DNA of 64,000 nt from the NCBI GenBank assembly GCA_017617545.1, contig JAFZVZ010000017.1, positions 226,843 through 290,842 of the forward strand. The letters are read 5' to 3'. A model generated the notes under the pieces. The model was not told the DNA's origin, did not search any database, and saw nothing but the letters and a program-made list of their open reading frames with translations. Numbering within the stretch: the stretch's first letter is position 1; the number at the start of each line of letters is the position of its first letter. This document shows positions 1-64,000 of this stretch, in pieces. The DNA comes from Lachnospiraceae bacterium (GTDB lineage Bacteria > Bacillota > Clostridia > Lachnospirales > Lachnospiraceae). Made by a program: the position numbers and the translations under genes.

Positions 1-42
1 GACCGAACGCGGAACACACGCAGAAATTACAGATTTTACCGG

Positions 43-68
43 GGAAACGCTGAGCTATCAGCGTTTCC
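43..68. terminator. Perfect hairpin before nrnA
   Basis: An 11-bp perfect stem (43-53 with 58-68, arms GGAAACGCTGA/TCAGCGTTTCC, loop gcta) lies just before the nrnA ribosome binding site. There is no real T tract, so termination is doubtful. It probably marks the end of the upstream gene; rbfA would be expected from gene order, but the 40 bases left are too few to identify it. A similar GGAAACGCC/GGCGTTTCC hairpin lies between the two folC genes. Confidence 0.5.
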
Positions 69-84
69 TTGATATGGAGAGTTT

Positions 85-1038
85 ATGAACAGAAGTTTAC
101 TTGATTCGATCGAAGCAGCGAAAACGATCGGGATCACGGGTCATATTCACCCGGACGGAGACAGCGTCGGCTCCTGCATGGCGCTGTATCATTACATCCG
201 CAGCACCTATCCTGAGAAGACGGTTCAAGTCTACCTTGAAAAGCCCGCCGACAACCTCATGGTGGCGGACGGCTTTGACAGCATCGACAGTGATTTTACG
301 AAGCCGGAAACGCCGTATGATCTGTTCGTCGTGCTTGACTGCAGCAGCGCGGAGCGGTTTGCCCCTGCGAAGGAGCTTGTGGAAGAGGCTGTAAAGACCT
401 ATGTCGTCGATCACCACATGACGAACACGCATTTTGCGGATGACGGTGTCATCCTTCCGGACGCGAGCTCCACGTGTGAGGTTCTTTATGACCTCATTGA
501 GGACGATAAGATCAACCGTGCCGCGGCAACGTTTCTGTACCTCGGCATCGTGCATGACACGGGCGTATTCCGTTTCCCTGCGTGTACGGAGCACACGATG
601 CAGATCGCGGGACGCATGCTCACCAAGGGCGTCAACGCACAGCAGCTGATCGACGATTCGTTCTACCGCAAAACCTATGCGCAGAACCGCCTGATCGGAG
701 ATGCCGTGGCTCGCTCGGAGCTTCTTCTCGACGGGAAAATGATCTACACGGTCGTCACGCTTGACGACATCGCCAAATTCGGCGTCGGTCCCAAGGAGAC
801 GGAAGGTCTGATCGACCAGCTGCGTCTCACGAAGGGGATCGAGGTTGCCGTGTTTGCGCGTCAGGAGGATATCGACACCTACAAGATCAGCATGCGCGCG
901 ATCGAGAAGGTCAATGTCGCGTCCATCTGCGCGTCTTTCGGCGGCGGCGGACATATTTTTGCCGCAGGCTGCACCGTCAAGGGCAATCTGAGCGATTACA
1001 TTACCCAGATCTCGGCGATGGTACTTCTGCAGCTGTAA
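85..1038 (+). CDS. nrnA: NrnA-like DHH-family nanoRNase / pAp phosphatase
   Basis: 317 aa, the usual length for NrnA. The DHH-family signatures are visible: HIHPDGDS at residues 20-27, VVDHH with the Asp-His-His at 109-111, and the glycine-rich GGGGH motif of the DHHA1 domain near 286-290. The family degrades 2-5 nt RNAs from the 5' end with Mn2+ and dephosphorylates 3'-phosphoadenosine 5'-phosphate in the cytoplasm. The ATG follows a GGAG at 76-79. The gene precedes truB, the standard order rbfA-nrnA-truB-ribF-rpsO in Firmicutes. Function is assigned by family. Confidence 0.93.
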   Translation: MNRSLLDSIEAAKTIGITGHIHPDGDSVGSCMALYHYIRSTYPEKTVQVYLEKPADNLMVADGFDSIDSDFTKPETPYDLFVVLDCSSAERFAPAKELVEEAVKTYVVDHHMTNTHFADDGVILPDASSTCEVLYDLIEDDKINRAAATFLYLGIVHDTGVFRFPACTEHTMQIAGRMLTKGVNAQQLIDDSFYRKTYAQNRLIGDAVARSELLLDGKMIYTVVTLDDIAKFGVGPKETEGLIDQLRLTKGIEVAVFARQEDIDTYKISMRAIEKVNVASICASFGGGGHIFAAGCTVKGNLSDYITQISAMVLLQL

Positions 1039-1046
1039 ACGCATTT

Positions 1047-1106
1047 TTCGGAAAATGATGCTTCATTTTCCGTATCATGAGCTCCCGGATATCGACGTGT
1101 CCGGGA
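1047..1106 (+). other. Two tandem hairpins between nrnA and truB-ribF
   Basis: First hairpin: CGGAAAATGA-tgct-TCATTTTCCG, a perfect 10-bp stem built from two inverted copies of the CGNAAAAT octamer that recurs across the window. Second hairpin: CTCCCGGA paired with TCCGGGAG across about 10 nt. Neither has a T tract, so they may be processing or stability elements rather than terminators. Confidence 0.45.
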
Positions 1107-1133
1107 GTATCCATTTGTGAAGCAGGTAAGGGA

Positions 1134-3026
1134 ATGAACGGAATTATCGTAGTCAACAAGGAGCGTGGGTATTCCTCCTTCGACGTGATCGCGGTGCTCC
1201 GCGGTGTGCTCGGCATGAAGAAGCTCGGGCATACGGGGACACTCGATCCCGAAGCGGAGGGGGTTCTTCCGGTGTGCCTTGGATTTGCCACGAAGGTCTG
1301 TGATTACCTGATGGCGCAGAAGAAGGAGTACATCGCTCACGGGCGCCTCGGGATCACCACGGACACGCAGGACATCCACGGGACCGTGCTCACGGAGAAA
1401 CCGTTCCATGTGACGGAAAATGAGTTCCGCGATACGCTGGAAAGCTTCCTTGGGGATATTGAGCAACTGACGCCGATGTATTCCGCGAGGAAGATCGACG
1501 GCGTCAAGCTTGTGGATCTGGCAAGACGCGGCATCACGATCGAGCGCTCCAAGAAGACGGTGCGCATCTACGAGGCGGAGCTTCTTTCCTTTGATGCAGA
1601 GACGGGAGAGTACGCGATCCGCATTCTCTGCCAGAAGGGAACATACATCCGCACGATCTGCAACGACATCGGGGAAAAGCTCGGTTGCGGTTCCTGCATG
1701 ACGTCGCTTGTGCGCACGAAGACCGGACGGTTTACGATCGAGCACAGCTATACGATCGATGATCTACGCAAGCTGCGTGAGGAAGGGCGTCTTGACGAGG
1801 CGATCGTGCCGATCGACGCGATGTACCTTGGTTGCCGTCCGTTCGCGCTTGATCCCGATCAGTTAAAGAGCATCCGCAACGGCAATTACCTTGAGCCCGA
1901 GTGGCTGACACCATGCGAAGAGCCGGTTCCGGAGCAGTTTCGCGACATCTACGAAAACCTTCTCGGAAAGGACGAGGCAAACTGCATCCGCGTGTACTCG
2001 GAGGGAGAATTTTACGCGGTATATCAAAGAAAAGGCCGCAGATACCGTCCCCTGCAGATGTACCACGAAGTGGATAATGAGTTCAATCATCAGAAGAAAA
2101 TCGCAGGAAAACAGGATGGGGACAGTACCGGTTCCGAGCAGAAGAGTGCAAAAGCTTCTTCCGATCAGAACGCTGTGCCTGGCGTCTGCATCAGCATAGG
2201 CAAGTTCGACGGACTTCATCTCGGGCATCGCCGCCTGATCGAGGAGATGCGCCGTTCCGGTCTTTCCGGCATGCTTCTCTCCGTGGAGCAGCAGCCTGCC
2301 GAGCGAGGAATTCTTACGGAAGACGAGTGCCGCACGCTGGCTGCGGAGCTTGGCATACAGCAATTTGAGATCTGGCCGCTCACAGAAGAAAACAGACAGA
2401 TGTCTCCCAGGACATTCGTTCGTGATATTCTGATCAGCAAATACCACGCGAAGCAGATCGTCGTAGGAGAGGATTTCCGCTTCGGCCGTGACCGTACCGG
2501 AGACGCTGCGACGCTTCGCAAGATCGCTTCCGACTGCGGTGTACGATGCACCATCTGTCCGATGGTCATCCGCGACGGAGCGCATGTATCGAGTTCGCGG
2601 ATCCGCGGGCTGATCAACGAGGGAAATATGCTCAAGGCCGCAGAGCTTCTCGGAGAGCCGTATTTTATCCGCGGAACCGTTGAAAAAGGCAAGCAGCTCG
2701 GACGTACGATCGGTTTTCCGACCGTAAACCTGCTTCCGCCTGCATCCAAAATTCTTCCGCCGTTCGGCGTATACCGCACCGAGACGACCGTTCACGGCAC
2801 AGTCTACCGCTCGGTCACCAACATCGGTGACAACCCGAGCGTGCACGACGGGATCGTTCATCCCGTTACGATCGAGACGCACATTCTCGATTTCAACGAG
2901 GAGCTGTACGGAGAGACGATCCGCGTAAGCTTTCTTGCAAGACTGCGAGGGCAGGAAACCTTCGCCTCGCTTGAAGAGTTGCAGCAACAACTGAAGAAGG
3001 ATATCGCTTCCGTGCGCGAACAATGA
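1134..3026 (+). CDS. truB-ribF: TruB tRNA pseudouridine-55 synthase fused to RibF (riboflavin kinase / FAD synthetase)
   Basis: A single uninterrupted 630-aa frame holds two enzymes that are usually separate adjacent genes. Residues 1 to about 310 are TruB: the GTLDPEAEG catalytic motif has its nucleophilic Asp at 38, and KGTYIRT and a PUA-like tail follow. Residues about 320-350 are a polar linker. Residues from about 353 on are RibF: GKFDGLHLGH (356-365) is the nucleotidyltransferase HxGH motif, and GRTIGFPTVN (about 523-532) is the riboflavin kinase motif. The protein would make Psi55 in tRNA and convert riboflavin to FMN and FAD. The ATG at 1134 was preferred over in-frame 1077 because TruB homology begins with MNGIIVVNK and AGGTAAGGG precedes it. 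A sequencing or assembly fusion is not excluded but no frameshift sign is seen. Confidence 0.9.
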   Translation: MNGIIVVNKERGYSSFDVIAVLRGVLGMKKLGHTGTLDPEAEGVLPVCLGFATKVCDYLMAQKKEYIAHGRLGITTDTQDIHGTVLTEKPFHVTENEFRDTLESFLGDIEQLTPMYSARKIDGVKLVDLARRGITIERSKKTVRIYEAELLSFDAETGEYAIRILCQKGTYIRTICNDIGEKLGCGSCMTSLVRTKTGRFTIEHSYTIDDLRKLREEGRLDEAIVPIDAMYLGCRPFALDPDQLKSIRNGNYLEPEWLTPCEEPVPEQFRDIYENLLGKDEANCIRVYSEGEFYAVYQRKGRRYRPLQMYHEVDNEFNHQKKIAGKQDGDSTGSEQKSAKASSDQNAVPGVCISIGKFDGLHLGHRRLIEEMRRSGLSGMLLSVEQQPAERGILTEDECRTLAAELGIQQFEIWPLTEENRQMSPRTFVRDILISKYHAKQIVVGEDFRFGRDRTGDAATLRKIASDCGVRCTICPMVIRDGAHVSSSRIRGLINEGNMLKAAELLGEPYFIRGTVEKGKQLGRTIGFPTVNLLPPASKILPPFGVYRTETTVHGTVYRSVTNIGDNPSVHDGIVHPVTIETHILDFNEELYGETIRVSFLARLRGQETFASLEELQQQLKKDIASVREQ

Positions 3027-3080
3027 CACAAACAACGGTTTTTCGCACGGAAAATACATGAATTTCATGTAAAATGCCTG

Positions 3081-3109
3081 TTTACAAGCAGACGCAACTG
3101 TGTTATAGT
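3081..3109 (+). promoter_or_regulatory. Sigma-A type promoter for rpsO
   Basis: TTTACA (3081-3086), a 17-bp spacer, and TATAGT (3104-3109). It gives an rpsO leader of about 80 nt, long enough for S15 autoregulation, but no specific S15-binding fold was recognised. Confidence 0.7.
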
Positions 3110-3197
3110 ATCGAAGTCAGCCAAGTCCCAGTCAACGGATTCTCCAACCCTGGCCTGGATTTCGGCGGTTTCTAATTCATAAAAGGAGGCAAAAATC

Positions 3198-3464
3198 ATG
3201 ATCACGAAGGAAAAGAAAGCAGCGATCATTGCTGAGTACGGCAAGACCCCTGCAGACACCGGATCGCCTGAGGTACAGATCGCAATTCTCACCGAGAGAA
3301 TTACGGAGCTCACTGAGCATCTGAAGAACAACAAGCAGGACAACCATTCCCGTCGCGGCCTTTACATGATGGTCGGTCAGAGAAGAGGTTTGCTTGACTA
3401 CCTCAAGAAGAAGGATATCAATGCTTATCGTGCGCTGATCGAGAAGCTCGGCATCCGTAAGTAA
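3198..3464 (+). CDS. rpsO: 30S ribosomal protein S15
   Basis: 88 aa, the canonical S15 length. It begins [15 protein letters not shown] and contains the conserved [15 protein letters not shown] and DNHSRRGL segments, ending in LGIRK. It binds 16S rRNA in the central domain and nucleates assembly with S6/S18. An AAGGAGG stands 8 nt before the ATG, and the gene has its own promoter and terminator. In many bacteria pnp follows directly; here pnp lies 6.5 kb downstream beyond folate and cellulase genes. Confidence 0.98.
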
Positions 3465-3474
3465 TTCGTACGCA

Positions 3475-3507
3475 AGAGCTGTCGTCACCATGCGGCAGCT
3501 CTTTTTA
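3475..3507 (+). terminator. Intrinsic terminator of rpsO
   Basis: AGAGCTG pairs with CAGCTCT across a short interrupted loop and is followed directly by TTTTT. It closes the rpsO transcript. Confidence 0.8.
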
Positions 3508-3546
3508 CGGAAAACCATTTTCCGAACAAAACATAATATCAACGAA

Positions 3547-3647
3547 AGCAGAGTAAGAGCGGAAGCGTCAAGTGTCCGGGGGACGGGGAGTTGCCCTCGG
3601 AACGAAAAGCCGAAAGGCTTGCGGTTTCCGGTCTGCATCCCGCTGCT
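3547..3647 (+). promoter_or_regulatory. Tetrahydrofolate (THF) riboswitch of folT
   Basis: The sequence matches the THF/folT riboswitch pattern: P1 AGCAG (3547-3551) with CTGCT (3643-3647), a GAGTA near the 5' strand, the GCGTCAAGTGT segment, a GGGAGTTGCC loop, AACGAAAAGCC and GCATCCCGCT near the 3' strand. The class binds reduced folates and controls folate transport or synthesis in Clostridia and Lactobacillales. It sits directly upstream of folT, which fits. Recognition is from memory of the consensus; a covariance-model search would confirm it. Confidence 0.85.
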
Positions 3648-3660
3648 ACCTTAAGGATTT

Positions 3661-3704
3661 TCCTCCTTTTCGTAGCGAACCACGGGACGAAAGGAGGACT
3701 TTTT
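3661..3704 (+). promoter_or_regulatory. Riboswitch expression platform: SD-sequestering, terminator-like hairpin
   Basis: TCCTCCTTTTCGT (3661-3673) is complementary, with one bulge, to ACGAAAGGAGGA (3687-3698), which contains the folT Shine-Dalgarno. The stem is followed by CTTTTTT just before the ATG. One hairpin could thus hide the ribosome binding site and also act as an intrinsic terminator, giving OFF control when folate is bound. Confidence 0.75.
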
Positions 3705-3705
3705 T

Positions 3706-4323
3706 ATGATCAAAAACAGCCGTCGCAATTCGTCAACCTATGTAAAACTGATCAGCTTCATGGGCATCATGATCGCTCTTCAGTTCGTGACAGAATACTA
3801 CCTGTCAGTCACCATCGCCGACAAATACCGCATTTCCTTCACCTTTCTGATCCGTGCCATAACCGGCTACTGCATCGGATGGCTCGGAGGCATCGTTTCG
3901 GCGATCACCGATGTGCTCGGCGGATTTCTTCTGTATGGAGGTTCGATGAACCCCGGGATCACGCTCACGCGCTTCCTGCAAGGTCTCACCGTCGGTCTGC
4001 TCCTGTACCGAAAGAGCAAGAAAGAGCGCATCATCGCAGCTTCCGTCATCGACAACCTTGTGCTCAGCCTTATTCTCAACACGTACTTTATCTTCAGCTA
4101 CACCGGAACTCCTTTTACGGTTGCGACGATCACCCCGAGAGCGATCGTTGCCGCTGCAAGCCTTGTTGTTGAGATCGCGGTGTTGCTGATGCTGATGCCG
4201 AAGCTTCTTCCTTCGGTGCGGAAATTCATGTACAAGGGATTCTGGACCGAGGAGCAGGATACGGCTTCGGAAGAACCTGCCGTTGAAGCAGCTGCACCTT
4301 CGGATACAGCGGAAAATGTATAG
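3706..4323 (+). CDS. folT: Folate-specific ECF transporter S component FolT
   Basis: 205 aa, about six hydrophobic segments. The membrane-embedded segment GWLGGIVSAITDVLGGFL and the following ALT-RFLQGLTVGLLLY pattern are typical of ECF S components. FolT binds folate and works with the shared EcfA/A'/T energising module, which is not in this window. The THF riboswitch upstream and two folC genes downstream support folate as substrate. The C-terminal 30 residues are acidic and probably disordered. The ATG follows AAGGAGG with an A/T-rich spacer. Confidence 0.9.
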   Translation: MIKNSRRNSSTYVKLISFMGIMIALQFVTEYYLSVTIADKYRISFTFLIRAITGYCIGWLGGIVSAITDVLGGFLLYGGSMNPGITLTRFLQGLTVGLLLYRKSKKERIIAASVIDNLVLSLILNTYFIFSYTGTPFTVATITPRAIVAAASLVVEIAVLLMLMPKLLPSVRKFMYKGFWTEEQDTASEEPAVEAAAPSDTAENV

Positions 4324-4381
4324 CAATCTGCCCGAAGAGGTGCGTCTGTAACTCCGTCACCTCGGAAAAGGGCTAAAAGGG

Positions 4382-4410
4382 TTGAATTACAGCGATAAAT
4401 GAGTTACACT
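4382..4410 (+). promoter_or_regulatory. Promoter for the folC genes
   Basis: TTGAAT (4382-4387), a 17-bp spacer, and TACACT (4405-4410). It lies about 85 bp before the first folC, so the folC genes may be expressed independently of the riboswitch. Confidence 0.55.
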
Positions 4411-4494
4411 GTAAAGAGAGAAGAGCAGGATATCATCCTGATTATGAAGAGAGAGAACGCGTCGACCGTCGTATGCGCGTAGGTTGAGGTACTT

Positions 4495-5760
4495 ATGAGA
4501 TTTACAGATGCTGTACGCTTCATAAGAAACGAAGAAACGAACAAGTCAAAACCGGGCCTGGATCGGGTCAACTACTGCCTCGGACTGCTGAAGCATCCCG
4601 AGGCTTCTCAGCGTATTATCCACGTTGTCGGAACCAATGGCAAGGGATCCACGGCAACCATGATCACGAACATCCTTGTCGCGGCAGGTTACCATGTCGG
4701 TACCATGATCTCGCCGGCACTGCACGGTGTCACGGATTACTACCGCATCGACGGCAAGCCGATCACGACCGCGCAGTTCGTCAACAGTGTGGAAACGCTG
4801 AAGTCTGCGCTCCGTCCCATGGAGATGAGCAGCCCGGAGACCAAGAAGGATCTGGATCCCACGGAGTTTGAGCGCGCCGTATGCGTCGGCCTGATCCTGT
4901 TTAAGATGGAGAACTGTGATTTTACGGTGCTCGAGGCAGGCATGGGCGGTCTCAACGACGCGACCAACGTAGGGCAGGGGTGCCTTACGGTCGTCACGAA
5001 GATCGCACTCGATCATATGCAATATCTTGGGAACACGCTTGAGGAGATCACACGTGAGAAGCTGGGTATCGCAAGTCCCGGTGAACCGATCGTGATGGGT
5101 GTCAACTCAACGATCGTCACCGACGCCGCTACACGCTGGTGCAAGGAGAACCGTCACGAGCTGCACATCGCGGCCATCGCCGACGACAGCTTCTTCCCGA
5201 ATGAGCGCGCGATGATCGCCGAGTACCAGAAGAGTAATATTTCAACCGCCCAGAAGGCTGTGGAAATACTCACCGGAATGAACTTTGACGGCACTTCCCT
5301 GAACATCGATGATTTCGCGATGGAGGCGGGCATCCGTTCCGCCAACCTTCCGTACCGCTTCGATGTGCGCAAGAAGGATCCGTACCTGATCTTCGACGGT
5401 GGACACAATCCCGACTGTATAGACGCTTTGTGCCGTTCGCTCCGCTCATTTTCCGGAGATATGAAATACTATGTCGTGACAGGAGTGCTGGCGGACAAGG
5501 ATTACCCCGCCATGTACGAGATGCTGCAGCAGTACGCGCTCGGATTTGTGTGCATCACGCCGCCGAACAACCGCGCGCTGCCCGCGAAGGACCTCAGTGA
5601 GGCTCTCGCAAGATTCGAAAAGCCCGTCGAGGTCGCGGAGACCATGGTTGAGGCCGTGGAGCGGATCAAGGAGCTCCGCAAGAAGGGATACCCCGTGCTC
5701 GTCACCGGATCCCTCTATATCATGCCCGCGATCGTTGCCGCATGGAACAAGACAAGATAA
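4495..5760 (+). CDS. folC: Folylpolyglutamate synthase family protein (first paralogue)
   Basis: 421 aa Mur-ligase-fold enzyme. The P-loop is VVGTNGKGSTAT near residues 42-53; EAGMGGLNDATN and DGGHNPD (cf. the ADP-forming ligase motifs) follow. FolC adds gamma-linked glutamate to folates in the cytoplasm, trapping them inside the cell, and in some bacteria also makes dihydrofolate. The N-terminal lid region (GVTDYYRIDGKPI) differs from the second copy. GAGG precedes the ATG. The division of labour between the two paralogues is unknown. Confidence 0.85.
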   Translation: MRFTDAVRFIRNEETNKSKPGLDRVNYCLGLLKHPEASQRIIHVVGTNGKGSTATMITNILVAAGYHVGTMISPALHGVTDYYRIDGKPITTAQFVNSVETLKSALRPMEMSSPETKKDLDPTEFERAVCVGLILFKMENCDFTVLEAGMGGLNDATNVGQGCLTVVTKIALDHMQYLGNTLEEITREKLGIASPGEPIVMGVNSTIVTDAATRWCKENRHELHIAAIADDSFFPNERAMIAEYQKSNISTAQKAVEILTGMNFDGTSLNIDDFAMEAGIRSANLPYRFDVRKKDPYLIFDGGHNPDCIDALCRSLRSFSGDMKYYVVTGVLADKDYPAMYEMLQQYALGFVCITPPNNRALPAKDLSEALARFEKPVEVAETMVEAVERIKELRKKGYPVLVTGSLYIMPAIVAAWNKTR

Positions 5761-5775
5761 CTTTGAACTGTAATG

Positions 5776-5802
5776 GGAAACGCCTCATACGGCGTTTCCT
5801 TT
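5776..5802 (+). terminator. Weak hairpin between folC paralogues
   Basis: GGAAACGCC (5776-5784) pairs with GGCGTTTCC (5791-5799), loop tcatac, followed by only TTT. It may attenuate transcription or stabilise mRNA ends. Confidence 0.4.
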
Positions 5803-5821
5803 GCCATTCAACGGAGGACAC

Positions 5822-7117
5822 ATGACTTACGAGGAAGTATTAAACCGACTGACGAGCACGGATTTTTTCTCCGCATCCGCAGGACTGTACCGGATGCGCA
5901 ACATGCTCCGTCACTTCAACGATCCGCAGGACGCGATCCCCTGTGTGCATGTCGCCGGAACCAACGGCAAGGGCTCCGTCTGCGCGATCCTCGACTCGGT
6001 GCTTCGCCGCGCAGGCTACCGCACGGGATTGTTCACATCGCCGTTTCTGTATGATTTCCGTGAGCGGATCAGGATCAACGGAGACATGATCCCGCAGGAC
6101 GACCTCGCGCGCATCGGAACGGAAGTTTTCGACTATGTCGACAAGCTTTTTGCCCCCGTCAACCAGTTTGAGCTTCTGACGCTGATCGCTCTTTTGTACT
6201 TCCGGGAGCAGAGCTGTGATATCATCATCATGGAGACGGGTCTCGGCGGCACCTTCGATCCGACCAACGTCGTCGCCGCGCCGGTCTGCTCCGTCATCAC
6301 CAACATCGGACTGGATCACTGCGCGATACTCGGTGACACGATCGCGAAGATCGCGGCAGCGAAAGCCGGCATCATCAAGCCCGGCCGCGATGTGTGCGTC
6401 TATCCGGTCTGTCCCAAAGCGGAAAATGTGATCACTCAGTTCGCGCTTCGTGCGTCTGCGCCGATTCATTTTACGGACAAGGATGAACTCAAGGAGCTGC
6501 CGCCTGTAGCGGGATATGAGCATTTTTCGTATCGCGGTCAGGAATACGTATTGTCACTCCGAGGAAAGCACCAGCAGTACAACGCGGCCACCGCGTGGGA
6601 GGCGCTCGCCGTCATCAACCAAAACGGGTTCTACATCAGCGACCGCGACATCGCGGACGGCATGAAGACCGTCAATTGGCCCGGACGCCTGGAGGTTCTA
6701 AACAAAAGCCCGCTTGTGTATTACGACGGCGGACACAATCCGCAGTGCGTACAGGCGATCGCGGAGTGGTTCCGCTCGGAAGAGTTTGCGGGCAAGAAAC
6801 TCACGATCTTCACGGGCATGGTCAGCAACAAGGACTACCGCACGATGCTGCAGACACTCAAGACGCTTACGGACGACGTGTATTTCTACCGCTTTGACAG
6901 CAAGCGCGCGATCCCCGAGGACGAGGTCGCAAGGCTCTGTGAGGAGTTCGGCATGAAGCAGATCACCGACTTAAGCGCCGCCTGCCGTGAGTATTTTGCG
7001 AAGGCCGGGAAACATGATGTCCTGCTGATCACCGGGTCGCTCTACCTCGCGGATGAGGCGAAGCAAGCTGTGGTGTACGCAGCTGCCAATAAAAAAGCGG
7101 ACGCGAAAGAAATATAG
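5822..7117 (+). CDS. folC: Folylpolyglutamate synthase / dihydrofolate synthase family protein (second paralogue)
   Basis: 431 aa. It starts MTYEEVLNRL; the in-frame codon at 5801 lies before the GGAGGACAC ribosome site, so 5822 was chosen. The P-loop HVAGTNGKGSV, the segment TSPFLYDFRERIRINGDMI, ETGLGGTFDPTNV and YYDGGHNPQC are all typical of FolC. It is closer to the textbook FolC pattern than the upstream copy. Two tandem folC genes after folT suggest folate capture followed by polyglutamylation. Confidence 0.9.
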   Translation: MTYEEVLNRLTSTDFFSASAGLYRMRNMLRHFNDPQDAIPCVHVAGTNGKGSVCAILDSVLRRAGYRTGLFTSPFLYDFRERIRINGDMIPQDDLARIGTEVFDYVDKLFAPVNQFELLTLIALLYFREQSCDIIIMETGLGGTFDPTNVVAAPVCSVITNIGLDHCAILGDTIAKIAAAKAGIIKPGRDVCVYPVCPKAENVITQFALRASAPIHFTDKDELKELPPVAGYEHFSYRGQEYVLSLRGKHQQYNAATAWEALAVINQNGFYISDRDIADGMKTVNWPGRLEVLNKSPLVYYDGGHNPQCVQAIAEWFRSEEFAGKKLTIFTGMVSNKDYRTMLQTLKTLTDDVYFYRFDSKRAIPEDEVARLCEEFGMKQITDLSAACREYFAKAGKHDVLLITGSLYLADEAKQAVVYAAANKKADAKEI

Positions 7118-7155
7118 ATCAGACATAAAACACGCTAAGAGGAAAGGAAACACTG

Positions 7156-9321
7156 ATGAGCAAGAAAGACAAGGATCCTGGTAGTAAGAAGCAGGAATCA
7201 TCTGTAACAGCGGAGCCGAAAGCAGCTGAGCAGACGCCCGCTGCAAACAAGAGCAACAAGGCTCTGATCATCGCGCTGATCATCATGTCGGTCATTGCGA
7301 TCGTTCTCGGCATACTGCTTTGGAAATCCCAATCCGATAAGAACAACACGCCTGAGACTACCCCCGGGGTAACGACCGCGACCACGCCTACGGAAGCACC
7401 CGATGCAACACCGACAGGGGACGCTGTTTCGCCGACGGAACCTGCTGCGCCTACGACCGAGGTTTCTCCTACACAGGAAGTAACTCCGACGGAGGAAGTG
7501 ACACCGACGCCGAAGTCTTTCTACATGCCGGATTACATCGGACAGGACTATCTGATCGCCATGGAGAAGTTGCAAAACTTTGACGTGAGCTTACAGATCT
7601 CCTGCATGAAATATACGTCGGATTACGACGAGTTATTTGAGATGGCCGGCCCGATCGAAGATTTCCCTGTGGAAGGACAGGTGGTAGCACAATTACCCAA
7701 AGCGGGAGAGCATGTAAGCGAGGGCAGCACGATCCTTCTGATCTACAGCCCGGGCGCCGCTGCGATCACGCCTACGGGTGCTGCGGTTTCGACACCTACG
7801 CCTGTACCTACGACAGCTCCGACATCCACGCCTACTGTGGCTCCAACAGCCGCACCGACAGCTGCGCCTACAGCGCAACCCACAACGGCTCCTACGTCCG
7901 CTCCTACAGCAGCACCTACCGCGGCACCTACCGCCGAGCCGACAAAAGCACCTACGGCTACACCGACGCCGAAGCAGGTTTCCGGCAAGACGCCGGTCGG
8001 TGTGCACGGACGCCTGTCCGTCAAGGGCACGAAGATCGTAGACCAGAACGGCAAGGAATACCAGCTCAAGGGTGTAAGCACGCACGGTCTGCAGTGGTTC
8101 CCGCAGTTTGTCTGCAAGGAGACATTCCAGTGCATCCGCGATGAATGGGGCGCCAATGCAGTACGTCTTGCAATGTACACCGACGAGGGCGGTTACTGCG
8201 CGGGCGGAGACAAGGCAGCGCTTAAGAAGCTCGTCAAGGACGGTGTAAAATACGCGACCGATCTCGGTCTGTACGTGATCATCGACTGGCATATTCTCCA
8301 CGACTACGATCCGAACCAGAACAAGGATGAGGCCATCAAATTCTTCGATGAGATGTCGAAGGAATTCGCAAGCTACAACAACGTATTTTACGAGATCTGC
8401 AATGAGCCGAACGGCGGCATCTCCTGGTCGAGCGTAAAATCCTACGCCGAGGAGGTCATCCCCGTGATCCGCAAGAACGATCCGAAGGGCATCATCATCG
8501 TCGGCACACCGACCTGGTCCCAGGATGTCGATATCGCGGCTAAGGATCCGATCAAGGGTTACGACAATATCATGTACGCGCTTCATTTCTATGCCGGCAC
8601 ACACAAGGACAATATCCGCAGCAAGATGAAGACCGCGATCGAGGCCGGACTTCCCGTGTTTGTTTCCGAGTACGGCATCTGCGACGCTTCCGGCAACGGC
8701 GCATGCAACGAGACCGAGGCCAACAAATGGGTCGCTTTCATGGACAACTACGGCGTCAGCTACATGATCTGGAACCTCGCCAACAAGAACGAGTCGTCCT
8801 CACTGATCAAGCAGAACTGCAAGAAGCTGTCCGGCTTCACCGAGGCTGACCTAAACCAGGAAGGCCGCTGGCTTGTGAAAATGCTCGGCGGTGAGCTTCC
8901 GAAGATGACAGAAGAGGACCTCAAGAAGCTTGAGGATGACGCCGGCGGAAGCGGCGGCGGAGACGTTGCAGTACCCGACGGCATCGAAAAGACCGTGAAA
9001 TCCGGTGATGTGATGGTCACCCTGTATACCTCCAACACCTGGAACGAGACAAATTTCAAGTGCTATCAGCTCGGACTGACCATCGAAAACGCAAGTTCCA
9101 AGGCGATTAACGGCTGGAGTGTTGTAGTCACGTTCAATTCCGAAGTGAAGAGCGACAACTTCTGGTGCTGTGGGTTCGCAACAAAGGGCAAGACCATGAC
9201 CCTGACCCCGGCTGACTTCAACAAGACAATCGCAGCAGGAGCCCAGACCTCGGATATCGGATTGATCATTCAGTCCAAGTCCCTCCTCAAGATCGAATCC
9301 ATTGAATTCAAATCCAATTAA
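7156..9321 (+). CDS. Membrane-anchored GH5 endoglucanase with PASTA domain and C-terminal carbohydrate-binding module
   Basis: 721 aa. Residues 1-35 are a charged cytoplasmic tail and 36-56 a transmembrane anchor without a clear cleavage site. Residues 121-196 are a PASTA-like domain (MPDYIGQDYLIAMEKL ... AGEHVSEGSTILLIYS), about 197-275 a Thr/Pro/Ala linker, and about 280-600 a glycoside hydrolase family 5 domain. The acid/base is Glu417 in NEP and the nucleophile Glu505 in SEYG. Residues about 606-721 resemble a CBM2-type module (INGWSVVVTF, FWCCG). The enzyme would cut beta-1,4-glucan (cellulose, mixed-linkage glucan or xyloglucan) at the cell surface. PASTA domains usually bind peptidoglycan stems in PBPs and Ser/Thr kinases, so a PASTA-tethered cellulase is unusual. 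AGGAAAGGA precedes the ATG. Confidence 0.88.
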   Translation: MSKKDKDPGSKKQESSVTAEPKAAEQTPAANKSNKALIIALIIMSVIAIVLGILLWKSQSDKNNTPETTPGVTTATTPTEAPDATPTGDAVSPTEPAAPTTEVSPTQEVTPTEEVTPTPKSFYMPDYIGQDYLIAMEKLQNFDVSLQISCMKYTSDYDELFEMAGPIEDFPVEGQVVAQLPKAGEHVSEGSTILLIYSPGAAAITPTGAAVSTPTPVPTTAPTSTPTVAPTAAPTAAPTAQPTTAPTSAPTAAPTAAPTAEPTKAPTATPTPKQVSGKTPVGVHGRLSVKGTKIVDQNGKEYQLKGVSTHGLQWFPQFVCKETFQCIRDEWGANAVRLAMYTDEGGYCAGGDKAALKKLVKDGVKYATDLGLYVIIDWHILHDYDPNQNKDEAIKFFDEMSKEFASYNNVFYEICNEPNGGISWSSVKSYAEEVIPVIRKNDPKGIIIVGTPTWSQDVDIAAKDPIKGYDNIMYALHFYAGTHKDNIRSKMKTAIEAGLPVFVSEYGICDASGNGACNETEANKWVAFMDNYGVSYMIWNLANKNESSSLIKQNCKKLSGFTEADLNQEGRWLVKMLGGELPKMTEEDLKKLEDDAGGSGGGDVAVPDGIEKTVKSGDVMVTLYTSNTWNETNFKCYQLGLTIENASSKAINGWSVVVTFNSEVKSDNFWCCGFATKGKTMTLTPADFNKTIAAGAQTSDIGLIIQSKSLLKIESIEFKSN

Positions 9322-9345
9322 CCCTGTTACACTTCAGGTATCCTG

Positions 9346-9382
9346 CAGCTGACGGCATCCGCCGTCAGCTGTTTCTTTTTTT
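9346..9382 (+). terminator. Strong intrinsic terminator of the GH5 gene
   Basis: CAGCTGACGG (9346-9355) pairs perfectly with CCGTCAGCTG (9362-9371), followed by TTTCTTTTTTT. Confidence 0.92.
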
Positions 9383-9424
9383 GCTCCGCGCAGTTCGGGT
9401 GTACCTGCTAACCGGAAGTAGGAA

Positions 9425-9497
9425 GAAGCGGAACGGTATAAACACCTCGGCTCGTAGGCTTCGCAATACTCGCTACGGTGTTTATCCGTTCCGCTTC
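9425..9497 (+). repeat. Hairpin element 1 with shared loop core
   Basis: A 21-bp stem: 5' arm 9425-9446, 3' arm 9477-9497, perfect except for one bulged T. It encloses a 30-nt loop containing a 24-nt core (9451-9474). That core is the exact reverse complement of the core in element 2 (9673-9696), while the stems of the two elements are unrelated. No T tract follows, so it is not an ordinary terminator. Confidence 0.85.
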
Positions 9498-9646
9498 GAG
9501 ACATCAGTGTTAAAAGGATTATTTATACTTTGGAGACTTCTCTAAACAGCATTGATAGCGTATATGCATCATTGAAAAGTATGCTGTAAGTATTGAAACA
9601 TTTATCTGATCAACAAACAAAAACAATTATTTTTCCCAAATTATTT

Positions 9647-9726
9647 ATGGGGCAGCACAACACAAATGTCGCAGCGAGTATTGCGAAGCCTACGAGCGAG
9701 ATATTTCGTGTTGTGCTGCCCCCCAT
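9647..9726 (-). repeat. Hairpin element 2 with the same core inverted
   Basis: A 15-bp perfect stem (9649-9663 with 9708-9722, GGGGCAGCACAACAC against its complement), extended imperfectly outward. It encloses a loop carrying the core at 9673-9696, which includes TATTGCGAAGCCTACGAG. Similarity to element 1 continues a few bases beyond the core with one indel. The core on this copy lies opposite in orientation to that in element 1, about 200 bp away. Confidence 0.85.
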
Positions 9727-9783
9727 ATTAGTGTGGAAAAGTTGTGGAAATTGCATAAATTGCTGGTATTTTGCGGCAAAGTG

Positions 9784-9792
9784 TGGTATGAT
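9784..9792 (+). promoter_or_regulatory. Extended -10 promoter for pnp
   Basis: TGGTATGAT (9784-9792) is an extended -10 (TGn plus TATGAT). No good -35 is present, which is common with extended -10 elements. The implied leader is about 175 nt. Confidence 0.5.
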
Positions 9793-9854
9793 AGCAGATG
9801 GTATGAAAAGAAGTAGAGAGCATATGTCGGATGGAGTCATTTTCCGTGACTACT

Positions 9855-9942
9855 GAAAAGTCCGCGTTGGCGCGAAACGCAGGTTTTTCAGTTGTTACGG
9901 CGGCTCCGTCCCTGGCACCTGACTCCGGGACGCGCGCTGCAT
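9855..9942 (+). promoter_or_regulatory. Structured pnp 5' leader
   Basis: CTGAAAA pairs with TTTTCAG around an inner GCGTT/AACGC stem, and a second hairpin GTCCC/GGGAC follows. In E. coli pnp is autoregulated through cleavage of a leader hairpin; a similar role here is an inference from position only. Confidence 0.4.
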
Positions 9943-9974
9943 CGTCCGTAAATAACAGCGCAGAAAGAGGTATT

Positions 9975-12059
9975 ATGTACAAAAGTTTTTCCATGGAGCT
10001 TGCAGGCAGAACGCTGACCGTCGATATCGACCGCGTTGCCAAGCAGGCGAACGGCGCCGCACTGATGCATTACGGTGACACCACCGTACTTTCCACAGCT
10101 ACGGCAAGCGAGAAGCCCAGAGACGGAATTGATTTCTTCCCTCTGAGTGTTGAGTACGAAGAGAAGATGTACGCAGTCGGCAAGATCCCCGGCGGTTTCA
10201 ACAAGCGTGAAGGCAAGGCTACCGAGAACGCAGTCCTCACCTCCCGTGTTATCGACCGTCCGATGCGCCCTCTGTTCCCGAAGGACTACCGCAACGACGT
10301 TACGATCAGCAACCTCGTTCTTTCGGTTGATCCCGACAACACTCCCGAGCTCACCGCTATGCTCGGTTCCGCGATCGCTGTTGCGGTTTCCGACATCCCG
10401 TTCGACGGCCCCTGCGCTATGACGCAGATCGGTCTCATCGACGGCCAGTTCATCGTAAACCCGTCCCAGACGCAGATGCAGGTTTCCGACCTCAAACTCA
10501 CCGTCGCTTCCACGAGAGAGAAGGTCATCATGATCGAGGCGGGCGCTAACGAGCTTCCCGAGGACAAGATGATCGAGGCGATCTACCTTGCAGACTCCGT
10601 CAACAAGGACATCATCAAGTTCATCGACAAGATCGTTGCAGAGTGCGGCAAGGCTAAGCACAGCTACACGAGCTGCGCGATCCCGGAAGAGCTGTTCGCA
10701 GCGATCAAGGAGATCGTTCCTCCGGCAGACATGGAAGTTCTCATGTTCTCCCCGGAGAAGCAGGAGCGCGAGGAGCGCATCCGCGCGATGAAGGACACGC
10801 TCGCTGAGAAGTTCGCTGAGAACGAAGAGTGGCTTCCGCTCATCGACGAGGCTGTTTACCAGTACGAGAAGAAGACGGTTCGGAAAATGATCCTCAAGGA
10901 CCACAAGCGTCCCGACGGTCGTGAGCTTACGCAGATCCGTCCGCTCTCCGCTGAAGTTGACATCATTCCGAGAGTTCACGGTTCCTCGATGTTCACCAGA
11001 GGTCAGACGCAGATCTGCGACATCGTAACGCTTGCTCCTCTTGCAGACGCACAGAAGCTTGACGGTCTCGATGAAACCGCTGTGAACAAGAGATATATGC
11101 ATCACTACAATTTCCCGTCGTACTCCGTAGGCGAGACGAAGCCTTCGAGAGGACCGGGACGCCGCGAGATCGGTCACGGCGCACTCGCTGAGAGAGCGCT
11201 CCTTCCGGTTCTCCCGAGCGAGGAAGAGTTCCCTTACGCAATCCGTGCCGTATCCGAGACGTTCGAATCCAACGGCTCGACCTCCATGGCTTCGACGTGT
11301 GCATCCTGCATGTCCCTCATGGCAGCAGGTGTTCCGATCAAGCGTATGGTTGCCGGTATCAGCTGCGGTCTTGTGACCGGCGAAACCGATGACGATTATG
11401 TGCTTCTCACCGATATCCAGGGTCTTGAGGACTTCTTCGGTGATATGGACTTCAAGGTAACCGGTACGACCGAAGGTATCACCGCGATCCAGATGGATAT
11501 CAAGATCCACGGTCTTACCCGTCCGATCGTAGAGGGCGCCATCAAGCGTTGCCGCGAGGCAAGACTGTTCATCATGGACACCTGCATGAAGCCTGCGATC
11601 GCAGAGCCTCGCAAGGAAGTCAGCAAGTTCGCTCCGAAGATCGTTCAGATCCAGATCGATCCTGCGAAGATCGGCGATGTCGTCGGCCAGAGAGGCAAGA
11701 CGATCAACGCGATCATCGAGCAGACCGGTGTTCGCATCGATATCGATGACAGCGGTGCGGTTTCCATCTGCGGAACCGACAAGGATGCGATGGACAAGGC
11801 GATCAAGCTTGTGCAGACGATCGTTACCGATTTTGAGGAAGGCATGGTTCTTGAGGGAACGGTTGTCAGCATCAAGGATTTCGGCGCATTTATCGAGTTT
11901 GCACCCGGCAAGGAGGGAATGGTTCACATTTCCAAGATTGCCAAGAACCGCATCAACCGCGTTGAGGATGTGCTCACGCTCGGCGATCATGTCAAGTGTG
12001 TCTGCCTCGGAAAGGACAAGATGGGCCGCCTGAGTTTCTCCATCAAGGATGTAAAGTAA
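9975..12059 (+). CDS. pnp: Polyribonucleotide nucleotidyltransferase (PNPase)
   Basis: 694 aa, normal length. Two RNase PH domains (the first includes GRTLTVDIDRVAKQANG and GDTTVL; the second includes RPDGRELTQIRPL and GSSMFTRGQTQ), a helical domain between them, then a KH domain (KIGDVVGQRGKTINAI) and an S1 domain (GTVVSIKDFGAFIEF). It degrades RNA 3' to 5' phosphorolytically as a trimer. ATG 9975 was chosen because PNPase begins at MYKSFSMELAGRTL; the longer frame from 9831 covers the structured leader. Codon use is strongly biased, as expected for a highly expressed gene. Confidence 0.97.
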   Translation: MYKSFSMELAGRTLTVDIDRVAKQANGAALMHYGDTTVLSTATASEKPRDGIDFFPLSVEYEEKMYAVGKIPGGFNKREGKATENAVLTSRVIDRPMRPLFPKDYRNDVTISNLVLSVDPDNTPELTAMLGSAIAVAVSDIPFDGPCAMTQIGLIDGQFIVNPSQTQMQVSDLKLTVASTREKVIMIEAGANELPEDKMIEAIYLADSVNKDIIKFIDKIVAECGKAKHSYTSCAIPEELFAAIKEIVPPADMEVLMFSPEKQEREERIRAMKDTLAEKFAENEEWLPLIDEAVYQYEKKTVRKMILKDHKRPDGRELTQIRPLSAEVDIIPRVHGSSMFTRGQTQICDIVTLAPLADAQKLDGLDETAVNKRYMHHYNFPSYSVGETKPSRGPGRREIGHGALAERALLPVLPSEEEFPYAIRAVSETFESNGSTSMASTCASCMSLMAAGVPIKRMVAGISCGLVTGETDDDYVLLTDIQGLEDFFGDMDFKVTGTTEGITAIQMDIKIHGLTRPIVEGAIKRCREARLFIMDTCMKPAIAEPRKEVSKFAPKIVQIQIDPAKIGDVVGQRGKTINAIIEQTGVRIDIDDSGAVSICGTDKDAMDKAIKLVQTIVTDFEEGMVLEGTVVSIKDFGAFIEFAPGKEGMVHISKIAKNRINRVEDVLTLGDHVKCVCLGKDKMGRLSFSIKDVK

Positions 12060-12074
12060 CAACAGGCATACATT

Positions 12075-15186
<3,112 letters not shown>

Positions 15187-15230
15187 TGAACACGGCAAGA
15201 GGAGCCAAGATTTCACAACCGGAGTATTTC

Positions 15231-17444
15231 ATGAGCAGATTACTGTATAACAAGCCGGCCGGACGCGACTGGAATCGCGGACTTCCCGTCGGCAACGGAA
15301 AAATCGGTGCCATGATCCTCGGCGATGCCGCTTCGACGGTTCTCATGCTCAATGAGGACAGTCTCTGGTACGGCGGTCCGATCGACCGCGTGAACCAGGA
15401 CGCGAAGGAGCACCTGCCCGAGGTTCGCGACCTCATTCTGAACGGACGCATACCTGAAGCGGAACAGCTGATGCTCCGCACATTTTCCGCTGTACCGACG
15501 ACCTGCCGCACGTACTCTGTGCTCGGCAATCTGACAGTGCGGTATGCGGGACTTCCCGCGGAGTGCAGCGAATACTCAAGGGAGCTCGATCTGGACGAAG
15601 CGGTTGCAACATGCGTGCGGAAGAGTACGAAAGCCATCCGTGAGACTGTATTTTGCGACGAAACGACGAACCTTCTCGTATTTCGCGCGGTGTCCGAGGA
15701 TGGTGAACCGTTCGATGTGTGCGCGGAGTTCGACCGGATGAACTGGTACGACCAGGGTTTCCACGACGGGAACGTTGTCTACGCGCTCGGAAAGCTTGCA
15801 GGAGAGGATTATTCCTTCTGCGCAGGCATGACGGCGTTCACCGACAACAGCAGCGAGGAAGTGACCGCTCGGCGCATTAACGCAAGCGGTGTTCGCAGTT
15901 TCTGCCTTCTGTTCACGGCAGCGACAACCTACCGCGAGGCAGATCCTCTGTCGTATGTTCGCTCGTCGCTCGGCTTTGCCGCGTGCCCGTATGATAAGCT
16001 TCTTCAGATGCACAAGGAGAGCTATCAGAAAGCGTTCGGGCGCGTGCGGCTTACGCTTCCGTACGACAAGGAACTCGACCTCCTGCCCACGGACGAACGT
16101 CTTGCGCGCATGGACGAGGCTCATCCGGACAACGGATTACTCACAACGTATTTTGATTTCGGACGATATCTTCTGATCTCCAGTTCCGCGCCGGGATCGC
16201 TTCCTGCGAACCTGCAGGGCATCTGGAACCCCCACATGGATCCGCCGTGGGGCAGTAAGTTTACGATCAATATCAACCTTCAGATGAACTACTGGCCGGT
16301 CGACACGCTCGGACTTTCCGAGTACGCGGAGCCCTTGTTCACACTGATGAAGCGCATGTACGAGCGCGGCCGCAAGACCGCGTACGACATGTACGGATGC
16401 CGCGGTACCGTGGCACATCACAACACCGACCTGTGGGGCGATACAGCGCCTCAGGACGAGTGGATCCCGGGCACGTACTGGGTGATGGGCATGGCATGGC
16501 TCTGCACACATGTGTGGAAGCATTACCGCTACACGCTCGACGAGGCGTTCCTATCGGAGATGTTCCCGATCGTCAAAGAAGCAGTGCTTTTCTTCCACGA
16601 TTTCTGCATCGAGCGCGACGGCATGGCCGTGATCGTTCCTTCGGTTTCTCCGGAAAATACGTACATCCTGCCTGACGGCACAAAGGGTTGCGCATGTTAC
16701 AACTCCACAATGGACGTTGAGATCCTTCGCGACCTTCTGACGCAGTTCCTTGAGATGTGCGATATCACCGGGCAGTACGACGAGGATTTCATCGAGACGA
16801 CGAAAGAGCTGCTTTCCAAGCTGCCTCCGATCCGCATCGGCCGCTACGGCCAGATCATGGAGTGGGCGGAGGATTACGAGGAAGAGGAGCCCGGACACCG
16901 GCATATTTCCCATCTGTACGGACTGTATCCGTCGGATCAGATTTCAACAGATGATACACCCGAACTCGCCGAAGCCGCCAAGGTTACACTTCAGCGAAGA
17001 CTTTCGCACGGCGGAGGGCATACGGGCTGGAGCCGTGCCTGGATTCTCAACATGTTTGCCCGTTTGGAAGACGGCAGAAAATGCAGTGAGAACCTCTTCG
17101 CACTATTGAAGAGTTCCACGCTTCCGAACCTTTTGGACAACCATCCGCCGTTCCAGATCGACGGCAATTTCGGTGCGATCGCAGCCTATGCGGAGATGCT
17201 TCTGCAGAGCAACGAAAGACGCGTAAAGCTTCTTCCGGCACTCCCGCCGCAATGGAAAGACGGAAGCATATGCGGTCTTGTCGCCGACGGCGGTGCGCGC
17301 TATAGCTTTGAATGGCAGAACGGCAGGGTAGTTTCCTGCAAGATCACGGCAGGACCCGCGGATTACCGCACAAAGCTCTATGTGAACGACACATGCATTG
17401 ATGTTTCGGTTTCCGCAGGAAGCACGGAAACTATTCAACTTTAA
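15231..17444 (+). CDS. Glycoside hydrolase family 95 protein (alpha-L-fucosidase / alpha-L-galactosidase)
   Basis: 737 aa. Family GH95 features: N-terminal [20 protein letters not shown] with [11 protein letters not shown], the catalytic-domain segment [16 protein letters not shown], and [17 protein letters not shown] near the C-terminus. GH95 enzymes remove alpha-1,2-linked fucose (or galactose) by inversion. No signal peptide, so it is probably cytoplasmic. ATG 15231 was chosen because GGAG lies 6 nt upstream and the family starts there; an ATG at 15186 overlaps the lacZ stop but has no ribosome site. It forms a pair with the GH2 gene. Confidence 0.9.
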
Positions 17445-17465
17445 AAACTAGGGAGGTAACGCCGC

Positions 17466-18317
17466 GTGAGTTTTTTCGACATTCTGAAAATGCTTCTGAT
17501 CGCTGCGGCGGAATCTCTCACGGAATGGATCCCCGTGGGAAACACGGGTCACCTGGCAGTCCTCGGGCACTACCTGGGCTTTGAGGGATGGAAGAGCAGC
17601 GCCGCTGTACGCGAGATCTTCGTCTCAGCAGCGACAACGGGAACCGTCCTTGCCGCGTGCGCGTTGTTCCTGCCGAACAACGGATTGTTCGTACGCATGC
17701 CGGACGAACGCAGGATACTTGCGAGAGAACGCCTTCGCTTCTATGTTGCGATCGCTCTCGGATGGCTTCCTTGCCTTCTGGTAACGCTGGCGTTCGGGGA
17801 ACTATTTTCCGACTTCATATACGATCCCGAGTCGGTGAAGAACCTGAAGCTCATCATGGTTCTCATGATCGTAGGAGGAGCGGCACAGTTTCTGTTTGAA
17901 CTTCGAAACCGGAAAGTAATGCCAAGATATGAGCGGCTGGAGGAGGTTCCTCCGGCGATCATCCTGCTGATCAGTCTTCTCCAAATCATCGGATTGTTGC
18001 CGGGAACTTGCCGTTTCGGCCTTGCCATCCTTCTGGCAGTCATGCTCGGCGTATCGAAGCGCACCGCGGTGACACTGTCGGTATTTGTCAATCTGCCGTC
18101 ACTGTTCGTGTTCGGCATCATACCGATGATACGGCGCATCAGCGTCGTGAACGGCATCCTCATTTCCGAGATGCTGATGGCAGGAATCCTCGCGTTTTTG
18201 ATTTCATTTTTCATGCTGCGAACCATCGCAGACTGGCTTACGAAAGATTCATTTGTACGGTTCGGCCGCTACCGGATCGCATTCGGTATAGTCTTGTATC
18301 TTTTTACCATACTTTAG
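17466..18317 (+). CDS. uppP: Divergent undecaprenyl-diphosphatase (UppP/BacA family)
   Basis: 283 aa with about eight membrane segments. Motif 1 reads ESLTEWIPVGNTGHL, keeping the two glutamates and the His but changing the usual SS before TGH to GN. Motif 2 reads LPGTCRFGLAI where the family has PGxSRSGATI: the Arg is kept but both serines are lost. Canonical UppP recycles C55-PP for peptidoglycan synthesis and gives bacitracin resistance. The substitutions leave activity uncertain. GTG start after GGGAGGTAAC, 21 nt after the GH95 gene; ftsK follows 12 nt later. It may be a paralogue with a changed role. Confidence 0.75.
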   Translation: MSFFDILKMLLIAAAESLTEWIPVGNTGHLAVLGHYLGFEGWKSSAAVREIFVSAATTGTVLAACALFLPNNGLFVRMPDERRILARERLRFYVAIALGWLPCLLVTLAFGELFSDFIYDPESVKNLKLIMVLMIVGGAAQFLFELRNRKVMPRYERLEEVPPAIILLISLLQIIGLLPGTCRFGLAILLAVMLGVSKRTAVTLSVFVNLPSLFVFGIIPMIRRISVVNGILISEMLMAGILAFLISFFMLRTIADWLTKDSFVRFGRYRIAFGIVLYLFTIL

Positions 18318-18329
18318 GAGGGGGACATT

Positions 18330-21300
18330 ATGGCAAACAAGAAGACATATCCCGAGACGGATACCAAGAAGAACCAGAACAGATCGGGTAACAACAATGC
18401 CAAGATCAGCAAGGATTCTTCCTCGAAGTCATCCAAGAAGGACGAAGAGGGTCTTGAAGAGTTCATTGCTGAAAAGAAAGCTTCCAATCTGAAGCATAAG
18501 CAGGTCCGGGACGAGGTCATTCTGATCATCACCGGACTGATCGGCATACTCATTTATCTGAGTTTTATGAACACCTGCGGCATCGTCGGCAAGGGCATCA
18601 AGAACCTTCTGTTCGGATTGCTCGGCGGCTTCATTCCGTATCTGTTCCCGATCGCATTGTTCTGCCTTGTATTTTACGTATTGCGCAACCCGGACGATCC
18701 GCTCGCGATGAAGAAGACTACGGTTTTCCTGATTTCGCAGTTTGTGCTGGCAGGCATCATTCACCTGTTCAGCAACGTCGCAGCCGAGGAAAAATTCTTC
18801 CGCTCCTTCGTTGTCGGCTATGAGGAGAGACGCGGAGGCGGCCTGTTCGGCGCATGCCTTTCGAAGCCTTTATACCTTCTGTTCGGCAAGATTGCTTCCG
18901 TGATCATCCTGATCGCGCTGTTGCTCGTGTGCATCATCCTGATCATCGGACGCGCCGTGTTCCGTGACATCTACGAATACTACAAAGAGCGCAAGCGCCT
19001 TCGCGAGGAGGCTGCGAACGCCATATACGATGACAACTCGCCGTACGCGATCCCGGAGGAGACTTCCTCCCAGGTGTTTACGATCGAGGATATTCAGGAA
19101 CAAAACCGCAAGAAACGCGTCACCATGGTCGATGCCGTTCCTCCGGAAGGCCCCGTGGATCTGAGTTTCTACGGTGAGCCGCCGAAGAAAGTTGAAGCGC
19201 CGAAGCAGAGCTTTATGGACAAGCTCCTCGGCCGCAACAAACCGGCCCCCGCGGCGCCCACCTACACCGCGATCTTCGTGGATGGGGAAAATGTTTCCAC
19301 AACACAGACGGGCGCTCCCAACGCCGCAACCGCTCAGGCAGGTTATACGGGCGCTAACACCGGCTATACCGGACAGTACAACCAAAATCCCGCAGCGGTT
19401 CCTGCGGACGGCACCGGACGTCCCGGCGAGTATGTACTCGATTCCCGCGTGTCCCAGACCGGTCATCCGATCTACCAGATCGAGCTCGATCAGAAGTTCC
19501 GTGAGACGAACGGAGCTGCTGGCAACAGTATCTTAAAGACCGATTATGCGGAGAGAGGCGACGCGGGCGTACCCGTATCCGAGCGCGAGGCAGCGAGACG
19601 AGCAGAGGTTGACCGCAAGTTAAACAGCGGCGCATCCACGCCTGCTCCCGCACCCGAAACGCCCCATAAACGCAGTGCTGAAAGACCCGACATTACGATC
19701 AGCGGTCTGAATGATAACGATCATACCGGTTACGAGGATGGTGTCAATCCTTACGATGCCGTGGAGGCAGACGAGGCTGTCGCTCCGTCCAAGGAGGAGC
19801 TGCTTGCAGGCGGTATCCGCAAGACACAGCTTCCGAATGCAGACGCTCCCGCTGACGGAACTAACGCCGCTCAGAACGCACAAAACGCAGGCGCGCAGGG
19901 CGCTGCCGAAGACGTGCCCGTGGTTCCTGTTGTCAAGCCTCCGAAGGTATACCGGTTCCCGCCGATCGACCTGTTGAAGCGTCCCTCCGGCAAGAACGAG
20001 GGCATGACGCCTGAGCTTCTCAAGGCAACCGCCGCGAAGCTCGAATCGACGCTGCAGAGCTTCGGCGTCAACGTGACCGTGACGAACATCAGCTGCGGAC
20101 CGAGCGTCACCCGCTACGAGCTCACTCCGGAGCAGGGCGTTAAAGTTAGCCGTATCACAAATTTGGAAAATGATATCAAGCTGAACCTGGCAGCTTCCGA
20201 CATCCGTATCGAGGCACCGATCCCCGGCAAATCCGCCGTCGGCATCGAAGTCCCGAACGCGGAGGCTTCCGGCGTATTGCTCCGCACGCTCATCGAGTCA
20301 AAGGAGTTCAAGACCAACGAGGGCAAGATCTCATTTGCCGTAGGTAAGGACATCGGAGGACGCATCGTCATCTCCGACATCGCGAAGATGCCTCACCTTT
20401 TGATCGCAGGCGCTACCGGTTCCGGAAAATCCGTCTGCATCAACACGATGATCATCAGCCTTCTGTACAAGTACAAGCCGGATGATCTGCGAATCATCAT
20501 GATCGACCCGAAGGTCGTGGAGCTTAGCGTATACAACGGAATTCCGCACCTTCTGATCCCTGTTGTCACCGATCCTCGCAAGGCGAGCAGCGCTCTGAAC
20601 TGGGCAGTGCAGGAGATGACCGGACGTTATGATCTGTTCGCGCAGCTCGGCGTTCGCAACCTTGAGGGATACAATGAGAAGATTGCTTCAAACGATGAGC
20701 CGATCCTCGACAAGAGCGGAAATACACTTCGCAAGAAGCCTCAGATCGTCATCATCGTCGACGAGCTTGCCGACCTCATGATGGTCGCTCCGGGCGAGGT
20801 TGAAGACGCGATCTGCCGTCTGGCACAGTTAGCGCGTGCCGCAGGAATTCACCTTGTGATCGCGACACAGCGTCCGTCCGTGGACGTCATCACGGGTCTG
20901 ATCAAGGCAAACATTCCGTCGAGAATCGCATTTGCCGTATCCTCGGGTATCGACTCGAGAACCATTCTCGACCAGGTCGGCGCTGAGAAGCTGCTCGGCA
21001 AGGGCGACATGCTGTTCTTCCCGCAAGGCATTCCGAAGCCCGTCCGTCTGCAGGGTCCGTTCGTCTCCGACGAGGAGATCCAGCACATTGTCGATTACAT
21101 GATCGAGAAGAACGGCGCGGATTACGACGAAACAGCAGCGGAGGGCATCAAAAACGGCGTGGGAACAGTCGCTGAGCAGATGAAGGCGGCGTCCGCCGAT
21201 GCGGAACCCGACGACGGAAGAGACGAGTATTTTGCTCAGGCCGGACGGTTTATCATCGAGAAGGACAAGGCGTCCATCGGTATGCTGCAGCGTGTCTACA

Positions 21301-21446
21301 AGATCGGTTTCAACCGCGCCGCGCGCATCATGGACCAGCTGTCCGAGGCAGGCGTTGTCGGACCTGAAGAGGGCACAAAGCCTCGCAAGATCCTGATGAC
21401 TGCCGACCAGTTCGAGACGTTCTTAAAATCCGGAGGGAACAATTAA
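18330..21446 (+). CDS. ftsK: DNA translocase FtsK/SpoIIIE
   Basis: 1038 aa. Four transmembrane segments in the first 210 residues, then a long low-complexity Ala/Pro/Gly-rich linker to about 540. The RecA-like motor has Walker A GATGSGKS at 694-701 and Walker [13 protein letters not shown], and a winged-helix gamma domain is at the C-terminus ([22 protein letters not shown]). It pumps chromosomal DNA through the division septum; the gamma domain reads polar DNA motifs and activates Xer recombination. AGGAGGGGG precedes the ATG. Confidence 0.95.
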
Positions 21447-21504
21447 TCATTGTTTTCTAAGGTAATCAGTTTAGGTTGTTTCAAGTTACAGACAGGATAT
21501 TTTC

Positions 21505-23607
21505 ATGGGAATTGTACATGTCTTAAATCAGGAAACCATCAATCAGATCGCGGCCGGGGAAGTTATCGAACGCCCGGCCTCGGTCGTGAAAGAGCTAGTG
21601 GAAAATGCGCTTGATTCCGGCGCGACCGGGATCACAGTTGAAGCGGAGCAGGGAGGAATCTCCATGCTCCGTGTTTCTGACAACGGCTCCGGATTTGCCG
21701 CGGACGATATCCGCACGGCATTCCTTCGCCATGCTACAAGCAAGATCGAGACCGGCGCGGATCTGTTCCGCATTCACAGCCTCGGCTTCCGCGGTGAGGC
21801 TCTCTCGAGTATCGCCGCTGTTGCCCGCGTCGAGCTGCTCACGTACAATGCCGACGATTATCTCGGCAGTCGTTACCGTATCGAGGGAGGGCAGGAGATA
21901 TCGCTCGAGGAGGCGGGATGTCCGCAGGGAACGACGATGATCGTCAGGGACATTTTCTACAACGTTCCCGCCAGACGGAAATTCCTGAAGACACCTGTTT
22001 CGGAGACCGGGTACATCAATGAACTGATGTGCCGTTTTGCGATCGCTCACCCCGATGTCTCGTTCTCGCTGATCTCGCAGGGAAGAACACTTCTTCATAC
22101 GTCCGGCAACGGCAAGCTGCGCGATGCCGTGTACGCAGCATACGGTCGCGATATCGCGGACAATCTGATCCCCGTACACGCGGAGACGGATATTGTTACC
22201 ATTACCGGTGTCATCGGCAAGCCGATCGCCGCGCGGAGCAACCGAAATCTCGAGCTTTGCTTCGTAAACAACCGTGACATCCGAAGCACACTGATCACCA
22301 AGGCGATCGAGGATGCCTACCAGGGACACCTGATGCAGCATCGGTATCCGTTCACGGCGATCAACCTCGATATCCGCCCGGAGACGATCGATGTCAACGT
22401 GCATCCGACTAAGCACGATGTACGCTTCTCCGACCGTGATGCTATATACAATGCGGTGTTCAACGCCGTGCGAGCAGCTCTGAGCGAGACAATACTGATC
22501 CCGGACGCTGCCATCGGCGAGGAGACACCTGCTGCCAAGACAAGTGTGCCGCGTCCCGCGGAAGTGTTTGAGACAAACCGCAGAAGCGCGGAACGGTACA
22601 CAACGCCGGTTGCGGATGCGACAAAAGCAGACGCAGTTACAACTGAAAACGCTGATACACATACGAGCACGAACGCCGATGCAGTTATAACCACAGACCA
22701 CAGTGCTGAATCAACAGTAAACTCCGGTGCCGAGACAGACGTAACCCCGAACTCAAATCCGTCCGATACAGCAAACACTTCCGAAGCAAAATCTGAAGGC
22801 GCTGGGTACCGTGACGAAACAAAGACCTCGAACCTTACGGAAGCGGCGGAAGAGTATTCGACAGTTTCACAGGACCGTCTTCCCGGTACAACTGCACAAA
22901 GTGCTGTTTCTTCGGAAAATGAGCCTACCCCTCTTGTCGAAAAGCCTGTCAACACCATGACAGCAGCGGAGCTGCTGCAGAGAGAGGTGATCACCGGCGA
23001 ACAGATGGCTTTCGTGGATACGAAACGCGCGCCGGAATACCGGATCGTAGGCCAGGTGTTTGACACCTACTGGATCATTCAGCTCGACCATGAAATGCTG
23101 ATGATGGATCAGCATGCCGCACACGAGAAGATTAACTATGAGCGACTGCTCAAACAGGTTACCGAGGGCGAAGTTTACACGCAGCAGATGACGCCTCCCG
23201 CAGTTGTCTCACTGACGATCCGTGAGGAGGAAGCGCTCCTGAACAATATGGAGTATTTTACGAAGCTCGGGTTTGAGATCCGCAACCTCGGCGGAAGAGA
23301 GTACGGCATCTTCGGTGTTCCGACCGTTCTGTTCGATATCGCACCTCAGGAGTATTTTGCGCAGACGCTTGACCGATTGACGGAGGGCGGCAACAAAGAG
23401 CCTCTTTTGCGCGTTCTGGAGCGTCTGGCGTCCATGTCCTGCAAGGCAGCGATCAAGGGCGGACAGACCATCTCGTACTCAGAGGCGGACCATCTCGTTG
23501 CCGAGCTGCTGACGCTTGACAATCCTTACCAGTGTCCGCACGGAAGACCGACGATCATCTCGTTCAGCGAGTATGAGCTCGAGAAGAAATTCAAGCGGAT
23601 CGTCTGA
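21505..23607 (+). CDS. mutL: DNA mismatch repair protein MutL
   Basis: 700 aa. The N-terminal GHKL ATPase has ENALDSGATGI, DNGSGF and GFRGEALSSIA. A Thr/Ser/Ala-rich disordered linker spans about 345-490. The C-terminal dimerisation domain contains DQHAAHEKINYER, matching the DQHA(X)2E(X)4E nicking-endonuclease motif, so this is an endonuclease-type MutL as in Gram-positives lacking MutH. The usual neighbour mutS is not upstream (ftsK is), while miaA follows as is common. The ribosome site (AGGATATTTTC) is modest. Confidence 0.95.
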   Translation: MGIVHVLNQETINQIAAGEVIERPASVVKELVENALDSGATGITVEAEQGGISMLRVSDNGSGFAADDIRTAFLRHATSKIETGADLFRIHSLGFRGEALSSIAAVARVELLTYNADDYLGSRYRIEGGQEISLEEAGCPQGTTMIVRDIFYNVPARRKFLKTPVSETGYINELMCRFAIAHPDVSFSLISQGRTLLHTSGNGKLRDAVYAAYGRDIADNLIPVHAETDIVTITGVIGKPIAARSNRNLELCFVNNRDIRSTLITKAIEDAYQGHLMQHRYPFTAINLDIRPETIDVNVHPTKHDVRFSDRDAIYNAVFNAVRAALSETILIPDAAIGEETPAAKTSVPRPAEVFETNRRSAERYTTPVADATKADAVTTENADTHTSTNADAVITTDHSAESTVNSGAETDVTPNSNPSDTANTSEAKSEGAGYRDETKTSNLTEAAEEYSTVSQDRLPGTTAQSAVSSENEPTPLVEKPVNTMTAAELLQREVITGEQMAFVDTKRAPEYRIVGQVFDTYWIIQLDHEMLMMDQHAAHEKINYERLLKQVTEGEVYTQQMTPPAVVSLTIREEEALLNNMEYFTKLGFEIRNLGGREYGIFGVPTVLFDIAPQEYFAQTLDRLTEGGNKEPLLRVLERLASMSCKAAIKGGQTISYSEADHLVAELLTLDNPYQCPHGRPTIISFSEYELEKKFKRIV

Positions 23608-23691
23608 CAGTCCGAAATAAACGTTGGAAATAAAGTTGACAGACCCTGAACAGAGTCTCAAGGGCGTCCGTCGCAAAGCAAAGGAGAGACC

Positions 23692-24612
23692 GTGGAACCA
23701 CTGATCATCCTGTCAGGACCGACAGCCGTCGGCAAAACCGAATTGTCACTGTCTCTCGCGCAGGCGATCGGCGGTGAGATCATCAGCGCCGATTCGATGC
23801 AGGTATACCGCGGAATGGATATCGGCACTGCCAAGATCCCGGTTTCCGAGCAAAAAGGGATCCGTCATCATCTGATCGATATTCTCGACCCCGATGAACC
23901 GTGGGACGTTTCACAGTTCACGCAGCGCGCGACAGAGGCCATACGGGAGATACGCGCCGCAGGTCATCTGCCGATCGTCGTCGGAGGGACAGGCTTTTAT
24001 ATTCAGGCGCTCGTCAAGGACATCACGTTCGAGGATGAGCCGAGGGACGGTTACCGGGAAATGCTTGAGGCAACTGATTCGGACACACTCGCAGCGATGC
24101 TTTTGGCAGTCGACCCGGCAAGCGCCGCGTCCATTCCGGTAGGAAACCGAAAGCGCATGATCCGCGCGATCGAATACGAACACTATCACGGGGAGCCGAT
24201 CTCCGCGCTCAACGAGCGACAGGCGTTGCAGGAATCCCCGTACAATTACGCATACTTTGTCCTTACGATGGACCGTGAAAAGCTTTACGGACGGATCAAC
24301 GAGCGCGTCGATGCGATGGTTCACGAAGGTCTTGCGGATGAGGTAAAGAAGCTTCTAGACAACGGTTACCGTGAAGATTCCGTAGCGATGCTTGGTCTTG
24401 GCTACCGGCAGATGATCCCGTATCTTCACGGCGAATGTACCCTGGAGGACGCGGTAGCGCGCATCCAGCTGGAGACGAGGCATTTTGCGAAGAGGCAAAT
24501 GACCTGGTTCCGGCGGGAGAAGGATGTCATTTTCCTCGATAAAGACACAAAAACAGAGGAGGAGCTGTTGCAGTCGATGCTGGAGACCCTCCGCGATAAA
24601 AGCATAATTTAG
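23692..24612 (+). CDS. miaA: tRNA dimethylallyltransferase
   Basis: 306 aa, standard length. P-loop GPTAVGKTELS near the N-terminus, then ADSMQVYRGMDIGTAK and the conserved VVGGTGFYIQALV. It transfers a dimethylallyl group to N6 of A37 in tRNAs that read UNN codons. GTG start after AAGGAGAGACC. It lies 84 bp after mutL, a widely conserved neighbour. Confidence 0.96.
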   Translation: MEPLIILSGPTAVGKTELSLSLAQAIGGEIISADSMQVYRGMDIGTAKIPVSEQKGIRHHLIDILDPDEPWDVSQFTQRATEAIREIRAAGHLPIVVGGTGFYIQALVKDITFEDEPRDGYREMLEATDSDTLAAMLLAVDPASAASIPVGNRKRMIRAIEYEHYHGEPISALNERQALQESPYNYAYFVLTMDREKLYGRINERVDAMVHEGLADEVKKLLDNGYREDSVAMLGLGYRQMIPYLHGECTLEDAVARIQLETRHFAKRQMTWFRREKDVIFLDKDTKTEEELLQSMLETLRDKSII

Positions 24613-24630
24613 AAAGGCACCACTTGTACC

Positions 24631-25917
24631 ATGGATTTACGTAAAATGTATCAGTCTCTCGGGATTGACGAGGATATATACCGTCTCGGAGAAACGACCG
24701 CAGCAGCGCTTGCTGACCGCTTCGCGGAGATCGACCGCACAGCCGAGATCTGCCAGATGAAGGTCATCGCGGCGATGCAGAAGAACCGTGTCAGCACGGA
24801 ATGCTTTGAGACGTCCACAGGGTATGGCTACAACGATCTCGGGCGTGACACGCTCGAGGCGGTTTACGCGGATGTATTTCACACGGAGAGCGCCCTTGTA
24901 CGTGCGCAGATCACGTGCGGAACGCACGCTCTGTCCCTCGCGATGGCGGCCAATCTGCGCCCCGGTGACGAGATCCTCTCACCGGTCGGCAAGCCTTACG
25001 ACACGCTCGAGCAGGTGATCGGCATCGTGCCGGCACCCGGGTCTCTTCGCGAGTTCGGGATCACCTACCGCCAGGTAGAGCTTCTTCCCGACAATTCCTT
25101 CGACTTTGATGGTATCAAGGCGGCCATCAACGAGCACACAAAGCTGATCGAAATCCAAAGGAGCAAGGGGTATCTGACAAGACCTACATTTTCCGTGGCA
25201 CAGATTGGAGAACTGATCGCGTTCATTAAAGGGATCAAGCCCGATGTGATCTGCATGGTCGACAACTGCTACGGTGAATTCGTCGAAACGATCGAGCCCT
25301 CGGATGTCGGAGCGGACCTTGTCGTCGGCTCTCTGATCAAGAATCCGGGCGGCGGTCTTGCACCGATCGGCGGCTACATTGCAGGCAAGAGCGAGTATGT
25401 GGAGCAGTGCGCATATCGTCTTACAAGCCCCGGTCTCGGTCGCGAGGTCGGTGCCTCACTCGGCGTATCGCGTTCATTCTACCAGGGACTGTTTCTCGCG
25501 CCCACGGTTGTTGCCTCCGCGCTTAAGGGAGCGATCTTCGCGGCCAACCTGTATGAGCCTCTCGGGTTCCCGTGTGTGCCGAACGCGACGGAAGAGCGCC
25601 ACGATATCATCCAGGCGGTCACCCTCGGCTCGCCGGAGCGTGTCGTCGCCTTCTGCAAGGGCATCCAGGCAGGAAGTCCCGTTGACAGCTACGTAGTGCC
25701 CGAACCTTGGGCAATGCCCGGATATCACTCCGAAGTCATCATGGCGGCGGGAGCATTTTACCAGGGCTCATCCATCGAGCTTTCCGCGGACGGACCGATC
25801 GAGCCGCCGTACGCCGTGTATTTCCAGGGCGGTCTTACATGGGCGCACGCCAAATTCGGAATTCTGATGTCGCTGCAGAAACTGAAGGATGCGGGTCTGT
25901 TGCCGGGACAGGCATAA
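24631..25917 (+). CDS. PLP-dependent methionine gamma-lyase family protein (YnbB / 'aluminium resistance' family)
   Basis: 428 aa fold-type I PLP enzyme of the family often annotated as aluminium resistance protein. The PLP lysine lies in GSLIKNPGGGLAP, and the substrate-cofactor region includes CGTHALSLAMAANLRPGDEI. In B. subtilis the counterpart ynbB sits near glnR. Biochemical function is unproven for most members; a C-S lyase activity is inferred from the family. It is 18 nt after miaA, likely co-transcribed. Confidence 0.85.
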   Translation: MDLRKMYQSLGIDEDIYRLGETTAAALADRFAEIDRTAEICQMKVIAAMQKNRVSTECFETSTGYGYNDLGRDTLEAVYADVFHTESALVRAQITCGTHALSLAMAANLRPGDEILSPVGKPYDTLEQVIGIVPAPGSLREFGITYRQVELLPDNSFDFDGIKAAINEHTKLIEIQRSKGYLTRPTFSVAQIGELIAFIKGIKPDVICMVDNCYGEFVETIEPSDVGADLVVGSLIKNPGGGLAPIGGYIAGKSEYVEQCAYRLTSPGLGREVGASLGVSRSFYQGLFLAPTVVASALKGAIFAANLYEPLGFPCVPNATEERHDIIQAVTLGSPERVVAFCKGIQAGSPVDSYVVPEPWAMPGYHSEVIMAAGAFYQGSSIELSADGPIEPPYAVYFQGGLTWAHAKFGILMSLQKLKDAGLLPGQA

Positions 25918-25952
25918 TATCGTCCCGGAAGACGGTCCTCCGGCGCCCGTTC

Positions 25953-25981
25953 TTGTCACTTGACCCGATTTATGATATAAT
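25953..25981 (+). promoter_or_regulatory. Promoter for radC / mre operon
   Basis: TTGTCA (25953-25958), a 17-bp spacer, and TATAAT (25976-25981), a near-consensus sigma-A promoter 42 bp before radC. It is the best promoter seen ahead of the elongation cluster. Confidence 0.75.
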
Positions 25982-26022
25982 GTAATGTGGTCCATCCCCC
26001 GGAGAAAGGGAAAGGATCAATT

Positions 26023-26703
26023 ATGAAAAATGAAAAACCGAACCAGGGAAGTCTGTTGCCTGACGAGAAGGCAAGTCTGTACGGAATTGAATCACTCACC
26101 GACGCGGAACTGCTTGCTCTGATCATCCGAAGCGGAACGAAAGGCATCAGCGTACATGAGCTTTCGAGACGCATCATAACAGAGCTCGGAGGCAGCATCG
26201 GCGGCATTGTCTCCTCCGATGCGGAGGTTCTCGATTCGCTGCACGGCGTAGGCCGCGCGAAGAAGATGCAGATCGCGTCGATCGGCGAGCTGTCGCGGCG
26301 CATATGGAACAGCCACAGGGATGTGAGAGTACCGCTGACGTCCTCAAAGCAGGTGTACAGCTTCTTCCGCGAGGATCTGCGGCATGCCGAGACGGAGGAG
26401 GTGCATCTGGCGCTTCTCGACGTAAAATGCTGCCTGCTCCGGCACGAGCAGCTCTCCAAGGGAACGCTTCGTTCCTCGCCGGTATCGCCGCGCGAGGTGT
26501 TTGAGACGGCTCTACGGTGCCACGCCGCTTCCTTTATCCTGTTGCACAACCATCCGAGCGGTGACTGTTCTCCGAGCAAGGAGGACTTCGAGGTCACGAA
26601 CACGCTTCGCTCGCTCGGACAGTCAATGCAGCTTCCGATGCTTGACCACATCATTATCGGAGACCCCGGCTACTACAGTTTCAAGGATTCCGGGGTATTG
26701 TAA
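26023..26703 (+). CDS. radC: RadC-family JAB/MPN domain protein
   Basis: 226 aa. An N-terminal helix-hairpin-helix-like region (LTDAELLALIIRSGTKG) precedes a C-terminal JAB/MPN metalloprotease-like domain with HNHPSGDCSPSKEDFEVT (the HxHPSGD...S/D zinc motif). The family was once linked to DNA repair but its function is unclear. ATG 26023 was chosen: an AAAGG lies 5 nt upstream, and the earlier in-frame ATG at 25987 lies inside the likely transcription start region. radC directly before mreB is also found in Bacillus. Confidence 0.9.
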   Translation: MKNEKPNQGSLLPDEKASLYGIESLTDAELLALIIRSGTKGISVHELSRRIITELGGSIGGIVSSDAEVLDSLHGVGRAKKMQIASIGELSRRIWNSHRDVRVPLTSSKQVYSFFREDLRHAETEEVHLALLDVKCCLLRHEQLSKGTLRSSPVSPREVFETALRCHAASFILLHNHPSGDCSPSKEDFEVTNTLRSLGQSMQLPMLDHIIIGDPGYYSFKDSGVL

Positions 26704-26721
26704 CGTTTATAAGGAGTCTGT

Positions 26722-27750
26722 ATGGACAAGAAAATATACGGTATCGACTTCGGTACCTACGCGATCAAAATCTACCGCATCCGCCAAGGGATCTGCTTCC
26801 ACCAGAAGAGCGTGATCGCCTCGAAGGGCAAGGATCAGATCATCGCCATCGGAGAGGAAGCGTACGAGATGTACGGCAAGCAGCCCGAGTACATCAACAT
26901 TGATTTTCCGATCCGTAACGGCGTCGTCGCGGATTACGACAAGATGCTCGCGCTGATCAACTGCATCGCGATGGACAAGGCCCGCGAGGGTGACAAGATG
27001 AAGGGCGCCAGCTTTGTGATCGCGGTCCCGACGGAAGTGACTGACGTTGAGAAGAAGACATTTTACGATATCATCGACGCGTCGATCATCCGTCCGAAGA
27101 AGATCCGGATCGTGGAAAAGCCTCTCGCGGACGCTCTCGGATGCGGTATCGCGATCGACGACAGCAACGGTTCGCTCGTCGTCAACATCGGAGCGGACAC
27201 CACGGAGATCTCCGTGATCGCGCAGGGCGGTATCGTTCTGAGCCGGCTGTGTTCCTGCGGCGGAGCGAAGTTTGACGACGCCGTGATCGCGGCAGTGAGA
27301 CGCAAATACAATCTCATGATCGGCGCGCGCACGGCAGAGCAGGTGAAGATCGGGCTTGTTGACCTCGCCTCGGACGGGTCCGGCACGATGAAAGCATACG
27401 GACGCGATTATATGAGCGGACTTCCGAGAGAGCGTGAAGTGACCGCGGACCTTGTCAACAAGGCCGTTGCGGAACCTCTCGAGACGATCATTGACGCCAT
27501 CCGCTCGGTTCTTGAGCGAATTCCGCCGGAGATTTCCGCCGACGTGTACCGCGGCGGCATCATGGTTTCCGGCGCATCCTCGGCGTTGGGCGGACTTGCC
27601 TACCACATTTCACAGGCGACCGGACTTCGTGTCAACATCGCGCCGAACGGGGCGACAAGCGTTGTCGACGGACTAGGGCGCGTGATGGAAGAGGAGGCGT
27701 ACACGCATCTTGCGAAGCCTCTTCGCAGAACCTACTACGAAAACGACTGA
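26722..27750 (+). CDS. mreB: Rod shape-determining protein MreB
   Basis: 342 aa actin-fold ATPase. Phosphate-1 motif YGIDFGTYAIKIYR, phosphate-2 LVVNIGADTTEISVIA, and an adenosine-motif region GGIMVSGASSALGGL. It polymerises on the inner membrane and directs lateral wall synthesis by the elongasome. Its N-terminus lacks an obvious amphipathic helix. TAAGGAG precedes the ATG. It leads mreC, mreD, mrdA, minC and rodA. Confidence 0.94.
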   Translation: MDKKIYGIDFGTYAIKIYRIRQGICFHQKSVIASKGKDQIIAIGEEAYEMYGKQPEYINIDFPIRNGVVADYDKMLALINCIAMDKAREGDKMKGASFVIAVPTEVTDVEKKTFYDIIDASIIRPKKIRIVEKPLADALGCGIAIDDSNGSLVVNIGADTTEISVIAQGGIVLSRLCSCGGAKFDDAVIAAVRRKYNLMIGARTAEQVKIGLVDLASDGSGTMKAYGRDYMSGLPREREVTADLVNKAVAEPLETIIDAIRSVLERIPPEISADVYRGGIMVSGASSALGGLAYHISQATGLRVNIAPNGATSVVDGLGRVMEEEAYTHLAKPLRRTYYEND

Positions 27751-27777
27751 CCTTAGAGAAAGGAGGTACGGGAGAAC

Positions 27778-28641
27778 ATGAACTCACGGAAGAAACCGAG
27801 TTACGGGATCGAGCCGAAATACATCTTGATGCTCTGCATCATGCTCTGCCTGTGCCTGATCCTGTTCTCGTACCGTTTCCCGAAATATTTCAACCCTCTG
27901 CGAAAGGCGCTGAACACCTGCCTTGTCCCGATGCAGAAGGGAATTCACGTCATCGGCACACAGATGGATGACCTAAGCGCCAAGTTCGATGACATCGACA
28001 GTCTTCGTGCGGAAAATGAAGCTCTCCGCAACGAACTGACCGAGCTTCGCAGCAAGAACGAGATGCTCGAGCAGGACCTTTACGACATGGAGCTGTACAA
28101 GCAGCTTCTCGAACTTGACAAGACCTATCCGGAGTACAAAAAAGTCGGAGCGAACATCATTGCCCGTGACAGCAGTGGATTTTACGCGACCTTCACGATC
28201 GACAAGGGCGAGAAGGAAGGCATGAAAGTCGACATGAACGTGCTCGCTGACAACGGTCTCGTAGGCATCATCACTGAGGTCGGTCCGAATTACTCCATCG
28301 TACGCTCGATCATCGACGACAACAGCTACGTGAGCGCTACGATCATGAAGACGGGCGACAACTGCATCGTGTGCGGAAGCCTATCACTCCTGACCAAGGG
28401 CTTTATCCGCGTCAGAGACATCACCGTCAACTCCCAGGCGCGCAACAATTACAAGGTGTACACCTCGGAGCTCAGCGAAAAATACCTGCCGGGTCTTCTG
28501 ATCGGTTACCTCTCAAACATTACGACCGAGGCGGACGGCATGACCAAGGTCGCTTACCTGACACCGGTCGTGGATTTCGAGCACCTGTCCACGGTGCTTG
28601 TCATCACACAGCTTAAGGAATCCCGCGTCAACGCGGAGTGA
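27778..28641 (+). CDS. mreC: Rod shape-determining protein MreC
   Basis: 287 aa. A short cytoplasmic N-terminus, one membrane segment (about residues 18-35), a coiled coil (about 63-105: DSLRAENEALRNELTELRSKN), then the beta-domain core with IIARDSSGFYATFTIDKGEKEGM and the NGLVGIITEVG segment typical of MreC. It links MreB filaments to PBP2/RodA on the outer side of the membrane. AAAGGAGGT precedes the ATG. Confidence 0.93.
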   Translation: MNSRKKPSYGIEPKYILMLCIMLCLCLILFSYRFPKYFNPLRKALNTCLVPMQKGIHVIGTQMDDLSAKFDDIDSLRAENEALRNELTELRSKNEMLEQDLYDMELYKQLLELDKTYPEYKKVGANIIARDSSGFYATFTIDKGEKEGMKVDMNVLADNGLVGIITEVGPNYSIVRSIIDDNSYVSATIMKTGDNCIVCGSLSLLTKGFIRVRDITVNSQARNNYKVYTSELSEKYLPGLLIGYLSNITTEADGMTKVAYLTPVVDFEHLSTVLVITQLKESRVNAE

Positions 28642-28688
28642 CGAAGCCGCAACCTTTTTCTTAGTAACGTATCATTCAAGGAGCACCC

Positions 28689-29243
28689 ATGCTTGCGTTT
28701 TTGATCTTCACAATTGAAATCCTTGTGAGCTACCTGCTGCAGAACACGGTGTTCGTGACGCTTTCGATCGCGAACGCGATGCCGGATCTTTTGATCATCG
28801 TAGCAGTAGCGGCAGGATATCAGAACTCGCGTCTGCGCGGCATGGGAGTCGGGTTTTTCTGCGGTCTGATGCTCGACATCGGAAGCGGCGGCATCCTCGG
28901 CGTATACGCCTTGTTTTACATGATCATCGGCTACGTCAGCGGACATTTCAACAACTACTATGTGCAGCGGGACATTTTCTTCCCGCTCATGCTGATCACG
29001 GTCTCGGAGTTTGCCATGTGCACCGCGACCTACATATTCGGTTTCCTGATCCGCGGCGACCTGCAGCTGGTCACCTACATCAAGCACATCTTCATACCGA
29101 AGATCCTGTACACGGTGTTGGTCGCCATTGTTTACTATCTGATCCTTGACTTCCTGTACGAGAGAGTGCTCAACCGCAAGGCCGAGGACGAGTCGTTCCT
29201 CGCCCCTGAGAGCATTCTGCAGGATACCACGGAACGGAATTAA
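28689..29243 (+). CDS. mreD: Rod shape-determining protein MreD
   Basis: 184 aa integral membrane protein with about five hydrophobic segments. Weakly conserved, but length, topology and position between mreC and a PBP2 gene identify it. The segment ANAMPDLLIIVAVAAGYQNS and GFFCGLMLDIGSGGILG match the MreD pattern. A partner of MreC in the elongasome. Confidence 0.9.
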   Translation: MLAFLIFTIEILVSYLLQNTVFVTLSIANAMPDLLIIVAVAAGYQNSRLRGMGVGFFCGLMLDIGSGGILGVYALFYMIIGYVSGHFNNYYVQRDIFFPLMLITVSEFAMCTATYIFGFLIRGDLQLVTYIKHIFIPKILYTVLVAIVYYLILDFLYERVLNRKAEDESFLAPESILQDTTERN

Positions 29244-29251
29244 GAGGCATC

Positions 29252-32113
29252 ATGAAAGAAGAGATCTCATTATCGGATGACAATTCACAATCGCTTCTGA
29301 CAGACAGATTGGTCCCGGTAGCGCTGATCATGATCCTTGTCTGCGGCATCATTGTAGGACGTCTGTTCTACATGCAGATGCTCGACGAGGAGAAGGCCAA
29401 CGTCAAGCAGGACACAACGTCATACACGAAGACGATCCCCGTACAGTCGACCCGCGGCAACATCTATGATTGCAAGGGGGTCCTTTTGGCGTATAATGAC
29501 CTCCAATACAACCTCGAGATGTACAACTCCGCGTCCCTGTCTACGAACACCCAGAAAAATGAGGCTATCTATTCACTGATCCAGCTTCTGCGCAGTTTCC
29601 AGTACAAGCGCGAATTTGATTTCTACATCAAACTCGACGAGAACGGTGAGCCCCAGTTCACGGTATCGGACATGGCGCTTCTTCGTTTCAAGAAGAACGT
29701 ATACTCCTTAAAGAGCGTAAATGAGCTGACCGATAAGCAGAAGGAAACAACCGCGCGTGAAGTGTTCGAATTCATGCGCTACGGCAACAGCGGCAACCGC
29801 ATGTTCCAGATTTCCGACGAGTACTCCATGGAGGATGCTCTTGAGATCATGGCATACCGGTACCAGCTCTTCACGCTGTACCCGAGCTACACATCGTTCC
29901 GCATCGTAAGCGACATCAGCGACGATGCGCGCATCAGTTTCTATGAGAACACGACGAAGATCCCCGGTCTGGAGATCACCAAATCGACGAAGCGCGTCTA
30001 CACGAACGCGGAGTATTTTGCGCATATCATCGGATATATCGGTCTCATCAATGCAGACGAGCTGACCGAGTTCCGCGAGACGAGCGACAAGTACTCAGAA
30101 TCCAGCATCGTCGGCAAGCTCGGAATCGAAAAGACATGTGAGAACTACCTCTCCGGCGTCGACGGCGTTGCGACCATCGTCATCAACGAGAGCGGTCAGG
30201 TCGTATCGAAGACCGTGACGACAGAGCCGATCGCAGGCAACGACTTGTACCTGACGCTCGACAGCGAGCTGCAGATCTGCGGCTACAACATCTTAAAGCG
30301 AAATATCGCAGCCATTTTGCTCAAATACATTGTGCCGAACATGGACTACGGTACGAAGGGTGAAAACGCGTCCAACATCAAGATCCCGATCTATGAGGTG
30401 TACTACGCGCTGATCAACAACCACGTGATCAACACCGCTCATTTTACGGCGGATGACGCCACAGACCTCGAGAAACGCGTGTACGAGATGTACACGGCGG
30501 AAGAGGAGAAGATCTGGGACCGTCTTCTGGAGCTTCTCGATGCGAAAAATACGGTCACGAACCATGAGTCGGGCAAGATCATGGAAGAGTACCTTCAATT
30601 CCTGTACTCGAAGCTCGGTTCGTCCGGCTGGGATGTGCTCAACACCTCGGCGATCGACCAGAAGGACGAGCAGTATCTCAACTATGTGGACAACAAGCTG
30701 AGCCTCAGCAAATTCCTGCAGTACTCGATCACGCAGGGCTGGGTAAAGCTCGACCGTCTCAACATCGGTTCCGAGTACTACGATACCAACGAGCTCTACA
30801 ATTATCTGTACGAATACATAGTGAAACACCTTCGCGAAGATTCCGAGTACCAGAGCAAGATTTACCGCACGCTGATCTTCAACTACACGCTCAAGGGACG
30901 CGACCTTTCGCTCCTTCTGTTTGACCAGGGCGTGCTGAAGGAGGACCTCGATACGTACCGCTTGCTCCGCAACGGTAATCTGTCCGCGTATGATTTCATC
31001 ACGCGTAAGATCAAGCTCCTCGAGATCACCCCGGCGATGCTCGCGCTCGAGCCGTGCAGCGGTTCGATCATCATGACCGACCCGAACACAGGTCTCGTCA
31101 AGTGCCTTGTTTCCTATCCGAGCTATGACAACAATTACCTCACCAACCAGGTGAATATCGAATACTACAACAAGCTTCTCGCGGACAAATCCTACCCGAT
31201 GGTTTGCCGCGCAACGACCTCGCGTACAACGACCGGTTCCACGTTCAAGCCTCTGATGGCGATCGCCGGCCTCACGGAGGGCGTCATCAACGTTGAGAAC
31301 AGTATCCAGGACGAGGGTCTCTTTGAGAAGGTAGACCCGTCTCCGAGATGCTGGATCTATCCTTCCAACCACGGCAAGGAAACCGTTGTTGAGGCGATCC
31401 GCGACTCGTGTAACTACTTCTTCTACGAAGTCGGTTATCGTCTGTCGCTCAATGAAAAAGAAGAGTACATCGACGCGAAGGGCATCAAGGTTATCCGCCA
31501 GTACGCGTCACTGTTCGGTCTGAATGAGCGCTCCGGTGTAGAGATGTCGGAAAATATGCCGTCCATCTCCGACAAGGATGCCGTCCGTACAGCCATCGGA
31601 TACTACCACAGCCTTGCACCGATCCAGATCAGTCGCTACGTCACGACGCTCACAAACAACGGCACATGCTTCAACCTGACACTGATCGACCGTGTCGTTT
31701 CGCAAAACGGTGAGCTGATGCTCAAGAACGCTGCGGAAGTGCGCAACACCATCGACGAAGTTAAGGATTCCTACTGGGAAGCCGTCAAGCTCGGCATGTA
31801 CCGAGTTGTCAACTGGGATCGCTCCGAGCTGCGTAACATTTTCAACAACCTGAACATTTCCATCGCAGGAAAGACCGGTACCGCGCAGGTGAGTCTCAAC
31901 CACCCGAACAACGCGCTGTTCATCTCGTTCGCGCCGTACTCCTCGCCGGAAGTCAGCCTGACCGTCGTCATTCCGAACGGGTATGCTTCCGCGAACGCCG
32001 CATACATCGCGCGCGAGTTCTACGGCATGTACTTCGAGGGTGAGAACAAGGAAGCGCTTTTAAGCGGCAACATCATCGCAGGTACGATCGCAGACGTCGG
32101 TTACACTGACTAA
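29252..32113 (+). CDS. mrdA: Penicillin-binding protein 2 (elongation transpeptidase) with a large insertion
   Basis: 953 aa, clearly longer than typical PBP2 (about 600-720 aa). One N-terminal membrane anchor, then a dimerisation/pedestal domain. The transpeptidase domain has SxxK at Ser663-Lys666 (STFK), SxN at Ser719-Asn721 (SCN) and KTG at 874-876. Between the segment DLYLTLDSELQICGYNIL and the start of the catalytic domain (GSIIMTDPNTGLVKC, about residue 605) lie some 230 extra residues, helical and charged, that standard PBP2 lacks. It cross-links lateral-wall peptidoglycan with RodA. Position after mreD supports the elongation role. Confidence 0.92.
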   Translation: MKEEISLSDDNSQSLLTDRLVPVALIMILVCGIIVGRLFYMQMLDEEKANVKQDTTSYTKTIPVQSTRGNIYDCKGVLLAYNDLQYNLEMYNSASLSTNTQKNEAIYSLIQLLRSFQYKREFDFYIKLDENGEPQFTVSDMALLRFKKNVYSLKSVNELTDKQKETTAREVFEFMRYGNSGNRMFQISDEYSMEDALEIMAYRYQLFTLYPSYTSFRIVSDISDDARISFYENTTKIPGLEITKSTKRVYTNAEYFAHIIGYIGLINADELTEFRETSDKYSESSIVGKLGIEKTCENYLSGVDGVATIVINESGQVVSKTVTTEPIAGNDLYLTLDSELQICGYNILKRNIAAILLKYIVPNMDYGTKGENASNIKIPIYEVYYALINNHVINTAHFTADDATDLEKRVYEMYTAEEEKIWDRLLELLDAKNTVTNHESGKIMEEYLQFLYSKLGSSGWDVLNTSAIDQKDEQYLNYVDNKLSLSKFLQYSITQGWVKLDRLNIGSEYYDTNELYNYLYEYIVKHLREDSEYQSKIYRTLIFNYTLKGRDLSLLLFDQGVLKEDLDTYRLLRNGNLSAYDFITRKIKLLEITPAMLALEPCSGSIIMTDPNTGLVKCLVSYPSYDNNYLTNQVNIEYYNKLLADKSYPMVCRATTSRTTTGSTFKPLMAIAGLTEGVINVENSIQDEGLFEKVDPSPRCWIYPSNHGKETVVEAIRDSCNYFFYEVGYRLSLNEKEEYIDAKGIKVIRQYASLFGLNERSGVEMSENMPSISDKDAVRTAIGYYHSLAPIQISRYVTTLTNNGTCFNLTLIDRVVSQNGELMLKNAAEVRNTIDEVKDSYWEAVKLGMYRVVNWDRSELRNIFNNLNISIAGKTGTAQVSLNHPNNALFISFAPYSSPEVSLTVVIPNGYASANAAYIAREFYGMYFEGENKEALLSGNIIAGTIADVGYTD

Positions 32114-32156
32114 ATAACTAAAGCGAAAGAAACTTACTATCCATATGGGGGAACAT

Positions 32157-32873
32157 ATGAAATCAGACAATTCCGTAATGGTAAAAGGGTATAAGGACGG
32201 AATTCTTCTCGTCCTTGACGACACGCTTCCGTTCGATGAACTTCTCGAGCGGATCCGCAGGAAATTTGCCGAATCCGCCAAGTTTTTGGGCTCCGCGAAG
32301 CTGGCGCTGACATTTTCCGGACGATCGCTGAGCGTACAGGAACAGAGGGACGTGCTGTGCGTCATCTCCGAAGTCAGCGACCTCGAGATCATCTGCGTGT
32401 TCGACAACGACGATTCGACACAGGACATGATGAGCAAGGCCGTCGACCATGTGATCAGCAGCCTTTCCAACCAGACAGGCAAATTTTTCCACGGTTCCGT
32501 GGAGAGCGGTTCGCATATTGAGACGGAAAATTCGATGGTCATCATCGGAAACATTGAGAAGGGCGGCTGTGTCAGCTGCGGCGGCAACCTTGTCGTGCTC
32601 GGAAGCATATTAGGATCTGCAACCGCGGGCACCAACGGCAACCGCGAGGCGATCATCTACGCGTCATCGATTGACGCGGAACACCTTCAGATTGTCAAAA
32701 CCGTGTATGATCCCGCATCGCTTGATCCGAAGGAAGAGAAGAAGAGGATCAAGGCGGAGAGTAAGGCTCATCTTGACCGTGCCGCGCGGCTTGTCACGCT
32801 GCACGGCGACCGCCTCACGATCACGCCCGTGGATGAGGAGACGCTCCGGTTTGACGGAGATCTCACCGTATAA
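32157..32873 (+). CDS. minC: Septum site-determining protein MinC
   Basis: 238 aa. The N-terminal domain (VMVKGYKDGILLVLDD) and C-terminal right-handed beta-helix domain (HGSVESGSHIETENSMVIIGNIEKGG, GGNLVVLGSILGSATAG) match MinC, which blocks FtsZ ring formation away from midcell when bound to MinD. ATG 32157 was chosen over 32145 because the GGGGGA ribosome site lies between them. minD, which normally follows directly, is absent here; rodA follows instead. Confidence 0.88.
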   Translation: MKSDNSVMVKGYKDGILLVLDDTLPFDELLERIRRKFAESAKFLGSAKLALTFSGRSLSVQEQRDVLCVISEVSDLEIICVFDNDDSTQDMMSKAVDHVISSLSNQTGKFFHGSVESGSHIETENSMVIIGNIEKGGCVSCGGNLVVLGSILGSATAGTNGNREAIIYASSIDAEHLQIVKTVYDPASLDPKEEKKRIKAESKAHLDRAARLVTLHGDRLTITPVDEETLRFDGDLTV

Positions 32874-32916
32874 AAGATGATGTAAAGAGAGTAGTACGTA
32901 GCGAGGGAGAACAGGG

Positions 32917-34122
32917 ATGTTCAAGAAGAAGGGATACTCCATCTCCAATTACAGCTTTTCGGTAGTATTTGTCATACTATCGCTGCTCAGCATCAGCTGC
33001 TTTGTATTGTACCGGCTGCAGGGGGAAGAAAATCTTGTCCTCAAGCAGCTGCTCGGCGGCATGCTGGGTCTGTTTGCTATGGTTGTTGTATCCCTGATCG
33101 ATTACCATTTTATATGCAAAATGTTCATCCCGCTGTACCTCTTCAACATGATGCTTCTGATGATCTGCAAGTTTGTGGATTACAACCAGTTCCACCTGAT
33201 CTACGGTTGGCGGCACATGCAGGCAAGACGCTGGATCAAGATCGGCGGTACCGGAGTGGCCGGAAGCGGTTTCGAGTTCATGCCATCGGAGATCACCAAG
33301 ATCGTACTGATCATATTCATGGCCAAGCTGTTCTGCATCCTGGAACAGAAGCTGAATACGTTTTTCGGACTGATGATCTGCGCAGTGCTTGTCGGCCTGC
33401 CGATCTTCTTTATCTACGACCAGCCCGACCTGTCCACAAGTATCGTTCTTTCCGCGACCTTTATGGCAATGCTGTTTATCGCAGGGCTTTCCTACAAGGT
33501 GTTTGTGTGGGGTATTGCGATCGGAGGGCCGCTTCTGTACGGTCTGTTCTGGTACGCGCAGCAGGATTACCAGATATTGTTCGAGGAATGGCAGCAGAAA
33601 CGTATCCTGTCGCTGTTGCACCCTCAGGAATACAAGGATCTGATGTACCAGCAAAACAACGCTGCAGCCGCGATCTCATCCGGAGGAATGTTCGGAAAAT
33701 TCATCGTCGGAGACACCGGAAAGCGCCTGACGGACTCGGTTCCCGTCGTGGAGAGTGACTTCATCTTCAGCGCGATCGGAGAGGAGTTCGGTTTCTTCGG
33801 ATGTGCCGTCGTGCTGTTTATCTTTGCTCTGTTCGTGTTCTTCAGTTTCCGTATCGCTCGTCGCGCGAAGGACCGTCTCGGCTACCTTCTTGCCGCGGGC
33901 GTTACGATCACGATCACGATCCAGGCAGCCGTCAATCTGTGCGTCGTGCTTTCGCTGCTCCCGAACACGGGTATCCCGCTTCCTTTCGTGAGCATGGGTC
34001 TGAGCGCGCTTGTAACAAACATAGCAACCGTGGGAATATTGCTAAACATCGGTCTGCAAAACAAGGATGTCGAAATTGACGACCGGTATGAATTTGAGAA
34101 AGGCCTGCTTGACAAGAATTAG
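32917..34122 (+). CDS. rodA: Rod shape-determining protein RodA (SEDS glycosyltransferase)
   Basis: 401 aa with about ten membrane segments. SEDS-family marks: EFMPSEITKIVLIIFMAKLF, QPDLSTSIVLSATFMAMLF, ESDFIFSAIGEEFGF, and PLPFVSMGLSALV near the C-terminus. It polymerises lipid II into glycan strands, paired with PBP2 encoded two genes upstream. The gene is preceded by GCGAGGGAGAAC. An FtsW identity is less likely given the mre/mrd context. Confidence 0.92.
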   Translation: MFKKKGYSISNYSFSVVFVILSLLSISCFVLYRLQGEENLVLKQLLGGMLGLFAMVVVSLIDYHFICKMFIPLYLFNMMLLMICKFVDYNQFHLIYGWRHMQARRWIKIGGTGVAGSGFEFMPSEITKIVLIIFMAKLFCILEQKLNTFFGLMICAVLVGLPIFFIYDQPDLSTSIVLSATFMAMLFIAGLSYKVFVWGIAIGGPLLYGLFWYAQQDYQILFEEWQQKRILSLLHPQEYKDLMYQQNNAAAAISSGGMFGKFIVGDTGKRLTDSVPVVESDFIFSAIGEEFGFFGCAVVLFIFALFVFFSFRIARRAKDRLGYLLAAGVTITITIQAAVNLCVVLSLLPNTGIPLPFVSMGLSALVTNIATVGILLNIGLQNKDVEIDDRYEFEKGLLDKN

Positions 34123-34147
34123 TTTTATCGGAAAGGTTATTGTACGT

Positions 34148-35215
34148 ATGATCAGTTCATTTTCCAAACTACGATCACGCTTTCGAAAAATAACGGCATT
34201 GTTGCTGACTGCCGTACTGTTCGCGACCGTGTTGTACGGTTGCGGCAGCAGCCCTGAGGACACGGAACTCATGGGCAGCTATGCCGCGTCGGACAACGTT
34301 ATCAACTACGACGTCGGCGCGATGCAGGACGCGACCTTTGCACCCATGCTTTCGCAGTGGTTCATCTGTGATATCACGGAAGACATGATGGACCGCAACT
34401 ATGTGTTCGACGAGGACAACCCGAAGGCCGAGCGTTGCGCGGCTTTCGTCATCAACCGCGATACGAACGAGCTTTTGTTCGGCTACAACATGCTGACACC
34501 CGTGTTCCCGGCCAGCGTCACAAAACTTCTGACGACTCTCGTTGTCCTGCAGAACTGTGACCTGAAGGACACCGTCACGATTGACAGCGAAGTCGCGGCG
34601 ATGAAGCGAGGCTCCGTCGCCGAGCTCAACGAAGGGGATGTGATCACGGTCTACAACCTGCTCGTACTCGTGCTCACCTCGTCCGCCAACAACGCGGCGA
34701 TCGCGCTTGCGAGATATGTTGCCGGAACCGAGGACGCGTTCGTCGAGAAGATGAACGACGCGATGGACAACTTAGGCGTCAACAACACGAACTTCCTAAA
34801 CGCCAGCGGTCTTCACCTTCCGAAGCACATGACAACTGCATACGACATGTATATTGTCTACCAGGAATGCACCAAGTACGCTGCGTTCCGCGATATCATG
34901 AAGCTCACGGAGGGAGAGTACGACTACACGAACGCTCTCGGAGAGCGTGGACTTCGCCCGTACTACACGACGAACTGCTTCAAGCAGTCAAAGGAGCGCG
35001 AGAAGACCAAGAACAGCCGCACGTACGCGCTGCCGCCCGGATTTCATGTGCTCGGCGGTAAGACGGGCACTACCGACTACGCCGGTTACTGCCTGATCCT
35101 TCACGTAGAAGACGCGGACGGCGTGGAATACATTCTCGGCGTATTCCACTGCGCGACGGAGGAGAAACTGTACAACAAGATGTACGACCTGATGGTGCAG
35201 TACGCGCACTCCTGA
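34148..35215 (+). CDS. dacF: Lipoprotein D-alanyl-D-alanine carboxypeptidase (peptidase S11)
   Basis: 355 aa. Starts with a basic N-region and hydrophobic stretch ending in a lipobox-like LYGC, so it is probably a lipoprotein. S11 motifs are all present: SVTK (SxxK), SAN (SxN) in LTSSANNAAIAL, and KTG in LGGKTGTTDYAGYC. It trims the terminal D-Ala from stem peptides, limiting cross-linking. ATG 34148 follows GGAAAGG; the upstream in-frame ATG at 34067 overlaps rodA by 56 bp. The specific paralogue name is uncertain. Confidence 0.85.
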   Translation: MISSFSKLRSRFRKITALLLTAVLFATVLYGCGSSPEDTELMGSYAASDNVINYDVGAMQDATFAPMLSQWFICDITEDMMDRNYVFDEDNPKAERCAAFVINRDTNELLFGYNMLTPVFPASVTKLLTTLVVLQNCDLKDTVTIDSEVAAMKRGSVAELNEGDVITVYNLLVLVLTSSANNAAIALARYVAGTEDAFVEKMNDAMDNLGVNNTNFLNASGLHLPKHMTTAYDMYIVYQECTKYAAFRDIMKLTEGEYDYTNALGERGLRPYYTTNCFKQSKEREKTKNSRTYALPPGFHVLGGKTGTTDYAGYCLILHVEDADGVEYILGVFHCATEEKLYNKMYDLMVQYAHS

Positions 35216-35251
35216 AAGTCGTGAAAAATCACTGATTTTTCGGAAATACGG

Positions 35252-35280
35252 TTGTCATTTTCCGCTCTGTGTAATATACT
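35252..35280 (+). promoter_or_regulatory. Promoter for the P-loop protein gene
   Basis: TTGTCA (35252-35257), a 17-bp spacer, and TATACT (35275-35280). It opens the 35.3-40.3 kb gene set. Confidence 0.7.
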
Positions 35281-35341
35281 GTTAGTGAGGCGACGGACCG
35301 GTTCGGCCGATCGTCGATCACATCCTTAAGGAGGTAGCAAC

Positions 35342-35761
35342 ATGGTACAGATCATTGCCGGTGAGAAAGGAAAGGGTAAGACCAAGATTTTGCTTGATAA
35401 GGTGAATTCGGATGTTATGACTTCGAAGGGCACCATCGTTTATCTGGATAAAAGCAACAAGCATATGTACGAACTGAACAACAGGATCCGCCTCATCAAT
35501 GTGAACGATTACTGCATTGAGTGCGCATCCGAGTTCGTCGGTTTCATCTGCGGTATCATTTCGCAGGATCACGACCTTGACAAGATCTATCTTGACAGCT
35601 TTTTGAAGGTCGCCTGCCTGAACGTTGACGATATTGAGCGCGTCATCGCAAAGCTTGACATGGTTTCGGTGAAGTTCAACGTGGACATCATCATCAGCCT
35701 TTCCGCTAATGCGGAGACGCTCACGGAAGCCGTTCGTTCCAAGGTGATCGTAGCGCTGTAA
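35342..35761 (+). CDS. Small P-loop protein of unknown function
   Basis: 139 aa. Begins MVQIIAGEKGKGKTKILLDKVN, a Walker-A-like GEKGKGKT at residues 7-14 at the extreme N-terminus. No convincing Walker B; IYLDSF and VDIIISLSA are candidates. The protein seems too short for a complete AAA or RecA motor. Similar Lachnospiraceae proteins are often labelled PilT-like, but no pilus genes are nearby. AAGGAGGTAG precedes the ATG. Its neighbours are a carboxypeptidase, an HlyD-like protein and sepF, so a link to the cell envelope or division is an inference. Confidence 0.7.
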   Translation: MVQIIAGEKGKGKTKILLDKVNSDVMTSKGTIVYLDKSNKHMYELNNRIRLINVNDYCIECASEFVGFICGIISQDHDLDKIYLDSFLKVACLNVDDIERVIAKLDMVSVKFNVDIIISLSANAETLTEAVRSKVIVAL

Positions 35762-35788
35762 GCAACAAGGGGTTCATTACGATGATAG

Positions 35789-35817
35789 GGGACCATCGCA
35801 AGATGGTCCCTGTTTTC
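35789..35817 (+). terminator. Terminator/attenuator before the HlyD-like gene
   Basis: GGGACCATC (35789-35797), loop gcaa, GATGGTCCC (35802-35810), then TGTTTTC. It stands 20 nt before the next ATG, so it may partly uncouple the downstream genes. Confidence 0.75.
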
Positions 35818-35836
35818 GGAAGGAGGTAAGCAACGC

Positions 35837-37225
35837 ATGGCAACAGACAGACGAAGCAAACTGCGACAGAGAAGTGTTAAGCGCAAAGCCGTCAACATCG
35901 GTTTTGCCATCTTTGTCTTTTTGTTTCTGTACATCATAGTTTCCTTCCTCCTTTCGCTTCGCAAACCGCAGCCCAGCATCTATGAGGTCCAGAAGATCTC
36001 CCTCGCGACCAACAACCTCGCAAGAGCGGTTGTGGTGCGTCAGGAGCAGAATGTTCTGACAGAGGCGTCGGGCTACGTCAACTTCTATCTGAAGAACGGA
36101 ACGCGCGTCGCGAAAAATGAAGCTGTATTTTCCGTAGATGACAGCCGCAGCCTTCATGATACTCAGAAAGAGAAGCTCGAATACACGATGTCCGAGGAGG
36201 ACATCCGTGAGATCAAGGACAGCATCGCCAACCACGCCCGTACGTACCAGTCGGGCGACAGTTCGAACCTGCAGGATCTGAAGACCGATCTGCAGACGCA
36301 TATCGTCAACATCATCGATATGTACCGTCTGGAAAATCTCTCCAAGATTTCCGAAGGTTCCGGATCAGGCGCACTGCAGCTGTGCAAGGCACCGGATGCG
36401 GGCATTGTTTCCTTCTTCACCGACTCGCTCGACGGTCTCACCGCGGACGCAGTAGATGCCTCCACGTTCGATGATTCCAAGTACTCGAGCAGCACGCTGT
36501 TCTCGTCCGAGCTTCGCGAGGCCGGTTCCACGGCATACAAACTCGTCACCAACGAAACCTGGTCGCTGGTGCTGAACCTGAGCGAAGAGCAGTTCCTCGC
36601 CCTCAGTGATTCGACAGAGCTTTCCTTCACGATCACCGACGACAACCTGAGCCTTACGGCCAAGGCATCGATCTACCGCAAGGGCGATTCGTATTTTGCG
36701 AGGATCAACTTAAACAAATATCTGATCCGCTACATTAACAAGCGGTTCCTCATCGTGTCCATTGACATGCGTCAGTCCGAGGGTCTGAAGATCCCGCGCA
36801 AGGCCATCATTGAAAAATACTTCTATGTTGTGCCGAAGCAGTACATCGTGTACACGCAGGGCAAGACCGGTATCACAATCTATGAGCTTGATGAGAACAA
36901 CGAGCCGACCTATCGGTTCTACGAAACGGAAGTGTACTATTTCGATGATGAGTACGCGTACATTGACGACAGCGTCATACAGAAGCACGGACAGTTCATC
37001 ATCATACCGCACACGATGAACCAGTACCAGGTCTCCACGCAGAAGAAGCTGGAGGGCGTGTATTGTATCAACAAGGGGTATGCGCAGTTCCGCATGATCT
37101 CGCGTCTCTTTGAGGGTGAGGACTACATCATCGTCAAGTCCGGCGTCGACCGTAGCATCAGTGTGTATGATTTCATCTGGGCGGACGCGGAAACGCTGTC
37201 TGAGGATCAGCTGATCACGCACTGA
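35837..37225 (+). CDS. HlyD-like membrane-anchored protein of unknown function
   Basis: 462 aa. A basic N-terminus, one membrane segment (about residues 20-40), then an extracytoplasmic region beginning like a membrane-fusion protein (VVVRQEQNVLTEASGYVNFYLKNGTRVAKNEAVFSVDD, a lipoyl-like half-motif). A helical stretch and beta-rich C-terminal parts follow. HlyD proteins normally join an ABC or RND pump, but no transporter is adjacent. It sits directly before yggS and sepF, so an envelope or division role is possible. GGAAGGAGGTAAG precedes the ATG. Confidence 0.65.
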   Translation: MATDRRSKLRQRSVKRKAVNIGFAIFVFLFLYIIVSFLLSLRKPQPSIYEVQKISLATNNLARAVVVRQEQNVLTEASGYVNFYLKNGTRVAKNEAVFSVDDSRSLHDTQKEKLEYTMSEEDIREIKDSIANHARTYQSGDSSNLQDLKTDLQTHIVNIIDMYRLENLSKISEGSGSGALQLCKAPDAGIVSFFTDSLDGLTADAVDASTFDDSKYSSSTLFSSELREAGSTAYKLVTNETWSLVLNLSEEQFLALSDSTELSFTITDDNLSLTAKASIYRKGDSYFARINLNKYLIRYINKRFLIVSIDMRQSEGLKIPRKAIIEKYFYVVPKQYIVYTQGKTGITIYELDENNEPTYRFYETEVYYFDDEYAYIDDSVIQKHGQFIIIPHTMNQYQVSTQKKLEGVYCINKGYAQFRMISRLFEGEDYIIVKSGVDRSISVYDFIWADAETLSEDQLITH

Positions 37226-37258
37226 GAGAACAGTAAGTATTCAGGAGGATTGCCTTCT

Positions 37259-37972
37259 ATGGTTAAGGAAAATCTGCTGCAGATCCGCGAGCGCATAGAA
37301 GCGGCTTGTGAACGATCCGGACGCAACCCCGGGGATGTCCGTTTGATCGCGGTGAGCAAGACCAAGCCCTCGGAAATGATCCGTGAGGCTTATTCCGCAG
37401 GACAGACGGAATTCGGTGAGAATAAGGTACAGGAAATGTGCCAGAAAGCAGAAGAGCTTTCCGACCTTAATATCACCTGGCATCTCATCGGTCACCTGCA
37501 GAAGAACAAGGTTCGCAAGGCTGTCGCGACAGCAGCGATGATCCATTCCGTAGACACCGTAGAGCTTGCCGCTGAGATCCAGAAGGAGGCTGCGCGGATT
37601 GACAAGGTGCAGGATATTCTGCTCGAAGTCAACGTAGCCGCGGAGGAGAGCAAGTTTGGTTTTCGACCTGAGGAAGTAGAAGCCGCGGCGGAAGAAATTT
37701 TCCGTATGCCGAACGTTCGTCTGTGCGGTTTGATGACCGTCGCGCCGTATACGGAAAATCCTTCGGAAAACCGCGTATTTTTCAAGCAATTGCGCAAATT
37801 AGCAGTTGACATACTATCGAAAAAAACTGATAATATATCTGATTGTTGTATTTCCATGGGCATGAGCAATGATTTTGAGGAAGCAGTAGAAGAGGGTGCA
37901 ACCATGGTGCGTGTAGGCTCGCTGATCTTCGGTCAGAGATACTACGCAGATAAGACGGAAGGGAGTAATTAA
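37259..37972 (+). CDS. yggS: YggS/PROSC-family PLP-binding protein
   Basis: 237 aa. PLP lysine in LIAVSKTKP, then FGENKVQEM, WHLIGHLQKNKVRK and CGLMTVAPYTE, all conserved in the COG0325 family, a PLP homeostasis factor without known enzymatic activity. In Firmicutes it is the ylmE gene, beside ylmF/sepF. The ATG at 37259 has AGGAGGA 9 nt upstream; the TTG at 37250 abuts that site and is rejected. Its stop is 1 nt from the sepF start. Confidence 0.94.
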   Translation: MVKENLLQIRERIEAACERSGRNPGDVRLIAVSKTKPSEMIREAYSAGQTEFGENKVQEMCQKAEELSDLNITWHLIGHLQKNKVRKAVATAAMIHSVDTVELAAEIQKEAARIDKVQDILLEVNVAAEESKFGFRPEEVEAAAEEIFRMPNVRLCGLMTVAPYTENPSENRVFFKQLRKLAVDILSKKTDNISDCCISMGMSNDFEEAVEEGATMVRVGSLIFGQRYYADKTEGSN

Positions 37973-37973
37973 C

Positions 37974-38771
37974 ATGGGAGTAGGAAAGAAATTTTTAACC
38001 TGGCTGAACGGCGAAGACGACGAAGATGAAGATCTTGAAGACGAGTTCGACGACGATGCCGAATACGAGGACGAAGACGAGGAAGGGGAACCCAAGCCTT
38101 CCATTATCGCGCGCTTAAAGGCGAGATTTCTTCCCGGCAAGCAGACGGAAGAAGATGAGGACGATGACGAGGCATCCGCTGACGAGATCGCCAAGCAGGA
38201 GCCCGCGAAGTCGAACCTGGCTTCTCGCAACACGCTTCTCACGGCCGGCGCATATCGTGATGTACAGCGCTCGGAGACCGGTTACGCCAACACTGTAAAT
38301 CGTCAGGCCGCTGCATCAACGCAGTTCTCGCATACACCTGCACAGCCTGCGTTCCAGCAGCAGTCCACAACGTTCCGTCCCGCAACACCGCTGTCCTCTG
38401 CTCAGCCTGCATATCCGCAGAAGACACCGCTTGCTCCTTCAAAGGAGCGCACGGCTTCTCTGAACCCGACGGCCAACGTACCACAGAAGCAGTTTTCCGT
38501 AATGAAGCCCACGAGCTTCGAAGATTCCTCGAGCATCGTCGATGTACTTCGCAACGGCAAGGCGATCATCGTAAACTTCGAAGGCAGCAACCCCGGGTTG
38601 TCCCAGCGTATCATGGATTTCGTATGCGGCTGCATCTACACGATTGACGGCCAGATCCTTCAGATCTCGGGATACATCTTCATCGTTGCCCCGAAGGATA
38701 TGGATATCACCGGCGATTACACCGCTTTCCTGCAGCAGGATTCGTTCGGTGTACCGACATTTCGTCAGTAA
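37974..38771 (+). CDS. sepF: Cell division protein SepF
   Basis: 265 aa, longer than B. subtilis SepF (about 150). An N-terminal membrane-binding amphipathic start (MGVGKKFLTWLNG) is followed by a very acidic stretch (about 14-40, and 60-70), a Gln/Pro/Ala/Ser-rich linker to about 175, and the C-terminal SepF domain (SIVDVLRNGKAIIVNFEG, RIMDFVCGCIYTIDGQ). It bundles FtsZ and anchors it to the membrane. The extra length is all in the disordered linker. Follows yggS with a 1-nt gap. Confidence 0.92.
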   Translation: MGVGKKFLTWLNGEDDEDEDLEDEFDDDAEYEDEDEEGEPKPSIIARLKARFLPGKQTEEDEDDDEASADEIAKQEPAKSNLASRNTLLTAGAYRDVQRSETGYANTVNRQAAASTQFSHTPAQPAFQQQSTTFRPATPLSSAQPAYPQKTPLAPSKERTASLNPTANVPQKQFSVMKPTSFEDSSSIVDVLRNGKAIIVNFEGSNPGLSQRIMDFVCGCIYTIDGQILQISGYIFIVAPKDMDITGDYTAFLQQDSFGVPTFRQ

Positions 38772-38795
38772 GCAGTAGAGAAGGAACTTGACAAC

Positions 38796-39317
38796 GTGCA
38801 AACACCGATACGAAAGATATATTACGCATGGATCCCCGTTCTGATCGTTCTTCTTGACCGCATCACCAAATACTGGGCGACGCACTGGCTGAAGGAGCAG
38901 CAGGACGGAAAGGTTTCCGTCATCGGAGACAAAGTGACCTTCACTTATCTGGAAAACCGCGGAGCAGCATGGGGCATGTTCCAGGGAAAGATCAATTTCT
39001 TTGTAATCCTGACCGCGCTGCTGGTAGTTTTGTTCCTGCTCCTGGTCGCGAGAACCCCTTCCGTGAAGCATTATCGTCCGCTTCTGATCACGTTTCTCGC
39101 GCTGATCGGCGGAGCCTTCGGAAACCTGTACGACCGCATTTTCCAGGGCTATGTTACCGACTTTATCAGTTTTGATATCATTAAGTTTCCGGTCTTTAAC
39201 GTAGCTGACATTTTCCTGACCTGTTCATTTGCCGTACTGATGATATTATTGCTGTTCCGATACAGTGAGAAGGATCTTTCCTTCATCCCGTTCTTCGGAC
39301 CCGGCAAAGAGAAATAA
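38796..39317 (+). CDS. lspA: Lipoprotein signal peptidase (signal peptidase II)
   Basis: 173 aa with four membrane segments. The two catalytic aspartates lie in GNLYDRIFQGYVTDF and FPVFNVADIFLT, with the LENRGAAWG motif before them. It removes signal peptides from diacylglyceryl-modified prolipoproteins. GTG start after GAGAAGGAACTTGACAAC. The lspA-rluD order is conserved in Firmicutes. Confidence 0.95.
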   Translation: MQTPIRKIYYAWIPVLIVLLDRITKYWATHWLKEQQDGKVSVIGDKVTFTYLENRGAAWGMFQGKINFFVILTALLVVLFLLLVARTPSVKHYRPLLITFLALIGGAFGNLYDRIFQGYVTDFISFDIIKFPVFNVADIFLTCSFAVLMILLLFRYSEKDLSFIPFFGPGKEK

Positions 39318-39332
39318 TAGTAATTGATTTCT

Positions 39333-39364
39333 GTACCCCTTAAATCTGACGGTTTAGGGGGTAC
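39333..39364 (+). other. Stable hairpin between lspA and rluD
   Basis: GTACCCCTTAAA (39333-39344) pairs with TTTAGGGGGTAC (39353-39364) over 12 bp with one G-U pair, loop tctgacgg. There is no T tract. It lies 9 nt before the rluD ribosome site, so it may control translation or mRNA processing. Confidence 0.55.
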
Positions 39365-39385
39365 GGTTGCATAGGAGTGTTTTTC

Positions 39386-40300
39386 ATGGGACTTGTACAC
39401 TTACAAATCGATTCCGAAACCTCCGGACGCAGACTGGACGCCGTCCTTGCTGCCATGATACCGGAACTGACGAGGAATCATGCTCAGAAGCTTCTGGAGC
39501 AGGGTCTCGTGCTGTGCAACGGTGTCGCCGTGACTAAGGGCAGTCTGAAGCTCAAAGAGGGCGATTCCGTCGATGTATCGATCCCGGAACCGGAAGCCAT
39601 GGATGTCGTCCCCGAAAGCATTCCTCTGGACATCATATACGAAGATAATGACCTTCTGATCGTCAACAAGCCGAAGGGTATGGTTGTTCATCCCGCGCCT
39701 GGGCACGACAGTGGAACACTTGTCAACGCCTTGTTGCATCACTGTGGAGACCGTCTGTCCGGGATCAACGGCATCGCTCGTCCCGGTATCGTTCACCGCA
39801 TCGATCGTGACACTACCGGACTTCTCGTCGTCTGTAAGAATGACCATGCGCACCTGTCGCTCTCCAGACAGCTTTCCGTGCACTCGATCACACGCGTGTA
39901 CGAATGCATAACGGAAGGCGTCATCCGCGAGGACGGAACGGTTGATGCGCCGATTGCCAGAAGCGTTTCCGACCGCAAGAAAATGGGCATCCGCGAAGGC
40001 GGCAGAAGAGCAGTCACGCATTATCACGTCAAGGAAATTTTAGGCAACAAATACTCTCACGTGGAATGCCGCCTGGAGACCGGCAGGACCCACCAGATCC
40101 GCGTCCATATGGCAAGCATACATCATCCTTTGCTCGGTGATACCGTGTACGGCAAAGCCAAGCAGCCGTTCTCTACCGACGGCCAGGTGCTGCATGCGGG
40201 AGTACTTGGTTTTATCCATCCTACTACAGGAGAATATGTGGAATTCCGCGCACCTTTGCCGGAGTATTTTGAAGAACTGTTGCGAAAACTCAGGAAGTAA
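39386..40300 (+). CDS. rluD: RluD-family 23S rRNA pseudouridine synthase
   Basis: 304 aa. An N-terminal S4 domain (GRRLDAVLAAMIPELTRNHAQKLLEQGLV) and the RluA-family catalytic motif HRIDRDTTGLLVV with its Asp, plus GRTHQIRVHMASIHHPLLGD. It isomerises uridines in 23S rRNA helix 69. ATG 39386 has AGGAG 8 nt upstream; the GTG at 39377 overlaps that site. The exact target within the RluA/C/D family is inferred. Confidence 0.92.
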   Translation: MGLVHLQIDSETSGRRLDAVLAAMIPELTRNHAQKLLEQGLVLCNGVAVTKGSLKLKEGDSVDVSIPEPEAMDVVPESIPLDIIYEDNDLLIVNKPKGMVVHPAPGHDSGTLVNALLHHCGDRLSGINGIARPGIVHRIDRDTTGLLVVCKNDHAHLSLSRQLSVHSITRVYECITEGVIREDGTVDAPIARSVSDRKKMGIREGGRRAVTHYHVKEILGNKYSHVECRLETGRTHQIRVHMASIHHPLLGDTVYGKAKQPFSTDGQVLHAGVLGFIHPTTGEYVEFRAPLPEYFEELLRKLRK

Positions 40301-40381
40301 CATATAGCATAAAATAATTTTCCATGCATTTGTAATGAAGAAATTTTCAGAGCATTCAGCGAAGCGAGATCCGATAAACCT

Positions 40382-41629
40382 ATGATACAGCGAGACATAC
40401 TCAAAACAATCGAAGCGCGCCTGAACAAAGCAGGAGAGACCGGTCCCGTAATTCTTCACGGCATGCCCTGCGTCGGCAAATCCACATTGCTGAAACAGCT
40501 CACGGCAAACAGAGGGTCCGGGTATATCCTCGAGGATCTGACTACAGACCGAGAGTTCCGTTCCGTGTTACTTACGGCGATCAATGACGAACGTCACGAT
40601 TCCGTAATACAAATCCTGGGAGACTATTTCGGCCTGTCTCCGGAAATCTTCCGTAAAACTCTGTTATGCCTGGACGGAGCGGAATACCTGCAGGGCAGTA
40701 TTGCGATGCTTCTCGAAAAGGATCTGCCTTCTCAGTGCATAATTGCTACCGACCGTTTCGATTATCTTTCGGATCATGAATTCCCTCGCGGCCAATGCTT
40801 CCGGATCAATGTTTTGTCATTTTCCGAATTCCTGTCCGCCATAAAGAAGGATGAATACCGTGAGGTCATCCGCGCCCGTGTGCGCGAGAACAAACCTATT
40901 CCGGGACTGCTGCGGGACGAGCTTATGGAGCAGTATTATGACTATCTTATGGTCGGCGGTTTTCCGCAAGCCGTTTTGCAATATGACAACGACCGCACCA
41001 ATATCTCTGCGTTGCGAATGGTGCATCGTCAAATTCTTTCTACGATAGTACAATCATTAAACGGTGCGGAACTTGAATTGCCGGAGAGTAGCAGCCCGGT
41101 ACGTCTGAACCAGATATTCGGGTACCTGAAGGAACATGCGGATACTCCGGGAACATTTCGTCCGGGATCAGTCCACAGGGGTCTTACGGCACGGGATTTC
41201 GCGAACGAATTCCGTTATCTTCAGTTGAACAGTTTTCTGATGCCTGACAGTAATATCATCGTGGACACCGGACTACAGCGTTTCGTCTCCAACGATTACG
41301 ACACATTTTACGCGATCGAACAGGAGCATATTCCGATCCGGATCCTCAAACAAAGTCTTATGGTCAGCTGTTACGCCAAGGAGCTTACGCCTGTTTCCTA
41401 CGACAATAGAAAGGCTAACTGTATACAGATTGCGATACCCGAGCTTTCTCTGTTCATCACCTATACGCCACATAGACGGAAGAGTGCAGCAATGCCGGCA
41501 GATGAAGAATTTGCTCAATATAAACAGCTGCGCATTTCAGACGACGCAAGTCGTAATCCTGATGACGACCACAATATAATGTGGTACGAGTTGGACGAAA
41601 CACTAAACGCAAAAAAAAGCTTAAAATGA
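40382..41629 (+). CDS. AAA-type ATPase with DUF4143-like C-terminus
   Basis: 415 aa. Walker A GMPCVGKST near residues 25-33, Walker-B-like TLLCLDGAEYL, then TDRFDYLS, LSFSEFL and a segment YYDYLMVGGFPQAVLQY typical of the archaeal-type/DUF4143 ATPases common in anaerobes. The C-terminal part would resemble a degenerate PD-(D/E)XK nuclease fold as in that family. Function unknown. No clear Shine-Dalgarno stands before the ATG. Base use is more A/T-rich than the genes before it. Confidence 0.75.
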   Translation: MIQRDILKTIEARLNKAGETGPVILHGMPCVGKSTLLKQLTANRGSGYILEDLTTDREFRSVLLTAINDERHDSVIQILGDYFGLSPEIFRKTLLCLDGAEYLQGSIAMLLEKDLPSQCIIATDRFDYLSDHEFPRGQCFRINVLSFSEFLSAIKKDEYREVIRARVRENKPIPGLLRDELMEQYYDYLMVGGFPQAVLQYDNDRTNISALRMVHRQILSTIVQSLNGAELELPESSSPVRLNQIFGYLKEHADTPGTFRPGSVHRGLTARDFANEFRYLQLNSFLMPDSNIIVDTGLQRFVSNDYDTFYAIEQEHIPIRILKQSLMVSCYAKELTPVSYDNRKANCIQIAIPELSLFITYTPHRRKSAAMPADEEFAQYKQLRISDDASRNPDDDHNIMWYELDETLNAKKSLK

Positions 41630-41643
41630 TTTCAGATTGCTTC

Positions 41644-41672
41644 TTGACATCCATATTCTATAATAGTAGAAT
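41644..41672 (+). promoter_or_regulatory. Promoter with overlapping dyad upstream of the BlaI-type regulator
   Basis: TTGACA (41644-41649), a 17-bp spacer, and TAGAAT (41667-41672). An inverted repeat ATTCTA-taatag-TAGAAT (41655-41672) covers the -10. This could be an autoregulatory operator, but it does not closely match the known BlaI/MecI operator. Confidence 0.55.
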
Positions 41673-41793
41673 TATCTTTGCACAGTATTTGTGGGCATCG
41701 TATGATTCACAGCGAAAACCCGCAGGTACATGATCTGCAATTTTGACTGGTACTACAAGTTGAGAATTACGGATACAGCGGAGACAGGTAACA

Positions 41794-42168
41794 ATGGGTG
41801 ATATCAGACTTCACGAAGGCGAATTAAATGTCATGGAATTGCTTTGGTCAAACCAGAGCCTTTCCGCGAAGGACATTGCCAAGATCATCAAAGACTATAT
41901 CGGTTGGGAAAAGAACACGACCTACACCGTTATCAAGCGTTTGATTGATAAAGGTGCCGTAGTTCGTGAAGAGCCCGGATTTATCTGCAAGGCTGTAGTT
42001 ACCAAGGCAGAGATCCAGCGCATCGAAACACGGGTTTTGTTTGACAAGCTGTTCGGAGGAGACATCGGAAATTTCTTCAAGGAATATCTTGCAAACGAAA
42101 AACTCGGAGCCGAAGAGATCCGCGAGCTTCGCAAAATCGTTGATGCGCAGTACCGTAAATTGTTCTGA
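41794..42168 (+). CDS. BlaI/MecI/CopY-family transcriptional regulator
   Basis: 124 aa, typical length. Winged-helix N-terminus (LHEGELNVMELLWSNQSLSAKDIAKII, TTYTVIKRLIDKGAVVREEPGFICKAVV) and a helical dimerisation C-terminus. BlaI-type repressors are usually inactivated by a BlaR1-type membrane protease, but no M56 partner is encoded next to it. Its target is unknown. A good promoter with a dyad lies 120 bp upstream. Confidence 0.88.
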   Translation: MGDIRLHEGELNVMELLWSNQSLSAKDIAKIIKDYIGWEKNTTYTVIKRLIDKGAVVREEPGFICKAVVTKAEIQRIETRVLFDKLFGGDIGNFFKEYLANEKLGAEEIRELRKIVDAQYRKLF

Positions 42169-42292
42169 TAATCGAATGAATGCGCCCGGAGAGTACGACT
42201 TCGGGCGTTATTTCGAAATATATATTATTTCGCTAAACGCAGGTTTTACGAAATAATGAACCGATATTTAAAGGCTTTCAGGAGGTTTTCCC

Positions 42293-43348
42293 ATGGCTGC
42301 CAACGAATCCTACCACAAGCAACAAAACATCAAAAACGAGAAAAAACTTCGTGAGCTGCGTGCATCACTTCCTTCATTCTGCGAGCGTTTCTTTCGAGGC
42401 ATTGAGCCGACAACCGCTTCGCGCACTCGCATTGCATACGCAACGGATCTGAAAGTTTTCTTCACATATCTTCAGACACAGGTTCCGAAATTTCAGTCAC
42501 GCAATATTCTTACTGAAGACATAACGCTTTTAAACGAAATTACCTGCTACGATATTGAGGATTATCTGGATTATTTGAAGCTTTACACGAATGCCGAAGG
42601 CGTTACGTTCACAAACGATGAAAACGGTTTAAAACGGAAACTATCCGCATTGCGGTCTTTATACCGGTATTTCTATTTTCGTCACGAAATTGACGGTAAT
42701 CCTGCGTCACAGGTCGCCGTGCCGAAAATTCACGAAAAAGCTATTGTTCGTCTTGATGAAAATGAAACCGCAGAATTGCTTGACACTGTTGAATATGGAT
42801 GCGGATCTGAACATCAACAGGTGTTTCACGAAAAAAACAAGGAACGCGATCTGGCCCTTGTTACATTGTTATTAGGTACGGGAATCCGTATTTCCGAATG
42901 CATTGGGCTTGATCTGAATGATGTAGATTTTGATAATGACAGGATCAAAGTTACAAGAAAAGGCGGCAATGAAGCATATGTATACTTTGGGGATGAGGTC
43001 CGTGAGGCGCTCCTGGAGTATCATCGCAAGCGCTGCTCTCTCACTGCTGCCACCGGTCACGAAAACGCGTTATTCTTATCCAACCGAATGACTCGAATGA
43101 CGGTTCGCAACGCGGAAATACTCGTTAAAAAGTATGCTAAATCGGCTGTTTCCCTCAAGAAGATCACGCCTCACAAGCTGCGAAGCACCTATGGTACGCA
43201 GTTGTACAAGGAAACAGGTGATATTTATCTAGTAGCTGATGTTCTCGGTCACAAGGATGTTAATACAACGAGACGTCACTATGCCGCAATTGAGGAGGAA
43301 CGTCGCCGTTCCGCCAAGGATAAGGTAAAGCTCCGCAAGGAGGACTAA
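42293..43348 (+). CDS. xer: Tyrosine recombinase / integrase (XerC/XerD-like)
   Basis: 351 aa. N-terminal SAM-like core-binding domain (TRIAYATDLKVFFTYLQ) and a catalytic domain with Arg in LGTGIRISECIGLDL, Lys in VTRKGGNE, HKLRSTYG (HxxR) and LGHKDVNTTRRHYA with the Tyr nucleophile. About 50 residues longer than XerC/D, with an N-terminal extension and an insert around residues 85-115. It could be the housekeeping dif recombinase partnering FtsK or an integrase of a former mobile element. AGGAGGTTTTCCC precedes the ATG. Converges on the transglutaminase gene with a 2-bp gap. Confidence 0.87.
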   Translation: MAANESYHKQQNIKNEKKLRELRASLPSFCERFFRGIEPTTASRTRIAYATDLKVFFTYLQTQVPKFQSRNILTEDITLLNEITCYDIEDYLDYLKLYTNAEGVTFTNDENGLKRKLSALRSLYRYFYFRHEIDGNPASQVAVPKIHEKAIVRLDENETAELLDTVEYGCGSEHQQVFHEKNKERDLALVTLLLGTGIRISECIGLDLNDVDFDNDRIKVTRKGGNEAYVYFGDEVREALLEYHRKRCSLTAATGHENALFLSNRMTRMTVRNAEILVKKYAKSAVSLKKITPHKLRSTYGTQLYKETGDIYLVADVLGHKDVNTTRRHYAAIEEERRRSAKDKVKLRKED

Positions 43349-43350
43349 GA

Positions 43351-45846
43351 TCACGCCGTCATTAATATGCGGACACGTTTTCCTCCGGTTACATGATGTT
43401 TTAAAGCACTCAGGATCTTCTTATAACATGCTGTAGCATCATTCAATTCATCGCTGCTCAGAGCCTCGTTTCCGAACGAGGCTTTTTCTACGAGCGAAAC
43501 ATAGTTCTCAGCCTCAGCTTCCTCTATAGCAAGCAAGGAAACAAGATAGTGCTTCATTTTGTTGTGATAAATGTTATTCTGCTCCGTCGCCAGTTCAAAC
43601 CTGCGCAACAGCTTCGACAGCGTAACATATTGTAATACAAGGCGTTTATTGGACTTCATGGAATACAGCTGATACTTGCGTCTGATAAACAAAATGATCC
43701 AGGTTACAAGCAGTCCGAACACGGCGAGAGCTATAGCACCGAAGATAAACGGAGTAGCCGCCTGGAGTTGTTCCGTCACATTTTCCACCGGGGATCTTTC
43801 CGATTCATTGTTTCCGAAGAAACCGCCGAAACGATCCCAGAACGTTCCGCCTTCCTCGGAACCTTCCTGATCAGCCACGGTAAACTCAACGGGGATCCAT
43901 CCAAATCCGTCGTAATACACCTCCACCCACGCGTGCGCATCCGCTCCTCTGGCTTTCACGTTGATCACATACGCTTCCTCGTCTCCCTCGATGGTCGCGT
44001 TGTATCCGCGATACCAGTCTTCCAGATTAACATTTTCCACAGTCTCAACTTCCGTGGCGTCCGTAAACTGAATATAGTACCCTTCCACATATCTCGCAGG
44101 GATGCCCTTGGAACGCAGCAGCATCGCCGCAGCAGTCGCAAAATGAGCGCAATATCCCTTCTTCTGCTGCTTCAGAAAATACAAAACGAAGTCCCTGGAC
44201 GAAGGGGTAATTCCCGGGCTCAGCGTGTACTTGAATTCTTCCTGAAAATAATCAAGGATCTGTTCGATCACAACCTCACGATCACTGCTCGTGATATAGG
44301 TATTGCATATCGTATTGAGTTCATCGCGTATCGAGGCCGGAATATACAGATACTTATCGTACACATACATACGATACATCAACTCATCCATACTGTACGA
44401 TAACGATATCTCATCTGACGCAAGCTGTTCGCGCAAAGTATCGAACGGATAATAATGGTGTTTCAACGCAAAGCTTCTCGTGCTTAAGTTCGAGTTGACA
44501 TAATCACCGTAATCCTCATAGAAATCCCGTCCGATCTGCGCATCATCCGAATAATCAATCTCCGTAAAATACGGTGTGTACATATACTGTACGGGCGCGT
44601 CAATGTTGGACACGGTCATATACGCTTCGGCACTGTACGGGCTTTCTTCCGACTCATACAGATCCGAGAGAAAATTGCTTTCCATATTTACAAGGTTTTC
44701 CGTATTGGAAATACCGTACTTGTTTGAGAGTGTACGCTTTTTATCCCGGATCTGACGCCATTGATTATTCTCATAATAATCCCCGATAAATCCGCGAAGA
44801 TAAATACCGCGTACATTGTCCGGCACGATCGTTACATCAAGCTGCGGCTCAAACGAAAGAACAACCTGGCGAACGCCGCCGAGTTTTCCCTCGCTCAGAC
44901 CGCCATTCGCAGTATAATGATTGAAAAAGCCTGCAATTCCGTTCAGAGCAAACTGTTCCACAATGGCATCCGTTCCGCTCTTCCACGTGCTGTAATTGTT
45001 CTTGAACCGTTTCGGAGCAACACCAACCAATAGTCCTGCAGATATCAGCAGTACAAGGATCAAGGCCGCAGCAACAAGCGTAATGTCTCTGATCGTCTTT
45101 GTAAAACGACCGGATTCATGGTATACTCGTTCCCCTTTGATATGCAGGTTCGGCGCGACGCCTCGGTACGGCATGTAATACCGTCCGCTGATACGAAGAA
45201 GGCATACTCCCAGGAAGCCGAGCAGCAGCATCGCCAGGTATCCGTAGTTAACGGTTTCATCGAAATAGACGCAGAACTGCGTGACCGGGTAAAGAAGAAT
45301 AAACGTAAACAGAGGGCTCATGTAACCGGAGATGGCGGAATTATACAGACACACCATCAGGCATGAGATCAGAATGAGACAGCATGTGACGGTAACCGTG
45401 CGGTTCTGAATCACTTCATTGTACTCACGGACACCGTTTAAGTTCAGCTTGTCGTCTATGATCTTAAGCGCGGTATTCAATATGGCATTCATACCGCTGT
45501 TCGCATACCAATACAGAGAATAGGCCAGAAAACAGATCAGAACAAAGAACACGATATAACCGATATTGAACACAAGCCGGTTATAATAAAACATTGCTGC
45601 CGCGAGCGAAATAATGAGTATGAACAGAAACAGCACAAGCTTCATGCCGGGCAGTTTGAAGCTTGTCAGAAACAGCCCTGCAGAACCAAACACACACAGA
45701 AAGATCAGGATACCCTTAATAAGGCACACGATCGCACGTTCTTTCGATGACAAATGCGTGTACCCGAGATCCATGCTAACGCCGTATTTCGCCGAATAAA
45801 TCGCCGCAAAATCACGGTTCTGTCTGTCTTTCTTCTTCAGGTTCAA
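43351..45846 (-). CDS. Membrane transglutaminase-like protein (DUF3488/DUF4129 type)
   Basis: 831 aa. About six N-terminal membrane segments, a large outer region, then a transglutaminase core with Cys in KKGYCAHFATAAAMLLRSKG and His in DAHAWVEVYYDGFGWIPVE. One more membrane segment near residue 700 and a cytoplasmic tail follow. Such proteins are encoded with MoxR and DUF58 genes, as here, and are thought to act on envelope proteins; substrate unknown. Last gene of a three-gene minus-strand operon, 24 nt after the DUF58 gene. Confidence 0.88.
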   Translation of the reverse strand: MNLKKKDRQNRDFAAIYSAKYGVSMDLGYTHLSSKERAIVCLIKGILIFLCVFGSAGLFLTSFKLPGMKLVLFLFILIISLAAAMFYYNRLVFNIGYIVFFVLICFLAYSLYWYANSGMNAILNTALKIIDDKLNLNGVREYNEVIQNRTVTVTCCLILISCLMVCLYNSAISGYMSPLFTFILLYPVTQFCVYFDETVNYGYLAMLLLGFLGVCLLRISGRYYMPYRGVAPNLHIKGERVYHESGRFTKTIRDITLVAAALILVLLISAGLLVGVAPKRFKNNYSTWKSGTDAIVEQFALNGIAGFFNHYTANGGLSEGKLGGVRQVVLSFEPQLDVTIVPDNVRGIYLRGFIGDYYENNQWRQIRDKKRTLSNKYGISNTENLVNMESNFLSDLYESEESPYSAEAYMTVSNIDAPVQYMYTPYFTEIDYSDDAQIGRDFYEDYGDYVNSNLSTRSFALKHHYYPFDTLREQLASDEISLSYSMDELMYRMYVYDKYLYIPASIRDELNTICNTYITSSDREVVIEQILDYFQEEFKYTLSPGITPSSRDFVLYFLKQQKKGYCAHFATAAAMLLRSKGIPARYVEGYYIQFTDATEVETVENVNLEDWYRGYNATIEGDEEAYVINVKARGADAHAWVEVYYDGFGWIPVEFTVADQEGSEEGGTFWDRFGGFFGNNESERSPVENVTEQLQAATPFIFGAIALAVFGLLVTWIILFIRRKYQLYSMKSNKRLVLQYVTLSKLLRRFELATEQNNIYHNKMKHYLVSLLAIEEAEAENYVSLVEKASFGNEALSSDELNDATACYKKILSALKHHVTGGKRVRILMTA

Positions 45847-45870
45847 TTGCAGGCCTCACGTGATATCAGT

Positions 45871-46941
45871 TTATATAGCATACAGTCGGACAAGATTATT
45901 CAGGTTGAATAACTGCCGCGCCTGGTCCTTCATCGGAAAGGATTGAGAAGTCAGCACCATGACATGGCGCAGCTCCTCAGGGATGGATGAAAGCAGCTGA
46001 AATGCCGTACGATTGTTATGGCGTGATTGCGAGTAATACATCGCAAGAAGCGCTTCGGATACTTTCTCCTCCGAATTGATCGCCATTTTCTCAATCGTTG
46101 CATTCTCCTCGGAATACCAGCTGTAAGAAAAGAATATTCCTTTTCTCGCAAAATACACTCCAAGTGAAAACATCACATCGTAATAGGCATCCATCTGATG
46201 ATTGTCGGAATAGTCATTACAGAGAAATATCTCGAACGCTTCACCGACAACATCGGAAAATTCTTTTGCCATCAGTTCACGCTGCTTGGCACTCAACTTC
46301 CAGTGAATTTGCTGAGGACGGTCTCCCATCCGATACTCGCGGATCTCGAAGATTTCCGAGGGATCAGAGCCCTTTTCATTTCGCTCATATACAGTCTCGT
46401 CGTTCGGCGTTCCTCCGGTTCCCTCAATCGAATCGTCAAGATCGATCTCCAGAGGAAGCACGATGACTTCAGTGGTCGTATCTACCTGGCAAGTCTTCGA
46501 GACAAACCCGAACAGATCACGCAATGTCACCTGTTTCAGGGATACGGCGTAATTGCCGCAGTTCATGTAACTGACAGGGATCTCGTAACGCATCTTTTCT
46601 TTCGGCGCCACATAGAGATCATACAGATGTTCCACTGTGTTGGGGTTTAAGTTGTTCGAGATCGTACAGTTGAATACAGCCTTGACAAACGGATATATGG
46701 ATCGATTGTCCGCGCACAGACAGAAAGACGTCCCCTCTTCACGATTCAACACATCCGAGCGGTTGTCTATGGAGAAACGAATCTTATTGCTGCAGGCAAA
46801 GAACATCACGATGGAGATGACCGGAGCCAGGATCAACGCGAAAACCGCAAGCAAAAACACCGGATGATTGTTAAAAAAATACAGAAGGACGATCAATGAA
46901 AGAAATACAAGATAACGAATATATGTTAACGCTCTTTTCAT
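45871..46941 (-). CDS. DUF58 domain protein (vWA-like)
   Basis: 356 aa. Two N-terminal membrane segments, then the DUF58 signature KGSDPSEIFEIREYRMGDRPQQIHWKLSAKQRELMAKEF. Members partner MoxR ATPases and transglutaminase-like proteins. The start at 46941 (MKRALTYIRY) was chosen because AGG lies about 10 nt upstream and the stop of moxR is 10 nt away; the longer frame to 47007 would overlap moxR. Confidence 0.87.
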   Translation of the reverse strand: MKRALTYIRYLVFLSLIVLLYFFNNHPVFLLAVFALILAPVISIVMFFACSNKIRFSIDNRSDVLNREEGTSFCLCADNRSIYPFVKAVFNCTISNNLNPNTVEHLYDLYVAPKEKMRYEIPVSYMNCGNYAVSLKQVTLRDLFGFVSKTCQVDTTTEVIVLPLEIDLDDSIEGTGGTPNDETVYERNEKGSDPSEIFEIREYRMGDRPQQIHWKLSAKQRELMAKEFSDVVGEAFEIFLCNDYSDNHQMDAYYDVMFSLGVYFARKGIFFSYSWYSEENATIEKMAINSEEKVSEALLAMYYSQSRHNNRTAFQLLSSIPEELRHVMVLTSQSFPMKDQARQLFNLNNLVRLYAI

Positions 46942-46951
46942 ATAAATCGAC

Positions 46952-47911
46952 CTAAATCTTCGGTACTTTGATCTCATCGCGCAGTTTATCAAGAACCTGC
47001 TCGACACTGATATTCTTAGCCTTCGCCTTCGTACTCAACACGATACGATGAGCAACCGTGCTCGGAAGAATTGCCAGAACATCCTCTGCAGTTACGTAAT
47101 TCCGATTAAAGAGATACGCCTGCGCCTTGGCCATACGAAGGATTGCCTTGCTGCCTCGCGGACTGATACCGACAAGAATATTATCCGAAAGACGCGACGC
47201 CTCCGAATAGTTAACGATCATCTCGTTGATCGCATCATCCACAAACACATTGCGCACGTCAGCCTGCATCTTCGTAAATTCTTCCTTGGAGATCACACAC
47301 TGTACAAGATCATCGAACGCGTCAGCTTTGAGAATATCGATGGACGATTGGTGATCCGGATATCCCATGGAAAGCCTTACCATAAATCTGTCCATCTGCG
47401 ACTCGGGCAGGCGCTGTGTTCCCGCGGATCCGAACGGATTTTGAGTAGCGATCACGAAGAACGGACGCTTTACTTCGTGTACCTGACCGTCCACAGTGAC
47501 CTTGCCCTCTTCCATCAGCTCCAGAAGAGCCGACTGAGTCTTCGGGGAAGTACGGTTGATCTCATCCGCAAGAAGAAGGTTGCAGATGGCAGCTCCCTCA
47601 TGGTACTCAAACGACTGCGTCTGAGCATTGTACATGGAAAAGCCGGTGATATCGCTGGGCATGACGTCAGGCGTAAACTGAACTCTGCGGTAATCCAAAG
47701 ACATTGCTTTCGAGATTGCCAGCGCAAGTGTCGTCTTTCCTACTCCGGGTATATCTTCAAGCAGAATATGTCCTCCGGCAAGCATCGTACACAGTACCAT
47801 CTGAATGATATCATCCTTGCCTTTGATATTCTTTCTGATCTCATTGACAACATTGTAAATCCGTTCGTTCAAATCAGGAACCTCCGTGCGGTTTTTGTGT
47901 CGCTGACACAT
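46952..47911 (-). CDS. moxR: MoxR-family AAA+ ATPase
   Basis: 319 aa. Walker A LEDIPGVGKTTLA, Walker B NLLLADEINRTSPKTQSALLELMEE, sensor 1 VIATQNP, and arginine-finger segment LPESQMDRF. MoxR ATPases act as chaperones in assembling or activating partner complexes. First gene of the moxR-DUF58-transglutaminase operon, a widespread set whose role in Firmicutes is not settled. Confidence 0.93.
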   Translation of the reverse strand: MCQRHKNRTEVPDLNERIYNVVNEIRKNIKGKDDIIQMVLCTMLAGGHILLEDIPGVGKTTLALAISKAMSLDYRRVQFTPDVMPSDITGFSMYNAQTQSFEYHEGAAICNLLLADEINRTSPKTQSALLELMEEGKVTVDGQVHEVKRPFFVIATQNPFGSAGTQRLPESQMDRFMVRLSMGYPDHQSSIDILKADAFDDLVQCVISKEEFTKMQADVRNVFVDDAINEMIVNYSEASRLSDNILVGISPRGSKAILRMAKAQAYLFNRNYVTAEDVLAILPSTVAHRIVLSTKAKAKNISVEQVLDKLRDEIKVPKI

Positions 47912-47931
47912 AACGCCGATACGATAAAATA

Positions 47932-47968
47932 CGGCATATTATGCCAATGTACCGACATACGGATTATA
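47932..47968 (-). promoter_or_regulatory. moxR promoter with a palindrome downstream
   Basis: On the minus strand TGGTATAAT ends at 47963 (extended -10; no clear -35). Just downstream is a perfect 13-bp palindrome GGCATATTATGCC (47932-47944), a candidate operator. Confidence 0.5.
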
Positions 47969-48042
47969 CCATACAACGGAGGAAAAAGCCACAGAATAGG
48001 AATAATAACGCAATTACAGAGAATAATACATCTCCTGATGTA

Positions 48043-48070
48043 TTGATTCAAAGAGACAAATCGATATAAT
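48043..48070 (+). promoter_or_regulatory. Promoter for the TtcA-like gene
   Basis: TTGATT (48043-48048), a 16-bp spacer, and TATAAT (48065-48070), divergent from moxR. Confidence 0.65.
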
Positions 48071-48132
48071 AGAGAAAGCAACAATTAAATGCATACATTG
48101 AAAGAAGATACAGAACAGGGAGTAACCGTACC

Positions 48133-48849
48133 ATGCAGCTTCAACAATTATTGAGCCGGACAAGAAAAGCAATCGATGATTATCAGATGATCCAAGACGG
48201 AGACTCCATTGCAGTCGGAATATCCGGAGGAAAAGACAGTTTGACACTTCTATACGCGCTCGCGGAACTCCGACGCTTCTACCCTGCGAAGTTTGAGCTC
48301 AAGGCGATCAGTGTTAACCTGGGTTATGAGATAGATTACAGCAAAATCGTAAAGCTGTGTGAGGATCTTACTGTAGAGTTGAGAATTGTAGATACAGAGA
48401 TCAAATCCATTGTATTCGATATCCGCAAGGAGGAGAACCCTTGCAGCCTGTGTTCCAAACTGCGTAAGGGTGCTTTCAATGATTCCGCCAAGGAGTTCGG
48501 ATGCAACAAAGCAGCATACGCGCATCACAGAGATGATGTGATCGAGACATTTCTCATGTCTCTAATATACGAAGGTCGTGTTCACTGCTTCTCGCCCGTT
48601 ACGTATCTCGACAGAAGCGATATTACTCTGATACGCCCGCTGATCTATGTCAACGAGTGCGATATCGTAGGTTTCAAGAACAAATATGATCTCCCCGTGT
48701 TTCGCAACCCATGCCCTGCGGACGGGTATACAAAACGCGAGGACATTAAGAATCTGATCAAGCAATTAGACAGTGAAGCTCCCGGGATCAGGGATCGTCT
48801 GTTCCGCGCCGTGATCTCCGGAAGCATTCCTACCTGGATCAAGCCCTGA
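48133..48849 (+). CDS. ttcA: TtcA-like PP-loop tRNA 2-thiolation ATPase
   Basis: 238 aa. PP-loop SGGKDSLTLLYAL near residues 33-45, then NPCSLCSKLRKGAFN (the TtcA CxxC) and AYAHHRDDVIETFLMSLIYEG. In E. coli TtcA carries an Fe-S cluster and thiolates C32 of certain tRNAs; related clostridial proteins are only annotated by similarity. No ribosome site stronger than ACAGGGAG is seen. Stands alone between divergent operons. Confidence 0.87.
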   Translation: MQLQQLLSRTRKAIDDYQMIQDGDSIAVGISGGKDSLTLLYALAELRRFYPAKFELKAISVNLGYEIDYSKIVKLCEDLTVELRIVDTEIKSIVFDIRKEENPCSLCSKLRKGAFNDSAKEFGCNKAAYAHHRDDVIETFLMSLIYEGRVHCFSPVTYLDRSDITLIRPLIYVNECDIVGFKNKYDLPVFRNPCPADGYTKREDIKNLIKQLDSEAPGIRDRLFRAVISGSIPTWIKP

Positions 48850-48862
48850 CTACCTTCCGTCA

Positions 48863-49258
48863 TTATTCATAGTACGGAACAAGCAGCGGATAGCCATATC
48901 GGATCGTGTCCGATTCCAGGCCGTTCGTCTTCTTGATCTCGCGGATATAATCCTTCATATTGCCGCATTCCGGAGTGTAGTACTCTTCTGCAATGCTCCA
49001 GAGACTGTCGCCGCTCTCAACGTAAACGGACGTAAGCTTCTTGGTGCGCTGCGAGCTGCCCTTGGCATTCCCGAGCAGGGATGCGAACGCAAAGCAGATC
49101 ACAAATGCAACCACGGCGATCACGACCACAGTGATCGTTCTGCGGTACAGTTTCTTCATTCTTCTTGCATCGTCTTTAGCCGCGTTGCCGGCTCTTCTGA
49201 GATCCTCTGCCGTAAGCGGAAACCGCAATACCTTTTCGTTCATGTTCTCCTGTGACAT
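48863..49258 (-). CDS. yneA: YneA-like SOS division suppressor (LysM domain)
   Basis: 131 aa. A cytoplasmic N-terminus of about 50 residues, one membrane segment (ITVVVIAVVAFVICFAFASLLG), and a C-terminal LysM domain (YVESGDSLWSIAEEYY ... GYPLLVPYYE). In B. subtilis YneA blocks division during SOS and is transcribed divergently from lexA; the same layout is seen here. The start at 49258 has AAAGGAT upstream; the frame from 49297 lacks one. The promoter contains a LexA box. The N-terminal tail is longer than in B. subtilis YneA. Confidence 0.87.
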   Translation of the reverse strand: MSQENMNEKVLRFPLTAEDLRRAGNAAKDDARRMKKLYRRTITVVVIAVVAFVICFAFASLLGNAKGSSQRTKKLTSVYVESGDSLWSIAEEYYTPECGNMKDYIREIKKTNGLESDTIRYGYPLLVPYYE

Positions 49259-49373
49259 AGCTAAATCCTTTCTGCAGTCAACACTTTCCGCGACCATCCG
49301 TCCATGATCCGGTTCTCTGCTCTTCTTACCATTACATCATGTCACACAATCATATCCACACTTTGCTTGTAAT

Positions 49374-49387
49374 CGAACGTTCGTTCG
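49374..49387. promoter_or_regulatory. LexA box 1
   Basis: CGAACGTTCGTTCG, matching the Gram-positive SOS box CGAACrnryGTTyC. It lies downstream of the yneA -10, so LexA here would block yneA transcription. Confidence 0.85.
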
Positions 49388-49398
49388 TTTGTGCTGTC

Positions 49399-49427
49399 AT
49401 TATACGAACAGTTGTTCGGATTGTCAA
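49399..49427 (-). promoter_or_regulatory. yneA promoter (consensus) with embedded LexA box 2
   Basis: Minus strand: TTGACA (49427-49422), exactly 17 bp, TATAAT (49404-49399), a full consensus promoter. The spacer contains LexA box 2, CGAACAGTTGTTCG (49405-49418). Strong when derepressed, tightly blocked by LexA. Confidence 0.93.
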
Positions 49428-49456
49428 GCGATTTTCAGCATTTTCCGAAGAAAAAT

Positions 49457-49470
49457 CGAACAAATGTTTT
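49457..49470. promoter_or_regulatory. LexA box 3
   Basis: CGAACAAATGTTTT; same sequence as box 4, 48 bp apart. Confidence 0.8.
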
Positions 49471-49504
49471 GCTATATTTTTGTTAATTATGCCGAACAAA
49501 TAAT

Positions 49505-49518
49505 CGAACAAATGTTTT
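49505..49518. promoter_or_regulatory. LexA box 4 at the lexA promoter
   Basis: CGAACAAATGTTTT overlaps the first bases of a candidate -35 TTGCAT (49517-49522), which is 17 bp from TACAAT (49540-49545). It suits lexA autorepression. Confidence 0.8.
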
Positions 49519-49598
49519 GCATTTTGGAAAATCATATGTTACAATTACAGCAGATCGTACAGCTAATTGCTCTATCAGGCAATCAAGGAGGGTTCCCC

Positions 49599-50213
49599 AT
49601 GCCAGGAAAGATTACGAAAAAACAGGAAGAGATATTAAATTACATTAAGGATCAGATCCTCAAGAAGGGATATCCGCCGTCGGTACGCGACATCTGCACG
49701 GCCGTTGATCTTCGTTCCACATCCTCAGTGCACTCTCACCTTGAGACGCTGGAGGAGAACGGCTATATCCGCCGGGACCCGGCGAAGCCCCGCTGCATTG
49801 AGATCATCGACGACTCTTTCCGGCTGACCGACCGCGAGATGGTGAACGTGCCCGTCGTAGGTACTGTTGCCGCAGGACAGCCGATCCTCGCTACCGAACA
49901 TATCGTTGATTATTTTCCGATCCCGACCGAGTACATGCCGAACGCCGAGACCTTCTTTCTCACTGTCAAGGGCGACAGCATGATCAACGCCGGTATCTTT
50001 GACGGCGACCGCATTCTCGTGCGCAAGCAGGAGCACGCTTCGAACGGCGATATTGTTGTAGCTCTTGTCGACGATTCCGCTACGGTCAAAACCTTCTACA
50101 AGGAGCACGGTCATTTCCGTCTCCAGCCGGAGAACGATACCATGGATCCGATCATTGTTGAAAACTGTTTGATCCTCGGAGTTGTGATCGGTCTGTTCCG
50201 CTTCTATCGGTAA
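49599..50213 (+). CDS. lexA: SOS repressor LexA
   Basis: 204 aa. N-terminal winged helix ([31 protein letters not shown]), the Ala-Gly self-cleavage site in GTVAAGQPI, and the Ser127/Lys164 dyad in KGDSMINAG and SATVKTFY. RecA filaments trigger self-cleavage and release SOS genes. ATG 49599 is 7 nt after AAGGAGG; the longer frame from 49389 runs through the LexA boxes and is not used. Confidence 0.97.
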
Positions 50214-50309
50214 CAACCCGTTCCGGTAAGCGATAACACCCCGTTCCCGTTTGTTCTGACTTGATTGTACACGGGTCGTTGTCCCATTAATTACCCTTGC
50301 AAAGAAAAA

Positions 50310-50357
50310 GCTGATGAATTTTCGACAAAATTGTCTCGAATTCATCAGCTTCTTTGA
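50310..50357. terminator. Bidirectional terminator between lexA and rsfS
   Basis: GCTGATGAATT (50310-50320) pairs with AATTCATCAGC (50339-50349). T-rich sequence follows on the plus side and AAAGAAAAA precedes, giving U tracts to both convergent transcripts. Confidence 0.85.
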
Positions 50358-50428
50358 TTCTTTTATTGTTTTAGATCTCTCTTGTTTTAGATTTCTCAGT
50401 GAAATCACCCTGCGTATTTGCTGTTGTG

Positions 50429-50797
50429 TTACTGCTCTTTCCAGTCCACGGTATCCACGGTCACGCCGTCTCTCCATACTCGCTCGAGATCATAGAACAG
50501 TCTGTCCTGAGACGAAAAAACATGCACTACGATATCGCCGTAATCCATCAGGATCCATCCGCAGTTTCTGGCACCCTCGATGCGCTTCGGCTCAACATCG
50601 TACTGCTTGTGAAGCTGCATCTGTACTTCATCGACCATGGCTTCCACCTGAGAGGGGTTGCTGCCGTCTGCGATCACGAAGTAGTCAGCGATCGTGGAGA
50701 CCTTGTCAATCTCGATCACCTTGATATCAAAGCCTTTCTTGTTCTCCAGTGCCTGAAAAGCAGTTTTAGCAAGATCCTTTGAAGTGTAATTGTCCAT
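50429..50797 (-). CDS. rsfS: Ribosomal silencing factor RsfS
   Basis: 122 aa, usual length. Family marks ADYFVIADGSNPSQVEAMVDEV, RIEGARNCGWILMDYGDIVVHVF and FYDLERVW. RsfS binds L14 and prevents joining of ribosomal subunits under starvation. Its start overlaps the stop of the nadD-yqeK fusion by one base (TAATG), implying translational coupling. Confidence 0.96.
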   Translation of the reverse strand: MDNYTSKDLAKTAFQALENKKGFDIKVIEIDKVSTIADYFVIADGSNPSQVEAMVDEVQMQLHKQYDVEPKRIEGARNCGWILMDYGDIVVHVFSSQDRLFYDLERVWRDGVTVDTVDWKEQ

Positions 50798-52059
50798 TAA
50801 ATATTCCTTTCCCCGCTTTCCTCGCGGAGTTTATTGTTCAGGCTGTCCATGACATCGATCGTCTTACGGTCGAGCGTCCAGCCCATTGTTCGAACATATT
50901 GAACCGTACAGTCGATCGCCGTCAGGGCTGCTTTGACCAGGTTCTCATATCCCATCATGCGGATGCTGTGAAGCGTACAGCAAAGCGGCCTGTGATCGCG
51001 GAACGGCTCACAGAAATCAGCCGTAAACACAGCCAGATCAACCGCACTCATATCCACGTCGCCGACGCAGTGCTTTTCGATCGCCGACAGGATCACAGGG
51101 TCTTCGATCCCGTACTCATGCTCCGCAAGATACTTTCCGACCTTCGCGTGCAGCACCTCCTGCACCGAACGCTCCTCCTCGGTAACGGGAATGCCGAGTT
51201 CGTCACAGATGGACGCGTACCCGTCGTGCGCGATGTATTTTGCGCAGTCATGCATCAAGCCGGCGAGAAACGTCTGCTGTACCGTGTCGTAAAATCCATC
51301 CTCCGACGGTACATTCCCGTGTCTCTCTTCGTACTCCTGCATGAAATCGGCAGCCAGATGGGCAACGCCGATACAGTGGGATAACCGGTGTGCGGAAAGC
51401 TTCGTCGCAAGCAGCTTTTCGAATGTATTGTACAGTTCAAAGGTTTCCGGCCGGATCGCCGTTGCCTTACGTCCGTACAAACCGAAGCGATCGATATACC
51501 GAAGCGCCCTCGGAGCGATCAGATCCGTCTCTCTGCCTTCGTGTATCATCTGCCGTAGCATCGTCGACGAGACCGGCTGATATTGCATCTCAAGTGGGAT
51601 AAACACATTGTTATACTGTTCGTTCCGCTCCGCAAGCAGCCGGCGGAATCCGTCCTCATTTTCCGCGCGAACCGCCACCGGGATCTTCGCCAGACGCGCG
51701 ATTGTGTCAGGCTCATGCCACGTTGGAAAATCAAACAGGGAATCCTGCCCCATGACATAATACAATTCACCATCCGGATGCTCCGCTGTAAGCATGCTGA
51801 GCGTGTCCGAGGTGTAGGATTTGCCTTCACGGCCAAATTCCATGACATTCATCTCGAGACTTTCGTCCGGGATGGACAGTTCGATCATCATCAGGCGATG
51901 GACATCGTCAGTAATGAACTCCCGCTGTTTGTGCGGCGGTATCCGCGCAGGCATGATCCACATCATGTCGAGCCCGAACTGCTCCTTCGCCTTGAGCGCG
52001 ATCTTAATGTGACCGCTGTGGATCGGGTCAAACGTTCCGCCGAGTATTCCTACTTTCAT
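50797..52059 (-). CDS. nadD-yqeK: NadD nicotinate-nucleotide adenylyltransferase fused to a YqeK HD-domain hydrolase
   Basis: 420 aa in one frame. Residues 1 to about 205 are NadD: GGTFDPIHSGH (the HxGH nucleotidyltransferase motif) and SSTMLRQMI. Residues about 215-415 are a YqeK-type HD domain: AHRLSHCIGVAHLAADF, FLAGLMHDCAKY and IEKHCVG. NadD makes deamido-NAD+; YqeK hydrolyses Ap4A. In B. subtilis these are separate neighbouring genes followed by rsfS, so the fusion preserves that order. Confidence 0.92.
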   Translation of the reverse strand: MKVGILGGTFDPIHSGHIKIALKAKEQFGLDMMWIMPARIPPHKQREFITDDVHRLMMIELSIPDESLEMNVMEFGREGKSYTSDTLSMLTAEHPDGELYYVMGQDSLFDFPTWHEPDTIARLAKIPVAVRAENEDGFRRLLAERNEQYNNVFIPLEMQYQPVSSTMLRQMIHEGRETDLIAPRALRYIDRFGLYGRKATAIRPETFELYNTFEKLLATKLSAHRLSHCIGVAHLAADFMQEYEERHGNVPSEDGFYDTVQQTFLAGLMHDCAKYIAHDGYASICDELGIPVTEEERSVQEVLHAKVGKYLAEHEYGIEDPVILSAIEKHCVGDVDMSAVDLAVFTADFCEPFRDHRPLCCTLHSIRMMGYENLVKAALTAIDCTVQYVRTMGWTLDRKTIDVMDSLNNKLREESGERNI

Positions 52060-52155
52060 TGGTCTCCTCTGCTTCGGATCTTGCGAACCGACTGTTTTGG
52101 ATTCGGATCAATCGAACAATTATTATCGCTTCGGTTCGTTCAAACCATTGTTATG

Positions 52156-52443
52156 TCAGGGTAAAATGATCTTCTTCTGCGTCTTCGATTCCCGATACAG
52201 AACGATCTTCTTGCCGATGACCTGGACGATCTCCGAGCCGGTGCGCTCCGCGAGAAGTCTCGCAAGCTCCGCCGGATCATCCGCGCAATTGTTCAAAACG
52301 GCAACCTTGACCAGCTCACGCGCCTCAAGGATCTCGCGGATCCCTTCGCAAAACTCGGGCGTAACGCTGGATTTGCCGATGCGAAACGCCGGGTCGATGT
52401 TCATGGCCAGGCCCTTCAGGTAAGCTCTCTGCTTTGTAGTCAT
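52156..52443 (-). CDS. yhbY: YhbY-family RNA-binding protein (CRM domain)
   Basis: 95 aa single CRM domain: TTKQRAYLKGLAMNIDPAFRIGK and the C-terminal VIGKKIVLYRESK. Associates with pre-50S ribosomes. Sits between obg and nadD as in other Firmicutes. Confidence 0.94.
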   Translation of the reverse strand: MTTKQRAYLKGLAMNIDPAFRIGKSSVTPEFCEGIREILEARELVKVAVLNNCADDPAELARLLAERTGSEIVQVIGKKIVLYRESKTQKKIILP

Positions 52444-52515
52444 TTCATTAACCTCATAATACCATCATACAACGATTACGGCAACCGTAACGGTGCCTAA
52501 TTTGCAATCGCCGGT

Positions 52516-53811
52516 TTATTTGTAATAGTCGAACTGAAGACCGTACATGCGCACGGTGTCGCCGTCCTGGATACCAAGCTCCTCGAGCTTCTCGAGAATT
52601 CCGTTAGTCTTCAGGAAGTTCTGGAAGAACTCAAAGCCCTTCTCGGAATCCAGGTTCGTGTACCCAAGCATGCGTTCGATCCGCGGACCCTCCACGACAT
52701 ACACGCTGTCTTCCGTATTGTACTCAACCGTGTACGGTTCCTGCGCCGTGTCCGCAGCCTCCGGAAAATACTCCTGCTCAAACATGATCGGCTCCTCCGA
52801 GCACGTCTGAAGCATGTTCCAAAGTTCGTACAGACATTCTTTAACGCCCAAACCGCTGACCGCGGAAAGCGGTACGACAAGCGTGTCGGGCATATCCTCG
52901 CGGATACCCTCACGGATCATCTCAAGGATCGTCTCGCGTTCCTCCTCCGGATACACGTCCATCTTGTTCGCGGCGATGATCTGCGGCTTGGAAGCGAGCA
53001 CCTCGCTGTATTTTGCGAGCTCCTCATTGATCAGACGGATATCCTCCACGGGATCACGTCCCTCCGTTCCCGCGGCATCCACAATGTGCAGGATCACCTT
53101 GCAGCGCTCGACGTGCTTTAAAAACTCATGTCCGAGTCCGACACCCTCCGAAGCTCCCTCGATCAAACCGGGGATATCGGCGATCACAAAGCCATCCGTC
53201 CCCTCCAGGTTTACCACGCCGAGGTTCGGATTGAGCGTCGTAAAATGATAGTCCGCGATCTTCGGGCGCGCGTTGGAGACACGCGAAAGGAACGTCGATT
53301 TTCCGACATTGGGAAAACCGACGAGACCGACATCCGCGATCACCTTCAGCTCCAGGATCACGTTGAGCTCGCGGCCCTTCTGGCCGGGCTGCGCATACTT
53401 CGGCACCTGCATCGTCGGTGTCGCGTAGTGCATGTTGCCCTTGCCTCCGCGTCCGCCCTTCAGGAGGACTACACGGCGGTTCTCATGGGACATGTCCGCG
53501 ATCACCTTGCCGGTCTCCGCCTCGCGGATGACAGTGCCTTCAGGCACCTTCACGACAAGGTCCTCACCGTCCGCGCCGTTACAGTGGTTATTTCCGCCGG
53601 GCTCACCGTTCTTCGCGCAGTACTTGCGGATAAAACGGAAATCGTTGAGCGTGTTCAGACCGTCATCAACCTCAAAGATCAGATCTCCGCCGCGTCCGCC
53701 GTCTCCGCCGTTCGGACCGCCGGCCGCGACGAATTTTTCGCGTCGGAAACCGACATGGCCGTCTCCGCCGTTACCGGAACGGATATAAATTTTTGCCGTA
53801 TCAGCAAACAT
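52516..53811 (-). CDS. obg: GTPase Obg
   Basis: 431 aa. The N-terminal glycine-rich Obg fold (GNGGDGHVGFRREKFVAAGGPNGG), a G domain with G1 GFPNVGKST, G3 DIPGLIEGAS and NKMD, and a C-terminal OCT domain (RMLGYTNLDSEKGFEFFQNFLKTNG). Essential for 50S assembly and stress control. Its N-terminus MFADTAKIYIRSGNGG is preceded by GGAGGT. Confidence 0.97.
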   Translation of the reverse strand: MFADTAKIYIRSGNGGDGHVGFRREKFVAAGGPNGGDGGRGGDLIFEVDDGLNTLNDFRFIRKYCAKNGEPGGNNHCNGADGEDLVVKVPEGTVIREAETGKVIADMSHENRRVVLLKGGRGGKGNMHYATPTMQVPKYAQPGQKGRELNVILELKVIADVGLVGFPNVGKSTFLSRVSNARPKIADYHFTTLNPNLGVVNLEGTDGFVIADIPGLIEGASEGVGLGHEFLKHVERCKVILHIVDAAGTEGRDPVEDIRLINEELAKYSEVLASKPQIIAANKMDVYPEEERETILEMIREGIREDMPDTLVVPLSAVSGLGVKECLYELWNMLQTCSEEPIMFEQEYFPEAADTAQEPYTVEYNTEDSVYVVEGPRIERMLGYTNLDSEKGFEFFQNFLKTNGILEKLEELGIQDGDTVRMYGLQFDYYK

Positions 53812-53827
53812 TACAAACCTCCACAGA

Positions 53828-53866
53828 AGAAAAAAGTCCCGTTCCGACTGTCGCTGGAACGGGACT
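53828..53866 (-). terminator. Intrinsic terminator between rpmA and obg
   Basis: Perfect 11-bp stem AGTCCCGTTCC (53835-53845) / GGAACGGGACT (53856-53866). Read on the minus strand it is followed by a TTTTTTCTTC tract. It would end most rplU-prp-rpmA transcripts, giving ribosomal proteins a higher dose than Obg. Confidence 0.9.
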
Positions 53867-53882
53867 GATCAATCAATTCCAA

Positions 53883-54167
53883 TTATTCGGCAACGGGATA
53901 AACGCTGGCCTGTTTCTTACCACCCGCCTTGGTCTCAAAACGAAGCGTTCCGTCAACCAATGCGAACAGCGTGTCATCGCCACCGCGTCCTACGTTAACG
54001 CCGGGATGGATCTTGGTCCCGCGCTGCTTGAAAAGGATGTTGCCGGCCTTAACGAACTGACCGTCGGCTCTCTTGGCGCCGAGGCGCTTGGACTCGGAAT
54101 CTCTACCGTTCTTGGTAGAACCCACACCCTTTTTATGAGCGAATAACTGAAGGTTCATCTTTAACAT
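53883..54167 (-). CDS. rpmA: 50S ribosomal protein L27
   Basis: 94 aa. It begins MLKMNLQLF followed by [15 protein letters not shown]. The first nine residues are the Firmicutes extension cut after Phe by Prp to expose the N-terminus that reaches the peptidyl-transferase centre. The first ATG has AAGGAGG 9 nt upstream. It lies 14 nt after prp. Confidence 0.97.
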
Positions 54168-54181
54168 GATCGTTTACCTCC

Positions 54182-54508
54182 TTACTGAGAACTACTCTTT
54201 TCAACAACTTTGACATATCGCCCGTAATCCTCTGCGATATGTGTGATCCCCAGGTGCAGCGACTGCAAAAGGAGCTCACCCTCACTGCTGACGGGATCCT
54301 GTAATCTGCAGGACACAAACCCGTCTTCTTTCTGCTTAACGTCTGCGCGGTCGCTCGTCAGCTTCTCAATGGAATTCACGCAGTTGATAACCAACGCGGA
54401 AACCCCGGCGCACACGATGTCCTCGCCTTGATCGGCGTAATCCGCATGCCCGCTGCTCTGAAAGCCGCACAGCCTGCCTTCTTTCATGTAAAACACCACT
54501 TTGATCAT
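54182..54508 (-). CDS. prp: Ribosomal-processing cysteine protease Prp
   Basis: 108 aa. GHADYADQGEDIVCAGVSALV holds the catalytic His and Cys. It removes the N-terminal extension of L27 and lies, as usual, between rplU and rpmA. Confidence 0.95.
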   Translation of the reverse strand: MIKVVFYMKEGRLCGFQSSGHADYADQGEDIVCAGVSALVINCVNSIEKLTSDRADVKQKEDGFVSCRLQDPVSSEGELLLQSLHLGITHIAEDYGRYVKVVEKSSSQ

Positions 54509-54532
54509 GGCTGTTTCTCCCGGGAGAACCGA

Positions 54533-54841
54533 TTACATGTTGATGGCGTCAATCTTCACCTGAGTAAACGGCTGTCTGTGACCGTTCTTCTTGTGATATC
54601 CGCTCTTTCTCTTGTATCTGTAAACAATAACCTTCTTGGCCTTGCCTTCGCCGAGAACGGTCGCAGATACAGTAGCACCGGAAACCACAGGCGTTCCGAC
54701 GATCAATTCTCCGTTGTTCACGGCCAGAACCTGGTCAAATGTATAGCTCTCGCCTTCTGCAGCGCCGAGCTTCTCGACTCTAATGATATCGCCTTCCGCT
54801 ACCTTGTACTGTTTACCACCGGTTGCAATAATTGCGTACAT
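54533..54841 (-). CDS. rplU: 50S ribosomal protein L21
   Basis: 102 aa. It begins MYAIIATGGKQYKVAEGDIIRVEKL and contains YRYKRKSGYHKKNGHRQPFT. The start at 54841 follows GGAGGTACCT; the longer frame to 54889 covers the leader. Confidence 0.97.
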   Translation of the reverse strand: MYAIIATGGKQYKVAEGDIIRVEKLGAAEGESYTFDQVLAVNNGELIVGTPVVSGATVSATVLGEGKAKKVIVYRYKRKSGYHKKNGHRQPFTQVKIDAINM

Positions 54842-54935
54842 ACAGGTACCTCCATTATCATTACTCGCCAGTTTCGGCGGCGCCCTCATTCGGAAAATGG
54901 GCGCACTTATACCTTACTGTGCGGCACACTCGAAA
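54842..54935 (-). promoter_or_regulatory. Structured rplU leader (L21 leader candidate)
   Basis: The about 95-nt leader folds into GCGCCC/GGGCGC around a loop that contains CGGAAAAT, plus a short GCCG/TGGC region near the ribosome site. Firmicutes rplU is often preceded by an L21-binding autoregulatory leader; identity is inferred from position. Confidence 0.45.
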
Positions 54936-54964
54936 AATATAGCATACCACGCGGCGCATGTCAA
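54936..54964 (-). promoter_or_regulatory. Promoter of rplU-prp-rpmA
   Basis: Minus strand: TTGACA (54964-54959), exactly 17 bp, TATATT (54941-54936). A near-consensus promoter suited to ribosomal protein expression. Confidence 0.88.
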
Positions 54965-55050
54965 CTGTTTTTTGCGTAACTCACGGCACTTTTTGCCGTA
55001 TTATCCGTGTTTCTCCGTAAAATACGTGCCGACTGCCGCTTTCAGCCTTC

Positions 55051-56244
55051 CTAAAGCACCGAATACTTCCTCACATCCTCCTCCAACGGACGATGTTTCT
55101 TCATTCTCGTGATCTCCACGAGGTTCAGCTTTGTCATGTCGACAACTCGCGTTTTGACGGGATCATTTTCCAACAGATCCTTCAGACGCTTCATCAGTTC
55201 GTGCCGGTCGTTCTCGCTGTCCATATCGATAAAATCGACGATGACGATCCCGGACAGGTTGCGCAGACGGATCTGGTACGCAAGCTCCTCCGCGGCCTCC
55301 ATGTTGACCTCCAGGAAGCCCTTCGCGCACGCCTTCGAGGCGGAGGCCTTACCGGTATTCACATCCACGACGGTCATTGCCTCCGTCGTGTCAAACACGA
55401 GGTACGCGCCGCTGCGAAGCCATACACGACGAGACGTCAGATCTCCCAGCTTCGCCTTCATTCCGAACTCGGCCTCAAGCGGATACACCGATTTATCGCG
55501 AAGCTCCACTCCCTGCACGCAGTCCGGACGGAACCGCTTCGCAAAATCAAGCACGGAATTGTAGATATCCTCATCCTCCGTCAAAATCCGGTTCACGGTA
55601 TCCATGCCCGAATCGCGCAGGTCGCACAGGAAATCCGGAAGTCCCGCGTACAGCTTGCTGCCGACGGTCCTTGTCTCCGCCGCGGTAAGCAGCGTCTTGT
55701 AGATCTGCAGCACGGTATCGTACTCCGCGCGGATCGCCTCCGTGCCCGCCTTATATGAGTTCGTGCGTAGCATGACCGCGTAGTCACCGTCGATCCACTC
55801 GGCGACGAGTGTACGCATCTCCGCCTTCCATGTATTGTCCTCGATCTTCGAGGAAATCCTCACCTCGCGCTTCCCGTGGATCAGAACGACATGAATGCCG
55901 GTCAGCGAAAAATCGCTCACAACCGTCGCGGGCTTGTTTCGCCCCTCATCGCGCTCCACCTGCACTAAGATCACGTCGCCTGCGTGAAGCTTACAGTCGG
56001 CATGCTTCGGGCTCGCGATCGGATAGTTCGCGCGCTCCAGCTTGAGGAAGCAGTTTCGCTCCCGTCCGATGGACACAAACGCCCCGTTGATGTTCGGCAC
56101 GACGGATTCGATGCGCCCGACATAGATATCCCCGGGCGTAAGGTCTCCCTCCGGCCCCGTGATCCGGATGTCGGACAGACGATTGTCGTTGACCGCCGCG
56201 CTGACTACGGCATCTTTCTTTCTGTATATAATCCTGGTTTCCAA
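55051..56244 (-). CDS. rng: Ribonuclease G/E family endoribonuclease
   Basis: 397 aa, the short RNase G form without the RNase E scaffold. An N-terminal S1-like domain (GDIYVGRIESVVPNINGAFVSIG), then the catalytic region with VVDVNTGK and IVIVDFIDMDSENDRHEL, where the acidic residues bind Mg2+. It cuts single-stranded A/U-rich RNA, including rRNA and mRNA ends. It stands just before rplU, the common clostridial order. Confidence 0.95.
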   Translation of the reverse strand: METRIIYRKKDAVVSAAVNDNRLSDIRITGPEGDLTPGDIYVGRIESVVPNINGAFVSIGRERNCFLKLERANYPIASPKHADCKLHAGDVILVQVERDEGRNKPATVVSDFSLTGIHVVLIHGKREVRISSKIEDNTWKAEMRTLVAEWIDGDYAVMLRTNSYKAGTEAIRAEYDTVLQIYKTLLTAAETRTVGSKLYAGLPDFLCDLRDSGMDTVNRILTEDEDIYNSVLDFAKRFRPDCVQGVELRDKSVYPLEAEFGMKAKLGDLTSRRVWLRSGAYLVFDTTEAMTVVDVNTGKASASKACAKGFLEVNMEAAEELAYQIRLRNLSGIVIVDFIDMDSENDRHELMKRLKDLLENDPVKTRVVDMTKLNLVEITRMKKHRPLEEDVRKYSVL

Positions 56245-56262
56245 TGAAAACTCTCTCCTGCG

Positions 56263-57159
56263 TTAACATTCCGAAAGTGAGACCATGTGTCCGTCCCTGT
56301 TCCGGTACAACTCCATGCGATGCAGCGTAAAGCAGCGCTCCGGGATGCCCGCATCCGACGAAGGTTCTTCTCCGTCCGCACCGCTTTCTTCCGTAACACC
56401 CGAGGCGATCTGACGAAGCGCTGTCGCGATCAGTTCCGCGGAAATGTTATTCTCGCTTCCCGCATCCACGGCAAACAGAAATCTCAGCGCGCCGTCCCGG
56501 TGTAACGAGTGCTCGCTGCGCTCATATCCCCAGCCATCGCCGAGCGTCTCAGGCACGGAAAATACACCGTCATCGGACAGATAGTTCACACTGTCGCGGT
56601 CTTCATTTTCCAAAAAGTCATTCGGAAAATCTCCCTTTACAACGCCGATCGCGTGCACGCCCGCGCGCACATCCACAGCTCTTGTTCCGTTCTTCGCCTT
56701 CTTCTCGATGCAGTACGACTGCAGGCCCGCGAACGACGCAAGCGCATCCGCAAGAGGCTTCTCGAAGCCCGGCAGCGGCTCGCACAGGTACATTGCTCCT
56801 GCGATCTGGGACATACCGGTCTGCTTTCTCGTGTTCGGCTCCCGCTCGGGAAGCACCGTCACGGAGCGGATGTAAAAACCGTCGCACATGGCTCCCTGAA
56901 GGCTCTTCGCAAGCTCCGCAGCGTAATCATCCGACGGCGCCTTCTCTATCGCAAGCTCACAGTCGAAATACTCGCCGTCGCTTGTCATTGAAAGAGCAAG
57001 CGGCTGCGCGAAGCTCATGATCATATGAGGGTGAAAGCCCTGGCTGTACGCGATCGGTATTCCGCTCCGCGCGATCGCGTGCTGAAAATACCGCATCACA
57101 TCGAGGTGTCCGAGGAAACGAAGCCGGTCGTATTTTGCGAAACAAACACGGATGTTCAT
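56263..57159 (-). CDS. Radical-SAM-associated protein (TIGR03936/DUF2344 family)
   Basis: 298 aa. It begins MNIRVCFAKYDRLRFLGHLDVMRYFQHAIARSGIP; the GFHPHMIMSFAQPLALSMTSDGEYFD segment marks the family. Always found next to the TIGR03960 radical SAM gene; function unknown. The start at 57159 overlaps the upstream stop by 4 nt (ATGA). The tail from about 230 on is acidic and probably disordered. Confidence 0.9.
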   Translation of the reverse strand: MNIRVCFAKYDRLRFLGHLDVMRYFQHAIARSGIPIAYSQGFHPHMIMSFAQPLALSMTSDGEYFDCELAIEKAPSDDYAAELAKSLQGAMCDGFYIRSVTVLPEREPNTRKQTGMSQIAGAMYLCEPLPGFEKPLADALASFAGLQSYCIEKKAKNGTRAVDVRAGVHAIGVVKGDFPNDFLENEDRDSVNYLSDDGVFSVPETLGDGWGYERSEHSLHRDGALRFLFAVDAGSENNISAELIATALRQIASGVTEESGADGEEPSSDAGIPERCFTLHRMELYRNRDGHMVSLSEC

Positions 57160-59039
57160 ACCATCTCCTCCTTCCCGCGCGGCTGCTTGCAGATGCCGCA
57201 GCCAAACGCCGCCGCCCCGCAGCCGGAGCATTGCTTCATGCAGTTCGGTGTGATCTCTGCGCGCTGCGCCTTCTCATACTCACGGTACAAAAACTTCTTC
57301 GTCACACCGATATCAATATGGTCCCACGGAAGGATCTCGTCCTTACCGCGCTCGCGCAGGTTGTAAAACTCCACGGTGATCCCATGGCGGTCGAGAACTT
57401 CCTTCCAGATATCATAATGAAAATGCTCCACCCACGCGTCGTAGATGCATCCGCGCCGGTAAGCCTCCTCGATCGCGGGACCGATCTTGCGGTCACCGCG
57501 AGCGAAGATGCCCTCCATCTCGCTCGTCTCCGCGTCGTGCCAGTGATACTCGAGGCTCTTCGCGTTCAGTTGCTCATTGACCGTAGCCTTCAGAAGCCTT
57601 TGATTCTGCAGAAAATGCTCCTTCGTGATCATCGGCATCCACTGGAACGGCGTGAACGGTTTCGCGATGAAATACGAGGTGCTGATCGTAACGTTCACAC
57701 GCCCGTGGCGCTGATCCTTCGGGAGTTTATAGTATTCCGCGGCGATCGCGTTTCCGAGCTCCGCGATCCCCTTCACATCGTCGTCCCCCTCGGTGGGAAG
57801 TCCGAGCATAAAGTACAGCTTTACCTTGTTCCATCCCGCGGCAAATGCCTTGCCCGCGCCGGACAGAATGTCCTCGTCCGTGAGGCCCTTGTTGATCACG
57901 TTTCGCATGCGCTGCGTTCCGGCCTCCGGTGCGAAGGTGATACTGCTCTTGTTGACATCCTGCACCTTCTGCATGACATCGACGGCAAACGCATCGATCC
58001 GGAGCGAAGGAAGCGACAGGCTCACATGCCGCTCACGGCACTCGTCGATCATCGCGTACACAAGCTCCTGAAGCCCCGAGAAATCGCTCGAGCTGAGGGA
58101 GCTTAAGTTCATCTCATCCTGTCCCGAGGTATCGAGAAGGTTCTTCGCCATATCAAGCAGATGTCCTACCGAGCGCTCACGGTTCGGGCGGTAGATCATG
58201 CCCGCCTGGCAGAACCGGCAGCCTCTTGTGCAGCCGCGCTGAAGCTCTAAAACGACGCGGTCCTGAATGACGCGCAGGAACGGAAGAAGCTGCTTGTCCG
58301 GATAGACACAGGTGTCGAGATCCTTCACGACCTGCTTGCGGATCTTCGCGGGAACATCCTCGTAGATCGGCTCGAACGAGCGGATCGTTCCGTCCTCGTT
58401 GTACTCCACACGATACAGGCTCGGAACATACATGCCCTCGATATGGGAAACCTTGCGAAGAAAATCCCGTCTTGTGCCGCCATCCGCGCGATTGGCCTTG
58501 TACAGGTCAAGGATATCGTCGTAAACCTTCTCCCCCTCTCCGATATAGAAGAAATCAAAGAAATCCGCGATCGGCTCGGGGTTGTAGGAGCACGGACCGC
58601 CGCCGATCACGATCGGATCCTCCTCGGTTCTGTCCTCCGAATGAAGAGGAATTCCCGCGAGGTCGAGGATCTGCAGAACGTTGGTGTAGCACATCTCGTA
58701 CTGCAGCGTGATACCCAGGAAATCAAAATTCTTCACTGGGGACTGCGTCTCCAGCGTAAACAGCGGGATATGCTCCTCCCGCATGATCTTGTCGAGGTCC
58801 ACCCACGGCGAATAGACACGCTCACAGTACGTGTCTTCCCGCCGGTTGAACAGATCGTATAATATCTGAATGCCGAGGTGTGACATTCCGACTTCATAGA
58901 CGTCCGGGAAGCACATCGCAAACCGGATGTCCACCTTGTCGGGATCCTTCACAACCATGTTGATCTCACCGCCGATATATCTCGCCGGCTTCTCAACGCG
59001 CAACAATATGTCATCGCTCAGAGCAAGTTGATTTCTCAT
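57156..59039 (-). CDS. B12-binding-type radical SAM protein (TIGR03960 family)
   Basis: 627 aa. An N-terminal cobalamin-binding-like region (CFPDVYEVGMSHLGIQILYDLFN), a radical SAM barrel with CTRGCRFC binding the [4Fe-4S] cluster, and a C-terminal Cys cluster CMKQCSGCGAAAFGCGICK. Substrate unknown. Its position before rng and rplU, together with its partner, hints at RNA or ribosome modification, but this is inference. Confidence 0.92.
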   Translation of the reverse strand: MRNQLALSDDILLRVEKPARYIGGEINMVVKDPDKVDIRFAMCFPDVYEVGMSHLGIQILYDLFNRREDTYCERVYSPWVDLDKIMREEHIPLFTLETQSPVKNFDFLGITLQYEMCYTNVLQILDLAGIPLHSEDRTEEDPIVIGGGPCSYNPEPIADFFDFFYIGEGEKVYDDILDLYKANRADGGTRRDFLRKVSHIEGMYVPSLYRVEYNEDGTIRSFEPIYEDVPAKIRKQVVKDLDTCVYPDKQLLPFLRVIQDRVVLELQRGCTRGCRFCQAGMIYRPNRERSVGHLLDMAKNLLDTSGQDEMNLSSLSSSDFSGLQELVYAMIDECRERHVSLSLPSLRIDAFAVDVMQKVQDVNKSSITFAPEAGTQRMRNVINKGLTDEDILSGAGKAFAAGWNKVKLYFMLGLPTEGDDDVKGIAELGNAIAAEYYKLPKDQRHGRVNVTISTSYFIAKPFTPFQWMPMITKEHFLQNQRLLKATVNEQLNAKSLEYHWHDAETSEMEGIFARGDRKIGPAIEEAYRRGCIYDAWVEHFHYDIWKEVLDRHGITVEFYNLRERGKDEILPWDHIDIGVTKKFLYREYEKAQRAEITPNCMKQCSGCGAAAFGCGICKQPRGKEEMV

Positions 59040-59141
59040 AACCGCACCTTCTCTTTATATAGTATCGCGAATGCTTCGGAAAATGCAGGAGCACCGACGT
59101 GATCGCAGAACAACCTTTAGGCATGTCGATGTCCTCTTTTA

Positions 59142-59170
59142 ATTGTATCATTTTCCGGGTGCGGTTTCAA
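59142..59170 (-). promoter_or_regulatory. Promoter for the radical SAM pair
   Basis: Minus strand: TTGAAA (59170-59165), 17 bp, TACAAT (59147-59142), giving a leader of about 95 nt. Confidence 0.7.
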
Positions 59171-59225
59171 GACTGACGGTTTCCGATTTTCTGTTCCGAA
59201 AACGTGTCTTTCGCCGCTGTTTTGC

Positions 59226-59254
59226 TTGTCTTTCGGCGCTTTTTGGCATATAAT
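59226..59254 (+). promoter_or_regulatory. Promoter for the zinc-ribbon membrane protein
   Basis: TTGTCT (59226-59231), 17 bp, TATAAT (59249-59254), 35 bp before the ATG. Confidence 0.7.
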
Positions 59255-59289
59255 CAATACGTTATGAATAACTGTTCCGGAGGTTTCCC

Positions 59290-60237
59290 ATGGCATTCTG
59301 TCCGAAGTGCAAAAACGAGTATCGCGAGGGCATTCTGATCTGCCCCGATTGCAACTGTGAACTCACCGAAGAATTGGTCGAGATCACGCCGCCGATCCTT
59401 ACGATCCGCAGTGAAAAAGTGATGGATCGGTTCGTCGATTATCTCTCCTATTCCGGGATCAAAACCCGTGTGTCGCGCGATGCGAACGACGAGCGTTTTG
59501 AACTGTTCTGCGACAAGGCCGACAACGACCGCGTAAAGCGCGCGTTCGCCGTTTTTGTAGCTGTTGAGACGGGCAATGCCGCGGCAAACCGCAACAATTC
59601 TTCTCTTGAACAGGCAACGGTTCTCGCCGATGTCGACGACATCAACGAAGTCACGATCCCCGAGGACTGGGAGGAAGCCCTGGAAACGGATGAGGAGGTT
59701 GACGAGGACATTCTCGATCTTCTCGAGGAGGATGCCGTGAGTGAGCTGACCGCGCCTGCGTTCATGCATGTACGCCAGGCTCCCACGCAGTATGTTTCCG
59801 CCGCGGAGAAAAGCCGCGACACGAAGGAAACCGGATTCACGCTGATCGTCATCGGCGCCGTACTCGGCGCGATCGTGGTCGGTTTCGCCTGCTCCGACAA
59901 GAGCAATCCCTACGCGGAGATCGTCATGGGCGCGATGGCTGTCCTCATGATCATCTACGGTTTTTACAGCCTTTCCAAGAGCAAAAAGCTTCTCACTGTC
60001 GCAGCCTCCGAGGACGCAATGTCTGCGAAGATCCGCGACTATCTCGGCACGGAACTCACAAAGCAGGACATTGAGGATACCGTACAGTCTTCGGATGCCG
60101 AAGGTCCTGAGCTTGATCTCATCCGGCAGAACTATCTGATCGAACAGCTGAAGGAACATTTTCCGAATGCTGACGAACCTCTTCTGCTCTATCTTGCCGA
60201 TGATTGGTATAATGAACAATTTAGTGCAAATTCTTAA
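59290..60237 (+). CDS. Zinc-ribbon membrane protein of unknown function
   Basis: 315 aa. Zinc ribbon CPKCKNEY...ICPDCNCEL (residues 4-23), then a small alpha/beta domain with VMDRFVDYLSYSGIKTRV and RFELFCDKADNDRVKRAF, resembling DUF2007-type domains. An acidic stretch spans about 120-155, two membrane segments about 182-220, and an acidic C-terminal domain follows. The same N-terminal module occurs in the 1061-aa protein after it, so the two are paralogues. GGAGG stands 5 nt before the ATG. Function not recognised. Confidence 0.8.
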   Translation: MAFCPKCKNEYREGILICPDCNCELTEELVEITPPILTIRSEKVMDRFVDYLSYSGIKTRVSRDANDERFELFCDKADNDRVKRAFAVFVAVETGNAAANRNNSSLEQATVLADVDDINEVTIPEDWEEALETDEEVDEDILDLLEEDAVSELTAPAFMHVRQAPTQYVSAAEKSRDTKETGFTLIVIGAVLGAIVVGFACSDKSNPYAEIVMGAMAVLMIIYGFYSLSKSKKLLTVAASEDAMSAKIRDYLGTELTKQDIEDTVQSSDAEGPELDLIRQNYLIEQLKEHFPNADEPLLLYLADDWYNEQFSANS

Positions 60238-60256
60238 CAAATTTTTCATAATTTTG

Positions 60257-60285
60257 TTGAAAAAATCGGTCAATTTCACTATAAT
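60257..60285 (+). promoter_or_regulatory. Promoter for the long coiled-coil gene
   Basis: TTGAAA (60257-60262), 17 bp, TATAAT (60280-60285). It leaves a leader of about 205 nt. Confidence 0.8.
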
Positions 60286-60306
60286 TTATAAGTGAACGTT
60301 ATAAAT

Positions 60307-60360
60307 GCCTTTACAGAAAGGCAAAACCGGCGGGAAACGCGCTGATTTCCCGCTGTTTTA
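60307..60360 (+). terminator. Leader hairpins with terminator-like second stem
   Basis: GCCTTT-acag-AAAGGC is followed by GCGGGAAA-cgcgctga-TTTCCCGC and TGTTTT. Lying between promoter and gene, it could act as an attenuator. No known riboswitch was recognised in the leader. Confidence 0.55.
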
Positions 60361-60499
60361 CGCGTGTTTTTGACATTTTCCGACGAACTAAAGGTTAGAA
60401 AGTGGCCTTCGTGATGCGCAACCGGCGTCATCGCGGCATCGGAAATGTAACGCGGTAAAGAGGAGAACAAAAAAGAAGCAGCGCAGAAATGAGGAAACC

Positions 60500-63400
60500 A
60501 TGCCCTACTGTCCCACCTGCAAAAAAGAATATCCTTCGGGAACAACGATTTGCGCGGAGTGCAACATTTCCCTTGTGAACACCCGTCCCGCGGACCTTGT
60601 TTCGTTCGTTTCCCTGCAGAACCAGGAAGTTTCCGACCGGTTTATCGAGTATCTCAAGGAACATGAGATTGAGGCGATTTCCGAGTACGGCATCCGGGAT
60701 GATGTCTATCGCATCTATGTCAACAAGGATGACAAGAAGACCGCGATGAAGTGCTTCATCTCCTTCCAGGCTGCCGAGAAGCGAAACAAGAACGGCTCCG
60801 GTTCCGGTGACAACTCTGCTGCTTCCGTCCAGAAGGAAATCGAAGAGGCACAGAAGGCGAAGAAGAAAGCCGAGGAAGAACGCCGGGCTGAGGAAGAACG
60901 CATCGCTGCCGAGAAGAAGGCTGACGAGGAGCGCATTGCTGCTGCCATGAAGGCTGAGGAGGAGCGCCGCGCCGAGGAAGCGCGCATCGCTGCCGAGAAG
61001 AAGGCTGAGGAAGAGCGCATTGCCGCCGAGAAGAAGGCCGAGGAAGAGCGTATCGCTGCTGAGAAGAAGGCTGAGGAAGAGCGTATCGCCGCTGAGAAGA
61101 AGGCTGAGGAAGAACGCATCGCCCGTGAGAAGGCCGAGGCTGAGCGTATCGCCGCTGAAAAGAAGGCTGAGGAAGAACGCATCGCCCGCGAAAAGGCTGA
61201 GGCTGAGCGCATCGCTGCCGAGAAGAAGGCCGAGGAAGAGCGTATCGCCCGCGAGAAGGAAGAGGCTGAGCGTATCGCCCGCGAAAAGGCCGAGGCTGAG
61301 CGCATCGCTGCCGAGAAGAAGGCTGAGGAAGAACGCATCGCCCGTGAGAAAGCTGAGGCTGAGCGTATTGCCGCTGAGAAGAAAGCCGAGGAAGAACGTA
61401 TCGCTCGCGAGAAGGCCGAGGCCGAGCGCATTGCCCGTGAAAAGGCTGAAGCGGAACGTATCGCCGCTGAGAAGAAAGCTGAGGAAGAACGGATCGCTCG
61501 CGAAAAGGCTGAGGCTGAGCGTATCGCCCGCGAAAAGAAGGCCGAGGAAGAACGCATCGCTCGTGAGAAGGCTGAAGCCGAGCGCATAGCTGCCGAGAAG
61601 AAGGCCGAGGAAGAACGGATTGCCCGTGAAAAGGCCGAGGCTGAGCGCATTGCCGCTGAGAAGAAGGCCGAGGAGGAACGCAGGGCTGCAGCTGCAAAGC
61701 AGGCTGAGGAACATGAGACCGAGTTCACCGCCAATGCCGCAACCCGCACGAAGCGTCCTTACTATCCGAAGAACGAATCTTCTTCCCCGGAAAATGATTC
61801 CGAATTCGAATCCATTTTCGCTGCCAAGAAAGATAACAAGAAGCGCTCTACCCTCTTCGCCGAGATGGAGAAGAACGAGGAAGCAGCTGCTTCTGCCGCA
61901 GAAGAAGGAAACGCTGAAGACGGATTTGATTTTACGCCGAAGCGTCCGCTGACGGCTTACCAATTTGAAAAGAAGCGTCAGGAAGACCTTGACACTTACG
62001 TAAGAGAACATGAGAATACCGAAACGCCCGCTACCTCCGGTCGCGCATCCGTGATCGAGGAGGACGGCAAGGTGAATATCTCCTTCTCTGATTACGAACA
62101 GACCTACGAAGTACCGAACTATGAGGATGCAGATCCTACTCCGGTTTACTCCGATCCGAACGTAAAAGTCGATTGGGGCGCAGGCGCCGACGATTCGGCA
62201 ACGGATTGGCAGAACCGCTCTTCCGAGAGCGAGCCGATCTTCGTTGAGACCGAGCGTGTGAACAGCGATGATATCGACGATGACAAGATCATCGACGAGG
62301 CAGATATCCGCTCCTTCAGCCGTGCTGCTGAGGATGCCGAATCCGCATACGAATCTCCTGTCAACTCGGCACAGGATCCGACCGACTATGAGAGCAGCTC
62401 CGAGGCTGACGCGGAAGGAAGTGAGGACGCATTTTCCGATTTCCTCAACAACTTCAAGCGCGCAAGCCTCTCCAAGAGCATGAAGAAGTCCTCGGATACC
62501 GGCGAGCGCAGCGGCAAGGGCACGTACGCTTCGTCCCGTCCTACTCCGGTCGCGGTTCCCGAACAGGTTAAGCCCGCAACCAAGAAACCGGTAGTGAGCG
62601 AGGCATCCGACGCAGCCAAGTCCTCCAAGCAGGTACGCTCCGCCGCAGAGGATATCGCAGCATCCAAGATTGAGACGGTTGTCGAGGACATCGTTCCCGA
62701 CGCAAAATACCGCACGCAGGATGACACGGATTACGAGTCCGTACCGTCCCGTCCTACCGATATTCAGGATACGAAGATCAAGGTTTCCTTCGACAATGAC
62801 ATCATCGAGGAAGTCGTTACCTCCGCAGCTGAGGAAGTACGTCCGAACATCGACCAGAGTTCTTCGTTCGCAAATCCTGAGAAGCCTGTAGACGCTGCAT
62901 TCTCCAGCAAAAAGCCGACACCTCGCAAGTTCGAGGCTCCGGAGGAGCTGGACGACGGCACCTACCGCGGTTTTGTTCCGGACTACTCTCCTACGAACCC
63001 GGACAACGAATCCGCAGAGCCTGAGGAAGTATCCGAGTACGATGAGTTCAAGAAGAAGGTTCACGCCCGCAAGGAAGAGAACCAGGCGATCAACGCTCAG
63101 ATCAAGGCGGAAGCTACCCGCCAGGCCAACCTTGTCAAGGATTTCGGCAAGAAGGGCAAGATCGTGTTCGAGGATACGGACGATCTCGACAACTACGCAG
63201 GCTTTGTTCCGGACTACACTCCGAACACGAGCAACGAGGAAGAATTTGACTTCTACAAGCCTCATCAGGTTTCCAGCTATGCCAAGTATAAGAAAGGCAG
63301 CAAGCCCGGCGCGGCTGAGGGTGCTCCCGGAAGAACGACCGGATTTATGCGCCTGACGAGCGATGACGAAGTGGAAACGCTCTTCATCACCCACGTACCG

Positions 63401-63685
63401 AGCACGGCCAAGAAGGTTCTGAAGCCTCAGGAGATCAAGAACGCGAACTTCCTCATCAACATGAGCGGCAAGCGTCTCTCCAAGCTCTTCAACAGCTGGA
63501 TGATGCTGAATGTCACGACACAGACCGTTCGTGCATTCGAGAAGGATGACGCTGAGGATGCCGAGAACTACGAGTTGAAGATCAACGGTATCAAGAAACT
63601 CCTCACCGACAACTTCGGCGAGATCAACGAGATCTTCCTCGACAGTCTTGTTCAGAGATACTACAGCAAATTCCTGGACGAGTGA
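60500..63685 (+). CDS. Zinc-ribbon protein with very long charged helix, function unknown
   Basis: 1061 aa, no membrane segment or signal peptide. Zinc ribbon CPTCKKEY...ICAECNISL (residues 4-23), then VSDRFIEYLKEHEIEAISEYG and YRIYVNKDDKKTAMKCF as in the upstream paralogue. Residues about 120-400 are tandem AEKKAEEERIA and REKAEAERIA units, a highly charged stretch likely to form a single alpha-helix or coiled coil. An acidic disordered region with a duplicated YxGFVPDYxP motif follows (near 62955 and 63190). The last 110 residues are globular (KNANFLINMSGKRLSKLFNSWMML). A scaffold or signalling role is conceivable; no function can be assigned. Confidence 0.82.
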   Translation: MPYCPTCKKEYPSGTTICAECNISLVNTRPADLVSFVSLQNQEVSDRFIEYLKEHEIEAISEYGIRDDVYRIYVNKDDKKTAMKCFISFQAAEKRNKNGSGSGDNSAASVQKEIEEAQKAKKKAEEERRAEEERIAAEKKADEERIAAAMKAEEERRAEEARIAAEKKAEEERIAAEKKAEEERIAAEKKAEEERIAAEKKAEEERIAREKAEAERIAAEKKAEEERIAREKAEAERIAAEKKAEEERIAREKEEAERIAREKAEAERIAAEKKAEEERIAREKAEAERIAAEKKAEEERIAREKAEAERIAREKAEAERIAAEKKAEEERIAREKAEAERIAREKKAEEERIAREKAEAERIAAEKKAEEERIAREKAEAERIAAEKKAEEERRAAAAKQAEEHETEFTANAATRTKRPYYPKNESSSPENDSEFESIFAAKKDNKKRSTLFAEMEKNEEAAASAAEEGNAEDGFDFTPKRPLTAYQFEKKRQEDLDTYVREHENTETPATSGRASVIEEDGKVNISFSDYEQTYEVPNYEDADPTPVYSDPNVKVDWGAGADDSATDWQNRSSESEPIFVETERVNSDDIDDDKIIDEADIRSFSRAAEDAESAYESPVNSAQDPTDYESSSEADAEGSEDAFSDFLNNFKRASLSKSMKKSSDTGERSGKGTYASSRPTPVAVPEQVKPATKKPVVSEASDAAKSSKQVRSAAEDIAASKIETVVEDIVPDAKYRTQDDTDYESVPSRPTDIQDTKIKVSFDNDIIEEVVTSAAEEVRPNIDQSSSFANPEKPVDAAFSSKKPTPRKFEAPEELDDGTYRGFVPDYSPTNPDNESAEPEEVSEYDEFKKKVHARKEENQAINAQIKAEATRQANLVKDFGKKGKIVFEDTDDLDNYAGFVPDYTPNTSNEEEFDFYKPHQVSSYAKYKKGSKPGAAEGAPGRTTGFMRLTSDDEVETLFITHVPSTAKKVLKPQEIKNANFLINMSGKRLSKLFNSWMMLNVTTQTVRAFEKDDAEDAENYELKINGIKKLLTDNFGEINEIFLDSLVQRYYSKFLDE
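60868..61710 (+). repeat. In-frame tandem repeats encoding KAEEERIA units
   Basis: Degenerate 30- and 33-bp direct repeats (GCNGAGAAGAAGGCNGAGGA and variants), all in frame with the coding sequence. Synonymous changes between copies show that the protein sequence, not the DNA, is conserved. The number of copies may vary between strains. Confidence 0.88.
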
Positions 63686-63774
63686 TCAAACGTAAATGAC
63701 ATAACACAAAAAGAAGGGTCCGATCGGACAATGTCATTAAGATAACGACATTGAAATAACGAGAGTTTATGAAC

Positions 63775-63817
63775 ACGGGACGAAAGAGGTCATTTTCTTT
63801 CGTCCCGTTGCTTTTTT
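63775..63817 (+). terminator. Intrinsic terminator after the long coiled-coil gene
   Basis: ACGGGACGAAAG (63775-63786) pairs perfectly with CTTTCGTCCCGT (63797-63808), then TGCTTTTTT. Confidence 0.93.
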
Positions 63818-63831
63818 ATGCACCATTAATA

Positions 63832-63852
63832 AGCAGAGGCAGTTCCTCTGCT
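63832..63852. other. Short hairpin downstream of the terminator
   Basis: AGCAGAGG-cagtt-CCTCTGCT, 8 bp, followed by CAAAAAATTTT. No T tract; role unknown. Confidence 0.4.
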
Positions 63853-63896
63853 CAAAAAATTTTACGCAATTCATCAAATCTATGCTATCCTATAAA

Positions 63897-64000
63897 GGAA
63901 GCCTTGAAAGGTCTTTGCTGAAGGCGTCCGTTCCCTGTGTCGGTCCGGGCGTATGGGAATCAGATTTCTGGCAACGACCGCTTCCAACTCAGGTGGTGAG
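63897..64000 (+). ncRNA. Possible structured RNA, 5' part only (6S-like?)
   Basis: No open frame or ribosome site is seen, but there are many complementary segments: GTTCCC/GGGAAT, CGGTC/GACCG, CTCA/TGAG. A plausible start region (TTTACG, 19-bp spacer, TATCCT) precedes it. CCCTGTGTCGGT and the GC-rich flanks loosely recall 6S RNA. The molecule runs past the window end, so identity cannot be settled. Confidence 0.3.

Follow-up and report, generated by a model that had tools for sequence, protein, structure and literature searches.

Upstream of pnp, two large hairpins with unrelated stems carry the same loop core in opposite orientation. Why should a loop be kept while the stems around it differ, and which part of such an element moves? 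The initial annotation of this DNA, a stretch of 64,000 nucleotides from a Lachnospiraceae genome (called 'the window' below), proposed that the core is the part recognised or mobile, and that it either inserts into hairpin loops or creates inverted copies of flanking DNA. We have examined the pair, its relatives in 22 congeneric genomes and the corresponding sites that lack hairpins.

The hairpin pair upstream of pnp

Folding confirmed two large hairpins, with stems of 21 and 15 bp (Table 1). In element 1, 12 perfect outer pairs are followed by a one-base bulge and 9 further pairs; in element 2, the perfect 15-bp stem is followed by a bulge and 7 inner pairs. The 24-nt loop cores had been described as exact reverse complements. 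They are, and the exact match reaches 25 nt (96% identity over 28 nt). Within the window the core is found in these two elements only, the next best place having 6 mismatches in 24. Folded as DNA, both elements give z-scores of -6.5 to -7.2 on both strands, and none of 200 shuffles was equally stable. A crude inverted-repeat scan of the window returned 14 strong centres, the lowest in energy being element 1 (-82.7); element 2 (-64.8) is unexceptional among them.

Table 1. Features of the hairpin locus (positions in the window)
Feature	Position	Strand	Evidence
GH5 cellulase with CBM_2	7156..9321	+	Pfam
Terminator-like hairpin 3' of the GH5 cellulase gene	9345..9372	+	Terminator scan
Element 1, A-family hairpin, 21-pair stem and one bulge	9425..9497	- (conserved tip motif strand)	Fold and model match
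Element 1 core, GCGAAGC on - strand	9450..9474	-	Exact 20-nt pattern, found twice in C31 and once each in C7 and C20
AT-rich spacer separating the two hairpins	9498..9646	.	Alignment with the G016 spacer
Element 2, A-family hairpin, 15-bp perfect stem and inner stem	9647..9726	+ (tip motif strand)	Fold and model match
Element 2 core, exact reverse complement of core 1	9673..9697	+	Sequence comparison and genome pattern search
Extended -10-like box TGGTATnAT, inferred pnp promoter, upstream of pnp and downstream of element 2	9785..9792	+	By eye
pnp (polynucleotide phosphorylase)	9975..12059	+	Pfam RNase_PH, PNPase, KH_1, S1

The terminator scan found no T run at the base of either stem, in agreement with the first reading, and the elements were therefore rejected as intrinsic terminators; the scan reported one weak 5-pair site within element 2, on the minus strand. 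The pair was also correctly placed upstream of a pnp gene that has no adjacent rpsO: the gene on its 5' side is, by Pfam, the GH5 cellulase. The end of the cellulase gene adjoins pnp in 10 other congeners too, so this gene arrangement predates the hairpins. The TGGTATnAT box is absent from the listing of the consensus promoter scan.

The pnp leader (window 9827-9920) has a conserved structure of its own, GGAGTC../CCGTGACTACTGAAAA..TTTTCAGTTGTTACGG..GGCTCC. Its part TCAGTTGTT is present in all 20 leaders read, and 9 of 32 predicted pairs are changed on both sides in an alignment of 10. This structure matches no Rfam family at gathering score and is a possible regulatory site for pnp. At the gathering cut-off, Rfam gave only a THF riboswitch and tRNAs, in a search of the window and of seven loci; the riboswitch (RF01831, 92.8 bits) lies at window positions 3547-3647. 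Sub-threshold matches of the hairpins are mostly to miRNA and snoRNA families.

Copies elsewhere in the genome and in relatives

The core occurs four times in the genome that contains the window (G000): twice in the window (contig C31), once on C7 upstream of dnaA and once on C20 upstream of a pdxK-like gene (dnaA is named by Pfam, the pdxK-like gene only by reading its protein). The four cores have four different outer stems, which bears out the idea of a dispersed core, conserved within unrelated stems. In the genome-contig collection the exact core pattern was found on one contig only, a MAG contig of Lachnospiraceae bacterium RUG14085 (G016), which has the same hairpin pair at the same place by pnp.

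A model built from 8 copies (R1) gave a first wider set. From 29 of its matches a covariance model (R2) was built which, with a cut-off of E<1e-5, identifies 37 copies of what we call the A family in 9 of the 22 congeneric genomes; 27 of these are training rows and 10 are new. Both window elements are training rows (element 1, G000:C31:236272-236334:-, E 6e-16; element 2, G000:C31:236496-236559:+, E 5e-17). There are seven copies each in G000, G009 and G011, five in G008, four in G016, three in G014, two in G015 and one each in G002 and G021. Three further rows lie at E 0.01-0.03, two of them reverse-strand readings of copies already listed. The tip versions tend to follow the species: AGTA..TAC in 4 of 7 copies in G000, GTG..CAC in 5 of 5 in G008 and TTCGAA types in 4 of 7 in G011. 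Four inverted pairs are present, all divergent (at pnp, G008:C53, G008:C160 and G021:C22), as well as two tandem pairs (G008:C68 and G000:C23). Two tandem hairpins 115 nt apart, with a different tip, stand at L086 11887-12063 (G000:C20); they match R1 weakly (E 0.002 and 0.04) and are either distant relatives or unrelated.

Over 397 genomes of the family the A model matched G000 only, with few candidates scored per genome (14 among the matches listed). The core pattern, allowing up to 2 mismatches, was found in 5 of 299 family genomes. The four besides G000 all have 2 mismatches and were rejected: three have no core within 6 mismatches of the 24-mer, and that of G036 folds unlike the element. 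The A tip gave no match in plasmid and phage collections and the A core was not found in viral contigs.

Next to the A copy at dnaA stands a second, longer element (B), whose tip module is conserved and whose stems are different. At least 19 B copies occur in 7 of the 22 genomes (five in G008, four each in G000 and G021, two each in G002 and G016, one each in G006 and G015), as counted from a search of the dnaA region with at most 13 candidates scored per genome. The folding energy falls to -306 kcal/mol in an element of 528 nt and to -309 kcal/mol in one of 569 nt. In one B hairpin of 528 nt (L165, G021:C16, approximately 880-1410; -305.9 kcal/mol) both arms consist of matching tandem units, as if amplified together. 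We treat A and B as related because a base motif, approximately TTGYCGCA.CGA / GCGAGRCAA, is common to both (by eye, leaving out the misplaced G016C71 row). Over the 397 family genomes the B tip gave 2 matches, with at most two candidates scored per genome among the matches listed. Outside the genus, the genome G199 carries a layered hairpin whose tip resembles that of B (61 nt, 77%, E 1.7e-5). The B tip has no match in the plasmid and phage collections; eight viral contigs carry a 19-mer of it in different surroundings. In seven contigs of the viral collection (L182-L188) this 19-mer, GTTTGAGCGAAGCGAGTTC, lies within a short stretch that is similar from one to the next.

Sites without hairpins

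Comparison with sites in close relatives, which the initial annotation had recommended, revealed hairpin-free loci at pnp, pdxK and rpmH-dnaA. At pnp, 18 of 20 loci have neither hairpin (by eye; R2 gives no match there). At pdxK the hairpin is present in G000 only, where it separates the start codon from a conserved promoter-like stretch; the other nine of the 10 usable loci are free of it, including that of the sister genome G016 (a mis-cut stretch of G014 was left out). Among six genomes read at rpmH-dnaA, both A and B are present in G000 and G008, B in G016 and two inverted B elements in G021, and neither A nor B in G002 and G011. These sites point to gains of whole hairpins, and gain in the carriers would be the simplest reading of all three loci. 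Both multiple copies and sites without them in relatives, as looked for in MITE-like elements, are thus found. The proposal that the core inserts into hairpin loops is not supported, since the empty pnp and pdxK sites show no matching arm.

Constant tips and changing stems

In an alignment of 29 A copies (28 distinct), fitted to the model and with related rows that inflate the counts, 18 of 22 pairs are changed on both sides and 97.2% of cells are standard pairs; no shuffle out of 500 equalled the alignment on all five measures. The A family conserves an internal loop (GNA/GA) and, in the 3' arm, a bulged base, and the window-type tip has in addition tandem GA and GCGAAGC. The latter is a very stable DNA mini-hairpin.

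For the initial set of 27 A and 19 B elements we compared the outer arms (10 of the 11 copies fetched later were left out); these arms are common only to neighbours or apparent orthologues, apart from one 23-nt promoter-like match. Judged from these sequences, most loci have unrelated stems, yet paired changes of the two arms are common. Between G000 and G016, the 15-bp stem of element 2 shows four compensated changes and a single one-sided one; the stem of element 1 is identical in the two genomes. Among the dnaA-B orthologues there are 7 compensated and 31 one-arm changes by column and, of 135 pairs, 12 double changes, 30 broken and 29 gapped. Compensated and one-arm columns number 1 and 11 at rpsL, 1 and 16 at tsf, and 0 and 1 at pnp1. 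In such whole-element comparisons broken, gapped and one-arm changes thus outnumber compensated ones, a count that may include alignment error as well as true breakage. The two arms thus often change together, but not always.

Copied flanks and shared stems

The creation of inverted copies of flanking DNA, the second of the proposed mechanisms, was found in one B element and not in the others examined. The outer stem of the dnaA-B element of G008 contains an inverted copy of rpmH promoter DNA, which G002 has without the element. This copy scores 44 against at most 34 for shuffles (0 of 2000 as high; 1847 of 2000 in the same-strand control). The stretch CACTATAATA is present in both orientations in G008 only of six genomes, once in four, and in neither exact form in G011. 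For the other three dnaA-B elements, those of G000, G016 and G021, the same test gave 1384, 630 and 1175 of 2000 shuffles as high. Inverted flank copies were likewise not found at element 1, element 2 and the pdxK copy, whose arms have no match to the native flank; in this test at pnp and pdxK, 52 and 684 of 1000 shuffles were as high for the rows of G016.

Six copies in G009 and G014 have approximately 75 nt of stem and tip in common although they stand at different loci (two of them, G009:C74 and G014:C34, look orthologous), and all six have a 5'-side layer that reads GTGACAA..GTCAC or a variant thereof. Stems common to different loci imply that here the mobile unit carried its stems; comparison of the copies suggests that the unit probably spread with its stems attached and then drifted. 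A GTGACAA.GGGACAGTTCTTTTGTCAC hairpin adjoins several A elements in these genomes (L197, L198, L200, L201, L203 and L204), at some of them as inverted copies on both sides, and may be a separate repeat family.

DNA copying or RNA structure

If the hairpins acted as RNA, one strand might be expected to show it. In the outer arms we counted 78 G.T and 82 A.C mismatches (33 of 54 rows, the other 21 not exceeding their own shuffles; G014C34 was entered twice and three elements without a recognised centre were dropped). All mismatch types are about equally common, so unpaired bubbles dominate this count. Isolated mismatches inside helices comprise 11 G.T, 6 A.C and 15 others, in the 30 of 56 elements that exceed their own shuffles. 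In whole folds there are 116 wobble pairs on the tip strand and 135 on the opposite strand. In the tip and inner stem, G.T exceeds A.C by 19 to 3, a count over related rows that were fitted to the model; this suggests a strand-specific structure there. These weak tests thus give no clear strand bias in the outer stems but a hint of one in the tip, and leave DNA and RNA explanations undistinguished.

Explanations considered

At just under an even chance, we favour the following explanation as a whole. The A hairpins would be a clade-limited family of dispersed intergenic elements, REP/MITE-like, with arms partly rewritten together by template switching around a stable tip, and the pair in the window would be old copies. 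Each unit would spread as a whole hairpin, tip and stems together. After its arrival the tip sequence would be kept and the long stems would drift, often on both arms at once, because DNA copying, by hairpin-primed or quasipalindrome template switching, would rewrite one arm on the template of the other; occasionally the copying would run into the native flank and produce a longer palindrome. We infer template switching as the cause and, with it, both the stability of the tip as the sustaining factor and the route of movement. Excerpts of PMC8794818 propose that a loop in the nascent strand primes copying of the opposite stem, by which the stems are corrected and the loop is kept. Copying of this kind would account for stems that change around a constant tip, and would leave the arrival of copies at new loci unexplained.

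A rather doubtful alternative is that the hairpin is transcribed, that a protein or ligand binds the tip, as in an IRE, and that selection on the RNA keeps the stems paired. The covariation, the conserved bulge and internal loops, and the excess of G.T over A.C both in the tip and inner stem and among isolated helix mismatches would all fit, as would the position of the pdxK copy. However, at pnp, dnaA and rpsL promoter-like sequence stands downstream of the hairpin (by eye), elements 1 and 2 read opposite ways, wobble pairs are not enriched on the tip strand of whole folds, and no Rfam family reaches its gathering score with the hairpins. With template switching as the favoured explanation, the tip may still act as RNA. 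We also think it unlikely that the tip alone is the heritable selfish unit, a self-priming fold at which the polymerase turns back and writes inverted copies of any DNA beside it, each copy thereby building and renewing a private stem. The core is indeed conserved, as expected of the mobile part that the initial annotation saw in it, but the unit that moved in G009 and G014 carried stems as well.

It is quite improbable that these are REPIN/REP-like or IS200/IS605-derived hairpins, moved by a single-strand transposase of their own for which the tip is the recognition site. In favour are the dispersal of hairpins that are bulged on one side, their occurrence in inverted and in tandem pairs, the shared units of G009 and G014 and the repeated GTGACAA..GTCAC motif flanking several elements. 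The RAYT transposase domain PF01797, carried by all RAYT homologues retrieved in the excerpt of PMC2817692, occurs in 6 of the 22 genomes (G006, G010, G012, G015, G018 and G021), and thus in only two of the nine A-carriers (G015 and G021). It is absent from the other seven (G000, G002, G008, G009, G011, G014 and G016), of which G000 is 97.6% complete and three are 79-85% complete; with PF01797 as the one domain searched, no transposase was identified, and membership in the REP/RAYT group was rejected on these grounds. GTAG REP stems, moreover, are 6-13 bp long in the part of PMC3733652 that describes them, shorter than those of A and B. It is very improbable that the two elements are the repeats that bound an invertible segment, or that they arose by a recent inverted duplication at this locus, in spite of the inverted repeat (28 nt, 96%) that encloses 192 nt and the divergent arrangement of this and the three other inverted pairs. 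A search for the core in the genome and its relatives, with folding of the matches, found it elsewhere, where it also occurs singly, and local duplication fails as an alternative. The tip base of element 1 resembles that of the pdxK copy and that of element 2 the dnaA copy, and the spacers of G000 and G016 do not align in either orientation, with scores of 2.0 and -0.8 against a shuffle mean of 0.8 (sd 3.6). Chimeric inverted reads would come to mind since the G016 contig is from a MAG and G000 is a draft of 45 contigs; such an artefact is scarcely credible when two assemblies show the pair at one and the same locus and apparently orthologous hairpins recur in other species.

Comparison with known systems

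When the two sides of a stem change in pairs, selection on an RNA structure is usually considered proven. The present family, natural and multi-copy, combines a constant tip with long locus-specific stems and includes one native promoter copied in inverted form into the opposite arm; it offers replicated cases in which bacterial template switching can be measured, and lets one ask how much covariation stems from DNA copying and not from selection.

Integron attC sites are bulged hairpins with R boxes at the base, a conserved base and a variable tip. The A family is also bulged but conserves its tip; on the A alignment, inspected by eye, neither R boxes at the base nor a variable tip was seen, and attC membership was rejected. 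As excerpts of PMC2817692 and PMC3733652 describe the REP and REPIN elements with RAYT, these too are dispersed palindromes, single and paired, with clade-specific variants. In contrast to them, the A and B stems are long, often layered and mostly locus-specific around a conserved tip, A copies number one to seven per carrier genome, and PF01797 is missing from seven of the nine A-carriers. Also looked for were a basal GTAG/CGTC tag and a short stem common to the whole family: GTAG lies inside the cores and not at the base (by eye), and the outer stems differ between most loci. The stem-loop repeat families of bacteria, as the abstract of PMC2267715 describes them, resemble the A family in being repeated intergenic stem-loops. 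Quasipalindrome template-switch mutation, as presented in excerpts of PMC8794818, fits the paired arm changes, the perfect stems and the unchanged loop; it is described there as a mutation process in RNA genes, and not as the engine of a dispersed repeat family. The initial annotation knew of no described element with this layout. The elements match no known family. Dispersed palindromic repeats as a general kind are already known, and a conserved tip with locus-specific stems is a new form of them.
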